Below are positions 1-64,000 of a stretch of DNA of 64,000 bases, one piece after another (the stretch's first letter is position 1; each line of letters opens with the position of its first letter). The notes below the pieces were generated by a model. It worked only from the letters and a program-made list of their open reading frames with translations, had not been told where the DNA came from and ran no database searches. This DNA comes from Citrus sinensis (taxonomy: Eukaryota; Streptophyta; Magnoliopsida; Sapindales; Rutaceae). The stretch lies in assembly GCF_022201045.2 (NCBI RefSeq), contig NC_068564.1:30161001-30225000 (forward strand). The letters run 5' to 3'. Both the position numbers and the translations under genes were made by a program.

Positions 1-895
1 TTATTAGTTAATTTAAATAAATAAAAAATATAAAAATTAAAATGCAAATCATATACTTCCACAAATAGCATGTATCTAACTTTAACTACACATCAAAGCC
101 TCTAATGTGCTTAGATGAAGTCTATTGTGATAAGCGCTTATAAATAGACCACCAATGCTAAAAGCAGATTCAGGAGCAATTGTGGTAATTAGAATAGCCA
201 AAATATCTCTCGCAATTCGGGATAATATAGGATAGTTACCACCATTCACCTTCTACTAAGTTAAAACATCAAATAACTCATCAATAATAAATGGCACTAA
301 CTTTTCACTCAAATAAGTGTCCAGCTCATCTTTTACTTTAACAAAACTAGTAAACCCCGAAATCCATTCAGTTGAACTTCTATAAGAACCTGAAGTCAGC
401 ATAGAATGAGTGGTACTCAAAGAACTAAAGCTATACCCAAGGGAACTAACAACTGATGCACTTTTCACTCAAATAAGTGTCTAGTTCATCCTTTACTTCC
501 CCATTACCAATATTAACAAAACTAGTAAACCCTGAAATTCATTCAGTTGAACTTATAAAAGAACCCGAACTCAGCATAGAATGAGTGGTACTCAAAGAAC
601 TAGAGCTATACCCAAGAGAATTAGCAGCTGATGCATATCTAGCTTTGTACTATTTTTACTATAGTTTGACAATTACTATGCACTATTTGGATATCTAGAC
701 ACAAGAAGTAGCATCGTCTACATAAATAATGGAAAAGTAATACTCAACCTACCCAAGTTTGAACCTAAGATCAAAGATACATGCAACAAACAATATTTCA
801 CTCATGTCATGCCAATACTTATCGAACTTTTCAATCATTTTTTGTGCCGTGATTCTAAATTTATCATATCTAGGAGTTGAAACCCACTCACTTAG
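1..895 (-). pseudogene. hAT transposase relic, C-terminal half
   Basis: Minus-strand translation gives blocks of hAT (Ac/RICESLEEPER-like) transposase in order. From high to low coordinate: a central block around 895-700 (WVSTPRYDKF, then KFDKYWHDM), then the dimerisation region (ELDTYLSEKLVPFIIDE at about 260-320; YPILSRIARDIL and APESAFSIGG at about 120-240; LHLSTLEALMC near 90-125). Several stops and shifts interrupt it, so it cannot make protein. Positions 301-460 are repeated at 461-634. It continues as the right-hand half from 13,434; the gypsy element separates them. The outer end of the transposon lies left of the window. Confidence 0.85.
301..634 (-). repeat. Tandem duplication inside the hAT relic
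   Basis: Two diverged copies lie head to tail: 301-460 (160 bp) and 461-634 (174 bp). Both begin CTTTTCACTCAAATAAGTGT and end with TGATGCA; the second has an extra stretch near 501-516. The duplicated segment encodes part of the region before the hAT dimerisation domain. Confidence 0.85.
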
Positions 896-2280
896 TGTTG
901 TGCAAATTTTAATGTACTCGCAAGCGCACGAATCTATTGTAGTATAGATCTATGGTGACGAGTGTCGATCCCACGAGGAGGTGGATTTTAATTGTGTATA
1001 GAATTAATTTTGTAAATGGGTTGTTGGATTTATGGTGGAAATGATTTGGAATATGCTAAAACTTAAATTAAAATGGCGAGAATAAATTCTAAAGTTGGAA
1101 TTGAAATGGCGAGAATAAATTGAAGAGAATTCTATTAAAATGACGTACTTGGGTATCTGGATCCGTATCAACATGCATCATGGGCTAAATAATCCGTATT
1201 AATGCCAATTAAATCATGAGGGGGGAATCCACACCTCATGAACCACGCTCTAATCAATATGGTGCTAAGGGCTTATCGTGCCAAATAATAATAACCTTGT
1301 ACTAGAGAGCCGGTGAAACCAAGGCGGTACTAGACAAGATTAGTATTATTTGTCGACGAGAAGTCAAAACATCCACAAAAACTAGAGGGGAAGAGAAAAT
1401 AAATTTACCAAATAAAGCCCATGACACATGTTGAGACTTCACCTTCAACCCAAGCTTGAAAGAAAATTAGCCACTCATAATTGAACTAGGGGCAAAATGA
1501 GAATTTATTAAAATACGAAGAAAATACAAGATGGAGAGGGAATTACATAAAATGGATCCCAAAAATGGATTCAGAGATATCAAATTAGGGGGGAGAGGCC
1601 CCCTTTTTATAGATACATGGAGTAAATCATGGCCATCGGATTAAAAACAGTTTGGACGCTCAGGATTGCGCCACGTCATCAGTCAACAGTCCACGGTTTG
1701 ACCACGCGGATGAACAGTAACACGGTTTGACCCGACTTTGAACAGTAACGCGGTTTGACCCGGATGAACAGTAACGCGGTTTGGTTGAAAATAATCCTGT
1801 GTGATGCATGCACCGTACGCGAGATTTTTCGTCCACTGATATGCTGCCACGTCACCATCAACAGTACATAAGAATTTTAGTCCAACAGGATCGTGACACC
1901 TCATCAGTCAATGCCACATCATCGGTCAATGCCACGTCATCATCCGTCTATGTGAACAGTGTCGTGAACAGTAACGTATACAGTACCGTACACGTGAATA
2001 GTACCGTACATGTGAATAGTGCCATTTTTCCTTTTATACTCCTCCTAAGGTTTTTGACCGTCCTGAGTTCAAAAGTGATGTCCGTTTTGCCGTCTGATTT
2101 CTCCTTTATTGTGAAATGACTATAATGCCCCTAAAATACATAAAATACTTAATTAAAATAAAACACATGTAATTAAATCACAAGAAGGTTAAATACATAA
2201 AAGTAAGGGTTGTTAATAAGACTTGAAATGTAAAATGACGGTTTTCTCCTTTATAAATATGCATTTTCTAACACTCAACA
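896..2280 (-). repeat. 3' LTR of the gypsy element
   Basis: 1,385 bp, bounded on the plus strand by TGTTGTGC and CTCAACA. It matches 12,044-13,428. It contains three families of short tandem repeats: GAACAGTAACGCGGTTTGAC-type units at about 1,708-1,790, an 18-bp TCATCGGTCAATGCCACG-type unit at about 1,902-1,947, and an 18-bp AGTACCGTACACGTGAAT-type unit at about 1,951-2,025. ORFs of 60-103 codons inside it are repeated exactly in the other LTR and are not taken as genes. Confidence 0.95.
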
Positions 2281-2292
2281 CACCCCCCAACC
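2281..2292 (-). other. Polypurine tract of the gypsy element
   Basis: On the minus strand the bases next to the 3' LTR read GGTTGGGGGGTG. This is the expected place and composition of the plus-strand priming tract. The core GGTTGGGGGG recurs twice further into the element (minus strand of 3,691-3,700 and 4,131-4,140). Confidence 0.8.
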
Positions 2293-3158
2293 AGCTTATT
2301 GCTAGTCCCTAGCAAATGAAGCGAAAATAAAATTCAAATTCAAAATGATTTTTTTTTTTTTTTTAAATTCAGAAACACTCGTGTTTATTCAATCAGATTA
2401 ATGATAGCAATCAAATAAAAGTATAAGCATTATCTCCAGTCTAAAGTAACATCACACCCACATCAACCATCCACATGAATCAACCCAGTAGACTTTGTTA
2501 TAGCTACTTTCAAGAATCACATGTCAAACCCCAAAATCTCACTGGAAGTAGTGACACTCTCACAAAGAAATTAAACCCAATAAAAATAATCACTCCAATG
2601 AATGATAATTGAGAGAAAATAATGAAGAAGTGATATCACATGCTCTCACCAAGATAAAATAAATATGCCCTCAGCTTAGAAATAATACGATCTCAAGTCA
2701 AATAAAATGTTAGTCAACCCACTTTATTTATCTTTTTTTTTTTTTAATTATGCATCACTACATCTTTTTAGCCCATATAACTAGCTTCTACTTCAAACTA
2801 TAGTTCCCTAAAATCAAGAAAGACTTTTATTAGGACGTAACGTAGGCTAGGGACATGGTTAACAAAGAAGGGAAATAAGGAAAACAAAGTGTATGTTTGA
2901 GAAAAATGCAGAGAATTTTTTTTTTTTTTTTTTTGAACTTGCAAGGTGGATTTCACCTATTATTGTTATTTTTATTCTTTTGAAACAACAACTTTTGTTT
3001 TGTTTTTGTTTTTTTTTTTTTTTTGCTTTTATTTGGCACAACTTCACTGAACAAAATAATTATTTACATTTTTCTCAAACATAAATAGGTGATGGACCTT
3101 ATAAGACATCGGGTAATACTCCAAATCGGAGTGGGTCAAGATGATAAGTTGACAAAGA

Positions 3159-3208
<50 letters not shown>

Positions 3209-4227
3209 GCTCAAAAGGGTTAACTATGGATATATCACAAAAGGGATGGTTAGAAAGGCTCAAACGGATCAAAGATGGCCTTTCCATCGTCTTTTAGGGC
3301 TCTAAATAATCATCCATATCTACTAGTTAGATGGGCCTCCCAATGTAGCAACACACATTTTTTTTTCTTTTTTTTTTATTAAGGGTTAACTCAAAAGAAA
3401 TCTAGAGATCGTGTATACAATAATAAACTGTTAAGCTGTATAAAGAATGGGCAAAAGGGTTACTCTCCAAGAAAAATGATAGGCTCAAAAACTCACTTGG
3501 TACTTATTATGACATGTTCATTCCTTCAAGCAACTCATATATGTCTCCGACATCAACATGTAGAGTAGCAAACATAATGTAACATCACTTAAGACCAAAG
3601 ATAATACAAATACTAAAATTTAAAATTAATCATGTCACCCAATGTTAAAACAAATCACACAATTTTTTTTTTTTTTTAAACAACATTCTACCCCCCAACC
3701 TATTCTAAACATGAAAGGAAAATATGCATGCAGAAATGTGAAAATGATGCATAAAAACTAATTAGAAAAGTTACACATAAAATTATAGAAAACGAAAATA
3801 TTTTTTTTATTTATTTTAAAGAAGATGCGTTTCTAGAGGAACTACACTCCATATTCAGCCATCTTCGACTCACAAGTTGGAAAATGTATATTTATAGAGG
3901 AGAAATTAAAAAGAAGAAAAATAAACATAAAAACATAATAAAGAAAAAGAAAATGTCTGAAATTTTTTTTAGTTTTTTAATTTTTTTTTTTTTTACGATG
4001 AAGATGCGTTTCTAGAGTCACTACACTCCATATTCAGCCATCTTCGACACAAAAAGTTAGTAACAGTTAGTTTCTACAACAAAAATTAGTAAAAACTTAA
4101 CCAAAATTCCACAATTGTCGACTATTCCCTCCCCCCAACCAGAACGAAACATTGTCCTCAATGTTTGAAAGGAAAGAAGTAGAGTTTAGAAGACATCACC
4201 TGGGTGGTGCAACACAGAAAACAATAT
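2293..4227 (-). other. Non-coding 3' region of the gypsy element
   Basis: No convincing coding frame. It is A-rich in the element's direction, with long plus-strand T runs (for example 3,164-3,204). It carries two extra polypurine-like tracts (3,691-3,700; 4,131-4,140) and a duplicated hairpin-forming block (3,821-3,868; 4,000-4,048). Next to the tract at 4,131 the minus strand reads CATTGAGGACAATG, a short inverted repeat that I recall as common near the end of the coding region in Athila/Tat elements. Confidence 0.7.
3821..4048 (-). repeat. Duplicated hairpin block in the gypsy 3' region
   Basis: Copies at 3,821-3,868 and 4,000-4,048 share GAAGATGCGTTTCTAGAG, then ACTACACTCCATATTCAGCC, and end CATCTTCGAC. 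GAAGATG at one end pairs with CATCTTC at the other, so each copy can fold into a stem of about 7 bp with a loop of about 33 nt. They lie downstream of the LOG-like frame, between T-rich stretches. Confidence 0.8.
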
Positions 4228-4896
4228 TTACAAGCGGAGAGTTAAATCTAATTTGTACTTCTTACTGCGGCTACTGTTACCATCATTATTTGGGCGCTCC
4301 AACACAAAGGTCCAGGGGTCTGGCTCCGGTTTATAAGCTTGTAACAGATCAAGTAGCTCATTAGCAGTGTGAGCACAAATAAAGAGTTTTTTCACATTAG
4401 CGGGAATGAAATAGTTTTTTATTGCATGGTTAAGAAATGCGATAAAGCCATCATAAAAGTTATTGACATTTAACAAACCGATGGGTTTTTGGTGGATGTG
4501 CAGATGGGCCCAAGATGCTAGCGTGATAAGTGCCTCTAGTGTTGCAAGATCTCCTGGAAGGAAAATAAAAGCATCAGCATGATTAAGCATTTCAGTTATT
4601 CTTTCTTGCATACCTGAGACGACTAACTCTTCTCCAGTTGATGAGTCAGACGAACTGCCCAATGGTTTTAAGACTCTTGGGATGATACCTAACACTTGAC
4701 TTCCTCTGATAAAAGCTGCTTCTGAGACCATTTTTGATAACCCTCGATTACCTCCTCCATACACCAAGTGTAATTTTCTCGCTGCTATGCTTCGACCAAG
4801 ATCTATGGCTGCCTCAACGAACTCTTTATGTTTGCCATATGTAAATCCAGAAAGCACACAAATGTTCTTGAATTGTCTATTGGGAGTAGCTGCCAT
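4228..4896 (-). CDS. LOG-like (cytokinin-activating family) protein carried by the gypsy element
   Basis: A 222-residue frame starting at the ATG at 4,894-4,896; the longer frame upstream begins only at a TTG. It aligns along its length with plant LONELY GUY proteins (about 215 residues), which release cytokinin bases from cytokinin riboside 5'-monophosphates in the cytosol. Visible landmarks are NICVLSG near the N-terminus, LVYGGGNRGL at about 44-53, a retained Arg (MQERITEM, about 96-103), DAFIFLPGD at 108-116 and KPIGLLNV at about 137-144. The family signature PGGxGTxxE reads PGDLATLEA (114-122): two glycines and the final Glu are changed, and the Lys after the catalytic Arg is Ile. It may bind nucleotide but probably has little or no LOG activity. 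The frame is intact, 319 nt downstream of the Cys4 ORF, inside a retrotransposon bounded by matching LTRs. Host gene capture is inferred. Confidence 0.85.
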   Translation of the reverse strand: MAATPNRQFKNICVLSGFTYGKHKEFVEAAIDLGRSIAARKLHLVYGGGNRGLSKMVSEAAFIRGSQVLGIIPRVLKPLGSSSDSSTGEELVVSGMQERITEMLNHADAFIFLPGDLATLEALITLASWAHLHIHQKPIGLLNVNNFYDGFIAFLNHAIKNYFIPANVKKLFICAHTANELLDLLQAYKPEPDPWTFVLERPNNDGNSSRSKKYKLDLTLRL

Positions 4897-5214
4897 TGTG
4901 ATACTTCGCAAAAATAATTTGTGAGTGCTTGACAAAGAAAATCACATTTAAGAGTCTTGGTGATAGTGGGTCATAGTTGTGTATGAGGTCACATGTCAGT
5001 GTCAAATAACGCGTAAAGCACGTGGCTCGCAAGTCAAAAAGAAAACAGTAAAAAGGAAAAAGCAAACAGTAATAAAATTATTAAAGACAATAATGCAAAC
5101 AATAAGACAATAGTGAAATAAAATAACAATAAAGTAAAAGGATATTTACAGGTAGTTGCGACTGTGGCTCACATCTTCCTCTGGTTTTACGTCCAGAAAC
5201 GGCTTGAACGCCCT

Positions 5215-5772
5215 CTATGGGTCGAGGATAGGCTTCCTATCCAGTTTTCTTATAAACTGGCAAACAGGGTCGTTTATAGTCAGATTCCCGAGACTATATC
5301 GTGCATGCTCTTTCTGGAACAATGGCCATAACTGGAGAATCGCTCCTTGCACATATCCACTGGGATGCGTTTCAAGAGACAAAAGGATATCATCCAATGA
5401 CTCCTTATTCAAGCCATCCCTAATGAATTGAATCTTATCTTCCCTGTTATCAGACATCATTCCTAAAGAACATGGGTTTTTATTGCAACTCATTCTGGCA
5501 CACTTATGACAAGCAACAGAAATTCTTCGAGCTCGTCGTTTTCTTGCATAATTTCCTTTACCACAACCAGGCATGTATGCAATAAATTTTGGAGGTAACT
5601 CACCTGCCGATCGTACTTTTGCCTCAATTAACCAACGGATATCAGCAGGTATGTTATTCCTCATGAGTAATCGCATGCGTTCGGACCGAGCTTTATAGAT
5701 CGTAAGGAGGGCATTCTGAGGAAGTGAAGGGAATCGCTTGTGAAGCTTCGCTAGAATCTCGTTTCTGTCCAT
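5215..5772 (-). CDS. Basic Cys4 (putative zinc-finger) protein of the gypsy element
   Basis: 185 residues from an ATG at 5,770-5,772. It is not a standard retrotransposon domain. Residues 1-65 look helical and charged. An Arg/Lys run (YARKRRARR, 75-83) is followed at once by CHKC (88-91), C96 and C101, a CX2CX4CX4C pattern suited to binding zinc. The rest (about 105-185) is moderately hydrophobic and unrecognised. A basic run directly before a short Cys cluster recalls the small nucleic-acid-binding, silencing-related proteins of some filamentous plant RNA viruses such as carlaviruses; this is an impression from architecture, not an alignment. It lies between the small coiled-coil frame and the LOG-like frame, same strand. 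Nucleic-acid binding is inferred. Confidence 0.7.
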   Translation of the reverse strand: MDRNEILAKLHKRFPSLPQNALLTIYKARSERMRLLMRNNIPADIRWLIEAKVRSAGELPPKFIAYMPGCGKGNYARKRRARRISVACHKCARMSCNKNPCSLGMMSDNREDKIQFIRDGLNKESLDDILLSLETHPSGYVQGAILQLWPLFQKEHARYSLGNLTINDPVCQFIRKLDRKPILDP

Positions 5773-5913
5773 ACTTTCGCCTCAGAATATCAGTTATTAT
5801 GGGAAACTGAAGTAACCGACTTGATTGTCACGGAGTACCGTTATCCGCCATTTCACCGGGGTAACAAACTAAAGCACACAAATAGAAAAACAAATTAAAA
5901 CACACAAAGAAAA

Positions 5914-6147
5914 TTAAAATCGTCCTCTTATTGAATTTACCTCAAGCTCCAACTGGATGTCGTAAACACTTCTCTCAATGTCTCTGAGTTGGTGTTCTAA
6001 ACCCTCAACATAGGCTACTAACTCTGGTGGTTGTAGAGCCCAAATGCGTTGTGTTTTACAAAATTGAATTTGCCTTTTGAGATGAGTTTTGACACGTTGA
6101 AGTGGTTTAAGAATGTTCAGGAGGAACGGTCTAAGTATGAGACTCAT
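5914..6147 (-). CDS. Small basic coiled-coil protein of the gypsy element
   Basis: 77 residues from the ATG at 6,145-6,147; the frame stays open upstream and would add a strongly hydrophobic segment (LPLSFLLSLLI) if a non-ATG start or splicing were used. After a short hydrophobic start come a basic stretch (KTHLKRQIQF) and an acidic helical tail (VEGLEHQLRDIERSVYDI) that could form a coiled coil. It starts 129 nt after the pol stop. Athila-type elements often have an env-like frame with membrane segments here, but there is no sequence match to call this an envelope protein. Function unknown. Confidence 0.5.
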   Translation of the reverse strand: MSLILRPFLLNILKPLQRVKTHLKRQIQFCKTQRIWALQPPELVAYVEGLEHQLRDIERSVYDIQLELEVNSIRGRF

Positions 6148-6275
6148 GATTAACAATGATAAGAGAAAACTTAATGGTAAAATAAACACACTTATGCAAA
6201 AACAATTTCAATTAGCAAAAGAATAATATAAAGAAAGAAAACAAAATCAAATCAACGAAAAGAAAGAAAAAAAAA

Positions 6276-9200
6276 TCAATTCAAATCTGGTGGGTCACTC
6301 AAATTTATTTCGGTGTCTTCTCCACGTGGTTGGTATTCTAGATATGGCTTTAATCTTTGACCATTAACTTTAAACGTGACACCGTTCTTTGGGTCCTTAA
6401 TTTCAATTGCCCCATGTGGAAAAACAGTATGAACAATAAAGGGACCAGACCAACGAGAGCGTAACTTACCTGGGAATAGGTGCAAGCGAGAATTGAATAA
6501 AAGCACTTTCTGACCTGGAGTGAACGATTTTCTCATAACGTGCTTGTCATGGAAGACTTTCATTCGTTGCTTGTAAATCTTGGCATTTTCGTATGCATCA
6601 TTGCGAATTCCTTCAAGTTCTGCCAGCTGTAATCTTCTTTCTGAGCTGGCTTGCTGCATGTCAAAATTGAATTTCTTGATGGCCCAATATGCACGATGCT
6701 CGAGTTCCACAGGTAGGTGGCAAGCTTTTCCATACACTAGCCTGTAGGGTGACATCCCAATCGGGGTCTTGAAAGCCGTTCTATATGCCCATAAGGCATC
6801 ATCAAGTCTTAATGACCAATCTTTTCTGTCCGGCCTCACCGTCTTTTCTAATATGTGCTTTATTTCTCGATTGGAGATCTCAACTTGGCCACTGGTTTGC
6901 GGATGATACGGGGTCGCCACTTTGTGTGTGATTGAATACTTTGTCAAAAGTGCTTTGAATGTTTTGTTACAAAAGTGGGCACCACCATCACTGATTATTG
7001 CTCGAGGGAATCCAAAGCGTGAAACAATGTTGCTTTTCAAAAATGCTATCACCACCTTGTGATCATTGGTCCTACATGGAATTGCTTCTACCCATTTTGA
7101 TACGTAGTCAACAGCAACCAATATGTATTGATGGCCAAAAGAAGGGGGAAAGGGTCCCATGAAGTCGATACCCCATACGTCAAAAATCTCAACCACTAAA
7201 ATTGGATTTAGTGGCATCATGTTCCTTCGTGTAATGCTTCCCATTCGTTGACACCTATCACATGAAGAACAGAAAGTGTAAGCGTCTCGAAATATAGATG
7301 GCCAATAGAAACCACATTGTAAAACTTTAGTCGCTGTCTTCTTAGCACTGAAATGGCCTCCACAAGCTTGTTCATGGCAGAATGAAAGGATATTCTGAAT
7401 TTCACTTTCTGGGACACATCGTCTAACAATTTGGTCTGCACAATACTTGAACAAATATGGGTCATCCCAAAAGAAATTCTTTATCTCTGCAAAGAATTTA
7501 GCCTTATCTTGCTTGGTCCAATGCTCTGGAAGTTTACCTGTAACAAGATAATTAACTATATCAGCATACCAAGGTAATACTTCCACACTCATTAATTGTT
7601 CATCTGGAAATGACTCATTTAATGGTAATTGTTCTATTATTGTGTCAAAATGGAGACGAGAGAGATGGTCCGCCACAACATTTTCTGACCCTTTCTTATC
7701 TTTGAATTCCAAGTCAAATTCCTGCAAAAGTAACACCCAACGAATTAGTCTAGCTTTTGCATCTTTCTTTGTGAGAAGATATTTAAGAGCAGCATGATCT
7801 ATGAACACAATTATTTTACAACCAATGAGATAAGATCGAAATTTTTCTAATGCAAACACTACTGCTAGCATTTCTTTTTCAGTAGTTGAATAGTTCAACT
7901 GTGCATCATTTAATGTCATACTAGCATAGTAAATAACATGGGGAATTCGATCAACTCTTTGTCCTAATACTGCTCCTACTGCATAATCAGATGCATCACA
8001 CATGAGCTCAAATGGTAATTTCCAGTTCGGGGCCTGAATGATGGGTGATGATGTCAACAACTGTTTTAATTTTTCAAACGCCATAAGACATGAATCATTA
8101 AAGATAAAAGGTACATCCTTAGCAAGTAAATTGCATAAGGGTCTAGAAACTTTGCTAAAATCTTTAATGAAACGTCTATAGAAACCAGCATGCCCAAGGA
8201 AAGATCTTACTTCTCTGACTGTTTTGGGTGGAGGAAGATTAGAAATGAGATCCACCTTGGCTTTGTCAACCTCAATACCTTTGCTCGAAATGATGTGACC
8301 GAGAACAATACCTTGTTTTACCATAAAATGACATTTCTCCCAATTTAAGATCAAGTTCTTCTCGATACATCTCTGCAGAACTAGTGTTAGATGATGTAAA
8401 CATTGATCAAACGAGTTGCCAAAGATAGAAAAGTCATCCATAAAGACTTCAAGGAATCGTTCAACCATATCAGAAAAAATGCTCAACATGCATCGTTGAA
8501 ATGTAGCAGGTGCATTACATAATCCAAATGGCATTCTCCTATATGCAAATGTGCCAAAAGGGCAAGTGAAAGTAGTTTTCTCTTGATCTTTTGGTGCTAT
8601 GGGAATCTGATTATATCCTGAGTAACCATCTAGAAAGCAATAAAATTCGTGGCCTGCTAATCTATCAAGCATTTGATCGATAAATGGTAAAGGAAAATGA
8701 TCTTTACGTGTGACAGAATTCAATTTTCTATAATCAATGCATACACGCCATCCTGTAGTTACTCTAGTTGGTATCAATTCATTATCTGCATTCGTAACTA
8801 CTGTGACTCCTGACTTTTTGGGGACAACTTGTACAGGACTGACCCATGAACTATCAGAAATTGGGTAAATGATACCTGCGTCTAATAGCTTAAGGACTTC
8901 TGTTCTAACAACTTCTTTCATATTAGGATTTAACCGACGTTGCATCTCCCTAGTAGTTTTAGCATTTTCATCAAGGTGAATGTAATGCATGCAGTCTACT
9001 GGGTTTATACCTTTAATGTCTGCTATGGTCCATCCTAATGCCCCTTTGTGCTCTTTCAAAACATCCAACAACTTACCTTTTTGTTCGTCATTGAGGGATG
9101 CTGAGATGATTACCGGTAGAGTACTTTCTTCTCCCAAAAACGCATATTCCAAAGTGTTGGGCAATGGTTTGAGCTCGAGTTTCGGTGGTGATTCTGATGA

Positions 9201-11654
9201 TGGAATGAGTTGCTTCTCTGATGGTGCTAGTTGCTCAACTCTTGACTTCCATTTATTAGTGTCCATAGATGGTGCTGAGTCAAGCAGGGCATTGACCTCA
9301 TCAACCGATCTGTCAATATCAAAATCAAAACCAAAGTGAGTTAAACATGTTTGTAAAGGATCATCACTAAGGTTTGAAAGAAAAGTATTATCAACTATTG
9401 TTTCTATTAAATCCACATCAACAATTCCATCATCTGCACTGTGAGGTTGTTTGACAATGTTGAAAATGTTTAGCTCCATAGTCATGTTGCCGAAGGACAA
9501 TTGCATATTTCCGGTCCTACATTGAATATGAGCATCTGCAGTTGCCAAGAAAGGTCGGCCTAGAATAATGGGGATGTGCTTCCTTGAGTCCTGTATTGGT
9601 TGAGTGTCAATTACAATGAAATCAACAGGAAAATAAAACTTGTCTACCTGGATAAGCACGTCCTCCACAATACCACGAGGTATTTTCGTGGACCGATCTG
9701 CAAGCTGTAACACCACTGGAGTTGGGTGTAATTCTCCCAGTCCAAGTTTCACAAACACAGAGTAAGGCAATAAATTTACACTAGCTCCTAAATCCAACAA
9801 AGCATTCTCAATTGTGTGGTTCCCTATACTACATGAGATAGTGGGGGAGCCTGGGTCTTTGCATTTTAAAGGAATTTTATGTTGAAGTATAGAACTAACG
9901 TTTTCTGTTAAAAATGCCTTCTTTTGAACATGCATGTTTCTCTTTTTAGTACAAAGGTCTTTAAGAAACTTGGCATAAGATGGAACTTGTTTAATAGCAT
10001 CAAGTAAAGGGATGTTAACACTTACCTGTTTGAAGATTTCAAGAATCTCACCTGTGGATTTTCCCTTTTTTCCTTTAGCTAACCTCTGAGGAAATGGAGC
10101 CTTGGGAACATATTCTTGTGGGTTGGTTTCTTCTTTCTCCTCCGGTGATGAGTCATCAACATTCACAGGTACAATTTGATTTTCTTTTGTCACTGGCATC
10201 TCCACTTTGTTGTCGACTTCCTTTCCTTTTCGCAAGGTCATTACTGCTTTGACTTCTCCATGCTGCTGTGGTGAACTGGTACTTGCTTCATGCACTCCTT
10301 TAGGGTTAGGCACTGGTTGACTTGGAAACTTACCTTTCTCAACGGTCATTGCCAAGGTCTGAACTGAAGAAGCAAGTTGTCCCACCATCTTCTCGAGGCT
10401 TGAAACTGATTGGGCTTGTGAGTTGAAGCCCGTTCTCAACTCATTTCGTAGTCCATCAATGGTGCGGTTCTGTTGCTCAATCGTGGAGTGAGTAACATTC
10501 CTGAAATTCTGGAATGCATCCTCCCATGGTCTAGGTTGAGAGTGGTTCTGGTTCTGATTGTATGGTCTAAATGGTGGCTGAGAGGCTTGAGGATTTTGTG
10601 GAATTGGTGGAGCTGGAGCTGCTGGTCCGTTCTGTTGGAATCCTTGAGACCATGAAAAATGGGGGTGGTCTCTCCATCCAGGGTTATATGTGTTGGAGTA
10701 TGGGTTGTAATTCGATGGTTTTCTCATTACACCTATGGCATTGGCTTGATCTGAGTATGAGTCATGGTCATGTGGCTCTGTTGATTTAGCAGTCGATAAT
10801 AATGCTATTTGTCGAGAGAGACCTTCAATTATCGCTTTGACTTCTTTAATTTCTGAACTTGATTCGCCAATGTGAACCTCATTTACTCCCTTAATTCTTC
10901 TAGTATTCCTGAGTGATCGACTCCGTTGTTGGGAATTATCCGCTTGTCGCTGGAAGAATTCCCAAATCTCTGATGCACTTTTTGACATTAGCTCTCCTCC
11001 ACTTGTTGCCATTAGCCATTCTTGCACATTCGGTAGTAATCCCTCCAAAAAGTATTGACATTGGTGCCATTTCTCGTACCCATGATGTGGACACTTCAAG
11101 AGTAGCCCATTGAATCGCTCCCAAGTTTCGAAAAATTGCTCGTCTTCTCTCTGGGTAAACTCTGAGATTTCCCTGCGAATAGCATTGGTTTTATGCACTG
11201 GGAAATATTTATTCAAAAATTTCGTTACCATTTGTTCCCATGATGCAATGCTATTAGCAGGCAATGTATTAAGCCATGAACGAGCCCTATCCTTTAAAGA
11301 AAATGGGAATAGTCTAAGTTTAACATCATCGTCTGAAAAATTTTCATATTTAAAAGTTTGACAAATGGCATGAAAATCATTCAGATGATTATATGGATCC
11401 TCATTTTCTAGGCCATAAAATGTGGGGAGACAATTTAGCACACTAGGTTTTAATTCAAAACTCCTAGCAGCTACATTTGGGTATCTTATACATGATGTGC
11501 TCAAATTTGCTAAAGGACTGAAATAATCTTTAAATGGCCTCTCCTGTGGTTGCAAATCCATTTTATTTTTTACTTGTTTGTGTGTGCGAAGTGTTTTCTC
11601 AAGTTCAAGGTCTATAGGTTCAAGATTGGGTAATAATGACCTTCGACCATGCAT
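6276..11654 (-). CDS. Gag-Pol polyprotein of the gypsy element
   Basis: A single open frame of 1,792 residues from the ATG at 11,652-11,654; a longer frame starts only at a TTG. Order: Gag (about 40-260, with RSWLNTLP and FLNKYFP), a Pro/Gln-rich linker with no CCHC knuckle seen, aspartic protease (DLGAS, Asp621), reverse transcriptase ([14 protein letters not shown] with Asp1073-Asp1074), RNase H ([13 protein letters not shown]) and integrase with a Cys/His zinc region (CSSCDRCQR) and a DD35E triad (Asp1497 in GIDFMG, Asp1556 in SDGGAHF, Glu1592 in GQVEISN). Integrase after RNase H defines Ty3/gypsy. All catalytic residues are present and there is no frameshift, so it looks functional. Expression is expected from the LTR promoter at 12,751-12,760. 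Confidence 0.97.
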
Positions 11655-12019
11655 GCAAAACAAATAAAATAAAAAAATAAAGATGGGAACAAAATAAATA
11701 AAAAATAAAGAAGAGGGAGAAATTACGATACTAACCTTATTGCGCTATTAAAACCTTTCTATAAAAATACACAAAAACAAATACGTGAAATAAATTAACT
11801 AAAAATAAATTAATAAGATAAACAAAAAAAAATTACAAAGAAAAATAAATTGAAAATTAAATTACAGAATTTTAAAGAAGAGAAAGAGAAAAGAAATACT
11901 AACCTTTAAATGTAGATTCACTTTTTTTTTCTTTTTCTTTTAATAAAAAAAAATACAAGAAAAAAAAAATAAAAGAAATTATTCACAAAAATTAATTCTA
12001 TGAATTAAAATTACTTACC
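11655..12019 (-). other. Leader of the gypsy element
   Basis: 365 bp between the primer binding site and the Gag start. T-rich on the minus strand apart from the Gag-proximal end, low complexity, with no supported coding frame or structure. Confidence 0.7.
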
Positions 12020-12037
12020 TCCCCGGCAACGGCGCCA
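12020..12037 (-). other. Primer binding site (tRNA-Asp type)
   Basis: The minus strand reads TGGCGCCGTTGCCGGGGA, 6 nt inside the 5' LTR. It is complementary to the 3' end of plant tRNA-Asp including CCA (tRNA sequence recalled from general knowledge). This fixes the 5' LTR as the right-hand copy. Confidence 0.9.
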
Positions 12038-12043
12038 AAAACT

Positions 12044-13428
12044 TGTTGTGCAAATTTTAATGTACTCGCAAGCGCACGAATCTATTGTAGTATAGATCTA
12101 TGGTGACGAGTGTCGATCCCACGAGGAGGTGGATTTTAATTGTGTATAGAATTAATTTTGTAAATGGGTTGTTGGATTTATGGTGGAAATGATTTGGAAT
12201 ATGCTAAAACTTAAATTAAAATGGCGAGAATAAATTCTAAAGTTGGAATTGAAATGGCGAGAATAAATTGAAGAGAATTCTATTAAAATGACGTACTTGG
12301 GTATCTGGATCCGTATCAACATGCATCATGGGCTAAATAATCCGTATTAATGCCAATTAAATCATGAGGGGGGAATCCACACCTCATGAACCACGCTCTA
12401 ATCAATATGGTGCTAAGGGCTTATCGTGCCAAATAATAATAACCTTGTACTAGAGAGCCGGTGAAACCAAGGCGGTACTAGACAAGATTAGTATTATTTG
12501 TCGACGAGAAGTCAAAACATCCACAAAAACTAGAGGGGAAGAGAAAATAAATTTACCAAATAAAGCCCATGACACATGTTGAGACTTCACCTTCAACCCA
12601 AGCTTGAAAGAAAATTAGCCACTCATAATTGAACTAGGGGCAAAATGAGAATTTATTAAAATACGAAGAAAATACAAGATGGAGAGGGAATTACATAAAA
12701 TGGATCCCAAAAATGGATTCAGAGATATCAAATTAGGGGGGAGAGGCCCCCTTTTTATAGATACATGGAGTAAATCATGGCCATCGGATTAAAAACAGTT
12801 TGGACGCTCAGGATTGCGCCACGTCATCAGTCAACAGTCCACGGTTTGACCACGCGGATGAACAGTAACACGGTTTGACCCGACTTTGAACAGTAACGCG
12901 GTTTGACCCGGATGAACAGTAACGCGGTTTGGTTGAAAATAATCCTGTGTGATGCATGCACCGTACGCGAGATTTTTCGTCCACTGATATGCTGCCACGT
13001 CACCATCAACAGTACATAAGAATTTTAGTCCAACAGGATCGTGACACCTCATCAGTCAATGCCACATCATCGGTCAATGCCACGTCATCATCCGTCTATG
13101 TGAACAGTGTCGTGAACAGTAACGTATACAGTACCGTACACGTGAATAGTACCGTACATGTGAATAGTGCCATTTTTCCTTTTATACTCCTCCTAAGGTT
13201 TTTGACCGTCCTGAGTTCAAAAGTGATGTCCGTTTTGCCGTCTGATTTCTCCTTTATTGTGAAATGACTATAATGCCCCTAAAATACATAAAATACTTAA
13301 TTAAAATAAAACACATGTAATTAAATCACAAGAAGGTTAAATACATAAAAGTAAGGGTTGTTAATAAGACTTGAAATGTAAAATGACGGTTTTCTCCTTT
13401 ATAAATATGCATTTTCTAACACTCAACA
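12044..13428 (-). repeat. 5' LTR of the gypsy element
   Basis: 1,385 bp, same boundaries and internal repeats as 896-2,280. It adjoins the primer site on its left and the hAT relic on its right, with the CTTAG target duplication at 13,429-13,433. Confidence 0.95.
12751..13087 (-). promoter_or_regulatory. Predicted LTR promoter with three bZIP-type sites
   Basis: The minus strand has CTATAAAAAG (12,751-12,760), a good TATA box. Upstream in the direction of transcription lie three copies of TGACGTGG (12,819-12,826; 12,995-13,002; 13,080-13,087), the core bound by plant bZIP factors of the ABA, stress and unfolded-protein pathways. Two of the three sit outside the 18-bp repeat block. The same arrangement occurs in the 3' LTR. 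Inducibility is inferred. Confidence 0.55.
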
Positions 13429-13433
13429 CTTAG

Positions 13434-14600
13434 GCGCAATCTGATATCACACACATGGAGAAATAGATTATATGTGGATAGTTAGTACTAGAAAATAATG
13501 TTGGCAATCATAAAAACATTTCAAATCGTTTTCTAAGGCACTAGCCAATTGCCAATCATACTTACTAGGCAAACATTTATACTTTCCATCAATGTTCTTC
13601 AATGGACAAAAAACATTCTTATAATGTAATGCATAACATATCATGAGATAAGTAGAATTCTACCTAGTTGGACAGTCTTGCACTAGTTTTCTACCAGAAG
13701 TAATGTCTAATTTACTTGCATTCTCATCAAATGTTGATTTCCTTTTAGTTGATCCTAACAAAAAAATAACTCTCACAAATGTTTGTAGTCAGATCACCAA
13801 TCACACTTAAACCATCCTTTACAATCAAATTCATAATGTGGGCACAACAACGAGCATGAAACTTTTGTCCACCCAAAATGAGATCATTTTTATCTTGTAC
13901 CAACAACATAAAATCAATCATATGATCATTAGTAGCAACATTGTCAACAATTATAAAGGGTAACTTGCGCTCAATGTTGAACTCCAATAACGAACCCATC
14001 AGCTTATCACAAAGCACTTGGTCTGTATGAGAACCAGACACTTCCAAAAAGCTAATAAAAAAAACATAAATTGATGGCGGATTACTAATTAAAAAATCAG
14101 ATTGATCATTAATAATAAAAAAATCAGTTTGATCATTAATAATTAAAAATATCAAATTGATCATTAATAATTAAACAAAACATAAAAGTAACAATTTTAT
14201 CTCAAAAGTATGTGTCGTAATGCCCAAGCGTCATCAATAAAGTGTGCAGTGATTGCCATATATGCATTTGTTTGATTTTTTGCAATCCATATATCAGCTG
14301 TAATGGCAATTTTACCTTAAGTTTGCTCCAACATAGTGACACACTAATATATTTGGCCCTTTCACACTCATACATGTCTAAAATCTCATTTTTGATAGTA
14401 TTTTGAGACACTAGCTTCCATAATTAATTTAGAGAAGACATAACACCCTTTGGCCCCTCTACAATACTTAGAGGGTACTTGTGCATGACAATAGCACGTG
14501 GCATTTTTCTCCTCGTAACAGCAAGATCAAAATGATCTACCATGATCTTCCCTTTTTAACTAGCAACTTTCTTTGCCGGTGGAAACTCTCAATTTTAAAA
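13434..14600 (-). pseudogene. hAT transposase relic, N-terminal half
   Basis: Minus-strand blocks in order: HFDLAVTRRKMPRAIVMHKYP at about 14,470-14,540, NTIKNEILDMYE at about 14,360-14,400, the region equivalent to the first catalytic block (about 14,210-14,330, shifted), then KLPFIIVDNVATNDHM and FHARCCAHIMNLIVKDGL at about 13,800-13,970, then the DCPTR-stop-NSTYLM block at about 13,640-13,680, where the conserved Trp is a stop. Multiple stops and frameshifts. It continues directly into 1-895 across the gypsy insertion. Confidence 0.88.
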
Positions 14601-15436
14601 AATAATGCCTCTCTACAATATTTTGGGTTAATTTGAACCAAAATTTTTTGTACAAACCTCTCAACTGCAAATTAAAATGAAATAAGAAACCTCTAACTTA
14701 TATCATCATCTCATGTCTTAATTTATTTCTTTTTTAATTTTATTTTATGCAAAATGATCAGCAATCAAGTTGTTTACCATCTACTACCCTATTTCAGATA
14801 TTCTAACCAAATTGGTGCTCTTCGAATGAGTATGCAAAATATAATTATTTTTGTTTGTGCTTCAGTGCTATGTGACTAAAAATGAAATAAAAAAAATATT
14901 AATGAAAACACACAAAATGTAAAATTAACTCAAATAAATGCAAACAAATGCAATTTGAAACAATTAAATAAAGAAAGAAAAATAGAAAAAGCAAAATCCT
15001 TGCAGTAGGAGAACCGACTAGCACAAAAGTGTTGGGCGGTGACGACAAACGGTGGCAGCTGACCGACTATTAGTGATGACGACAGCTAACGAGTTGTTAG
15101 GATTTCTTTTAGGGGAATAAAGATCGATTCGATCTAAGGGAATATGTATTAGAATTTCTAATTTACAAGTTTAAAATATTAGGTAATATTTTTTTTAATT
15201 TTCTACGACAGTTAGAGGACCTGACAAAATCCCCAAATCCAAACCTAAATATTTTTTTAGGCTTAGACCCGTACACAAAAGAGACCGGAATTTATTTTCA
15301 ATTTTTCTAGGGCCCCGTACTCATCCCAAATTAATCGGAACCACGTGGGCAGTGCTGCCAACACAGACTAAACTGAAAAATTCTCAAAAATAACCTCCTA
15401 CAATTTTGTATTGGTATTAATTAATTTAAGGATTTT
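14601..15436. other. Probable 5' flank of the hAT relic
   Basis: No coding frame. Near 15,310-15,330 the minus strand reads GATGAGTACGGGGCCCTAG, which resembles the GC-rich termini of plant hAT elements and may mark the right end of the relic. The matching left end is outside the window, so neither terminal repeat nor target duplication can be checked. Confidence 0.35.
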
Positions 15437-15550
15437 GCTATGTTACATTGAATGTACCATACACAACCAACAAGAACCACACAATTATGTGGGTCCCATA
15501 ATTTGTGTGGTTCTTGTAGGTTGTGTATGGTACATTCAATGTAACATAGG
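15437..15550. mobile_element. Foldback element (MITE-like perfect hairpin)
   Basis: CTATGTTACATTGAATGTAC at 15,438 and its reverse complement ending at 15,548 bound two arms of about 50 bp with only one or two mismatches. The centre (TTATGTGGGTCCCATAA) is itself nearly palindromic, so the whole 111 bp folds into one hairpin. Flanks keep partial symmetry out to TTAA on both sides, so the target duplication (TA or TTAA) cannot be settled. Family not recognised. Confidence 0.75.
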
Positions 15551-16100
15551 GGCTCCCTTAATTTAATTGGTCAAATCTTTTAAGTTTCAAATTAAAAAAA
15601 AATTAAGGATGATATATCCTTGACATGACTTGGGGGACTTTTGGATGTTGTTTTGGATACTAGCTAAAGTAATATCTGAAAACTAACTTGTGTACAATAA
15701 ATTTGTCTTTAAAACTCCTTTAAAAAATATTTATTTAATCAAGAGTTGTATTGGCCTTTTGGATTTTTCTGTAACAGCCTTTTGGTCTTGGGAATTGAGT
15801 ACACAACTTTCATTTACAGAGTTGACAACGTAGTTATAATTGACTCCATTTTTTTATTAAATGCCACTTCACAATTAGCCTTTTTTTTCAAATTACCAAT
15901 AGAATCAAGTTATTTGAATTGGCTAAACTCTTCTCCACACCTATTTTTTTAAAAATAGATTCATTATTAAAAATTAAAAATTTTAAAAGTTTAAAATTAC
16001 ATTTCAATAATAATTTTCTCTCTATCTTACAATTGCTACTTTACATTTATCCGAACTATCAAAATCTTAGTGAACTAAATCGAATATCTATGACACTCAT
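15551..16100. other. AT-rich spacer
   Basis: AT-rich sequence with short frames of no recognisable product. Nothing else seen. Confidence 0.6.
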
Positions 16101-16635
16101 TTGTATTGTCTAGAGACCATTTTTTTTTGTGCAATGCACTTAGCTTGCTGCCTTTTTTTTTTTTCAAAGAATGTGAGTAATGGTACCATCACTTCCAATT
16201 TGGTTAATGGTAATGAGCTCGTTGCCATCACCCATAACTTATCTAAGCAATGGGTGCCATCGCTACTTGATCGACAATATCCATCGCCTAAAATGTAGCT
16301 ATAGAAAATATGGGCGATGGACTTGATCACCTGGGAGTTCACTTGTCTCCCGAACGATGACGTTTATAGCCAGGGAGATAGCGTCGATCACCTATAATCT
16401 CTGTCATTAAATTTTGAGCAATAGATATTGTCATCAGACGAAGGCACCCATCACCCATGGGTGACAAAGTCCATCGCAAGGGCAATTAACCATTTTGTTA
16501 AGCCCATCGCCTAGGGTTGCCTAGGCAACAGCCAAATCCATCCATTTAAATTTCCATCTCACGTTTGATCAACTAAGCAAAATGGGCAATGGTAGCCCTC
16601 ACCCATCCCATTTTGCTTACAAGTTGTCTTGATTA
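16101..16635. repeat. Repeat-rich stretch with CCATCGCC/GGGCGATGG motifs
   Basis: Variants of CCATCGCC, CCATCACCC and their complements recur in both orientations (about 16,210-16,300, 16,310, 16,445-16,510, 16,580-16,605). Clustered short motifs in both orientations suggest the subterminal region of a DNA transposon such as CACTA, but no terminus or transposase was found. The copia element is inserted at its right edge. Confidence 0.4.
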
Positions 16636-16640
16636 CTAAT

Positions 16641-17304
16641 TGTTGGCTGAAAGGTGAATTCAAACACCTTTACCAGCAAACGACAGCGTTTCCAGTAGTG
16701 TTCAGAAGCTTTAAGTGCTCACGTGAGAAGCACAGCCAATCCTTAATCTGAAACGGCAACATATAAGTTCGTTTTGGATATGCTCAACTTAAGTGAAGTC
16801 ACGGGTTCTTCACGTGATGGTTAACTGAAGCTGAGTTTGTTAAATAACAGACTCATAGCACACGTGTCAAGGAGCTGTGCAATCTGGGTTGTTAAAGCTG
16901 TTACAAGACTGGTATATAAGCTGCAGCCTTCTGGTTTAGAGGTCATCGAGCGTGATAGAGATTAAGGGAACTCTGAGAGGAAGTGTCTTACTTGTTCTTG
17001 TTCTTAGAATCTCTGTAACAACTTCTTGAATCATTCAATAAAGCTGTCTGAGGAATTCACTCGTGGATGTAAGCCATTTAATGGCTGAACCACGTTAAAG
17101 TTTGTGCTCTGTTTTGTGTGATTGGTTTTTTTGCTGGTTTTGGTTTCTATGTTTGTAATTAATCTTTTTGTTACGACTCTTGTTGGGTTTAATTGATTCT
17201 CTTAAGTTGATCTAAGCTGATATTGCATCTTGATTAATCTTGGCTGAGAATCTTGGGAGGATCTGGTTCTTCATCATAGCAAAGCTAACGAACCCGATTT
17301 GACA
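16641..17304 (+). repeat. 5' LTR of the copia element
   Basis: 664 bp, starting TGTTGGCTGA and ending GATTTGACA. A TATA box (TATATAAG) lies at 16,913-16,920, with CACGTG cores upstream (16,861 and about 16,813). AATAAAG near 17,038 could act in polyadenylation. Confidence 0.93.
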
Positions 17305-17306
17305 AT

Positions 17307-17320
17307 TGGTATCAAAGCTT
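17307..17320 (+). other. Primer binding site of the copia element
   Basis: TGGTATCAAAGC starts 2 nt after the LTR; it differs by one base from the initiator-Met tRNA complement usual in copia elements. Confidence 0.85.
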
Positions 17321-19753
17321 GGTTCTTAACCAAGATTCAGGTATGGCTACTCAGAAGGTCGATTTGGAGAAGTTTAATGGCAGAAACGACTTCAACATGT
17401 GGAAGGTTAAAATCGAGGCTCTCTTGGTTACTCAAGGTCTTGGTGATGCACTTGAAGCTTCAACCAAGATCAAAGGGAATGGAGTATCATCTTCAAAGAC
17501 TCAAGAGCAGATGGCTGAAATTGACAAGAAGGCAAAAGGTACCATAATCCTTAGCCTTGCTGATTCTGTAATTAGAGAAGTTGCCAAGGAGACATCTGTT
17601 GCTGGTTTGATGAAGAAATTGGAAAGCCTATACAAGAAGAAATCCTTGGCCAACAGGCTGTATATCAAGAAAAGCATGTTCACTCTAAAGATGACAGAAG
17701 GCTCATCACTGGATAAGCACATTGATGAATTCAATCAAGTGTGTGATACACTTGCAACAATTGATGAAGCTTTAGATGATGAGGGAAAAGCTTTGCTACT
17801 GGTTAGCTCTCTTCCAGAGTCTTACAAAAATTTTGCTGATGCTCTCATGTATGGGAGACAAACTCTCTCATTGGATGAAGTTAAGTCAGCTCTAAACACA
17901 AGGGAGCTACATGAAAAGAGACAAAATCTTAATCAAGAAACTGGGGAAGGGCTAACAGCAAAGGGTCAGTATTATAAGAACACAGAAAAGAAAAAGAAGC
18001 AATGGAAGGCCAAAGACAAGAACAAGACTCTTAAGTGCTTCCAGTGCCATAAGGAAGGTCACTTTAAGAGAGATTGTCCAGAAAGGAAGAACAAACAGTA
18101 CAAAGAGCAAAGAAGTCAAAATGGTGATGCATCAGTAGTTGAAGAAGAAGGATATGAGTCAGCCGGTGTCCTAATTGCCTCTGATGAAGATCATGAAGGT
18201 AAGTGGGTGCTTGACTCAGGGTGTTCTTTTCATATGTGCCCTTTTAAACATCATTTCTCTGAGTATCAAGAATATGATGGTGGTAGGGTGATGGTGGGGA
18301 ATGATGCAATTTGTAGAGTTATAGGGATTGGGGTTATTAAATTGAAATTGCATGATAACTCAATTCTTGAACTCAAACAAGTGAGGCATGTACCTGATTT
18401 AAAAAGGAATTTGATCTCATTGGGGATGTTGGATCAGATAGGTTGTGTTGTTAAGGTCCAGCAGGGTATAATGAGTGTTGTAAAGGGGTCATTGGTTCTG
18501 TTAAGAGGAATCAGGAAGAATGGTCTCTATGTGTTAGAAGGGACAACTGTGACAGGGATGGTGTCAGTGTCATCTAGCTCTAATGTTGACAAAACTAACC
18601 TATGGCACTTAAGGCTTGGACATATGAGTCTGAGAGGCCTTAAAGAGTTGTCAAAACAGGGGATGTTAGGCAGTAATACAATTGGTGAGATGGTGTTTTG
18701 TGAAGATTGTGTCCTAGGGAAATCTACAAGAACCAGTTTTAAGTCATCAGTTCACACTACTAGAAGCATTCTGGATTACATACACTCAGACTTGTGGGGA
18801 CCTGCACAAGTAGTATCACTGAGAGGTGCAAGATATTTTTTGTCTATAATTGATGATTTTTCAAGAAGGGTCTGGATTTATGTGCTCAAGAGTAAAGAAC
18901 AGGTGTTTGAAAAATTCAAGAACTGGAAGGTCTTGGTTGAAAAACAGACTGGAAAAACAGTAAAGAAGTTGAGGACTGATAATGGATTAGAGTTTTGCAA
19001 CCAGGTGTTTGATGAATTTTGTGCAAAGGAAGGTATTGCAAGGCATAAAACTGTAAGAATGACACCTCAGCAGAATGGCTTAGCTGAGAGGATGAATAGG
19101 ACTCTCATGGATAAGGTGAGGTGCATGATGATTCAAGCCAAGCTACCTAAGAATTTGTGAGCTGAGATTCTCAACACAGCTTGCTACCTGGTGAATTTAA
19201 GCCCCTCCACTACCATTGAATTCAAGATACCTTTTGAGCTTTGGTATGGTAAACAAGCCAGTTATAAAGACCTTAAGGTGTTTGGTTGTCTGGGTTATGC
19301 TCACATAAGCCAAGGAAAACTAGCACCCAGAGCACTGAAATGTGTGTTCATTGGGTATCCAGAGGGAACCAAGGGTTATAAGCTTTGGTGTACTGATCTC
19401 TCTCCACCCAGGTGCATAGTAAGCAGAGATGTCAAGTTCAATGAAGAAGCAGCAGTGGATAGTATTCAAAGAAACAGTGTGAGAGCTGATCAAGTTCATG
19501 ATGAACATTTTGAGGTGGAGTCACCTAGCAACCTGAATCAGAATGATGATACAGAATCAGCTGGAAGTGCTGATGATATTGGAAGACAAGAGTCACTTCA
19601 AGAAGCTGGATCAACTCAATCACAAGTAATGGATTATCAATTGACAAGAGATAGACAGAAGAGACAAAGCAAAGCACCTAAGAGGTATGGTTATGCAGAT
19701 CTGATTGCTTTTGCATTACATTCTGCTCATGAGATAAATGCTGAAGAACCACA

Positions 19754-21000
19754 TGAAATACAAGTATGCAACCCAAGAGGGGGGGTGAATTGGGATTCTA
19801 AAAATTATTCAATTTATTAAATAAAAACTTAATACAATTATAAATCAAATTCAAAGCAATAACAATTAAGATGATCACAATATAAAAAGATAAGGGAAGA
19901 GGGATTCAAACACCGAGATTTTTACGTGGTTCGGCCAACCTCGCCTACGTCCACGCCTCCAAGCTTTCCGGGCTTGAGGATTCCACTAAGCAAGCCTCCA
20001 AGGCTTCAAATGCTTACACTTGACTTCCAAGGTGTCAATGGACCTTTACAACAAGAGATTATCCCCAATCTCTTAACCCAAATGTATCCCAACACTTACA
20101 ATCACTCAAAGTAAAAGATTACAAACTGTTTTGCCTCTCACAATATATAAGATTACACAATGATGCTTAATATGTGAGTAGATGAAGCAAGAATGTGTTC
20201 TAAGCTCTATGAAGATTGTATTCTCAAATATTAGCTCAAATGGTCGTGTTGTGATCAATCTTCTTTGAATTTGAATGAGCTTATTTATACTTGGATTTGA
20301 AAATCTAGCCGTTACAAACTGTCGGACAGAAAACGGTTCGCCGTTAACCATTAACGGTTAACCGTTTCGGTTGGTCAAAGTTACCATTGGGCCAGATTTC
20401 AAATAAACGGTTTGCCGTTTAGGATTGCCCTTTCGCCGTTAACATCCAGAGACCTGCAAGAAGAGCATTTGTTATCCATTTACACTAAACGGTTAAGGAC
20501 TTGCATGAAGTAACGTTTCTGGATATTATCGGTTGACCGTTTAAAATAAACGATTTGCCGTTTGGCTCCAGTAACCTGCACAACAATTCAGCCTTATCAG
20601 TTTTCGTTAATCAATGCCAGATGAGGACAACCTTCAATTCTGGACGTTATCGGTTAACCGTTTAAAATAAACGGTTCACCGTTAGGTTCCAGTAGCCTTC
20701 TCATCTTGGGTGTTTTCTGTTTTTCATAAACAGTTAGAGGTTTAGGAAATGTGTTACTCTCTGCCTTTAATCGGTTAACCGTTTAAAATAAACGGTTCAC
20801 CGTTTATGACCAGAATTGTAATTTTAAACAAGTTTTTGCAGAGAATTTCTTTCTAATTTGAAAATCCATCTTTTATGAAGAAATAAGGCAATGATTAGAA
20901 GGGTTTTCGTTTATTCAGAAATAGCTCCAATATTTTTGTCAAAATACATTTAAAATTTGTTATCATCAAAATCAATATTATTAACATATTTATGTTAACA
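19754..21000 (-). mobile_element. Solo LTR inserted in the copia element
   Basis: 1,247 bp with a 5-bp target duplication CCACA (19,749-19,753 and 21,001-21,005). On the minus strand it begins TGTTAACATAAATATG and ends in TTTCA, after CACCCCCCCTCTTGGGTTG, an ending typical of many plant LTRs. It contains no primer site, polypurine tract or coding region, so it is a solo LTR left by recombination. Three exact-spaced palindromic repeats lie inside. Confidence 0.88.
20530..20805. repeat. 121-bp tandem repeats with palindromic core
   Basis: The core CGGTTAACCGTTTAAAATAA followed by ACGGTTCACCGTT begins at 20,530, 20,651 and 20,772, exactly 121 bp apart. A partial, shifted copy lies near 20,333-20,445. 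Each core contains CGGTTAACCG and can form a cruciform with the following AAACGG. It is confined to the solo LTR. Confidence 0.85.
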
Positions 21001-22625
21001 CCACAGAATTTCAAAGAAGCCATTAACTGTCAGTATGCAAAAGAATGGAAGAAATCTATGGATGAAGAAATGAACTCACTGTACAAGAATTGTACCTGGG
21101 AACTGGTTAAAAGACCTAAGAATAGAAGGATTGTTGGTTGTAAGTGGATATACAGAATCAAATGGGGTATGACTATAGCTGAACTAAGGAGGTTTAAGGC
21201 TAGGTTAGTTGCAAAGGGGTACACTCAGATGGAGGGTGTTGATTTTAAGGAAGTTTTCTCCCCTGTAGTAAGGCATACTTCCATAAGAGTGTTGATGGCT
21301 ATAACAACAACAAAGAATCTGGAGCTGGAACAGCTTGATGTTAAGACTGCTTTTTTGCATGGAAATCTTCAGGAAGAAATTTTCATGAGTCAACCAGAAG
21401 GATATGAAACTCCTGACAGAAGAGATTATGTATGCTTGCTAAAGAAATCTCTCTATAGCCTGAAGCAATCTCCTAGGCAATGGTACCTCAAATTTGATGA
21501 GTTTATAACCACTCATGGATTTCAGAGGTGCAATTATGATTGCTGTGTCTACTTTAAACAGCTAAGTCATGAGAAACATATCTATCTACTGCTATATGTA
21601 GATGATATGTTGATTGCTTGTGAAAAAAAGTCTGAAATAGATGCTTTGAAGACATTGCTTGGCACTGCATTTGACATGAAGGATTTAGGAAGTGCTAAAA
21701 GGATATTGGGAGTTGATATAAGAAGGAACAGAAGTGAAGGGCTGGTAATTTTGTCTCAAGAGAAATACTTGAAGAAAATACTGGAAACTTTTGATATGGA
21801 GGATTCTAAACCTGTACAAGGCCCCTTAGCAGCACACTTCAAACTTTGCAATCTATATTGTCCAAAGTCTGAAGAAGAAAGACTTGAGATGGCCAATATT
21901 CCATATGCAAAGGCAGTAGGATGCCTTATGTATGCCATGGTGCTAACTAGGCCTGACATCTCACATGTTGTGAGTGTTGTCAGCAGATACATGGCATCTC
22001 CAGGCAAAGAACACTAGAAATGGGTGAAATGGATATTAAGGTATCTAAATGGTACTCTGAATGTTGGTCTGGTATATGGAAAGAACTCTGGAACAGAAGA
22101 AGGGTTGTGGGGCTATGTAGATTCTGACTATGCAGGAGATCTGGACAGAAGAAGATCACTTACAGGATACTTGTTTATGTTAAATGGCTGCCTGATAAAT
22201 TAGAAGGCAAACTTGCAGCATGTAGTGGCATTTTCCACAACAGAAGCAGAATTTACAGCTGCCACTGAAGCTGCAAAGGAGGTCATTTGGCTTAAGGGCT
22301 TAATCACTGAGCTCGGTTTAAAACAAGAGTCTGTACCAATTTTCTGTGACAGCTCCAGTGCACTGCATTTGTGTAAGAATCCAGCTCACCATGAGAAGAC
22401 CAAACATATTGATATTAAGCTTCACTTCATAAGAAATGAAGTCTCCAGGGGAGTTATCAAGATGGTTAAAATACATACTGATGACAACCCCTCTGACTTG
22501 CTTACGAAGGTAGTTCTTGCAACTAAGTTCAAGAAATGTTTGGACTTAGTTGGTATCTACAAAACCTGATATGAATCAGTTGGTGAATGTATCAGTTGCA
22601 GGGTGTTTGATTCAAGGTGGAGTAT

Positions 22626-23288
22626 TGTTGGCTGAAAGGTGAATTCAAACACCTTTACCAGCAAACGACAGCGTTTCCAGTAGTGTTCAGAAGCTTTAAG
22701 TGCTCACGTGTGAAGCACAGCCAATCCTTAATCCGAAACGGCAACATATGAGTTCGTTTTGGATATGCTCAACTTAAGTGAAGTCACGGGTTCTTCACGT
22801 GATGGTTAGCTGAAGCTGAGTTCGTTAAATAACAGACTCATAGCACACGTGTCAAGGAGCTGTGCAATCTGGGTTGTTAAAGCTGTTACAAGACTGGTAT
22901 ATAAGCTGCAGCCTTCTGGTTTGGAGGTCATCGAGCATGTAGAGATTGAGGGAACTCTGAGAGGAAGTGTCTTACTTGTTCTTGTTCTTAGAATCTCTGT
23001 AACAACTTCTTGAATCATTCAATAAAGCTGTCTGAGGAATTCACTCGCGGATGTAAGCCATTAAATGGCTGAACCACGTTAAAGCTTGTGCTCTGTTTTG
23101 TGTGATTGGTTTTCTTGCTGGTTTTGGTTTCTATGTTTGTAATTAATCTTTTTGTTACGAGTCTTGTTGGGTTTAATTGATTCTCTTAAGTTGATCTAAG
23201 CTGATATTGCATCTTGATTAATCTTGGCTGAGAATCTTGGGAGGATCTGGTTCTTCATCATAACAAAGCTAACGAACCAGATTCAACA
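22626..23288 (+). repeat. 3' LTR of the copia element
   Basis: 663 bp, TGTTGGCTGA to GATTCAACA, about 18 mostly transition differences from the 5' LTR. Confidence 0.93.
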
Positions 23289-23293
23289 CTAAT

Positions 23294-25235
23294 ATTTATA
23301 GATAATTATTAAGCGAATTTAATGGAATAGCAGCAAGTTAAAAAAAAAAAAACTCATAGGCAATTTATCAAACATATATTATATCTCGAAATTTGTGAAC
23401 AACTGCTACTAATTTACAATCTTATTACAAATCTAATAATCTACCATTATAAAAAATCTATCAATAAACCTAATTAAAATAAATTTTTAAAAAAATGCCT
23501 TTAGTAGGATATATAATTGTTAGCTGTTGACACTGCCAGTTCATAAGCCATTGTCACTCACTCACTTGCCGTCGAAGGAAGCTCTGCACTAAGGATTGAG
23601 TCAACAAAAATGTCAGCCACCGTTAAAGGAAGTCCTGTTGATTGGTTTCGAGTGATAGCTAATAAGGGTTTGGGAGGATGTGGGTGATAAGGAATTAATA
23701 CGAATGATTTATTTTAATGGTGTGTTTACTTTACAGATTGGGAAATCGGAATTTAGATTGAAATCATTGACAACATTTACTTCACAAAATAAGAGCGAGA
23801 ATTGTATTCAGGATTGTGGAACCCACGCTAATTTCGGAATCACTTTCATTAATTTCATTTTCAAGGAATTTTTAAGAAGACAGTTGAAATCAAATTCCTC
23901 ATTGATTTCATTTTCAAGGAATTTCCATGAAGAGAGTTGGGAATCAAATTCCGATTCTTACATCTATTAAATTTTTATAATCACCAAATTAACCTCAATC
24001 AAGTTCTATCATTTTTACATTTTCGTCCCTATAAAATTTATGAAATGATGATGTTACAACCACAAACTCTTGTACAAACTTTATATTATTTGTAAATAGG
24101 TCCTTTATTAATAATAATAATAATTTAAAATAATAAATTTTAAGAACAAGAATATTAATATTAATAATTAATATTAATAATTATATCTTGGTCGTCGTCA
24201 TCATCATTTGTATTAATAGTAATAGTAGTAGTAGTATTATTAATTTTATATTTATTATTAATAATTTTTTTTAATTTTATTGGTTTAATAAATATTATTG
24301 TCATTATCATCATCATCAGTTTTATTATTATTATTATATTTATTCTTGTTATTGTTATTATTATAATATATACAAATAATATTAGGTGCAACAATTAAAA
24401 AGAATATTTTAGTAGGTTGTAACAATTTATTCTAATTCTAAGATAAAGTAAATACATCGATAGGAATGCAATACAGTCTAATTTTGATTCTTATAACTCA
24501 AATAAATAACTGATTCTAATTTTAATTCCAGTTCAATCCAATTCTCGTTTAATAAATGTACTGTAAGAGTAATTTAGTCTAAAATGGGTGTGCATTAGTT
24601 GAAAAATGGCTAAATTGATAAGATTCCCAAAAAAATTTATCTCCTAAGCACATACATCATTATTCCTTAAACTTAATTTAATAAATTGTTTGTAAATGTT
24701 CGAAAATCTTTGTAAGTTTCGAATTTCTACATAAATTCTCATGTAGCTTGAGAGATTCGTCCACCTTTTGTTCTCAAATTTTAATTATTTTTAGATTTCT
24801 CAAAAAAATTTCTCTTTGTTTAAAAAAAGAATAAAATTCTCAGAAGGTTTACACCGCAAGAAAGAATCTGAATATCTTTTATTCTCACACCGACAATACA
24901 TCAAAAGCAAATCAATCCCACGCAAATAAATAGCCACATAACATTATTGAAAAAGAATACAAAAATTGGAAGAAAAAAAAAAGGTAATGGTGCAAAATAC
25001 AAATATATACAACTCAACGGCCAGCCCAGTCAAAGAGTCGAGGCCACAGACAGGACACAATTTCTTCTCTCTCTTTTTTACCCCTACTTATAATTACAAA
25101 ATTACCCAGAAACATCCTACTACTAGGTGCTACATATTAACAAATATGTCCACACTAATAATAATTAATTAATTATAAATTTGAAAGTAACAGATTAAAA
25201 AAGAAATAACAAAGTGATGCAAAAATAAATAATCA
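23294..25235. other. AT-rich intergenic stretch
   Basis: No gene. It holds a 53-bp tandem duplication (about 23,846-23,951; units share TTTCATTTTCAAGGAATTT) within a segment whose ends contain GGGAAATCGGAAT and ATTCCGATTC, perhaps a MITE. It also has a strongly AT-rich trinucleotide-like tract (about 24,100-24,380). The last few hundred bases probably include the 3' UTR of the RING-H2 gene. Confidence 0.55.
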
Positions 25236-25775
25236 TCACATAACGAGATCGTCACCAAAGATGTAGAGAATTCTTTCAACGGCCCAATTACGTTCATTCT
25301 TGGGCCAATTTTTCAAGATCTTGGACTGCAAATAAGTCAACAAAGGGGCCCTACAAAGAGGACAAGTCTTGTGATGATCATAATCGACCCAACGATCAAT
25401 GCACTCTCTGTGGAACACGTGGCAGCAGTTTCTAAGCTCCCGCACGAGATCATCCTCCTCCATGTGATTCAAGCACACGGCGCACGTGTCAGGAACCCAC
25501 GGCATCCTGACCTTGATGTCCCCAAAGGAGGCCAAAACAAGCCTCTCTTTAATCATCTGCGAAGAGATTGAGCACGTTGATGAAGAAGGCTGCTGCTGCT
25601 GCTGCTGCTGTTGTTGTTGTTGTTGTGATGATGAAGACGACGATGGAGAATAAGAGTTACGGTTTCGGAATCTGATGATGCAAAATAGAACCCATCTGAG
25701 GAGAGCAATTACGACGGCGGCTCTGTATAAGAATTGGCTTGTGATTAAGGTTGGATCGTCTTCGAAGAAACCCAT
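25236..25775 (-). CDS. RING-H2 E3 ubiquitin ligase (BRH1/RHA-like)
   Basis: 179 residues, one exon, start chosen at MGFFEDDPTLIT because it matches the usual start of this family; an upstream in-frame ATG would add 21 residues. A membrane segment lies at about 17-36, followed by a Ser run and 12 Gln (about 44-62). The RING-H2 finger spans about 100-142: CAVC, then C and H in CCHVFH, C, and CPLC, with ligands in C3H2C3 order. A conserved tail (LLTYLQSKI, ENERNW-like) follows. Family members are membrane-anchored ubiquitin ligases, including the brassinosteroid-responsive BRH1. A TATA-like TTTATATA on the minus strand lies near 25,896-25,903. Substrates cannot be inferred. Confidence 0.9.
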   Translation of the reverse strand: MGFFEDDPTLITSQFLYRAAVVIALLRWVLFCIIRFRNRNSYSPSSSSSSQQQQQQQQQQQQPSSSTCSISSQMIKERLVLASFGDIKVRMPWVPDTCAVCLNHMEEDDLVRELRNCCHVFHRECIDRWVDYDHHKTCPLCRAPLLTYLQSKILKNWPKNERNWAVERILYIFGDDLVM

Positions 25776-28160
25776 TTGAGCTTTTGAAGGAAGAAACAAG
25801 AGAGGGGCAACAGTGGAAAGGAAATACAGAGAGAACAAGAAGTAAAGGAAAGGGAAAGAAAGGAAAGGGGGAAGATTAGAGGAGCATCTGGTGTGTATAT
25901 AAAGGCGAAAGTGGAGAGTGGAGAGTGGAGAGGCTTTAACTTTCTTTTTTTTATATATATTAATTAATTTCTCTATATTTTATTGATTTTGGGATTTGGG
26001 AATAAAAGTTGTGGGAACTGTAACGAGGTAGTGATGATGTCATTTTCGTGGGCATTCGTGTAAGTCACAGCTGGGATGGACGGTGCTGGTTATCACACAA
26101 GTGTTGTCTTTTTTTTTTTTCTTTTTAATTTTGCTATTAATAAACTGTGTAAACCATTGGTTTCTTTGATGGGTTATATATATATATATATTTTTTTTTT
26201 TTAATTTGGTCTTAAAGGGACTGAAAGAACAAAAGACTAAAAGAGCATGTGGGTTAAAGTAAAGGGGACCATATTAGGGAGACCAGTAGTTGTTCCTTTA
26301 CGTCAAAATTCAGTTTATCATTAAAATCATGGTGCTTACGTACTTTAAAAAAAGAAAAAACTATGTCGGATAATCAATTTTTTATATGTGTGTTATTTTC
26401 TTCAAAATTCAGTTTATTATATGTGTGTTATTTTCTTCATAAATTTTAGGATAATCAATTTTTTATTACTCGTAATAATTTTTTTCATTTACTTTAACAC
26501 TTCAAAAAATAAAAAATAAAAAGTTGCTATTAGCACTGTTGATCTTTTTTCCTCTTTTTTTTTTTTTTTTAAAGAGAGATAGAGCATCACAAAAGAGCAA
26601 ATATCTAGTCTTACCCTACTTGATCATTAAAGCTAGAAAATTTCAAAGAGTCTATATCGCGACACTTACCAACATTTGATTATGACATGAATTTTACAAA
26701 TTTCATGACTTGAAGCCCTAAAATTAAGAGAGAGAAGAAAAAAAAAATTCTCATAATGGTAATCTCTTAACAACTCAACACATTTTTCTAACAAACCAAT
26801 TCCTATAATTTGATTTGATTCCATATGAAGATCTGTCAGTGATGAATCAACCAGTTTCTGTACATTGCATCATCGCATTGATCCCCATTTTGTAGAACAC
26901 GTCGCATACTTTGTTCACGTGCCCTATTCTAAAGTATTCACTCCCAGCCTGCCATGGACGGCTGTTAAATGCTCAAGCTGTACTCACAAAATGTTGAGCC
27001 CAAAAAGGAAAAAAAAAATGAAAAATAATAAAAAAGAAGAAGAGTAACCCCATTTCAGATTCATCATCACCATCATTTCATAAAAAAATATTTAATTCCC
27101 CTTCAAGATTTGTTAGGTGGAACAGAAAGAAAAGCAACAAAGGAGTCATTCCCGTTTTCTGTGCGTCCCTTTTCTACCATACGTTTGATTTCCACCATCC
27201 GAGTCAGATCCCACCAATTCACCAAATCACCTTTACTTTTCAACCAAGAAAAATGGAAAAATCACATAACACGGCTGTGATTTTTTTGTCACTTGCAAAG
27301 ATTTTGGTACCTAAAAGTGGTATTGAAATTGGAGACACATAAGAAACCATTTTGTTTTGGATTTTATGAGGGAATCCAGTCAGCATTACAAGTGCCCAAT
27401 GACATAATGACAGGCAATTATTAATGTTTAGTTAGTTCTTAATAAAATATTTGAAACGTCATAACCGAAGTTTAATCATTGCTAGAATTAATAACCACAT
27501 CACTCAAGTAATAAAAAGTCCTAAACTAAAATTAACCATTATATTACCCCCTTATTTAAATATTTCCATAAAGTTTATACCATAGCGGACGCAAAACTTT
27601 CTTTCATCTCAGTATTTGACCAGTATTTGACCACTTGCAATATTGATGAAAGGAAACAATAAACGTGAGGAATTTAAACGATCTTATCCATTAGCAACAT
27701 CACGTACACATATGAACATTGAAAATATGTCACAAGTATCAAATAAAAAAGAAAAAGGTGCTCAGAAATTCGACATGTGGTGCATCAGTTATATTTAAAG
27801 CTTAAGAATGAGTAAAAGGTGTCTGTTGTAAAAACTTTCGGCAAAACGCCCACAAAAATACTTCACATACAATCCATAGAAATGTGTAAGATAAGGGTCA
27901 GCAATCTTATCTGTATATACAAGCCAAGCGACTGCATAAGTCAATCACAAAATTATTCCATACACCTAATAGAACCGTGTCCATATGCATAAATATTCGC
28001 ATCTTCGCAGTGCAAAAGTTGAAAACTTTTATTACCTTGGAAGGGAATTCTAATTGGCACTCCATGAATAGCTGCATGTCGTATGGCAGACAAGCTCTGG
28101 CAGCACTTGGTTGAAGTGATGTCAAGAGTGAAACTTAAAACTTGCACAAGTGTTTTGCTC
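25776..28160. other. Intergenic region between the RING-H2 and FYVE genes
   Basis: Contains the RING-H2 promoter (first 200 bp), a TA microsatellite near 26,178 and poly-T tracts. The part next to 28,160 is likely 3' UTR of the FYVE/ankyrin gene. No other feature recognised. Confidence 0.6.
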
Positions 28161-28891
28161 TCAGACAGATGTGGTGCTGCCGACATTGTTTTTATCCTCT
28201 TCCATCTTTTGTCGCATTTTGTACTGTAAAGTAACAGGCGCACAGTCCAAAGGTGATTCCCCTATACGAGATAATTGGTTAGTGAAACCAAGAAAATTGT
28301 GCAACTGTTTGCTGCCTACAAAACTTACAGATAGTAATCTACTCCACCAAACCAGAATTGTGAATAAGAGAGTAAATATCCACTACAGTTTCCTACATCA
28401 TGGCATGATATACAGCATTATCGAAGGTGAGACCTTACTAAAGTAAAAAATTAGATAAATATACCATCAGTCCTCATCAAGTAATTTGATTGGGCCACCA
28501 AAAGAGTTCTTAACTACACCTTGAACTTTCAATAAATTTAAGAGCACATTTTCTATTTTGCTTCATTGCATGATCCAGGGATATATTGAAACATTTTCTG
28601 ATAATCGACCTCAGTCATGCCTTGAATATCTTTACTGTTTACCTACTCCTGTCAATAAGACAAACATCACAAGGGTGGGGCATATGATGAATTACCTTGT
28701 GCATTCTTGCAGTCCATATTTGCTCCACTTTCCATAAGGATGAAGGCTATATCAGTTCTGTTAAAGAGTGCTGCCTGCATTCATTACTGATGATTAGCAT
28801 CGCACAACTTTAAAGTAAAAGAAAATAGAAATCATACAAACAATCCCCCGCATGAGTGCGCGCACACATGCTTGTGAAGCATATTGTGTGT

Positions 28892-28922
<31 letters not shown>

Positions 28923-31900
28923 GAGAGAGGAGGACGAGGGGAAAGAGAGAGAGAGCAGTACAAGATGGAGCAAAGACATCCCTTGCTTGTCACAAAAGTT
29001 TGCATCCACACCCTGTCAACACCAGTTTTTTAAGTTCATCTATCTTCATGCTTCTTTTGAGATGCAATTTTTCTCACTCAATTCAAATGAAATGAAGAAT
29101 ACCTCACTCAGAAGCTTCTTGACTGCAGCAGCGTCTCCATTCTTTATAGCATCTCTTAACCCCTAAGCACGGCAAATGTTAATACAATAACATGCATGAA
29201 AAGAATAGCCACCTATCAGAATACTTCACTAAAGTTGAATCTTTTAAGAACAATCTAGTTTATACCTCTCCATTGACTTCATATTCCATCCGAGGTTTAT
29301 CCGTAGCACCGTTTGTCACTTGACCAGGGTTAAAAATAGAGCTGAAAATTTTGTAAGAAGTGATCAACCACTTAAACATGCAACATGGTATTAGCGAGAA
29401 AAACTTAACTTCAACTTCATTCCACCAGCATACAATTTAAAAACAACATAAGAAACTGAATCAATATTGAGTATTCATATGTGTAACAACAACAGAGAAA
29501 GTACATCGGAAGTGGACAGAGAAATGAGGGCAAGAAGAGTAGAAAAGACAACGAGTATCAAAGAAGATAGTGGCTTAACCCATTTAAGACAAATCACTGG
29601 ATATCCAAGTAGGAACGTTCGTACACTATTTGAAGACAAACTTCTGACCAGCAGAGGGAATCCTTGTCCCAAAATAGAAAGGACATTAGCAAGTTTAACT
29701 GGGGAGTTTCAGCTAAGAAACAGTGGGAGGGAATGGTGATGGGAAAAAGGATTTATTCAATCCTTGGACAAAAAAAAAGTTCAAACAATATTACATTCCT
29801 TCGTTTAAGAGCTACAATTGAGAAAATATGTCAGAAACAAGAGAGCAAAATATAACTGTCAAATTGGCATTTATAGGCTCTCTGTAATTTAAAGCCCATG
29901 ATATTGACATTTAACAGAAACTGGCTTTTGCGGAACAGAACCAAAATTGTTAAAAGGTTATGCATACTAATGGTGTGAGAAACATGAATCCATAATGCAT
30001 CATACTGACAACAAGAAAAAGCATCATCAAAATAACCATTTCTGCTGGCATGATGAAATCATCAGGACTCTACTTAGATACATTACATCATGGCAGACCA
30101 ATAATAGACTAGTAGTATGGATCAGAAAGAGTTCAAGTTTCATAATCTGAACTGCTGAACTTGACTGCTAACGCATATTAAAAACTACTCATTGAGATAT
30201 ATAAAAACTGGAACTCATTAAACATGTCATGAAGAACATACATGGAATATCAAAAGTGAAAAATCACATACCTAAAATTGCTGTTTGAGGTGGAACCTCT
30301 ACTCCTTGCTGTGTTTTCTGTCTTTTTTGGCTTTGGATTTGACTGACCGGCAGTGGTACTACTGCTTTTCATCTGGAAAATTTAGTATAGCAAAAAAATT
30401 ATAACTTATTACAAAGCCACCAATCTCCAAAGCATAAGTTTATAGACAATGGCCCAAGAATAAGTTTCAGCTCTAAAATGCCCCACAAGCAAGCATGAAT
30501 CTAATTGCCAGCTTGTCATGTGGATCAAGCACAAATACAAACAAAAAAGTACAGGGAATTAAATAAATGGTCCATTGCTCAAGGTAGATCTTATACCTTA
30601 TTGAGAAACCACTAATCCCAAAACTCAAGCTTATAGGCAAGTAGTATAAAAGCTCTAACATAGCTAAGTAGATAATTCAAACCTGTGGGGGACGTGTTTC
30701 AGTGGATGCAGCTGGAGCAGGAGCTTCACAAATGCACAAAGGCATCCCACATTTGCACTCTAAAACACTGGAGACAGGGTGACGCTTCACAACTGATTCC
30801 ACTTTGGGATCCTTATCTGCATCAATGTCTAATCTAGAGAATGTATCTGTTACAGAATTAACTCCATCTGAAGAGACCTGAAGATTATCCTTCCCAGTCC
30901 TGTGCCAAAAGGAAATCCATGTGCAGATAGTACAGCAGTTGGTAAATATAAATCAGAACTACACGAAAGCAAGAAGAAAAAGCATTCTAGATCTCAATGA
31001 CACTAGGCAGCAAAAAGGTACAAAATGACCAAACAAGAGAGTAGAAAACAAAATGGCTAATGTAGCTTAAAAATGAAAATTCACTTCTGAAATAAGCACA
31101 AGATATAACTTAAGTGACAAACCAACCAAAAAAAAAAAAGAAAAAAAAGAAGAAGCAGCTTAGCTATCTCTTGAATAAATGAGCATATTTTCCAAGGTAA
31201 TAATCACCAGAGAGGTGTCACCCTCAACAACAATTTTGTTCTTCCATGCTCCTAAACTTGTGACCAAACCTTATTGTCCAATGTGGGAGAAAAAGCTCTA
31301 TCATAGATAAGAAGTCATGAATCCTACGCTACATGGCTAATACAAAAGAAAATGATCCAGCAAGACTAGAGAACAACTTCAAAATAGCCTTATGGGAAAA
31401 CCTTCAATTTATGATCTTTGAGAACTTGTTACAACCAAAAATTACTTCCTACATATCCCTAGTTCTCACTGACTAACAAAAAGCAAACAAAATTACCCAA
31501 ATCCTTAAGAGGTTAAGAAAATGAACATCTCTTTTGGTGGAGGCTGCATGAATAAAGGAGAGATCCATATACATAGCTTGAATTCAGCAAATGAGTAAGA
31601 AGAAGCAAACACCAAAAGGTTTCATTTTATCCACAGAAATAAGATATGAATACAACTTTATACAAAACCTACATAAATATGATACTTGATTTTAGGCATG
31701 TTTCACCATTTGGGACTGTAATGCTTTAGCTTGACTTTGAAAGCACAACAGATAAAAGGGTTGTAAACACCCATTTTTACTTGGTAACTGATATTAGCTA
31801 CACTTATACTTGACAGCTTGTGCTTCCATCCCACGACACTGTGAATTAATGTCACAACACCTCAATCCCAAATATAGCCTTTATTCCACGAAAAGTACCT

Positions 31901-33050
31901 TGATGTCCTTAAGGATACATGTGCAGTTTCCACAATAACCCATGTAAAAGCAGATAAAGTGCAAAAGAGAAGCAAAATGATTTATCCTAGTCAAACTGAT
32001 CCCAGCTTCTTAAACAACTCTGCAACCATTTAGGGAAATGGGCAATAGAAGAAGTTCTAGAGTTGGTAATTCAGTAAACCCCAAATAATTGTGATTATTC
32101 AAATAGACAGCGTCTACAATTGGGAGAGGAAGATTTCAAGTGCAAGAAATGCAACTCCAAGTTCGAGTAATATGATATATGCAATGAGATGCGCCAACCT
32201 TCTTAAATATATGTCAACATTCATAAAACGAATTAAGGTTCCTCATATCCCTCTACACTCCACTGTTGAATCATTCTACAAAAACTTAGTTCCATCATCC
32301 GCCAATTCAAGCACATCATCAGAAGCTTCTCCACACAACAAGTGTCCTTGATAACTTACTATCCCTCTCGATAATTTGCTATCCTTCCAAGTAACATATT
32401 GTAAAAATAGACTACTATTGCTTCAAGTATCCAAAAGGAAGGAAGAATTTAAAGCGATAAGTAGAAATTTAAGTTCAAAACCTTAGGATCAAACACTGAT
32501 CATATATATATATATAATTTTTTTTAAATTTCAATGCACAAGAAAACCAATTTAAAATCTAACGGCAAGTCGATGAAGTTAAATCATAAGTGATTTACCG
32601 AGAGGAACTATTGAAACAATCAGCGCAAACTCTCACGTTAGTGTGAATTCCAAATTGCGGTAAAGTCTATATGATCACAGAAAAATAGAACAAATAATCC
32701 ATTAATTTCAACTATAAAAGGGAATATATAATTCAATTCCAAAGATTATTTACGAAATAAAAGAATAAAAAAATAAAAGACTCAAACCATTTGATCTGAT
32801 GAATGTTCATGGCATAATGTTCTCCCACAACATCGGCAATGATGCTGCAATAAATTGGACCGAATGTGACTAATTAATCTAAGATTTTGTAAATCATGAT
32901 GAGTCATTTCTTAAAGATCGTTCAAATTGAATAGTAAAATAATAATAATATAATAATAATAGAGGGTACCCGACGCCTGAAAGTGTTGAAGCTGCATTTG
33001 CAGACGTCACAACGAGTTGCTTCCTGAAAAGCCGGAGGCTCTATTGACAT
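28161..33050 (-). CDS. FYVE zinc finger plus ankyrin repeat protein
   Basis: Ten exons (minus): 33,050-32,970; 32,844-32,788; 32,666-32,599; 30,899-30,683; 30,372-30,272; 29,341-29,266; 29,162-29,103; 29,012-28,962; 28,774-28,696; 28,261-28,161. All have GT-AG borders, and the 891-bp CDS gives 296 residues. Residues 14-68 form a FYVE finger: CDVC, RRRHHCRCCG, CHEH, then RVCADC. The FYVE basic motif and RVC are present, but the N-terminal WxxD is not. FYVE domains bind phosphatidylinositol 3-phosphate on endosomes. A Ser/Pro/Lys-rich linker follows, with a Cys cluster (CKCGMPLCIC). Two ankyrin repeats lie at about 201-263 (GLRDAIKNGDAAAVKKLLSE; SLLHLAALFNRTDIA). The C-terminus is charged (KMRQKMEEDKNN). 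A role in endosomal sorting is inferred. Intron 3 is 1.7 kb. Confidence 0.9.
28898..28935 (+). repeat. CA/GA microsatellite
   Basis: A run of about 13 CA units followed by GA-rich sequence, in an intron of the FYVE/ankyrin gene just downstream of exon 8. The frames that cross it on the plus strand are repeat artefacts. Confidence 0.9.
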
Positions 33051-36000
33051 CTCTGATCTCTGTCACTCTCTCCGTCACAGATTCGTTATTTCAGTTTATT
33101 AAGTTGTCAGTTTCGATTTATTGCATCTGTTTATTTTTTTTGTATTCCAAAGTCTTATCTGGGAGGATGGATCTTATTACTGACATCCGTATGGAATCGG
33201 GTGGCCCGCAGACCCAGTCGACGTTTACGAGTTTTTTAACTTAACAACTGAAGGTAGTAACTTATTTTTTAGCTTTTTTTTTTTTTTTTACTATTTAAAT
33301 TTTTGGGAAATAATAATGAGGTGGAAGTACTATTGATGACAGTAAAGGCCGGGCTCAACCCTATAACTGAAATAAAAAGCTCGAGGCCTAAAAAGGTCCA
33401 GTCTTTTGAGATTCGATTCGGGTCAGGATCGGATTTAGAAAACACCTGAACGGCTGAACCTGATCAGTAACAAGTTTTACTATTACACTATTCTACTTGG
33501 CTTGAGAGCTAGCTCATTGAGTCTTGTCATGCAAAATTCTTGTGCTGAAATGAAATTCCAGATTAGCTGATATCAAAGGCTATCTAGTAGGCTAAGATTT
33601 TTTCTTTTATTTTGATAATTAAATAATTTAAATTAAAAAAATGAACTACAAATCAATGTTTCAAAATTCTTTTACTGTTGCAGTGATTATTATCAACCAC
33701 ATCAAAAGAAACATATAGGCATATGACATTCACATACTAAAAAAAGTAATGTAGAGCGTGTGAGACAGACATAAATTAAAATAAGTAAGAAAGCTTTTAA
33801 TATATATTTGATCATTTGTAAATCATGCGCAAGGGTCAAACTAAATGGAATATGTTTTCGCATTAATGCCTTTGACCCTTTCCATAAACATAAAACTTAC
33901 GAATAGGCTGAAGTTGAAACTAATTCAGAGAATGATGTTGCCAAATAAATAAAAGTGTTTTCTTTCTTTCTTTCCATAAATATCAAAGATTAGTTGGTTG
34001 GTTGGTTGATTTTGGTGGTTGGTGCGCTAGTGATGGCCTGGCTGTTGTGGTGTGAGTTGCTGCCGTCAGTGGCTATGCTCAATGAGGGTTGGTGCGGCTA
34101 GGTTTGTGGTGGCAACTTGGAGTTGGAGCAGCAGCTTGATGACTTCTCTATGTGTGAGATAGTGAGCCGTGTTTGGGTCTTTTTTTTGTGTTTTGAGAGA
34201 GTGAAATGTGTACGTGTGTAAGTGTGCTATGCGTGTGTGTTTTTTTTCAAGAGTTCGGATGAGGACAGATAAGGCCCAAACCATGAACCAAATTTGACGG
34301 GGCTTTAAATTTTAAACTTGAACTTGATTTTTGACTCTCAAATTTGAGTCAAAGTCCGAAAATTTTATATCGGATCAATTAGACCAAAATTGAGTCGCTT
34401 TTTTTTTTTTTTTGCAATTCATAGGTGGAACAAATATTATATCAAAATATTTTTGTACTAAAGAATAAAAAAATATTACATTTAACTGCTCTTTTGCTAG
34501 TTGACCTATAAATACTAATTTTGTCATATTTTATGCAAAAAAGACACATAAATTATAATAAAACTTAATAGTTTTCACCATTGTATCAAAAGTCCAAAAA
34601 ATCAATTAGAAGTTTGCATTTACACACAAAAAAAAGGAAATATCATCTAAGGTTTATTATAATATGTCACAATTATTTTTCATTCAATTAAAAACCAATT
34701 TAATTTTAATTATTAATCATCATAAAAATTAAAATACAAAGATAATTAGAAAACGATCATACATACATACATACATACATGCAATCATAAACATCTCAAA
34801 TATTAAATAATAAAGTTCATATTATTTATAGTTTTTTTAAACATACAAATTTATAGTTTTTTTAAACATACAAATTTATAGTTTTTTTAAAATTTTTATT
34901 GATAGTTAATAATTGAAATAATTTTTATTTAATCAAATGATAAATTATTTAGCATAATGATTAATATTTAATTAATAATTTATTTTTATATTTCTTTCCT
35001 TAAAGTAAGGGTAGAATTAATATTTTATATGTCAATTAATGATCAGCTAATGAAAAAGTAGTAAAATGTAAGATTTTGTAATTTTTTAGTGGCAAAATAT
35101 TAGGCTATATTACTTGTTTCACCTATTTATTATTTCACATAAACTTAAGTAGTAAAAGGAAAATATTCCTTATTTTTTAAAAATATTAATATTAATAAAA
35201 ATAAAACCCATTTCTAATGTTGTGGGTCAAGTATTACTTTAATACTTTTAGGGACGGTACTAAAGTAACACAATTAGAGAACCTACTTTCTAAAAGTTAA
35301 GAGGTGTAGGTTCTACTCCTACCACTAACAAAAAGTTGGTGGTAGAACGTTAGTTCTTCTCCTATTAATAGGTAGGGATAGATAGAAATTTTTTTTCTTT
35401 TTTTTTTTCTTTAACGAAGGAAAATGATATCATGTAAATTATATCAACAATTTTAATTATCAAATTCTTAACTCAATCTTATTGTCAATTTCATGATTTT
35501 TAATTCAAATAATCAATTTGAGGATTATTTTCAATATTATTGTTGAATTTTTATTTATTATTTTAAGTTTTGGGAGATTGATAGTTTCTTTACTAAAATC
35601 AATACATGCCACTTAACCTTCTATTATTTTCATAATATATAACAACCCCCCTGATACTAAAAATTTAAAGGAAAAGATGGATAAATGAATCATTTATTTG
35701 ATGTTTGATATTGGGAATATAAAATACATAGTTATTATAAGAAAAATATTTAAATAATAATAAAAGGACGAGACAAATATCTTATTATTATTGTTAAATT
35801 CAAGCTAAAACCTTATTTCTTTTTTTAGTATTTATTTTAATTTTAATTTATACAATTCATTTAATTTATAACAAGTATGACTAAAGTATATTTAAAAATA
35901 AAAATAACACTGTAAAACGAGGGATGCCAAAGGAATTATTGGGTATTATGAGAATAATAGAGAATAAGTGATATATATTAATTTTAATGAGAGATAAACT

Positions 36001-36766
36001 GACAATCTCTATTAGATTTTTAGGTAAGTTGGTAGATGGATTTAAAGCGTTTCTAAAGCAGAATAAATAAAGCCAACGATATTATTGCTGCAATTACAAA
36101 AACTAAACAAATTTAGAGATAAATGATATTATAAAGCAGGTTTGCGAATTGAGTTGGACTTATCCTTATTTTTAACGGGCTTAAGTCCAGCCTCGCTGAG
36201 AGCCCAAAAGACTTTCCCCAATAGAGTCAAACAGCTCGTTTACAATAGTGCAGTGGAAACCAAGAACCGACAATCCAGATAAAATAATATTAATCTATAG
36301 CCACAGGACGGCACGATAATGATACCGCTCAGCTAAAAATCCATTTTAAAATTGGATAAAGCCTATTTCTATGTCACGCGTCCCATTCTCATTCACAGCA
36401 GCTCAACTACCAACAAAGAGTGGACACGACAGCTCCCCTCGGATATATTAAAGAAGAAAAAAAATCAACTGTGGCTCTTAACAAGAGAGCACCATCGTAG
36501 GTTTGACTGCCACGTCAGGCGCCCACGCACCTGATCAGAGAACCAGAAATCACGTTTATTTCATGCTCGAATGATGGCGTTAAATATTTCAATTTCATGG
36601 TACCGTTTCTGCACGACTCCACGTCAACAACAACCACCACAAAAAGGCAAAATCAAAATTAAAACCAAAGCAAAGGCGAGGAAGCTGCGAGAGAAAATTA
36701 GAAAAATTGAAAAAAAATTAGGAGAAGAAGAGGAAGGAGCCTGGAAATTTCTCGAGTTTAATTCAA
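33051..36766. other. Intergenic region between the divergent FYVE and JAZ genes
   Basis: The first 150 bp are the FYVE 5' UTR and promoter; the last few hundred bp are the JAZ promoter and 5' UTR (TATATT near 36,443). Between them is AT-rich DNA with a 25-bp tandem repeat (34,826-34,890), a CATA microsatellite (34,761-34,780) and two GGGCT/CCGAA-rich stretches (33,340-33,470; 34,260-34,400) that may be ends of a non-autonomous DNA transposon. No gene seen. Confidence 0.55.
34826..34890. repeat. 25-bp tandem repeat, three copies
   Basis: The unit TTATAGTTTTTTTAAACATA followed by CAAAT repeats with the G of TATAG at 34,831, 34,856 and 34,881, exactly 25 bp apart; the third copy is partial. Confidence 0.9.
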
Positions 36767-38633
36767 ATGGAGGAATTTGGGACTGTTGATGAAGTGAAGC
36801 CGAAGGCTGAGGCCGGAATGGAAGTAGACGATAAGAAGAAGCATGAGGTTGCGCAAAACGACGCCGGATCTGCTGCAGGGCTTGATTTTTCGGGGAACGA
36901 GGTGTTTAACAACACCATCAGGTATGTGACCTTAGATCTGTGTGCATTTGTCATCTTGCTGTGGCTAAAAGGAGCTGAAAAAGGAGAAAAAAGTTGAATC
37001 GTAGCAGTGGTATAATTTTGACCATTATTGCAAAGATTCGTTGACTTATAAAATTGGAAATGTTGACTTATTTTATTTAGAGGATATTAGGAAATTTAGT
37101 TTTTGGGTGTTGTAAGGATTTATACGGTGATGGGGTAATAACTAAAGAAATAAATTGTTATTTCTATTGAAAGCTTTGAGTTATGGACTCTGTAATTAGC
37201 AGTTTACTGTTGAGTCTTATATCTTTTATGGAAGAATTAGGAGGAAAAATGTATATTTACCTATCAGCTTAAATTTTTGGGCTGAATGGTTTATGGAACA
37301 CTTTCTATATGAAAGGATTCGTGGCTGAAGTTCTAGCTGAGACCGAACAAGTAGTTATCGAGGGTAATGGTTCAAAAAAATTAGATAATAATGGTAATTT
37401 GGAAATAATGGGTAACTTCGGAGACAGCAAGACAGGACACATCATAACAATGTTGAAGTGTGATTATGAGTTTGGAAACACTAATGTTTGTGCACTCATC
37501 TTTGCCTTTCTCATTTACAACCATTGGAGAAAACAGATAGAAGATGCACAATTAGCTTTGTCTACCAACACACTTGTTTTGATGTGTATTTCAACTTCTC
37601 AGTTTTAGGCTTTGACAATTTTTTCATGTGTGTATATACGTATATATTGGTTTTATAAGGGCCACGGCAATCCCAACTTCTGGAGTGAATGCCACGGACC
37701 TTGCTCCAACTCAGCTTACGATCTTCTATGGTGGAAAAGTGTGTGTATTTGATGCAATTCCGGCAGACAAGGTTGGTATACTGAAAACCTCATTGACGGT
37801 GGTAGTCTTTTTCCAAAATGAGATTTTACTATAACTGCTTCCCATGATTTATATTTTAGGTTCGTGAAATTATGCTTATTGCTGCCTCTTCTGCCACTGT
37901 TACTAACACAAGTGACATGAAGACGGACAATACCAACTGTCCTGCCTCTTCACCAGTTCTAACAAGGTCTCCTTCACTGCAAAGCACTGCAAGTGCTTTG
38001 GCATCACCTCGGGCACAATCATATCCTGTTCAAAGGAATCTCCTCTGTAAATTGCAAGCTGGTAATTTTGTAGGCTTACAAATGTTAACTGAATGCGGAT
38101 AATATTGCATGATTTCAATTTCATGGAATCAATCATCTAATTTAGTCTTATGGTTGCTTTAACGAATCTTCCAAATCTTATTTGATACAGAACTACCAAT
38201 GGCAAGGAGGCATTCCCTTCAGCGATTTTTCGAGAAGCGACGTGACAGGTACCTGTTTCGCACTGTAATTACCCTCCCATTCAAATTCTTTGACCGAAAG
38301 AAGCCTCCTGTTGTTGTTATGTACAGGCCATTGCATTACAATAACTCTTACCCAAGAGAAGTGAAGTCATCTTGTTTGACTTGTTATCGGACACCCACAC
38401 ATCTATTAATCACCATTATGTTTGGTGTTGCATGTCTTATTATGTCATTCGTCTTAGTTTTACTGCCCTTTTTACCCTTTTGCAGGCTGGTGAGCAAGAA
38501 TCCATATCCTGTTCAATCAGAGGCAAAAGCTTCTGACACCAAAGCTCAGACTCCTGCAGAGGCAGGTTGCTTTGAGAAAACTTCCGTGCCTCAGGAAGAA
38601 TTGCAACCTAAGGCTGCAGCCAATGTTGCATAA
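36767..38633 (+). CDS. JAZ/TIFY jasmonate-signalling repressor
   Basis: Five exons: 36,767-36,921; 37,660-37,771; 37,860-38,061; 38,191-38,248; 38,486-38,633. Total 675 bp, 224 residues. The ZIM/TIFY domain is at about 67-100 (TQLTIFYGGKVCVFDAI, then VREIMLIAASSA), used for dimerising and binding the NINJA adaptor. The Jas motif at about 157-178 reads ELPMARRHSLQRFFEKRRDR then LVSKNPY, which fits SLX2FX2KRX2RX5PY. JAZ proteins repress MYC-type factors in the nucleus and are degraded through the COI1 receptor when jasmonoyl-isoleucine is present. The usual degron LPIAR(R/K) is LPMARR here. The last intron splits the Jas motif at its final Arg, as is conserved in the family; it is 237 bp and has no stop in frame. 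A 72-codon upstream frame (36,571) overlaps the start. Confidence 0.93.
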
Positions 38634-40120
38634 ATTATCTATCTTGCTTAGATGTTTGTAGTAAATAATCCAGAACTATCTACTTAGATAAACTAGACAT
38701 TGCTGTATTGTTTGTGTGAAAAACCCAAGCGCACAGGGTGTGATGATGTTTGAATTGCTTTTGGAATTTGTAGGAATGGCGTGTGTACAACTTCTCATTG
38801 TCAGGGACCAAAAGAAAAGAAAAATTTCTTGATGTAGGTGCTTTCGCCCTGTGATTGCATCTTTTAATTGGCAATAGAGAATTAGTTCACATTTTTGCTT
38901 CTCACATCCAAAGACAATTGAAATGTCTGTTCAAACTGTGCGTCTAATTGTTGTATTGATATCTTGTGTATCAGAACTGCCTAATAAATGACAAACCTAT
39001 TGTATCTTATTTGCTGTCTAAACTTATGGCTATGAAAAACATGTATGACGGCTGAATTAACTGTCTAATTGTTGTGTGTATTAATTTTCAGTGTGTTATG
39101 AGCTACATATTTGCTGCATTGCATTCTGTTATATTTTACAGTTTGGTTTGGCTATGGCTACTGATATGAAAACATCACCTTCATTTAGTAGTAGCAAGCT
39201 ATTTTCCCCAGGAGCCTAGGAAGAGGGAAGAGCACAAGTTGGTGGAATGAATGAGTTCCTTTAAAAGACCAAAAGGATTTCCCTCCCTAACCCACCATCG
39301 AGAAAACGGGAACGTGAAAAGTCAGAAACTCTCTCAAAAACTAGGAAATCCTATTAGAACTTTCAAGTTTGGTGGCTCAAGCTGGTGTAATAAGTTCCTT
39401 TAAAACACAATTGATAGAGATATCATATAAGCCAATTCTGCAAAAATATATAGTCATTTTTTTTGTGCGAGGATGTCATTGAAATATATATAAACACAGA
39501 TTTCAAGTGAAACAAAGAACTTTGTTCTAAAGAATTATTATTATTATTATTGCAATACATATGTGTGTATATATATGTGTGTGTGTGTCTATATTTATAT
39601 AACCTGATCAAGAATTCTATATTTTATTAAAGTCGAAAAGAATTATTATGTGATTTAATAATTTTCACAGTCATTATACTATTAACTCACGCAGTTTAAC
39701 AATTTTTTCGGACTTTAACAAATCTGGTAGGGAAGTCTCTCCATCTCATCATTTATTTCTGAAATTGGGCAGATTTTCCTCCAAAAAGAGGAAAAACAAA
39801 TTGGTCCACTTGCAGATGATCCACGCAAAATTCACCAACTTTCAAACCTTCTTTATTAAAGTGACGTTAGTTGTCGGCCAAGAAATTAGCGTAGAACCAA
39901 ACAAAGTTCGGGAACAAGACCTACAATGGCACGAGCACAATTTACATGCACGTGCTTTCCAACACTGTAAACTCCGGAAAGATGGTATACAAAATGTTCA
40001 CACACTCAACATCTATAGTCTCAAGGACTTTACATGCCAAAAACACTCATTGCAGTTACCACATAAACAGGAACGCTAAAACTTCATCTCTACCATCACT
40101 GTCTTAACATTATATGAATT
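38634..40120. other. Intergenic region between convergent JAZ and FAX1
   Basis: 3' UTRs of both genes and AT-rich spacer with a TG/TA microsatellite (about 39,557-39,600). No gene recognised. Confidence 0.6.
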
Positions 40121-42554
40121 TTAATGCAGACTGCGCATGATGCCATGTAGGTATCCCCCTGTCATCACAAGGGAAATGAGAGAGACCACACCGGCTGGAA
40201 ATACCTTCCCTGACTTCTTGAAACGAGAACCCATCACTCCCAAAAGAGCAGCAGATAAGCCTTGAGTTGAGAATAACAAAAACAGTAAGGTTAAGCTTGT
40301 AACAAGAAGACAAAGAAATTATACCCAAGGTGGGGTTGTGCATATAAATTGAAAAACATACAGCATATATGCTGTAAAAAACAAATAATATAAGGGAGAA
40401 AGCCTAGAACTTGAGCAATGAAAATAATTCGAAGAGTCCAGCATCAACAGCAAAATACAATTCTAAGACTGTCAATATGCTTGCTATATTCAAAGTTAAC
40501 CTTAATTTGACGTAATCAAAGTAGAAAATATCAGAGATTATAAGAAAAAGTAGAATGATCCACTTAGTAACGCATGAATCATTCACCATCAAATTCAGCC
40601 TATTGTTACTTGGCTCAAAATCCATAATGAATGATTATAACATTTATTTATTCATTTCTACGCACATAAAATTACCTTGTTAATTTATAGAACCGTAAAG
40701 GAGGAAAGAAATACATTTATATATTTATTTTACCCCAAAGTTTAAAAAAAGAAAAATCAAAATACCAAATATTTCACATTAGGTAAATACACAAACATTG
40801 GAATTCACAATTAAACTTGATATGGGTCTTACTGAACTCACAATGAATCAGACCCATCCATGGGTAACCAATGAACGTAAAGCCTTTTCAACTTTAGTTT
40901 GGTATGAGTAATATAAACTTTTTATGCCGCTGTGAAAACCAAGGAACTTTCTCAATGCCAGCCAAATTATCGAATATATAGAAAAACTATGGGATACAAA
41001 ATTCTGTATTCGCTAATTTCTTATCATGAGCTTAAACTACTACTATACCATCATAAAATGTAGAGCAACAATATCTTACCAAGCCCTATGGAAGATGCAA
41101 GAACTGGCTTTGTGGGAAGCTGAGTATAAACATAATAAAGCAGCGAGGCCGACACTCCTCCTGCTAACAGAGACTTCTGACTCCCACTTTTCAGATATCC
41201 CATAAGACCACCCACTGCCAACAATACTAATAATAATTAGATGGAATGCCCACTAGCAAAGAAGTTACACTTATAATCAAGGTCCAGACAAGTATACTAC
41301 AAAACGGTAAAATAGATTCAACCATACCAAAGAATTCACAAAAAAACTAAAGTTAAACATATCTTACCAATATGTTCAAGATCAATAGTTTACCACTACC
41401 AAAAAGCCTTGCATTTAGACAAAACGCATAAAAGACGGAAAAAAATTTACAGGCCTAACACTTTGTTTATCAGAAGAGAAGTAGAATCAACCGGAAATTG
41501 GGAGAAAAGAGAAAAAAAAATACGGGGGATGTTCATTTCTCTTTATCAAGTCAGGTTGAGATGATTATTAGAAATACAGTTGGAGAAAAGATGTATCAGC
41601 ATTCCAGACTCACAAAATTTAATCCTTCAACAAGTATGTATAAGTGATTGAAAAGAAAAAGGCCACTGAAGGCAAAGAAACACATTTTTCTCTTTGACTT
41701 AAACAGAAAAAAAAAACTTGGACTAACATACATATACCATTTCATGATAAAACAACAAAATAATAAAATAAACATAGGACGGTTTCTCTTTGCTGCTGGC
41801 GTTAAGCCATTTAGTGAAAGCAGACGAGGAAAAGTAACACAACCAAAGGATCAAATACTCACTCCCCTTTGCCTAAGCTCTTTTCAAGCATAGTGTTACA
41901 GTTCAGTAAGCTAAAGTGTATTTGGCTCAACTCAACTCAACTTAGGTGTAGCATCATAAAGTAAGGTCTATGCTAACCAAAGACTGTAGTATCAACACTT
42001 GGTGCTTTTATAAACAAAATCCAAATTCATTTAACTTTTGTTCACCATATTAGTCATTTAACAAACAGAAAAGATCCCATAAATAAACAAAACAAAATAA
42101 AATAAAATTTACCTCCAACAAGGGCAGCATAACCAAGAGTGAGTTTCTGAGACATAGACATCCCCATCTTATTCTTCTTCCCACTTTCGTCCGACGACTC
42201 CCCCTCACCTTCACCTTCACCTTCACCTCCGCCTCCGCCTCCACCGCCACCACCTCCGCCGCCGCTACCGCTACCGTCTCCGCCTCCGCCTCCGATATCA
42301 GGCTCGATCTCGATCCCTCCCTTTCTAGAGTCGACGGTGTCGGCGATCGCAGCTGACGATGTGGAGTCAGACGATACTACGCCAGCAAGCGTGCTGATCT
42401 TCTTAGAAGAAACCGCGAGAGTTGGGTAATCGAAGTTGCAAGAGAAGCGAGGTGCAGGTGTTCGAGTTGAGAGTGAGAGCTTGGAAATGGGACGAAGATG
42501 AAGAAGAAGCGAAGACTGTGACGATGCGCTACCTAACACTACTGCGTTTGCCAT
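40121..42554 (-). CDS. FAX1: FATTY ACID EXPORT 1, plastid inner envelope
   Basis: Three exons (minus): 42,554-42,113; 41,214-41,080; 40,260-40,121. 717 bp, 238 residues. The start MANAVVLGSASSQ was chosen because a Ser/Arg-rich plastid transit peptide follows; an in-frame ATG 90 nt upstream exists. Then come an acidic, very Gly-rich linker (about 85-128) and the Tmem14 domain (about 142-235) with four hydrophobic helices: LTLGYAALVGVGGLMGYL, SLLAGGVSASLLYYVYTQL, IGLGLSAALLGVMGSRF and VVSLISLVMTGGYLHGIM. FAX1 moves free fatty acids out of the plastid for lipid synthesis in the ER. Length and motif order match Arabidopsis FAX1 as I recall it. The acyl carrier protein gene nearby acts one step earlier in the same process; linkage is probably chance. 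Confidence 0.93.
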
Positions 42555-44967
42555 GTGTTCGTTTATTTGACTGCCTTTTTCGCTTATTTTTGTGCTCCTC
42601 CCTCCGTTTGTTTCGCCTTCACCGTTTCGTTTGTTTTCTTCCATTCGGTTTTTATCTCCGGCCCAGCTAGGTCTGCCTACTTTTGGGCTGCTCCATGTTC
42701 TTCACAAATTTGGCCCACAAAATGTCATGATTCTAAATACACCCGGACCCCGGGGTGTCTACAGTAGTGATACAACACTAAATATTCGTCTTCTTATCGT
42801 CACGCCGGGCCTCAAATGACGTATTTGCTTTTTTTTTTTTTTAAATGATGCCTGCTTCTTCAAGAAGAAACTTTATCACATCACATGTGATTGCTGCAGT
42901 AAACTAATAATAATAAACTACTTTTTAAACAAGCATTGTATAATCGTCCACTAAGAATATATTTTGGGAGTCTACAAGTGTTTAAATTCATTCAATGAAA
43001 AATATAGGGATTGTGCAGGATTTTTATCAAGTGTAATTTGAAATCTGCCTCTCTAAATATGAGATATATTGCAAACTAATTAAGATGTGGATCTATACTA
43101 AGAGGCTCCCATTTAAAGATTTTCTCTAAGTAACAATAAATTGTTTGCACTGTGTAAAATTTGAATTTGGGGCTTGTAACTACTGATATCACATTTATGA
43201 CGTGGTATGAAGGATTTGTAAGTAAATTTAAACTTATGACATGATAGAGTAATTTAGAGTAATTTTACAATAATATTTTAGACTCTTCCCTACCATATTA
43301 AGTTTTTAGCCGAGCTACTATCTAGGAGTTAAAATTTTAGGTCAAAATTGCTACTTCAATAATTATATGTTACACAATTGATAAACAACAATATATGGAA
43401 CATGATCCGCTTAAGATTTGAGTTCTACTGAGTTTTTAAAGATTTTCTGTCATGTATTTTTTTGTGGTAGTATATAAGTAAGATTTAACTTCTTTAACTT
43501 TTTTTATTTATTAACTACCAATCAGTAATTCAATTATTTTTTCAGGACTCCGCAATATATTTTAGAACAGAATCTCTAGAAGAAAATGGAATTGAAAAAC
43601 AAAGTGAGCCTCTAAAAAATTGTCTTGTGAAAGAACCACCAACATGCCCCAACAACTTCTAAATTTTTGACAATACTTTAATACAGTGTAGTTAAACTTT
43701 TCAAAGTCACACATGCGGATTTTGGGCTGAAAAGAACAACAGCAGGAACATGTAACCAATCGTAAACTTAAAAATTGAAAAAAAAAAATGGACGGTTGTT
43801 GTAATGGCATCGAGATCTCTGCTTTGGCGTTAGTATCAGAAAAAAATAAATATAAGCACCGCAATATCAAAATCATCAGAAAAAGAGATCGTAATTAACG
43901 GCTTTTCTGTCTTTATCTCACGAATCAGAAATCTCTCATTATTATTATTATTATTATTTTTAACCATTCGGATCAAGAATAAGTTCTCATGCATTGACTT
44001 ACAGACACACAACTCAAAGAAACACTGAAAAATAAACAGAGATTCCTCAACGAGGAGGCCGAACAAAACAAAAGAGAGAGAGAAAGAAACAGAGAAGCAT
44101 TTTGGCTTTAACTTTACAAAGGTCAGCATTCCAGCAGCAAACCCCCTTTGACAAACCAATAGCCTGCGATTTCTTTATCAGTTTATACGTGCGTTTTCTC
44201 TTTCTTTTATGATTAAAGTTGCTCTCCTGTGTCTGTGCCCTTATAGCCTTTGTTTGTTTAGATACCCCAACCCCCACTTAGAATCCAATGCCACTATCAC
44301 CCTTTGCTATATTTATGATAATGACCCGATATTAAAGTCCATTTATAGAATCAGCTCAACCTGGAGCCAGGATACGGGTCTGCTACTTGCCCCCTGCTTG
44401 CGAGTCTTATTGTCTTGTCTCGAATGTTTCTTCTATTTCATATTTTTCGTTTTTTTTAGGGTTCTACCGAGGTTAAGTAACTTTTGTAAATTAGCTAAAA
44501 TGTTGGGGACTTTATAAAAATTTCCTTTCACCCACTTTGGCCCATTTCGGTTATACACTCTAATTCTCCTTATACTTTAAAGAGTCAAAACAAAACAACA
44601 ACAAAGAAATGGTAGCGTAGATCGAGTAGTGCGTATCGACTATCCACTATCCACCACTCGTGTGCTTTAGTTGTAGTGTCAACGCCTTGCTAAAAAGAAA
44701 AGCGGATACCTACGAAGCTTCCTACTCCCGTTCCTCGCTTCACTTTGCTCCCTATAGCTTTGCTCTTTTTTATCTTTATTTTGTCTCTCTTTAAAGCCAC
44801 CCTCCATACGAGCTGAGCTACTCACTCTTCACAGTGTTCAGTGTCTTTGTCTTTGGAAGCTCGAAGTACATTTTTCTTTCCTTTATCATCCCCATCCTCT
44901 TCTCTTCTGTCTTTATCTTGTTCTCCAGATATCTGTCTATTGTTTATCCGAATTTTCTAATCAATCA
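42555..44967. other. Divergent intergenic region between FAX1 and the F-box gene
   Basis: FAX1 promoter and 5' UTR on the left; on the right a pyrimidine-rich F-box 5' region (about 44,760-44,960). Minus-strand frames at 43,560-44,280 have hydrophobic, low-complexity products without recognisable domains and are not called as genes. Confidence 0.55.
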
Positions 44968-46182
44968 ATGGAGCTTGCTGATTGCTCATCATCATCTAGG
45001 AAGAGGAAGTCATCGTCACTGAGTTTCTCAATGGAAGAGCTCAATCAGGACCTTCTTGAAAGGGTCTTGTCTTGGCTACCCACATCAACATTTTTCCGGC
45101 TCAGTTCAGTTTGCAAGAGATGGAAATCGGTTGCTGATTCTCCCAGTTTCAAGCTTGCGTGCTCTCAGATTCCTTCCCGGGACCCCTGGTTTCTGATGGT
45201 CGATCACCAACTCAACCACTCGATTGTTTTTGATTCCGCTGAAAAAACCTGGAAAGAACTCAATTTTCCCAACTCCAGTCCTGACTCCATTCCTGTTGCG
45301 GCATCTGGTGGTTTAGTCTGTTTCCGGACGGCCTCGGGAAAGTTCATTGTTTCTAATCCAGTGACAGGTTCTTCTCGCGAGCTCCCGCCTTTGGATGCTG
45401 ACACTGAGAATCAATCTCTACATGCCATTGTCATGACTACGTCCTCCAAACACCCCAGCAATTACAAGCTTGTGTTGGTGTATGGTGAGCTTCCGAAACT
45501 CTCATTCAAAGTCTACAGCTCATGTCTCAATTGCTGGGAAGAAGAGACTTTGTTGTTGAGTAGAAAGAGTGAGCAAGCTCTTGAAGTTGACTCAATTGAT
45601 CACCATGATGATGAAGATGCTGTTTACTTTCTTAGTAAAGCTGGTAATGTAGTGGCAACTAACATGCAGAGGAGCCCCTCCAAGCAATACTCATCGGTCA
45701 TCACTAGTAAAGATGGTGAGGAAATTGTTTATTTTCTCAACTCATGTGGGACGATTGTAGCTTGCAATCTGACCCAGAAGAGCTTCACCGAGTATCCAAG
45801 GCTTTTGCCAGTATTTTCTGAGTACTCAATCGATGTAGTGGAGTGCAGAGGAGAGTTGCTAGTTGTTGTGTTATCGGAGTTCCTCGAAAGTGCCAGCCTT
45901 AGAGTGTGGAGATTTGACCAGGATAATGGGTTTTGGCATCAGATTGCAGCAATGCCTCCGGCAATGTCGCATGAATTTTATGGCAAGAAGGTGGATATAA
46001 ACTGTGTTGCTGCCGGTCACCAGATATTTATTTGCTTCAACTCCGCTGAGCTTTTTAGTTATGTTTTGTGTGATCTGGTGACCAATGAATGGGTTGAATT
46101 GCCTAAATGTTCAATGAATGGTGAAGCTGTAGTTTTCATGTCTGCATTTTCCTTTGAACCAAGGATTGAGGCCTCTGTTTAA
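44968..46182 (+). CDS. F-box protein with kelch/beta-propeller-like C-terminus
   Basis: Single exon, 404 residues. After a Ser/Lys-rich start (SSSSRKRKSSS) the F-box spans about 22-66 (LNQDLLERVLSWLP, then FRLSSVCKRWKSV). The F-box binds the SKP1 adaptor of an SCF ubiquitin ligase. The rest has repeated short beta-strand blocks with aromatic and Gly residues (WFLMVD, ASGGLVCF, FIVSNPVTG, WRFDQDNGFW) typical of F-box/kelch proteins of the At5g15710 and HAWAIIAN SKIRT type, though no canonical kelch double-Gly repeat is clear. An internal near-repeat is visible: DEDAVYFLSKAGNVVATN and GEEIVYFLNSCGTIVACN. Substrate unknown. The start is well placed and the upstream region has TTTAAAG near 44,790. 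Confidence 0.9.
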   Translation: MELADCSSSSRKRKSSSLSFSMEELNQDLLERVLSWLPTSTFFRLSSVCKRWKSVADSPSFKLACSQIPSRDPWFLMVDHQLNHSIVFDSAEKTWKELNFPNSSPDSIPVAASGGLVCFRTASGKFIVSNPVTGSSRELPPLDADTENQSLHAIVMTTSSKHPSNYKLVLVYGELPKLSFKVYSSCLNCWEEETLLLSRKSEQALEVDSIDHHDDEDAVYFLSKAGNVVATNMQRSPSKQYSSVITSKDGEEIVYFLNSCGTIVACNLTQKSFTEYPRLLPVFSEYSIDVVECRGELLVVVLSEFLESASLRVWRFDQDNGFWHQIAAMPPAMSHEFYGKKVDINCVAAGHQIFICFNSAELFSYVLCDLVTNEWVELPKCSMNGEAVVFMSAFSFEPRIEASV

Positions 46183-47321
46183 GGACACAACAATTTGGCA
46201 AGGAAGTAATCTATACAGTGCAGAGAATGTGATTTGTGACCTTTTTTCTTTTGTAATTTTCTTGTAATTCTTTCAATTTATTTGTTTAAATTTGGCAATA
46301 GAGATACTAACCAGATTTGTTTCTAACTTGCATGCTGGGTACAATCCCCACTTCCCCATTCTGTTTATTCCAGCTCTTATGTTTGTCTCTGTAATAAACG
46401 TTTAGTTGAATCTCATGATTTGATAAATCAAAATATGCTATTGATGCAATGCCATTTATGAGTTATGACCAAGGTTTAGGAGCTCCAAATGTTGGACTTG
46501 ACTGTAGAATTGAGGACCACAGCTCTTATTTTACAGTTAAAAGACTTGAAACCGGCCCTTATGCTTTTTAATTTTCTAGTCCCCTGGTTTGATTGTTTTC
46601 TTTTGTTCTTGGTCCAGCAAGCTGTAAATCAAGGAGATGTTTGCACTTTGGGGTTTTCTTTTGTTAAAGATCATGATGGGAAACATCCCACCAAACCAAT
46701 CCCCTTTTGGACCAAGGTTTAACCTTTACATGAATGGATAGCCAATATATTGTACTTCTTTTCTGATTATAAGATTGAAGGATTACATTTGGTTTTGTGA
46801 TTTATAGACAAATCTAACATATAAGAATGCCACGCTGATGCTTTTATTGCTTCTGGTGAAAAATCATGTCAGTAATCTTGGACCTCTCTCATTGATTCAA
46901 AATCCTGCTTGCTTCTGCCACTGATTGTAGTTGAAACTTCATTGATGTTCTCCATTTTGGGTAAGGATAGAATAGTATTTACAAAATGGATTTCCAAAAA
47001 ACTTAAAAGCACCTTGATCAAATAAAAAACATGGGCCGACATAGTAGCCCATAACAGCAGTCCAATTTACTTTCTTGGGCCTAAGCGAGCTGGATATGTT
47101 GGATCACGTGGCGGAGTTTAATTGGTGACCGTAGAAGGAGCGCGTAAACGAACGGCAACCAAGCGGACATAGCGGTGGGGTTTCCCCTCGGTCACGAAAC
47201 AAAACTCTCCCTGTAAAATTAATTATATAACAATCACACGGAACGGACTCAATCATCCATTTTTCTTCATAAATAACTGAAAATAATAATAATAACAATA
47301 GCGATAATAATTCAAAAAGGA
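46183..47321. other. Intergenic region between the F-box gene and AIP2
   Basis: F-box 3' UTR (AATAAACG near 46,393) and AIP2 promoter and 5' UTR. A 77-codon frame at 46,489 has no recognisable product. Confidence 0.6.
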
Positions 47322-49373
47322 ATGGAATCAGAGGAAGGCTTGAGACAGCAATTAGAAGAATTGCAAAAACAGCTTGGAAAAAAACTGAGGTTCGAGGATT
47401 CCGTTGCCAATATCAATTCTCTCCTCAGAGATCGATTCCCCGCCGCTTCACCCACTCTCCGCAATCAGGTTCCTCTTTTTTTAAAAAAAAAAAAAAAATT
47501 CTGTTTGATGTTGATAATTTGTTTTGAATGCTTTATTGAGAATCATTTCGTCAAGGATTTAAATTTCAAAATTCCAAGCTCTTAGGCTAGGATTCGGTCA
47601 ATTTAGTTTAAAGAATGCAATTTGCTTGATGGTGGCAGTTCTATTCTGTTGTGTGCCGAGTTGCGACTATTTTGAAGACTAGATACACGGCACCTGGTTT
47701 CTGGCTTGCCGGGCTGCGACTTTTTGAGCTGGCTGAATCCCTTGTTTCTGATCCTTCTCAGAAGCAACACTTGAAGGCTTGCATTGCCAAGGCCAAGGAA
47801 CATTTGCATGAAATTGATAACGCGCCTGAGGCTTCCGAAGCTACTTACAATACGACCAACAGAGGTTTAATTTTGTGAACTTTTTGCATTATAAACAAAT
47901 GGTTAATCAGGTTTTCAAATGTTTTTCCAATCTAGTTATATTTTGCTTTGTGTATTGATTCAGGATACCTTTTTGAGGGGCATTTGACTGTGGATCCTGA
48001 GCCACCACAGCCCCAATGGCTGGTGCAGGCTAATTTGATGAATGCGGTTGCTTCCCTATCGAGCTCTGCTGAGTCTTCTCGGGGTTTGGCAGAGAGAATT
48101 AACAATTCTGAAACTGTTGCCAATCTTTTCCAAGAGTTGGTTAATAACCTTGATGATGTTATACCCGAGGTACTCTTTAGCTACTTTTACTCGGCTTTCA
48201 CATATCCCGGTTGATAAGGGATTCTTTCTTTTGAATCTCTGATTTGAAGTTAATTTTTGAGTTTCTATAGTTTGCTCTAGTTACATGATACATGACAACT
48301 CTTGAAAAGAAGTGAAATTAACCTAATGCATGTACTGCTAGAAAGTTCAATTTCATTATCTGCTTGGCTGTTCCTTCTTTGTGTTATGAGGTTAATAAAA
48401 ACCATAAAATCAATAACTTGTTCAACAAGATGTTGGTACTTAAAAAAAAAGGGGCAGGCTTGGGGTCTGACAAGGTTAAATTGATTCAAAGAAGTGAATA
48501 TCTCACTCAAGTAAATATTGTATTCCTTAAAATTGTGTAGGATAGATCAAATGACAATATCGTTATGTATTCTGTTTAGATTTCTGATATGGCAATAGTC
48601 AATAGCTTTCTGTTGCATGCTACTAACAGAAAGGGAAAAAAAATCTTATTAATGGATTTGCTGTCAGAAAAATTATATTTGAGTAGGTTGATGCAGGGAA
48701 CACAAGACTTACTCCTTTTGTTTTAGCAGTTACTTACTATATTTTAGCTTTAATTATATTTGATACTTTATTCTTGTAAAGGATTTGAAGAAGGCATTAG
48801 ATTTTATGTTTTATGACAGAGTCATCACAGAAACAATTTTGATGTGTCTTTTAGATACTGGAGACTGATAGTGCAACCCCCAGAGTCCCCCCTGCCAGTA
48901 AAGAAGTTGTTGCAAAGCTACCGGTCATTACACTTACAGAAGAAATTCTGGACAAGTTGGGACATGATGCAGAGTGTGCAATTTGCAAGGAGAACTTGCT
49001 TGTAGGTGACAAAATGCAAGAGTTGCCATGCAAGCACACGTTCCATCCTCCCTGTCTAAAACCATGGCTGGTAATATTCCTTGTCTCTGCCTCAATGTTG
49101 GAAGTATTAAAGAACTTCATAATTGTTCCTGCTCCTGTTACTTCTTCTTGCTGCCAAATTACTTAAACTATGTAAATGATTATAAGATTATATGTATGTA
49201 AATAGCAATTTGACTTCTGACAGGACGAACATAATTCTTGTCCAATTTGCCGGCACGAACTGCAAACTGATGACCATGCATATGAGAGCTGGAAGGAGCG
49301 GGAGAAGGAGGCCCAAGAAGAGAGGAAAGGTGCTGCAAATGCTGTACGTGGTGGTGAATACATGTATGTTTAG
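47322..49373 (+). CDS. AIP2: E3 ubiquitin ligase AIP2 (ABI3-interacting protein 2)
   Basis: Five exons: 47,322-47,468; 47,639-47,864; 47,964-48,169; 48,855-49,070; 49,224-49,373. 945 bp, 314 residues. It matches plant AIP2 along its length: an N-terminal helical region (LRQQLEELQKQLGKK), the conserved VCRVATILKTRYTAPGFW, YLFEGHLTVDPEPPQPQW, PPASKEVVAKLP, a RING finger at about 231-273 (CAIC, C-H-H in CKHTFH, C, CPIC) and the terminal KEREKEAQEERKG and GGEYMYV. AIP2 marks the transcription factor ABI3 for degradation and so dampens abscisic-acid responses in seeds. Intron 4 falls within the RING finger. A decayed copy of the last exon lies just downstream. Confidence 0.95.
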
Positions 49374-49405
49374 TGACGGTTATTTGTTGGAATTCATTGG
49401 CTAGC

Positions 49406-49502
49406 TGATGACCATGATTATGAGAGCTACAAGAGTGGAGAAAGGAAACTAAAGAGAAGATGAGGGGCAAATTGAAAAATTCATACATGGTTGTGAATGC
49501 AT
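49406..49502 (+). pseudogene. Decayed copy of the AIP2 last exon
   Basis: CTGATGACCATGATTATGAG at about 49,406 matches CTGATGACCATGCATATGAG at 49,268 in exon 5, and similarity continues through AGAGCTACAAGAG, AGAAAGGAAA and TGGTTGTGAATGCATGC to the equivalent of the exon end. The offset is about 138 bp. Gaps break the frame. Confidence 0.75.
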
Positions 49503-50064
49503 GCTATATTTCTGCTGTTGTTACCTAGTGAATATTCTTATTGATGTGCCATTATTGTATCTTTGTTGAGTGCTAATGATAAAAATCAACATCAGATTCT
49601 CTGTGCCCCGGTCTGTTTGGGGACTTCATTTACAAGTCTATACCAGTTACAATTTAAGAAATTTCAGATTTTACAATTGCAAACTAATCTGATTTTAATT
49701 TTCATCACCTCTTTTTCAGCAAGATTAGCACAAAGTTTTAAATATGTGCAACCTACAATGATTGTGCCCATTTATCATCAAGTTCCAATTTCTTGTATGT
49801 CGATCATAATAATCCGACGTTGATATTATGATGAATTTATTTTGTTGGAGAATACTCTGGGATAGAGGCGAAAAGGCCCAAATGCATCGGTCTGGTTTCA
49901 ATGTCATCTGCTCAAGCCCACATCGATGGTCATCAGGATGAGGCAAATAAATTTCTATCGTGGCTTAATCATCTTCATAAAATTTGCTGCAGTACCACAT
50001 TTTTACCATTTAAATTTAATCAGAATGTGTTTCGGTAACCAGTAAGTAATCAGCAGCAAGTAAC
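49503..50064. other. Spacer between AIP2 and the DUF1350 gene
   Basis: AIP2 3' UTR and the promoter of the next gene in the same direction; no other feature seen. Confidence 0.6.
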
Positions 50065-53000
50065 ATGGAATTGGTTAGTTGCCCCAGTTATAGATGCACC
50101 ATCTCCCCGAAAATTCTCAGTTCTCAAAAGGGCGAATCAAAAAGGTCCCAGTTTGTGTTTTCTTCGCTTCGAAATACGAAAAAACCGAGCGCATTATCTT
50201 TCTCGAATGTGGTCACCCGCGATGGCTACGTGGGTCGAGGAAGCAGCAGCAGCTTCAGTGGCTCTACTGTTAACAATAAGATATACCAAAGACTGGGGTC
50301 TTGTCCGATCATACCTCCGCTTAATGGCAAGAAGCCACGCGCTATCATCAAATTCTTGGGCGGCGCCTTCATCGGAGCTGTTCCTGAAGTCACCTACAGG
50401 TTCAAATTCCAAGTCAAATTCAATCCTCTTCCTTGTTATTGTTTTTGGGTTTTCGTATTGATATTGTTGGTGAATTATTGGGTGTTTGTTTGTTTTTGTG
50501 TTGCGTAATTTTGGAAGTTATCTGAAGGAGCTTTTGGCGAAAGAAGGGTTTCTTGTAATATCAGTGCCGTACAACGTGACATTTGATCATGCTAATGCTG
50601 CTAATCAAGTTTACGAGAGGTTTAATTCCTGCTTGGATTATGTTCTCTCAACTGGACTGCCTGACGCCAATTTGACGCCAGATGATCTGGTTAATCTTCC
50701 TATTTATTCCGTCGGCCACAGGTCTGTTTCTCACTTTAGTTATAGTAGATTAGGTTCGCTGCTCAAACGTTGCATTGTGGTGGGCAAACACATTTTTTAA
50801 ATTTTGATGAACTATATATATATATGGATGAACTCTATATTAAAATAGATAAGTAAATAAATAAAATTATTTGCATGCTTTTGTATCTTCCATGCTCTGG
50901 GTACGCAACTGTTGTTAAAGTAATAAATAATTTATCAATTAATAAATTAATAAAAAAAATTAAATAAAAAATACATCAATCACATAATATAAGATTTACG
51001 TGAAAAAACTCTAAATTCAAAGAAAAACCTCAGCCGTTGGTAAAAGACAACCAGAGAAAAATATTCACTATATAGAAAATTATTACAACCACATAAATAT
51101 TTTTTTCTCACTCAAGCCTTAAATACACCCAAAACTCTCAATTTAAGAACAATTATATTTAGTTATCAAATTCTCTCTACATACAAGAGAAAATAGAAAT
51201 AGATTTTGAAGATGATAGAAATGAGAGGGTGAACCTAGGGTGGGCATGTTTTAACCGAACCGATCCAAACCGACCATTTGGATCAATTTCATTAGTAAAA
51301 AAACTAGTTTCGGTTTATTGGATTGCAAACCGACATCACTCGGTTTGGATTTCAGTTTGGAAGGATTCCAAACCAATTCAAACCGATCCAATCCATAAAT
51401 ATTATATAATTATATTATATTCTAAGTTAAGCAATCTAACTAATTATATTTATCATTTTATGCAGATTTTGACAAATCAAAAGTAATTGGGCCATAAGTT
51501 TTGACGGACAAGATGCACAATATTTTAATTGTCAATTGTTGTTCAAGTTTATTTTAATTTTGTGAGTTTGTTTTGAATGAACAGGTTAAGAACTTCTTTA
51601 TTAGGATGTATTATGCTGTAAACTTGTACGAATGTATCTTTAAATTATTATGTAGATATCAAAGTAGATATGAATAATATAAAAGAGATGTCAATTTGGA
51701 TTACGGACACAAAAAAATAACAAATAATTTAGGTAAAATAATATAAAAAAGTGAGCTTTTAGCTAATAAGCTCAAACCGAGGATCCAAACCGATCCAGTA
51801 GGTTTGGATCAGTTCGATTTAAAAAAATTTTAGGTTGATATCGGTTTGAAAATATTTCAAACCGATAAGTTTGGATCGGTTTGAGAATGTGTCTCAAACC
51901 GATCCAAACCGAATTTGCCCACCCCTAGGTGAACCCCTCTACTTATAGCCACTAAGTGGTTATTGTTCATCACTGTTCATTCGGCTTCCTCTTTTTTTTT
52001 TTTTTTTAACAATGTCGTTTTCAAATTTTTTGCTTCAAAAATTTCAACTTGGACATTTTAACTTTTTAGAACTCGCACTATTTGACATTCTCTCACTTAA
52101 AGATTTAATTGAGAATCATTCAATCTTCATACCATCCTTATTGTCTTCACCTATAGTCATAATCCTCAACATAGAGAATTATCATATTCCACCATAAAAA
52201 GTATACCACTTATAATTAATTACCAATTTTAAGAATTTTACATTGGCACATATCAAAAAATTCAGTTGAAATTTATGGTGCAACTTTCATGTTGGCTTTT
52301 TTGTCAATCATCGACATAAATTCCACCACACACCCTGCACTAATTCCAATCATGCCCTGTGTGCAAATCTTGCGGATCTACTAGTAGTAACACATCTTCT
52401 TTCATGGCGCTAGCGGCATACCAAAGGGATGTCATAATCATTTGTTTTACAAAGGACCATCGTCTCTTATCATCCCACAATGATGAGAGACTTACCACTA
52501 GCAATGTTGTCAGTATCTGATCTAGGGCCACTTGCTAATTTGTTCCATTTCTCCTATGACAATCTCTTTTTAGGTGTCATAATTGTCCACACCCCCAACA
52601 TACTTCTTTTTTTTAAAATTATTTTTCTTCTAATTCCCCGCAACTGCTAAAGTTGAGACATCTGTAGTTTCAGTACTTTTATCACTTAGTTTTCTTTCTT
52701 CTGAGAATTAAGTACTAGTAACATCTTCAAGATCTACTGTCTCCTTCTCGTATATCAAAGTAGGTAACATGTGTTTGTAGGAAGTTGGAAGTGACCACAA
52801 CAGCCTAAGCGCCTTGTCCTCATCTTCAATTTTAACCCAACGGCTTCTAGTTTTGTCACAATTCCATTGAGAACATTGAGGTGATCAGAAATTTTTATAC
52901 CTTCATCCATTTGTAGCGTGTGAAATCGCTCCTTCAGGTACAATTGATTTGAGATGCTCTTTGTCAAATACAACTTTTCTAGCCTCTCCCAAGGCTCTTT

Positions 53001-56000
53001 TGCTATATGAATATTTCTTACATTTACAAGAACATTTTTTGTTGGACACAAGTCGTATGGTGCTTGCAGCTCTATCATTTAACTCTTCCTAATCTTCATC
53101 GCTTATGCCGACTTTTCTAGAGCCACTACTAGAAGTAGGGGATAGCTTCTCCTTCAATGCCTTGTATAACCCAGATTGAATCAATATATCCTCAACTTGA
53201 ATTTGCCATAAGCCAAAGTTGATTTTTCTATCAAATTTTTCTATTTCAATTTTCACCGGGCTTGAAAATCTTGATCATGATAGATTTGCTTTATAGATTA
53301 GTCTTTGCTCTTCACCACGGACTATTTGGATTGGCTCTCATTACTTCATGTGAATAGTACTGTATATATGAATAATGTCGTATATGTGAACAATACCGTA
53401 TATGTGAACAATACCGTATACGTGAACAGTACCTAGATACCAAAGCTTCAATCAATGGCTCTGATACCATTGTTAGGAAATTAAGATTCCACTCAAGATC
53501 ACTCTAAGCAATTTGTCAAACAACAAATTAATAGAAAAATTAAATGAAGAATACACCAATTACACAACATAAGATTTACGTGGAAAACTCTAAATCCGGA
53601 GAAAAATCATGGCCGTTGTCAAAAGACAACCAAAGAAAAATATTCACTATGTGGAACATTATTACAACCACACTCTAAAAAATAATTTTTTTTCACTCAA
53701 GCCCTAAAATTAGTGCAACTTCTAGAAAGTCAAAATGCCCAAGTTGAAATTTTTGAAGACAAAATATTTGAAACGACACTGTTAAAAAAAAAAGAGGAAA
53801 CCATAAAATGAACAGTGATGAATAGTAGCCACTCGGTGGCTATAAATAGAGGGGTTCACCCATTTATTTCTATCATCCTCAAAATACATTTATATTTTTT
53901 CTTGTATGTAGAGCGAATTTGAGAACTAAATATAATTATTTTTAAATTGAGAATTTTGGGTGTATTTAGGCTTAAGTGAGAGAAAATTATTCCTAAAAGT
54001 GTGGTTATAATAATTTTTCACATAGTAAATATTTTTCTCTTATTGTCTTTTGATAACAATCGTGGTTTTCTCCGGATTTGGAGTTTTTCACGTAAATCTA
54101 GTATTTTGTGATTGGTGTGTTCTCTATTTAATTTTTCTATTAATTTGTTGCTTGATAAATTGTTTAGAGTGATCTTGGGAGGAATCTCAATTTCCTAACA
54201 ACTGTGGCATTGCCATTCTACATGCTTAACAGTGGTATTGCTAGCAGCGAGCTCCCGGTCTGATATTATCATTTTGTGCAGCCGATGATGTGTGTTGGCT
54301 GTGAACTTGTGATTTTTTCATTAACTTTCTTGTGGTACCCTACATGTATATTAACGTTCTTGTCCTAAATCATTACTGGCAGAACTCTGTAGTGCTAAAC
54401 TATATCTTCTACTGTTCTCATTTTCACTACAACAGTAGTACCAGAAGTCTAAGAACTATCATCTTCTGATATAACTGTGATTCATGTTCTTTATGGTGAC
54501 TTATCTTTTATACTTTTTTTGTGGTTATTGTAGCAATGGTGCACTTCTCCAAGTACTCACTGGAAGTTATTTCTGTGAGAAGATACCAAAGGTTTGGTTT
54601 TCCTTGCTTTTCCAACTCTCGAAGGTTTTTTCATCTAAAATGGGATATTCTGGAGAGCAGAATATTGATGATAGTTTGTGAAAGCGAAATGCACATTTAT
54701 GAAGTTTCATGAAATACAATTTGTGGAGTGTGACAAAGAATATTCTCTCTTGTGGAAGGCTAATGTCATAATCTCATTCAACAACAGGCCGGCAACAGAG
54801 GCAGTACCATACTTTGAGCAGGTATTATGTTGTTCTTTGATATGCATCTTTATGTCCAAAAATTTTATGGTTCTCTTATTGGGTTGATATATTCTTATGC
54901 TCTGAATTTTGTTTATCTCTCTCTTTTCCTAATGAAATTTTATCTCGTTGCATTGATATCTTTTGTCATTTTTATTTTCATAATCGAAATCAAGTTTCAT
55001 TGTCATCAATTCAGAAAGAAGGCTTGTTTTTATGCTATGTTACCCAGTAGGATATAGTTACCTTGCCTTATTTTTGTTGATAGAATTGCCTTGGTTTTGA
55101 TTTTGTTTTCTCAAAAGATTTTTCTAGGATAAAGTTTAGCCATTCCATATATGTGAGTCTTCATCCTTTAAGGGCCATGACTTGGATCAATAAAATAAGG
55201 TTTCAAACTAGCATAATAGCAGCTGGTTTAGACTAATCAAAATCACTCAAGAAACATTGTGTTATGTTGCAGCTGGGTCCTCTTGTCAATCAGATGATGC
55301 CAATTGTGGAAGCATCTCCAGTGTATTCCATGGCAAGGAATGCCTCAGGTGAATTTGCATCAAATTCTAGCTCTTCTCATGCTAATTTAGTGTGGAACAT
55401 TTTATAGTTTTGCTATTGATCCTAACCTTGATGGCTGCATCTTATTTTCCTCTCTGGAACTTTTGCAAAATGGAAAATTGCCTCTTCTTGATGCCTGGAG
55501 GATTTAGATTTGGGAGAATTATTTTCTTGGGAATATTCTTTGTTCTTAAGTTCCATTTGCTTGCGTAAAATGCAGAATCTGCAAATAAACTTTTAATTCT
55601 TTCAAATCTATAGCGAGTATCCCCAGTCTTGGTTCTTTTGTCAATCAGCACCTAAATGTGAATTTCTCTCTATTTGAATTCCATTTTCCCTTTGTGGTGC
55701 TACCTTTTCTCCTTTAGATTTTTGCTACTAACGCAACATGGACAAACTTTTGCCAGAAAAGAAAGGAGGACAGGACTGCTTCTGGGACAGATTGAATAAG
55801 TTTTTAATATTTATTTATTTATTTATTATTATTATATGCACCATGCAGAAGATAAAGCCACTTAGTTTTAATTATTTAAACCAAGATGAGTGATTGTTCT
55901 CTTATTCTCTGTATTAGGAAATGTACTATTAGTATTATCCATTATGTTTTTGGCCAAGCACCTCATGCCTTTCATTTTTGTCTCACGTCCTTTTAACGTG

Positions 56001-57543
56001 TTCAGTCTAAAATGAATTACTGCATGTTATGGATGATGTTATCATAACATCATGTAGATGTATTATGATACGACATGCTGCTCTTTCAATATGCAAATTT
56101 GTAATTCGTTTATAGCTCATAATATTTTCTTCCTAATGCTCCGTCCATCTGTCATAATGAAAAAATATTAGGTGATGCATGGAAACTGCTACTTAATACA
56201 GCTGAAGCATTGATACCAGGCAGTGATAAGGAATCCCTAGTTTCTCTGAACAATTTTGTGGATCAGTTGCCCTCAGTTTTTGCTCAGGTATCTTGATATG
56301 GATCACCTACTGAGAGATGAGAGCAACTCATTTAATTAAACTATTCTATTTGATGAGGCTCCCTTAAATTTTATGTAACTGTAATGTTATGTCTGTGTAA
56401 ATTTATTTATACATGTCCATTAAAATTCCATCAGTGTGTAGGTGATGGCAGTTCATGAGTTTGTAAATCAAATTAGAGCATTAATAATCAACTTTGTTGG
56501 CATAGTTGACTTTTTTCCCACTTTCTGCTTCTCTTGTGTTCCAAATTTATGCCAAGTCATTGGCTGGTATGTGGTCTTTCTAATTATATATTTTGAAATT
56601 TTGATGTCGTATCCATCAGGTCACAGAAGGGATGTCAGAGTTCAAGCCAACACCTTCTGAGAATCTTGATTGTTTTAAGAAGTCATACAATGTCCAACAC
56701 ACTTTATTGGTATGCATCTTATTTTTTTTAATTCCAGAATCCGGAATATCTGAATGGCTTGAGACTTTGTTGTGTTTATGTATGTGCTCGTCTTACACAG
56801 GTGAAGTTCAGCTTTGATACAATTGATCAGACAGATCTCCTCGAAGAGACTTTGAAACCTCGTGTGGAGTCAATAGGTGGGACAGTAGAAAAGGTCCAAT
56901 TAAATGGTAATCACATCACACCATGTATACAGGTAATACATGCAAACTCCATTTTCTGGGTAATGTCTTTTACCGTATGTGTCTGAAATTTTTTATGCAA
57001 GGTGTTTAACTGGCTCTTAATGAAACTATGGAGATGTTTTGCTCCATGCATATTGAGCCTGTAGCTGCAGTCACTACCTATCAGGTCGAATCACCTAATG
57101 AATTTTATACATTTGACTCTAATATTCTTTATATAGAATCAATTCCAAGCAATCTCTGTTACATTGGTTTGCATATCTCTACTTACAACATCAGTTATAA
57201 TAGATCTTGAACTCTAGCCATACTTCATCTGAATTCTGAAGTATCATTGTGGCTTGCCACATGATGCAATGAAAAATTTTACCTTTTCACTTGGGCATAC
57301 CATTGTGTCTGTATGTATTCTTTTCTTATTCTTGATCAAAAGCTTTAGCTTGTTAGTGATGCTTATCCATTCCTAACCCCCTTTTTTTGGTGAATTTCAC
57401 CTGATCAGGAACCAAAATGGCAAGTTGGTTACATATATACTCCTGCAGATGCTATTGCTCAGGGACTTAAGACTCTTTCACTGAATGAAATTAGAATCCT
57501 ATCCAAGACCATCAGTGGCTGGTTTGGACGTTTTGAAGATTGA
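50065..57543 (+). CDS. DUF1350 alpha/beta-hydrolase-like protein, plastid-targeted
   Basis: Nine exons: 50,065-50,399; 50,518-50,721; 54,534-54,591; 54,759-54,821; 55,273-55,348; 56,172-56,287; 56,620-56,709; 56,801-56,932; 57,409-57,543. 1,209 bp, 402 residues. A Ser/Lys-rich N-terminus (about 1-75) looks like a plastid transit peptide. The DUF1350 region starts at about 95 (AIIKFLGGAFIGAVPEVTYS) and includes LLAKEGFLVISVPYNVTFDHA, SVGHSNGALLQVL, VIISFNNRPATEAVPYFEQL, SPVYSMARNASGDAW and GYIYTPADAIAQGLKTL. GHSNG fits the GxSxG nucleophile elbow, with Ser180 encoded across the exon 2/3 junction. DUF1350 proteins occur in plants and cyanobacteria; their substrate is not known to me. Intron 2 is 3.8 kb because of a nested retrotransposon. 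Confidence 0.9.
50913..52082 (-). repeat. Left LTR copy of the copia relic, truncated and interrupted by a MITE
   Basis: Matches the reverse complement of the right LTR from its outer end through the central block (to about CGCACTA at 52,080); the second inverted arm is missing. The TATA box (TATAAGTAGAGG on the minus strand, near 51,936-51,948) points leftward. Confidence 0.8.
51236..51927. mobile_element. hAT-type MITE
   Basis: 692 bp with terminal inverted repeats TAGGGTGGGC and GCCCACCCCTA, and an 8-bp target duplication GGTGAACC (51,228-51,235 and 51,928-51,935), the length expected for hAT. Subterminal copies of AAACCGATCC occur many times in both orientations at both ends. No coding capacity. 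Confidence 0.92.
52559..53078 (-). pseudogene. Copia gag remnant
   Basis: A 107-codon frame (53,078-52,755) has the copia Gag blocks PWERLEKLYLTKSISNQLYL and LQMDEGIKISDHLN. Downstream, minus-strand 52,600-52,559 encodes a zinc knuckle C-W-G-C-G-Q-L-stop-H-L-K-R-D-C with a stop inside. Frames are shifted between the two parts. Confidence 0.85.
53348..53433. repeat. 18-bp tandem repeat in the copia leader
   Basis: About four and a half units of the type ACAATACCGTATATGTGA, the last ones reading ACAATACCGTATACGTGA then ACAGTACC. The same 18-bp theme (TAGTACCGTACATGTGAA) is in both LTRs of the gypsy element at about 1,951-2,025 and 13,099-13,173. Confidence 0.88.
53457..53469 (-). other. Primer binding site of the copia relic
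   Basis: The minus strand reads TGGTATCAGAGCC, one base inside the right LTR; it is the initiator-Met tRNA complement standard for plant copia elements. It proves that the right LTR is the 5' LTR and that the element reads leftward. Confidence 0.93.
53471..54200 (-). repeat. Right LTR of the copia relic, palindromic
   Basis: 730 bp. An arm of about 238 bp (53,471-53,708, starting TGTTAGGAAATTAAGATTCC) is repeated in inverted form at about 53,965-54,200 (ending AATCTCAATTTCCTAACA), around a spacer of about 256 bp. The spacer carries TATAAATAGAGG at 53,841, pointing rightward, away from gag. Confidence 0.85.
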
Positions 57544-58540
57544 AGTACGGTTAGTTCAGTTCGGAACTAATTCCGGTTTAGATCTTATATGGAAAGTAAG
57601 AATGCAATCATAGACTTACAATACACATGGAGGTCTTATAAATTCGGTGTTATCTGCCCACATATACATGTTCTTTGGCCTTCTGCTGGGAGTTTCAGTA
57701 ATCATCTCTAGGTTTTACTATCTTCTACATATAGTTAGATGTACATTTCTGCTCCCAGACAAGCACTTCCAGTAATAAATCTGTAAGTATCCATCCTTTT
57801 CCTGAACCTGTGGAAGGAACCAAGCTCCAACCCAAATTGGGGCAAAATCTAGAATTCTAGATGGAGCTTTTTCATGAATGAACCCCTTGTATATAATCTA
57901 GTATCAGTAAATATATTTTTTTGTAGGAAAATCATCTTCTTTGCACACTTTTTCTTTTTTCCTTTTTTTGTGCTTTTTATTGGCACATTGTGGTGGTATG
58001 TTCATGTAGGTGCTAATGTCCATTGGACCATGACCAAGGTTCCCTCATATTGTTTAAGGTAGCTCTTTTGTTAAGTTGAAACAATTGCTGTTATGAAATT
58101 CTTTGAGAATAGATGACATTTTCCCGATGACTGTCATCTAATAGTCTCCAGGATTCTAGGATTGACTCAGTCGTCTTTAGTGCAGTTGTCTATGACTCTA
58201 TGCAATGAGCCGAATTCTACCATGCTAAGTTTTGGTATACAAAATTACACCGAGGTTTAGGAAATGCGGGAAAATTCCTGCTCAAATGAAGCTCAAGTTT
58301 GTTCATTATACGCTCAATTATTGCTTTTGCCATGAAATTTATTACATTTCTTGCTAGGAACTCAGGACATTTGTAAAAATTGCCACCTTCAATTGTCGGC
58401 AAGCGAAAAAGAAAAGATTCAGAGAGAAGGCAAAGCCAACTTCAATAGAACCGAAGAATTCTCTTGTAATAGTGGTAAAACGGTTAAAATAAGGGCAAAG
58501 TCTTTCATCTTCTACATCGTGCAACATTCAGACCTAATCG
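57544..58540. other. Convergent spacer between the DUF1350 gene and ACP
   Basis: 3' UTRs of both genes (AATAAATC near 57,774 for DUF1350). Nothing else recognised. Confidence 0.65.
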
Positions 58541-59387
58541 TTAAGCAGAGGCTGCCTTCACTTTCTCGATGAGGTCGGCAGCATCTTGAACGGTAGCTAT
58601 GTTCTCAGCCCCCTCTTCTCCAACTGAAACCCCAAATTGTTCTTCCAAAGCCATCATTATCTCCACCTGTTCACATTTTTCCAGTGTATACTATCATCTC
58701 ATGATTTAATGCAAATTAAAGTGAAAGAATTTTCATTCTGCTTAATGTGGTATACTGACTGTGTCGAGAGAATCAGCACCCAAGTCGGCAAACTTGGTGT
58801 CAGGAGTAACTGCGCTTAAGTCAATCGACAGTTGCTTGGCAATGGTGCTTTGGACGGTTTGCAGGGTCTCGGGCTGAGCCTGCAGGTCATCAGGTGATCA
58901 ATCGTAATTTATGCTGTGGAACAACATTAACAATAATTGCCAGGAACAGGATTATGAAGTTGTTAGATCTTTACAGCGGAGCATGAAATTGCTGTCTTAA
59001 AGCGTCTGGAATTGTTTTTATAAAACCTGGCTGCTGCCTTGGAGAATTGAAATTTGGGGACGAGCTTTAACCCACTAGATGTACTAGAACCACCTCCCTG
59101 CATTAAAATTTTGATCATTGTCTACTTTAAACAACTTGTTCAATAATGTATTAGAGTCACAGCCGTTATCATAAATGTGGAAATTCAGATGTGCCATAAA
59201 ATAAGTAGAACGTAGTGCAAGTTAAAAGCTATAGCTTCAAAATTAACAGCATGCTATTTGTGCATGGAAATGGGTTATTTCTTACGGCCGTCGAGAACCT
59301 CTTCTGCTGGGAGTTAAAGCCTCTAGCCAAGGCGGTAGCGGGGATTGTGGCCATGGGACATGCAGGAATTGCAAGGAAGGCAGCCAT
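58541..59387 (-). CDS. Plastid acyl carrier protein
   Basis: Four exons (minus): 59,387-59,286; 59,097-58,975; 58,879-58,760; 58,666-58,541. 471 bp, 156 residues. Residues 1 to about 73 are a Ser/Arg/Lys-rich plastid transit peptide ([20 protein letters not shown] at the start). The mature ACP has [14 protein letters not shown], then [11 protein letters not shown] with Ser112 as the 4'-phosphopantetheine attachment site, [15 protein letters not shown] and [13 protein letters not shown]. The protein carries growing acyl chains as thioesters in plastid fatty-acid synthesis. Intron 3 falls three codons after the modified Ser. Length and exon layout fit plant type-II ACP genes. Which isoform it is cannot be told from sequence alone. 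Confidence 0.95.
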
Positions 59388-61764
59388 GTGTGATTTAATT
59401 TATTTGAAACAAAAAAAAAAAAAAAAGTCTTTATTGAATGAAATTGTCACCCAGCAAGTATTCAGAAACTAAAATATCCATATAGTTATATAGGAGTTTT
59501 AAGGTTGGAAATAGGTCAATTGCCGATGATTCCAACGTACTTCTATTATAATTTTGTTTTTGGGTCTTGGAATTGGGCGATGAGCTCCAAGTCTTATATA
59601 ATTTTGTGTTTGTAGTGAATTGAAAAGCACTTTCTAATTAATTAAAGACAAAATTTTGTTCTCATTAATCAAGCATGATCTCGTGTTATTATTATCGAAA
59701 GATCATTAAGATAAGAGATGTGGACACATGACCCCAAAACTTAGACAAATTAAGAAGTGTATCTTTACAAAGAAGATAATTCGAAAACTCCATTACACTT
59801 CGATCTCCTCAATGTCACCTTTTGTTTTTAAAGAAAATGGGTACTTGAGTTGATCTTGAAAAAACGTTCAGTTATTTTGAAAACTTTTCATCATCATATT
59901 GAAGTTGATATAATTAATTTAACCAGAAATAAGGAAGACAAGATTTGATGAACCAAGTGGATGATTTGAAATCTACAGCTATTACGTCATTAAGTATGTG
60001 ACTTGATCTCATAAAATAACAGCAGTAGGCAAGCGCTTGTTTTACTTGTCGATCTTCTGTCATCATAAAAGAAACTTCCAAAATGCATGTTGTTCCTAGT
60101 AGGTCCTCTTGGATGAGATAGAAATCTTGGATGAGATAGAAATGGAATAGGGTTATAACATTGGCCCTAAATTATGATAATACTACAAGTAGTGACGTGC
60201 GTTATACGCTTTCTTTTTTCTCTTTTTCCAATATGGGTCCTCAAAATAAAATTAATGATCTGAATATATATATATATATATATATATATACTAACACTTT
60301 CAATAAATAAAGATCTAGGAGCATAATATCTACTTTTTAGGGTAGTAACAATCAAATTCATTAATTTTAAATACTAAAAATTTTGTTGGCCTTTGTTGTG
60401 ACAGTCGATTTTCTAATGATTACATATTTTGATTGAGCCATTTTAGTTTTTTATGGTTAAATTGTTCTGTTCATGTTTTTTTTTCCCCCTTCTTTATCTT
60501 CTTGTATTATTGCTTCTTTGTTGAATGGGATGACTCACTATCCCCCCATGGTTAGGTTTTCCTCAATTATTTATGCCCCCTACTCGCCACCCGAAGAAAA
60601 AGATAAAAGTCTAATGGGAGAGACTCTTATGAAAGAAAAATACAAACTATGTCTCATAAAGTAATTTTCTCAAAAATATACAATTTTTTTTCTTTTAAAA
60701 TACCTGATACACAATAATTCGTTATTTTAAAATCAATTTAAGATATCAGGATTATTAATGTGGTGTCAATTCATATATATAACACACGTCCAGTAATTGT
60801 GATCGAGGGTTTCACCGCCATGGATATGAAGGAAGGTACCAGAGAAGTTCTAGAAATTCCCATGTTGAATTATCGATGCATTCTCGTGGACAGCTAGCCG
60901 ATAGCTTCTTAATTTTCAATGCATGCGTGCATGTGCATGCAAAGCTTCTGTTAAGTTTTTGCATGCATGCCACCTACAACTGGTATCATGTGCTGGCAAT
61001 AAAATCAATTAAAACTTCATAATACTACAGCTAATATCATGGTAACAGTAAATAAATGAATAGAATGATGCATGGACTGAAGCAAATAAGTGGTCTCTCT
61101 CTCTCTCTCTCTCTCTCTCTGTAGTGGTCATCCCATTTGCCCTTACCTTGTAAAGAAGGTTACAAATGCAAATGTAAAAAGGATTGGCTTTCTAGGGTTT
61201 CTATTGGTTGCAAGTTGATATAGTCCTTCGATAATTATGCCGTATATCAAACTGATAGAGAGAGAATTGTGTGTTTGTGGGTTGTGGCTTTGTTTTGTGT
61301 TTGTTGGTGATAGATTAAAAATTGAATAATGGTCCAGCAACAACAGCAACGGCAACGGCAGCAGCAGCACCGCGCCATGCAACCCCACCACCCCCACTAA
61401 TAGCGGAAAGTGACCACACATTTTTTTGGATTTAATAAAGACTGTGCATGATCGATATCAAGCTAACAAGGGGCTGCATCTTTCATCTTCCATCTTCATC
61501 TTCATTTATCTCATCATTATCCGAGGACAGGACCCTTTCAATAAATGACCAAATTTAATTTATTTTACCATTCCGAAATGTGAAGTTATTTAATAACCCA
61601 CTGAAAGATCACTAATGTCAATAACTCTTTGAGATAAGGACCTGGGCAGAATTAATTGTAAGGAATTCAAATGCATCAATTTTTTACCCAATTATTTTTA
61701 CTCACTGTGGTTAAATCAACGGGACCTCGGATGGGAATCGTAAACCAAGTTTTGAGTGCGTTCG
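59388..61764. other. Intergenic region
   Basis: ACP promoter and 5' UTR first; then AT-rich DNA with a TA microsatellite (60,267-60,291) and a CT microsatellite (61,097-61,121). A Gln-rich 23-codon frame at 61,329 and its antisense are low complexity. No gene seen. Confidence 0.6.
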
Positions 61765-62035
61765 GGTGCGTTTGGGATTGAGGTGCTGTAGCTTTTAAGC
61801 TACAGCTGCTGTAAAAAAAAAGCTGTAATTATGAAACAAAAATTAATAATATATAGTAAATATAAAATTTAAATAATAATTTTGATAAAATTATTAAAGA
61901 TATAATAAATTTTATATTATACAAGTGAAAAATCATAACAATATAACTTAAAAGCTACAACAGTTAGTGTTTACCAAACACTTTAGTGCTGTAGCTTTTA
62001 AGCTACAGCTGCCCAACCTCAATCCCAAACGCACC
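61765..62035. mobile_element. MITE with 20-bp terminal inverted repeats
   Basis: 271 bp. The left end GGTGCGTTTGGGATTGAGGT is matched perfectly by the inverted right end. Just inside each end is the palindrome CTGTAGCTTTTAAGCTACAG. The middle is AT-rich and non-coding. No convincing target duplication was found, so the superfamily is unassigned (hAT-like termini possible). Confidence 0.8.
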
Positions 62036-64000
62036 ATTCATGTGCAGTAACGAGGGTTTTGATATTACGTTATTGGTTCATGACGTTTCGGCAGATTTTA
62101 ATTATACCTAGATATATGCACATTTGTATGGTAACATTACAAGAAAAAATTAAAAAAAAAATTGGTGATTGGATATTAAAGATCCTTTTGGATTGCTTTT
62201 AGGTAGTCTTAAAATGATTTTTTAAAAAAATATTTTTAGTAAAATCACTCCATCTTACTGTAGATTTTAAAAAACAAAGAATGAGTAAATTTGATTTTAA
62301 AAATCACTTTAATATTTAAAAATAACTTTAATTTGATTCTCTTTCTCACTAATTATTTCTATAATACAATTAACAATAATAATTTTAAAAAATACAGAAT
62401 TATCAAACTGGTTCTAAAATAAAACCGACCGAAATAGGGTAATAACATATTTTGAACTTGTAGAGAAACATTCTAATTCTATTAAGAGTGGGAAATGAAG
62501 AAAATAAATAAATAATCTCTAAAAATAAAATGTGACGTTTAGACTTTGACCAAACCACGCGGTTGGTCTGCTGGCAGGTGGAGAGAGTGACGACTGTCAA
62601 ATAAGGTTGGCATTTGGCAATTTTACTTGGCAATTGGCGGGATCTCCAATTTATTATAAATTTTGTCAGCAAGAAGATTATCCAGTCAAAAATAATAATA
62701 ATTTAAATTGTATAATTTGTATTCTCATTTTTAGATTAATCGTAGATGAAAAATAGATTTACATAGACACCTAAATTTAGCTTTTTTTAAAAAAAAAAAT
62801 TGATAATTGAATCTTTTTGTAACAGAAATCAACAAAATTCAGTGCCCAAGCAAAATTTAGATGTGCGTTTATGAAATAGTGGTGAATAGTTGTGGTCTAA
62901 TGTCCGTGAACCCAAACCTGAAAGTCTCAGTGTTTTTGACATTTAAAAAAAAAATTATTTAACAAAATTATACCAAATAAAATAAATAAAATAAAATAAA
63001 AAGAGAGAGAGAGAAAGAAATTGGGTGACACTGATGAATAATAGTGTGAAAGAGAGGTGGGTGGACTGTGCAGGCTTTTTTCGGCGGTGGCAGGCAAGGG
63101 CCAACAAATTGTTTCTCTCCGTGCATCCCACGTGGCAATCTGCATCTGATTGGAGCCTCAAACCTCATCCCCTCAATGGGAAAATTAGCCGTTTGATTGT
63201 GACGCGTCACATCATGTCCGTCACTCTTTTGCAGACGGTCCCACCTTTTCTCCGCCATTTAATCATCGATCGAAATAATGAACCCCCAGTCCCATTTTAA
63301 TATGACCTGCATACGGCGTAAATGACCAAATAAACCCTCCTACATGTTCTGCACCTCTCGCACGAATTTCTTTTATAAGAAAAGAGGAAAAAAAAAAAAA
63401 ACAATAAAATCCATCATTTCATTGTAAGATTGACAACTACCAAATTATTTTTGGTACCGAAAATATATTCGTAGCGATACAATAATAACATTTGGTAGAC
63501 GCTAAATACAGTTTATTAAGCGTTACCGTAACATATGAGGCTAAGGTCTACTCCGGGCGGTGAGCAACGACTTTTCTAAAATTCTGGCCCCACATTCGAA
63601 CTGTACAAGTTTTAATTAATGAAAAAATTGAAGAAAAAAAAATTGTGCTCCCAAAGTGCCTCAAAATTTGAGGGCTGGGTTCGAATCGCAGCTTTTGTGA
63701 TAGTTAAAATAAATCCGGATTTGAAAGGCAATTACTGACTATTATTTGACCTGTCGTCTGCTTTTGTAGGCTTTGAGCGCTGGCTGCGACTGCGAGTTGC
63801 AGTTTTCTCCTGAATTTAGGCGAAAGAAGGAAAGTGGTGCTGGCGGCTGCTCCAGATGTGTATGTAATGTGTAGTAGTAAAAAGAGGATAGAAGATTAAA
63901 GAAATATTTCACAAAAATCTGTTTACTGCTTCTTCTGTGTGAACGGAATCCAATGGATTGGATGAAACTTGAAAGAAATAAAGAGAGAGAGAGAGAGAAA
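62036..64000. other. Intergenic region to window end
   Basis: AT-rich, with GA microsatellites at 63,001-63,018 and 63,982-64,000. GGGTTCGAATCGC at about 63,680 resembles a tRNA B box but no tRNA fold or A box accompanies it; a degenerate SINE is possible. No gene recognised. Confidence 0.55.

Follow-up and report, generated by a model that had tools for sequence, protein, structure and literature searches.

Retrotransposons are usually pictured as carrying Gag-Pol only, and the finding of an open reading frame related to LONELY GUY (LOG) proteins within an LTR retrotransposon of Citrus sinensis raises the question of what such a frame does for its carrier, and whether its product is still a cytokinin-making enzyme. 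The frame lies on the minus strand at 4896..4228 (ATG at 4896, 222 codons plus a stop) of the window, the 64,000-nucleotide stretch of contig NC_068564.1 (positions 30,161,001 to 30,225,000) analyzed here. Its interior has no stop, and the plus strand of 4228..4896 is stop-rich and not open. It falls in the Lysine_decarbox/LOG family, with its active-site motif lost; scanned as a TTG-started 235-codon version it matches the Pfam model Lysine_decarbox (E = 1e-27), and it matches the Arabidopsis LOG structures 2a33 (E = 4e-45) and 1ydh (E = 2.4e-40). Judged by these matches, its kinship to LOG is far beyond chance, as a first-pass annotation of the window had proposed for this stop-free frame. 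We consider it likely that the locus is a recent, autonomous-looking Ty3/gypsy insertion primed by tRNA-Asp, with a 3′ cassette composed of ORF_C, an ORF_B that resembles viral nucleic-acid-binding proteins (NABPs), and a LOG pseudoenzyme whose role involves a host partner.

A recent Ty3/gypsy insertion with extra frames 3′ of pol

The element is bounded by two LTRs, at 896..2280 (the 3′ LTR in element orientation) and 12044..13428 (the 5′ LTR), both on the minus strand, which have zero differences over 1,385 bp and TG..CA ends (TGTTG..CAACA); the target-site duplication CTTAG is read on either side, at 891..895 and 13429..13433. An open Gag-Pol frame of 1795 codons (6276..11663, minus strand) encodes gag, aspartic protease, reverse transcriptase (RT), RNase H, and integrase. 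The 3′ end of tRNA-Asp(GTC) can pair with a primer-binding site at 12020..12037 (minus strand), and direct reading places a polypurine tract, GGTTGGGGGGTG on the minus strand, at 2281..2292, adjoining the 3′ LTR. The paired LTRs with their duplication, the ordered gag-protease-RT-RNase H-integrase in one 1795-aa frame, the primer-binding site, and the polypurine tract together identify the element as Ty3/gypsy.

The matching LTRs, the shared CTTAG, and the common orientation of LOG and Gag-Pol were all correctly described in the first-pass annotation. Its placement of LOG between pol and the polypurine tract also holds, although two further frames intervene on the pol side, ORF_C (91 codons, 5914..6189, minus strand) and ORF_B (185 codons, 5215..5772, minus strand), and about 1.9 kb with no listed frame of at least 80 codons separates LOG from the 3′ LTR, so that LOG is not immediately beside the polypurine tract. 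We take extra frames 3′ of pol to be compatible with the Athila lineage. The identical LTRs point to a very recent insertion; the element had been called young, which is apt for the insertion but not for the capture of LOG, which predates the subfamilies described below.

When the flanks of the element (501-895 and 13434-14200) are joined, they form an open stretch on the minus strand which, by eye, we take to resemble part of a hAT-type transposase, and the insertion may therefore have occurred inside or close to an older DNA transposon. Elsewhere in the window, a Ty1/copia-type polyprotein (gag, integrase, and RT by eye) is spread over several frames of the plus strand at 17319-22017.

LOG in other copies of the family

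A search of the C. sinensis genome with the LOG frame, covering 300 Mb in 11 contigs, returned 2118 candidates, and one with ORF_B returned 1883; in each case 148 of the 150 best-scoring candidates have no stop, although these best-150 sets are biased toward intact copies. A 31-base stretch comprising the LTR end and primer site occurs exactly 561 times in the genome, and we used the first 40 of these matches, on contig C1, as a sample chosen independently of LOG, taking 1.3 kb at the expected place of LOG from each; selection by an exact 31-base match means that heavily mutated copies are missed. Of the 40 copies, 37 carry LOG where it should lie; within the 1.3 kb fetched for the other three (L057, L105, and L107) it was not found. 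Thirty-five align over their full length, two (L056 and L101) being covered only in part, and 25 of the 35 have no stop or frameshift (counting L054, which lacks seven codons in frame), with stops or frameshifts in the other 10. LOG is thus a regular part of this family, and the coexistence of open frames and decaying ones is what a transposon family would be expected to show. A private capture by the window's copy is ruled out by these 37 copies and by the 2118 genome candidates, and the absence of LOG from other family members, which would have spoken against the first-pass annotation, was not what we found.

The window's copy belongs to subfamily SF1. Two more subfamilies, SF2 and SF3, came to light when P0206, a gene model from a second subfamily that itself holds LOG pieces, was used as query, and 17 regions were picked by hand from its matches, nine aimed at SF2 and eight at SF3. 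All 17 have LOG sequence after ORF_B; LOG is open in two SF2 and four SF3 copies, with stops, frameshifts, or deletions in the remainder, and in two open SF3 copies listed in full both ORF_B and LOG are intact. Pieces of ORF_B and LOG are joined in the citrus gene models P0051, P0074, P0082, P0125, P0132, P0206, and P0238, joins that were presumably made by predicted splicing.

ORF_B, ORF_C, and a conserved stretch after ORF_B

ORF_B appears to be a relative of plant-virus nucleic-acid-binding proteins, as matches to the Pfam models Viral_NABP and Carla_C4 suggest. The window's own ORF_B is sub-threshold for both (Carla_C4, 16.5 bits against a cut-off of 20.9; Viral_NABP, 14 bits against a cut-off of 23), and SF3 ORF_B is also below the cut-offs (20.8 and 20.3 bits, respectively). 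Of seven relatives presented individually, six pass both, among them P0216 with 32.5 bits for Viral_NABP (cut-off 23) and 30.1 bits for Carla_C4 (cut-off 20.9). At E ≤ 0.1, Carla_C4 is matched by 35/37 aligned members and Viral_NABP by 34/37; in a larger set, at E ≤ 1e-3, the counts are 48/59 (best E, 3.7e-8) and 50/59 (best E, 6.4e-9). A protein search found 261 relatives, and those named among the best 120 come from Citrus, Xanthoceras, Acer, and Populus; most of these 120 carry a precomputed Carla_C4 match and many a Viral_NABP match. The numbers of members make it likely that the Xanthoceras, Acer, and Populus relatives also lie within gypsy elements.

The comparison is with the Cys-rich NABPs of carla-, allexi-, and mandariviruses, with which the ORF_B relatives share both domain matches; ORF_B differs in its length (~182-185 aa), in having N- and C-terminal parts of its own, and in lying beside a gypsy pol. 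In the part of the literature on these proteins that we draw on, the viral NABP-type proteins figure as silencing suppressors and determinants of pathogenicity, and the chrysanthemum virus B protein as a transcription factor (PMC12172455). The likeness could also have come about by convergence, in a basic stretch and in Cys residues, instead of by descent, as the shortness of the Carla_C4 match (~26-48 residues), the sub-threshold scores of the window's copy, and weak matches of a few members to unrelated families (SHQ1 in 4/37, best E = 0.0018) might indicate. We think convergence rather unlikely, since the Viral_NABP match spans 53-87 residues in the eight ORF_B proteins shown, extending past the Cys motif, and recurs at E ≤ 1e-3 in 50 of the 59 relatives. 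None of the ORF_B relatives sought in viral contigs was confirmed, the search of ORF_B against solved structures gave a single match (E = 0.1), and the structures predicted for ORF_B and for one of its relatives have mean pLDDT values of 57.1 and 62.5, too low to interpret.

ORF_C is conserved in the fetched SF2 and SF3 regions, the amino acid identity being 52-53% in one region of SF2 and three of SF3. The best-conserved part of the 3′ accessory region is found at the end of ORF_B and just beyond it, where the bin 5247-5173 has 96-99% identity among subfamilies. The stretch after the ORF_B stop (5140..5217, minus strand) is bounded by CCCATAG and GTAAATATCC and has four differences in 71 nt in L074 and L077, and 4-12 across the 17 regions; this near absence of change contrasts with LOG dS values of 0.54-0.82 between the same subfamilies. 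In P0200 and P0176 a peptide similar to this stretch is fused to ORF_B. An internal exon, a readthrough tail, and an RNA element are all possible, and an RNA fold of the stretch (z = −1.33) led nowhere.

Origin of the LOG frame

Nine LOG loci of the citrus host were located by motif pattern, and all nine have several exons; the element's frame is intronless, from which we infer capture from a spliced mRNA. In a tree with the host LOGs, those of the elements group as a single clade (support, 100) whose stem measures 1.18 substitutions per site. Among the host genes L043 comes nearest, 44-48% identical to the element LOGs, but its grouping with them has a support of only 56, so it is no more than a candidate donor. 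Among the best 120 of 764 protein matches to the LOG frame, every named relative is from Citrus x changshan-huyou.

The distance from the host genes bears on one possible role, in which the element protein is a dominant-negative partner of host LOGs that lowers local cytokinin, its C-terminal tail being irrelevant. The LOG family match is kept, and in LOGs the dimer interface is where the active sites form, according to the portions of a structural study of CgLOG used here (PMC4979012); however, at ~36-48% identity with the host LOGs compared, heterodimers are doubtful, and we regard this role as unlikely.

Loss of the LOG active site

In that study's account of the active site, Arg99 and Glu122 of CgLOG are the proposed catalytic residues; Gly116, Ala117, Gly118, Thr119, and Ser19 bind phosphate; Met96, Lys100, and Glu121 contact the adenine; and Met96, His97, Lys100, Glu125, and Trp129 contact the prenyl group. 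Alanine mutants of the key residues, Ser19 excepted, have nearly no activity (PMC4979012). In the sampled element LOGs, Arg99 and Glu121 are kept in 37/37, Met96 and Trp129 in 36/37, and Thr119 in 36/36 readable copies. Six others are replaced throughout: Lys100 by Ile and His97 by Gln (37/37 each), Glu122 by Ala or Val and Glu125 by Thr (37/37 each), and, in the phosphate loop, Gly116 by Asp and Gly118 by Ala or Val (36/36 readable each). The PGGxGTxxE motif accordingly reads PGDLATLEA or a variant of it, its last position never being Glu in the 37 sampled copies. The first-pass annotation had read both this motif and the Ile that takes the place of Lys beside the catalytic Arg (MQERI) as we do. 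LOGs of SF2, SF3, and P0093 have the same losses, with Ala, Ser, or Val at Glu122, and because the same residues are lost in all three subfamilies the sequences date the loss to before the subfamilies. All nine citrus host LOGs have canonical motifs, one odd residue in L046 being due to stitching at an exon edge.

Set beside LOG enzymes (AtLOG3, 2a33; AtLOG8, 1ydh; and CgLOG), the element LOG shares the family match, the catalytic Arg, Thr119, Glu121, and Trp129; it differs in the six replacements, in its lack of introns, and in its EAR-like tail. A working LOG, as defined by motif, is ruled out by the replaced PGGxGTxxE and active-site residues. The element protein is unlikely to make cytokinin, because the catalytic Glu, the phosphate-loop Gly residues, and Lys100, which are needed in the bacterial CgLOG, have all been replaced.

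An enzyme with a changed substrate could nonetheless be imagined, a nucleotide N-glycosidase or nucleotide binder acting on nucleotide pools or on the precursors of reverse transcription. Nearly every sampled copy retains Arg99, Thr119, Glu121, and Trp129; the five element LOGs aligned preserve much of the YGGG loop together with the remainder of the fold, and the derived residues are as well conserved as the rest. We nevertheless judge this quite improbable, given Ala at the catalytic Glu122, a change that nearly kills CgLOG in the mutants described in the source consulted (PMC4979012), and the replacement of both phosphate-loop glycines. The best reading of the LOG frame, as far as its sequence can tell, is an old intronless capture that has been kept as a nonenzymatic protein.

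Selection on LOG and ORF_B

Selection was measured as pairwise Nei-Gojobori (NG86) ratios. Between the three subfamilies, LOG dN/dS is 0.17-0.26 overall at dS values of 0.54-0.82 (SF1-SF3, 0.200 with dS 0.75; SF1-SF2, 0.168-0.174; SF2-SF3, 0.212-0.256), ratios based on a small number of selected copies, in one of which a stop was coded as missing; for ORF_B, SF1 versus SF3 gives 0.242. Ten stop-free SF1 copies, including the window's, have a LOG dN/dS of 0.163. In the first half of the sample, nine stop-free copies give 0.180 versus 0.389 for nine broken or deleted copies (L054 being counted here as decayed), and since stop-free subsets are skewed to low ratios, we note that the figure over all 19 LOG copies from this half, which is free of that selection, is 0.303. 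Two old SF2 copies compared with each other reach 0.705.

By this measure, the lineages that multiply keep both the LOG and the ORF_B proteins, because dN/dS is low between subfamilies for both and, for LOG, higher in broken copies; dead copies drift. Neutral decay of LOG in the multiplying lineages is ruled out by the between-subfamily ratios and by the 0.180 of the stop-free copies, and the neutral decay that would have undercut the first-pass annotation is likewise not seen in the sample, though 10 of 35 full-length copies are broken; its proposal that a host-type LOG was captured and retained (37/40 sampled copies) is borne out. That LOG is a functionless passenger, copied along and decaying, is very improbable: the stops or frameshifts in those 10 copies and the higher ratios of decayed copies fit such a passenger, but the between-subfamily ratios, at dS 0.54-0.82, and the several open copies in SF1 and in SF3 disfavor it.

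An EAR-like tail and a proposed role

The LOG fold is followed by a variable linker and then by a C-terminal end that reads KLDLTLRL in SF1 and SF2 or DLDLTLRL in SF3; in the window's copy this EAR-like tail (LxLxLxL) occupies 4231..4254 (minus strand). The exact KLDLTLRL end is present in 61/120 relatives (the best 120 of 764), the rest having variants or being truncated, and LxLxL is kept in 34 of the 36 readable sampled copies. It was not found in the six readable host LOG C-termini (L040 to L045), the ends of L039, L046, and L047 not having been recovered. LxLxL is one class of EAR repression motif, and LxLxLxL forms are mostly C-terminal, according to the relevant part of a review (PMC9956375). 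The oomycete effector HaRxL21 binds TOPLESS through a C-terminal EAR motif, and a section heading in the same paper states that the EAR motif by itself is not sufficient for TPL interaction (PMC7446885). The element LOG has a C-terminal EAR-type motif in common with effectors of the HaRxL21 type, but HaRxL21 is a secreted oomycete protein for which the portion of that paper used here reports TOPLESS binding (PMC7446885), whereas the element LOG is known from sequence alone.

A short LxLxL end can arise by chance, and one is present in the last 12 residues of 5 of the 237 stop-to-stop frames of at least 60 residues in the window. Within SF1 copies, the conservation of the tail ranks 29th best of 215 eight-residue windows, and its codons offer too few synonymous sites for a selection test of the tail alone. 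We interpret the tail sequence as suggesting a recruiter of TOPLESS-type corepressors.

In our preferred reading, that of a LOG pseudoenzyme with a host partner, a spliced LOG mRNA would have been captured once, long before the present insertion, and the derived protein would no longer make cytokinin but would be of use to the element inside host cells, most probably via such a partner. The EAR-like tail may recruit TOPLESS-type corepressors and thereby turn down host genes, and through its LOG dimer surface the protein could, in addition, poison host LOG dimers; the neighboring ORF_B may bind RNA or DNA and serve as an anti-silencing factor or a transcription factor, like its viral relatives. 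A bolder version, which we offer tentatively and hold to be rather doubtful, is a pathogen-style, effector-like cassette of plant LTR retrotransposons, in which one component would be a flexivirus-type NABP, its gene having passed between plant RNA viruses and retrotransposons (either way), and the other, in citrus, a dead LOG whose EAR tail recruits TOPLESS; selection would have kept both to blunt host silencing or reprogram host transcription.

Relation to known elements and implications

Athila-like elements similar to LOGL4 are reportedly spoken of in the abstract of a 2011 study by Steinbauerova et al. YgdH, a domain of LONELY GUY proteins, was reported in 2022 in LTR-retrotransposon consensuses of C. 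sinensis and Citrus clementina, and also in those of Populus trichocarpa once a filter is disabled; the citrus result is described there as in line with Steinbauerova et al. 2011 (as cited in PMC9289625). LOG capture in citrus gypsy elements is therefore already published, as the sections of that paper on these domains make plain, and the suggestion in the first-pass annotation that a LOG-carrying LTR retrotransposon was undescribed does not stand (PMC9289625). The citrus YgdH elements have the same domain as ours and very likely belong to the same family, a comparison made by description and not by sequence; relative to the sections of PMC9289625 considered, the active-site analysis, selection test, tail, and NABP-like neighbor appear here only. 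No lost active site, tail, or NABP-like frame is described in the portion of the literature on LOG or extra frames in LTR retrotransposons that we covered, subscription journals lying mostly outside it, and nothing relevant on NABP-type genes in retrotransposons was found in the literature searched, one query being poorly focused. What we see as additions to the published citrus capture are the NABP-like neighbor, the EAR-like tail, and the loss of the active site in a protein that purifying selection still maintains. The gypsy AlkB elements of Phalaenopsis likewise combine an LTR retrotransposon with an extra host-like frame; their AlkB m6A demethylase, as presented in the parts of the paper concerned, retains its cofactor residues and has demonstrated activity, whereas the citrus LOG has lost its catalytic residues (PMC9289625).

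For citrus annotation, these results carry a warning, as entries named for the cytokinin riboside 5′-monophosphate enzyme include transposon pseudoenzymes. If ORF_B is truly kin to the NABPs of plant RNA viruses, gene exchange would link LTR retrotransposons and flexiviruses, and the kinship would suggest a way to seek anti-silencing functions in transposons. The hundreds of copies in citrus (561 exact primer sites) provide material for a partner search, and a hormone enzyme that has lost its chemistry and is under purifying selection across subfamilies points to an element that needs a host-facing protein.
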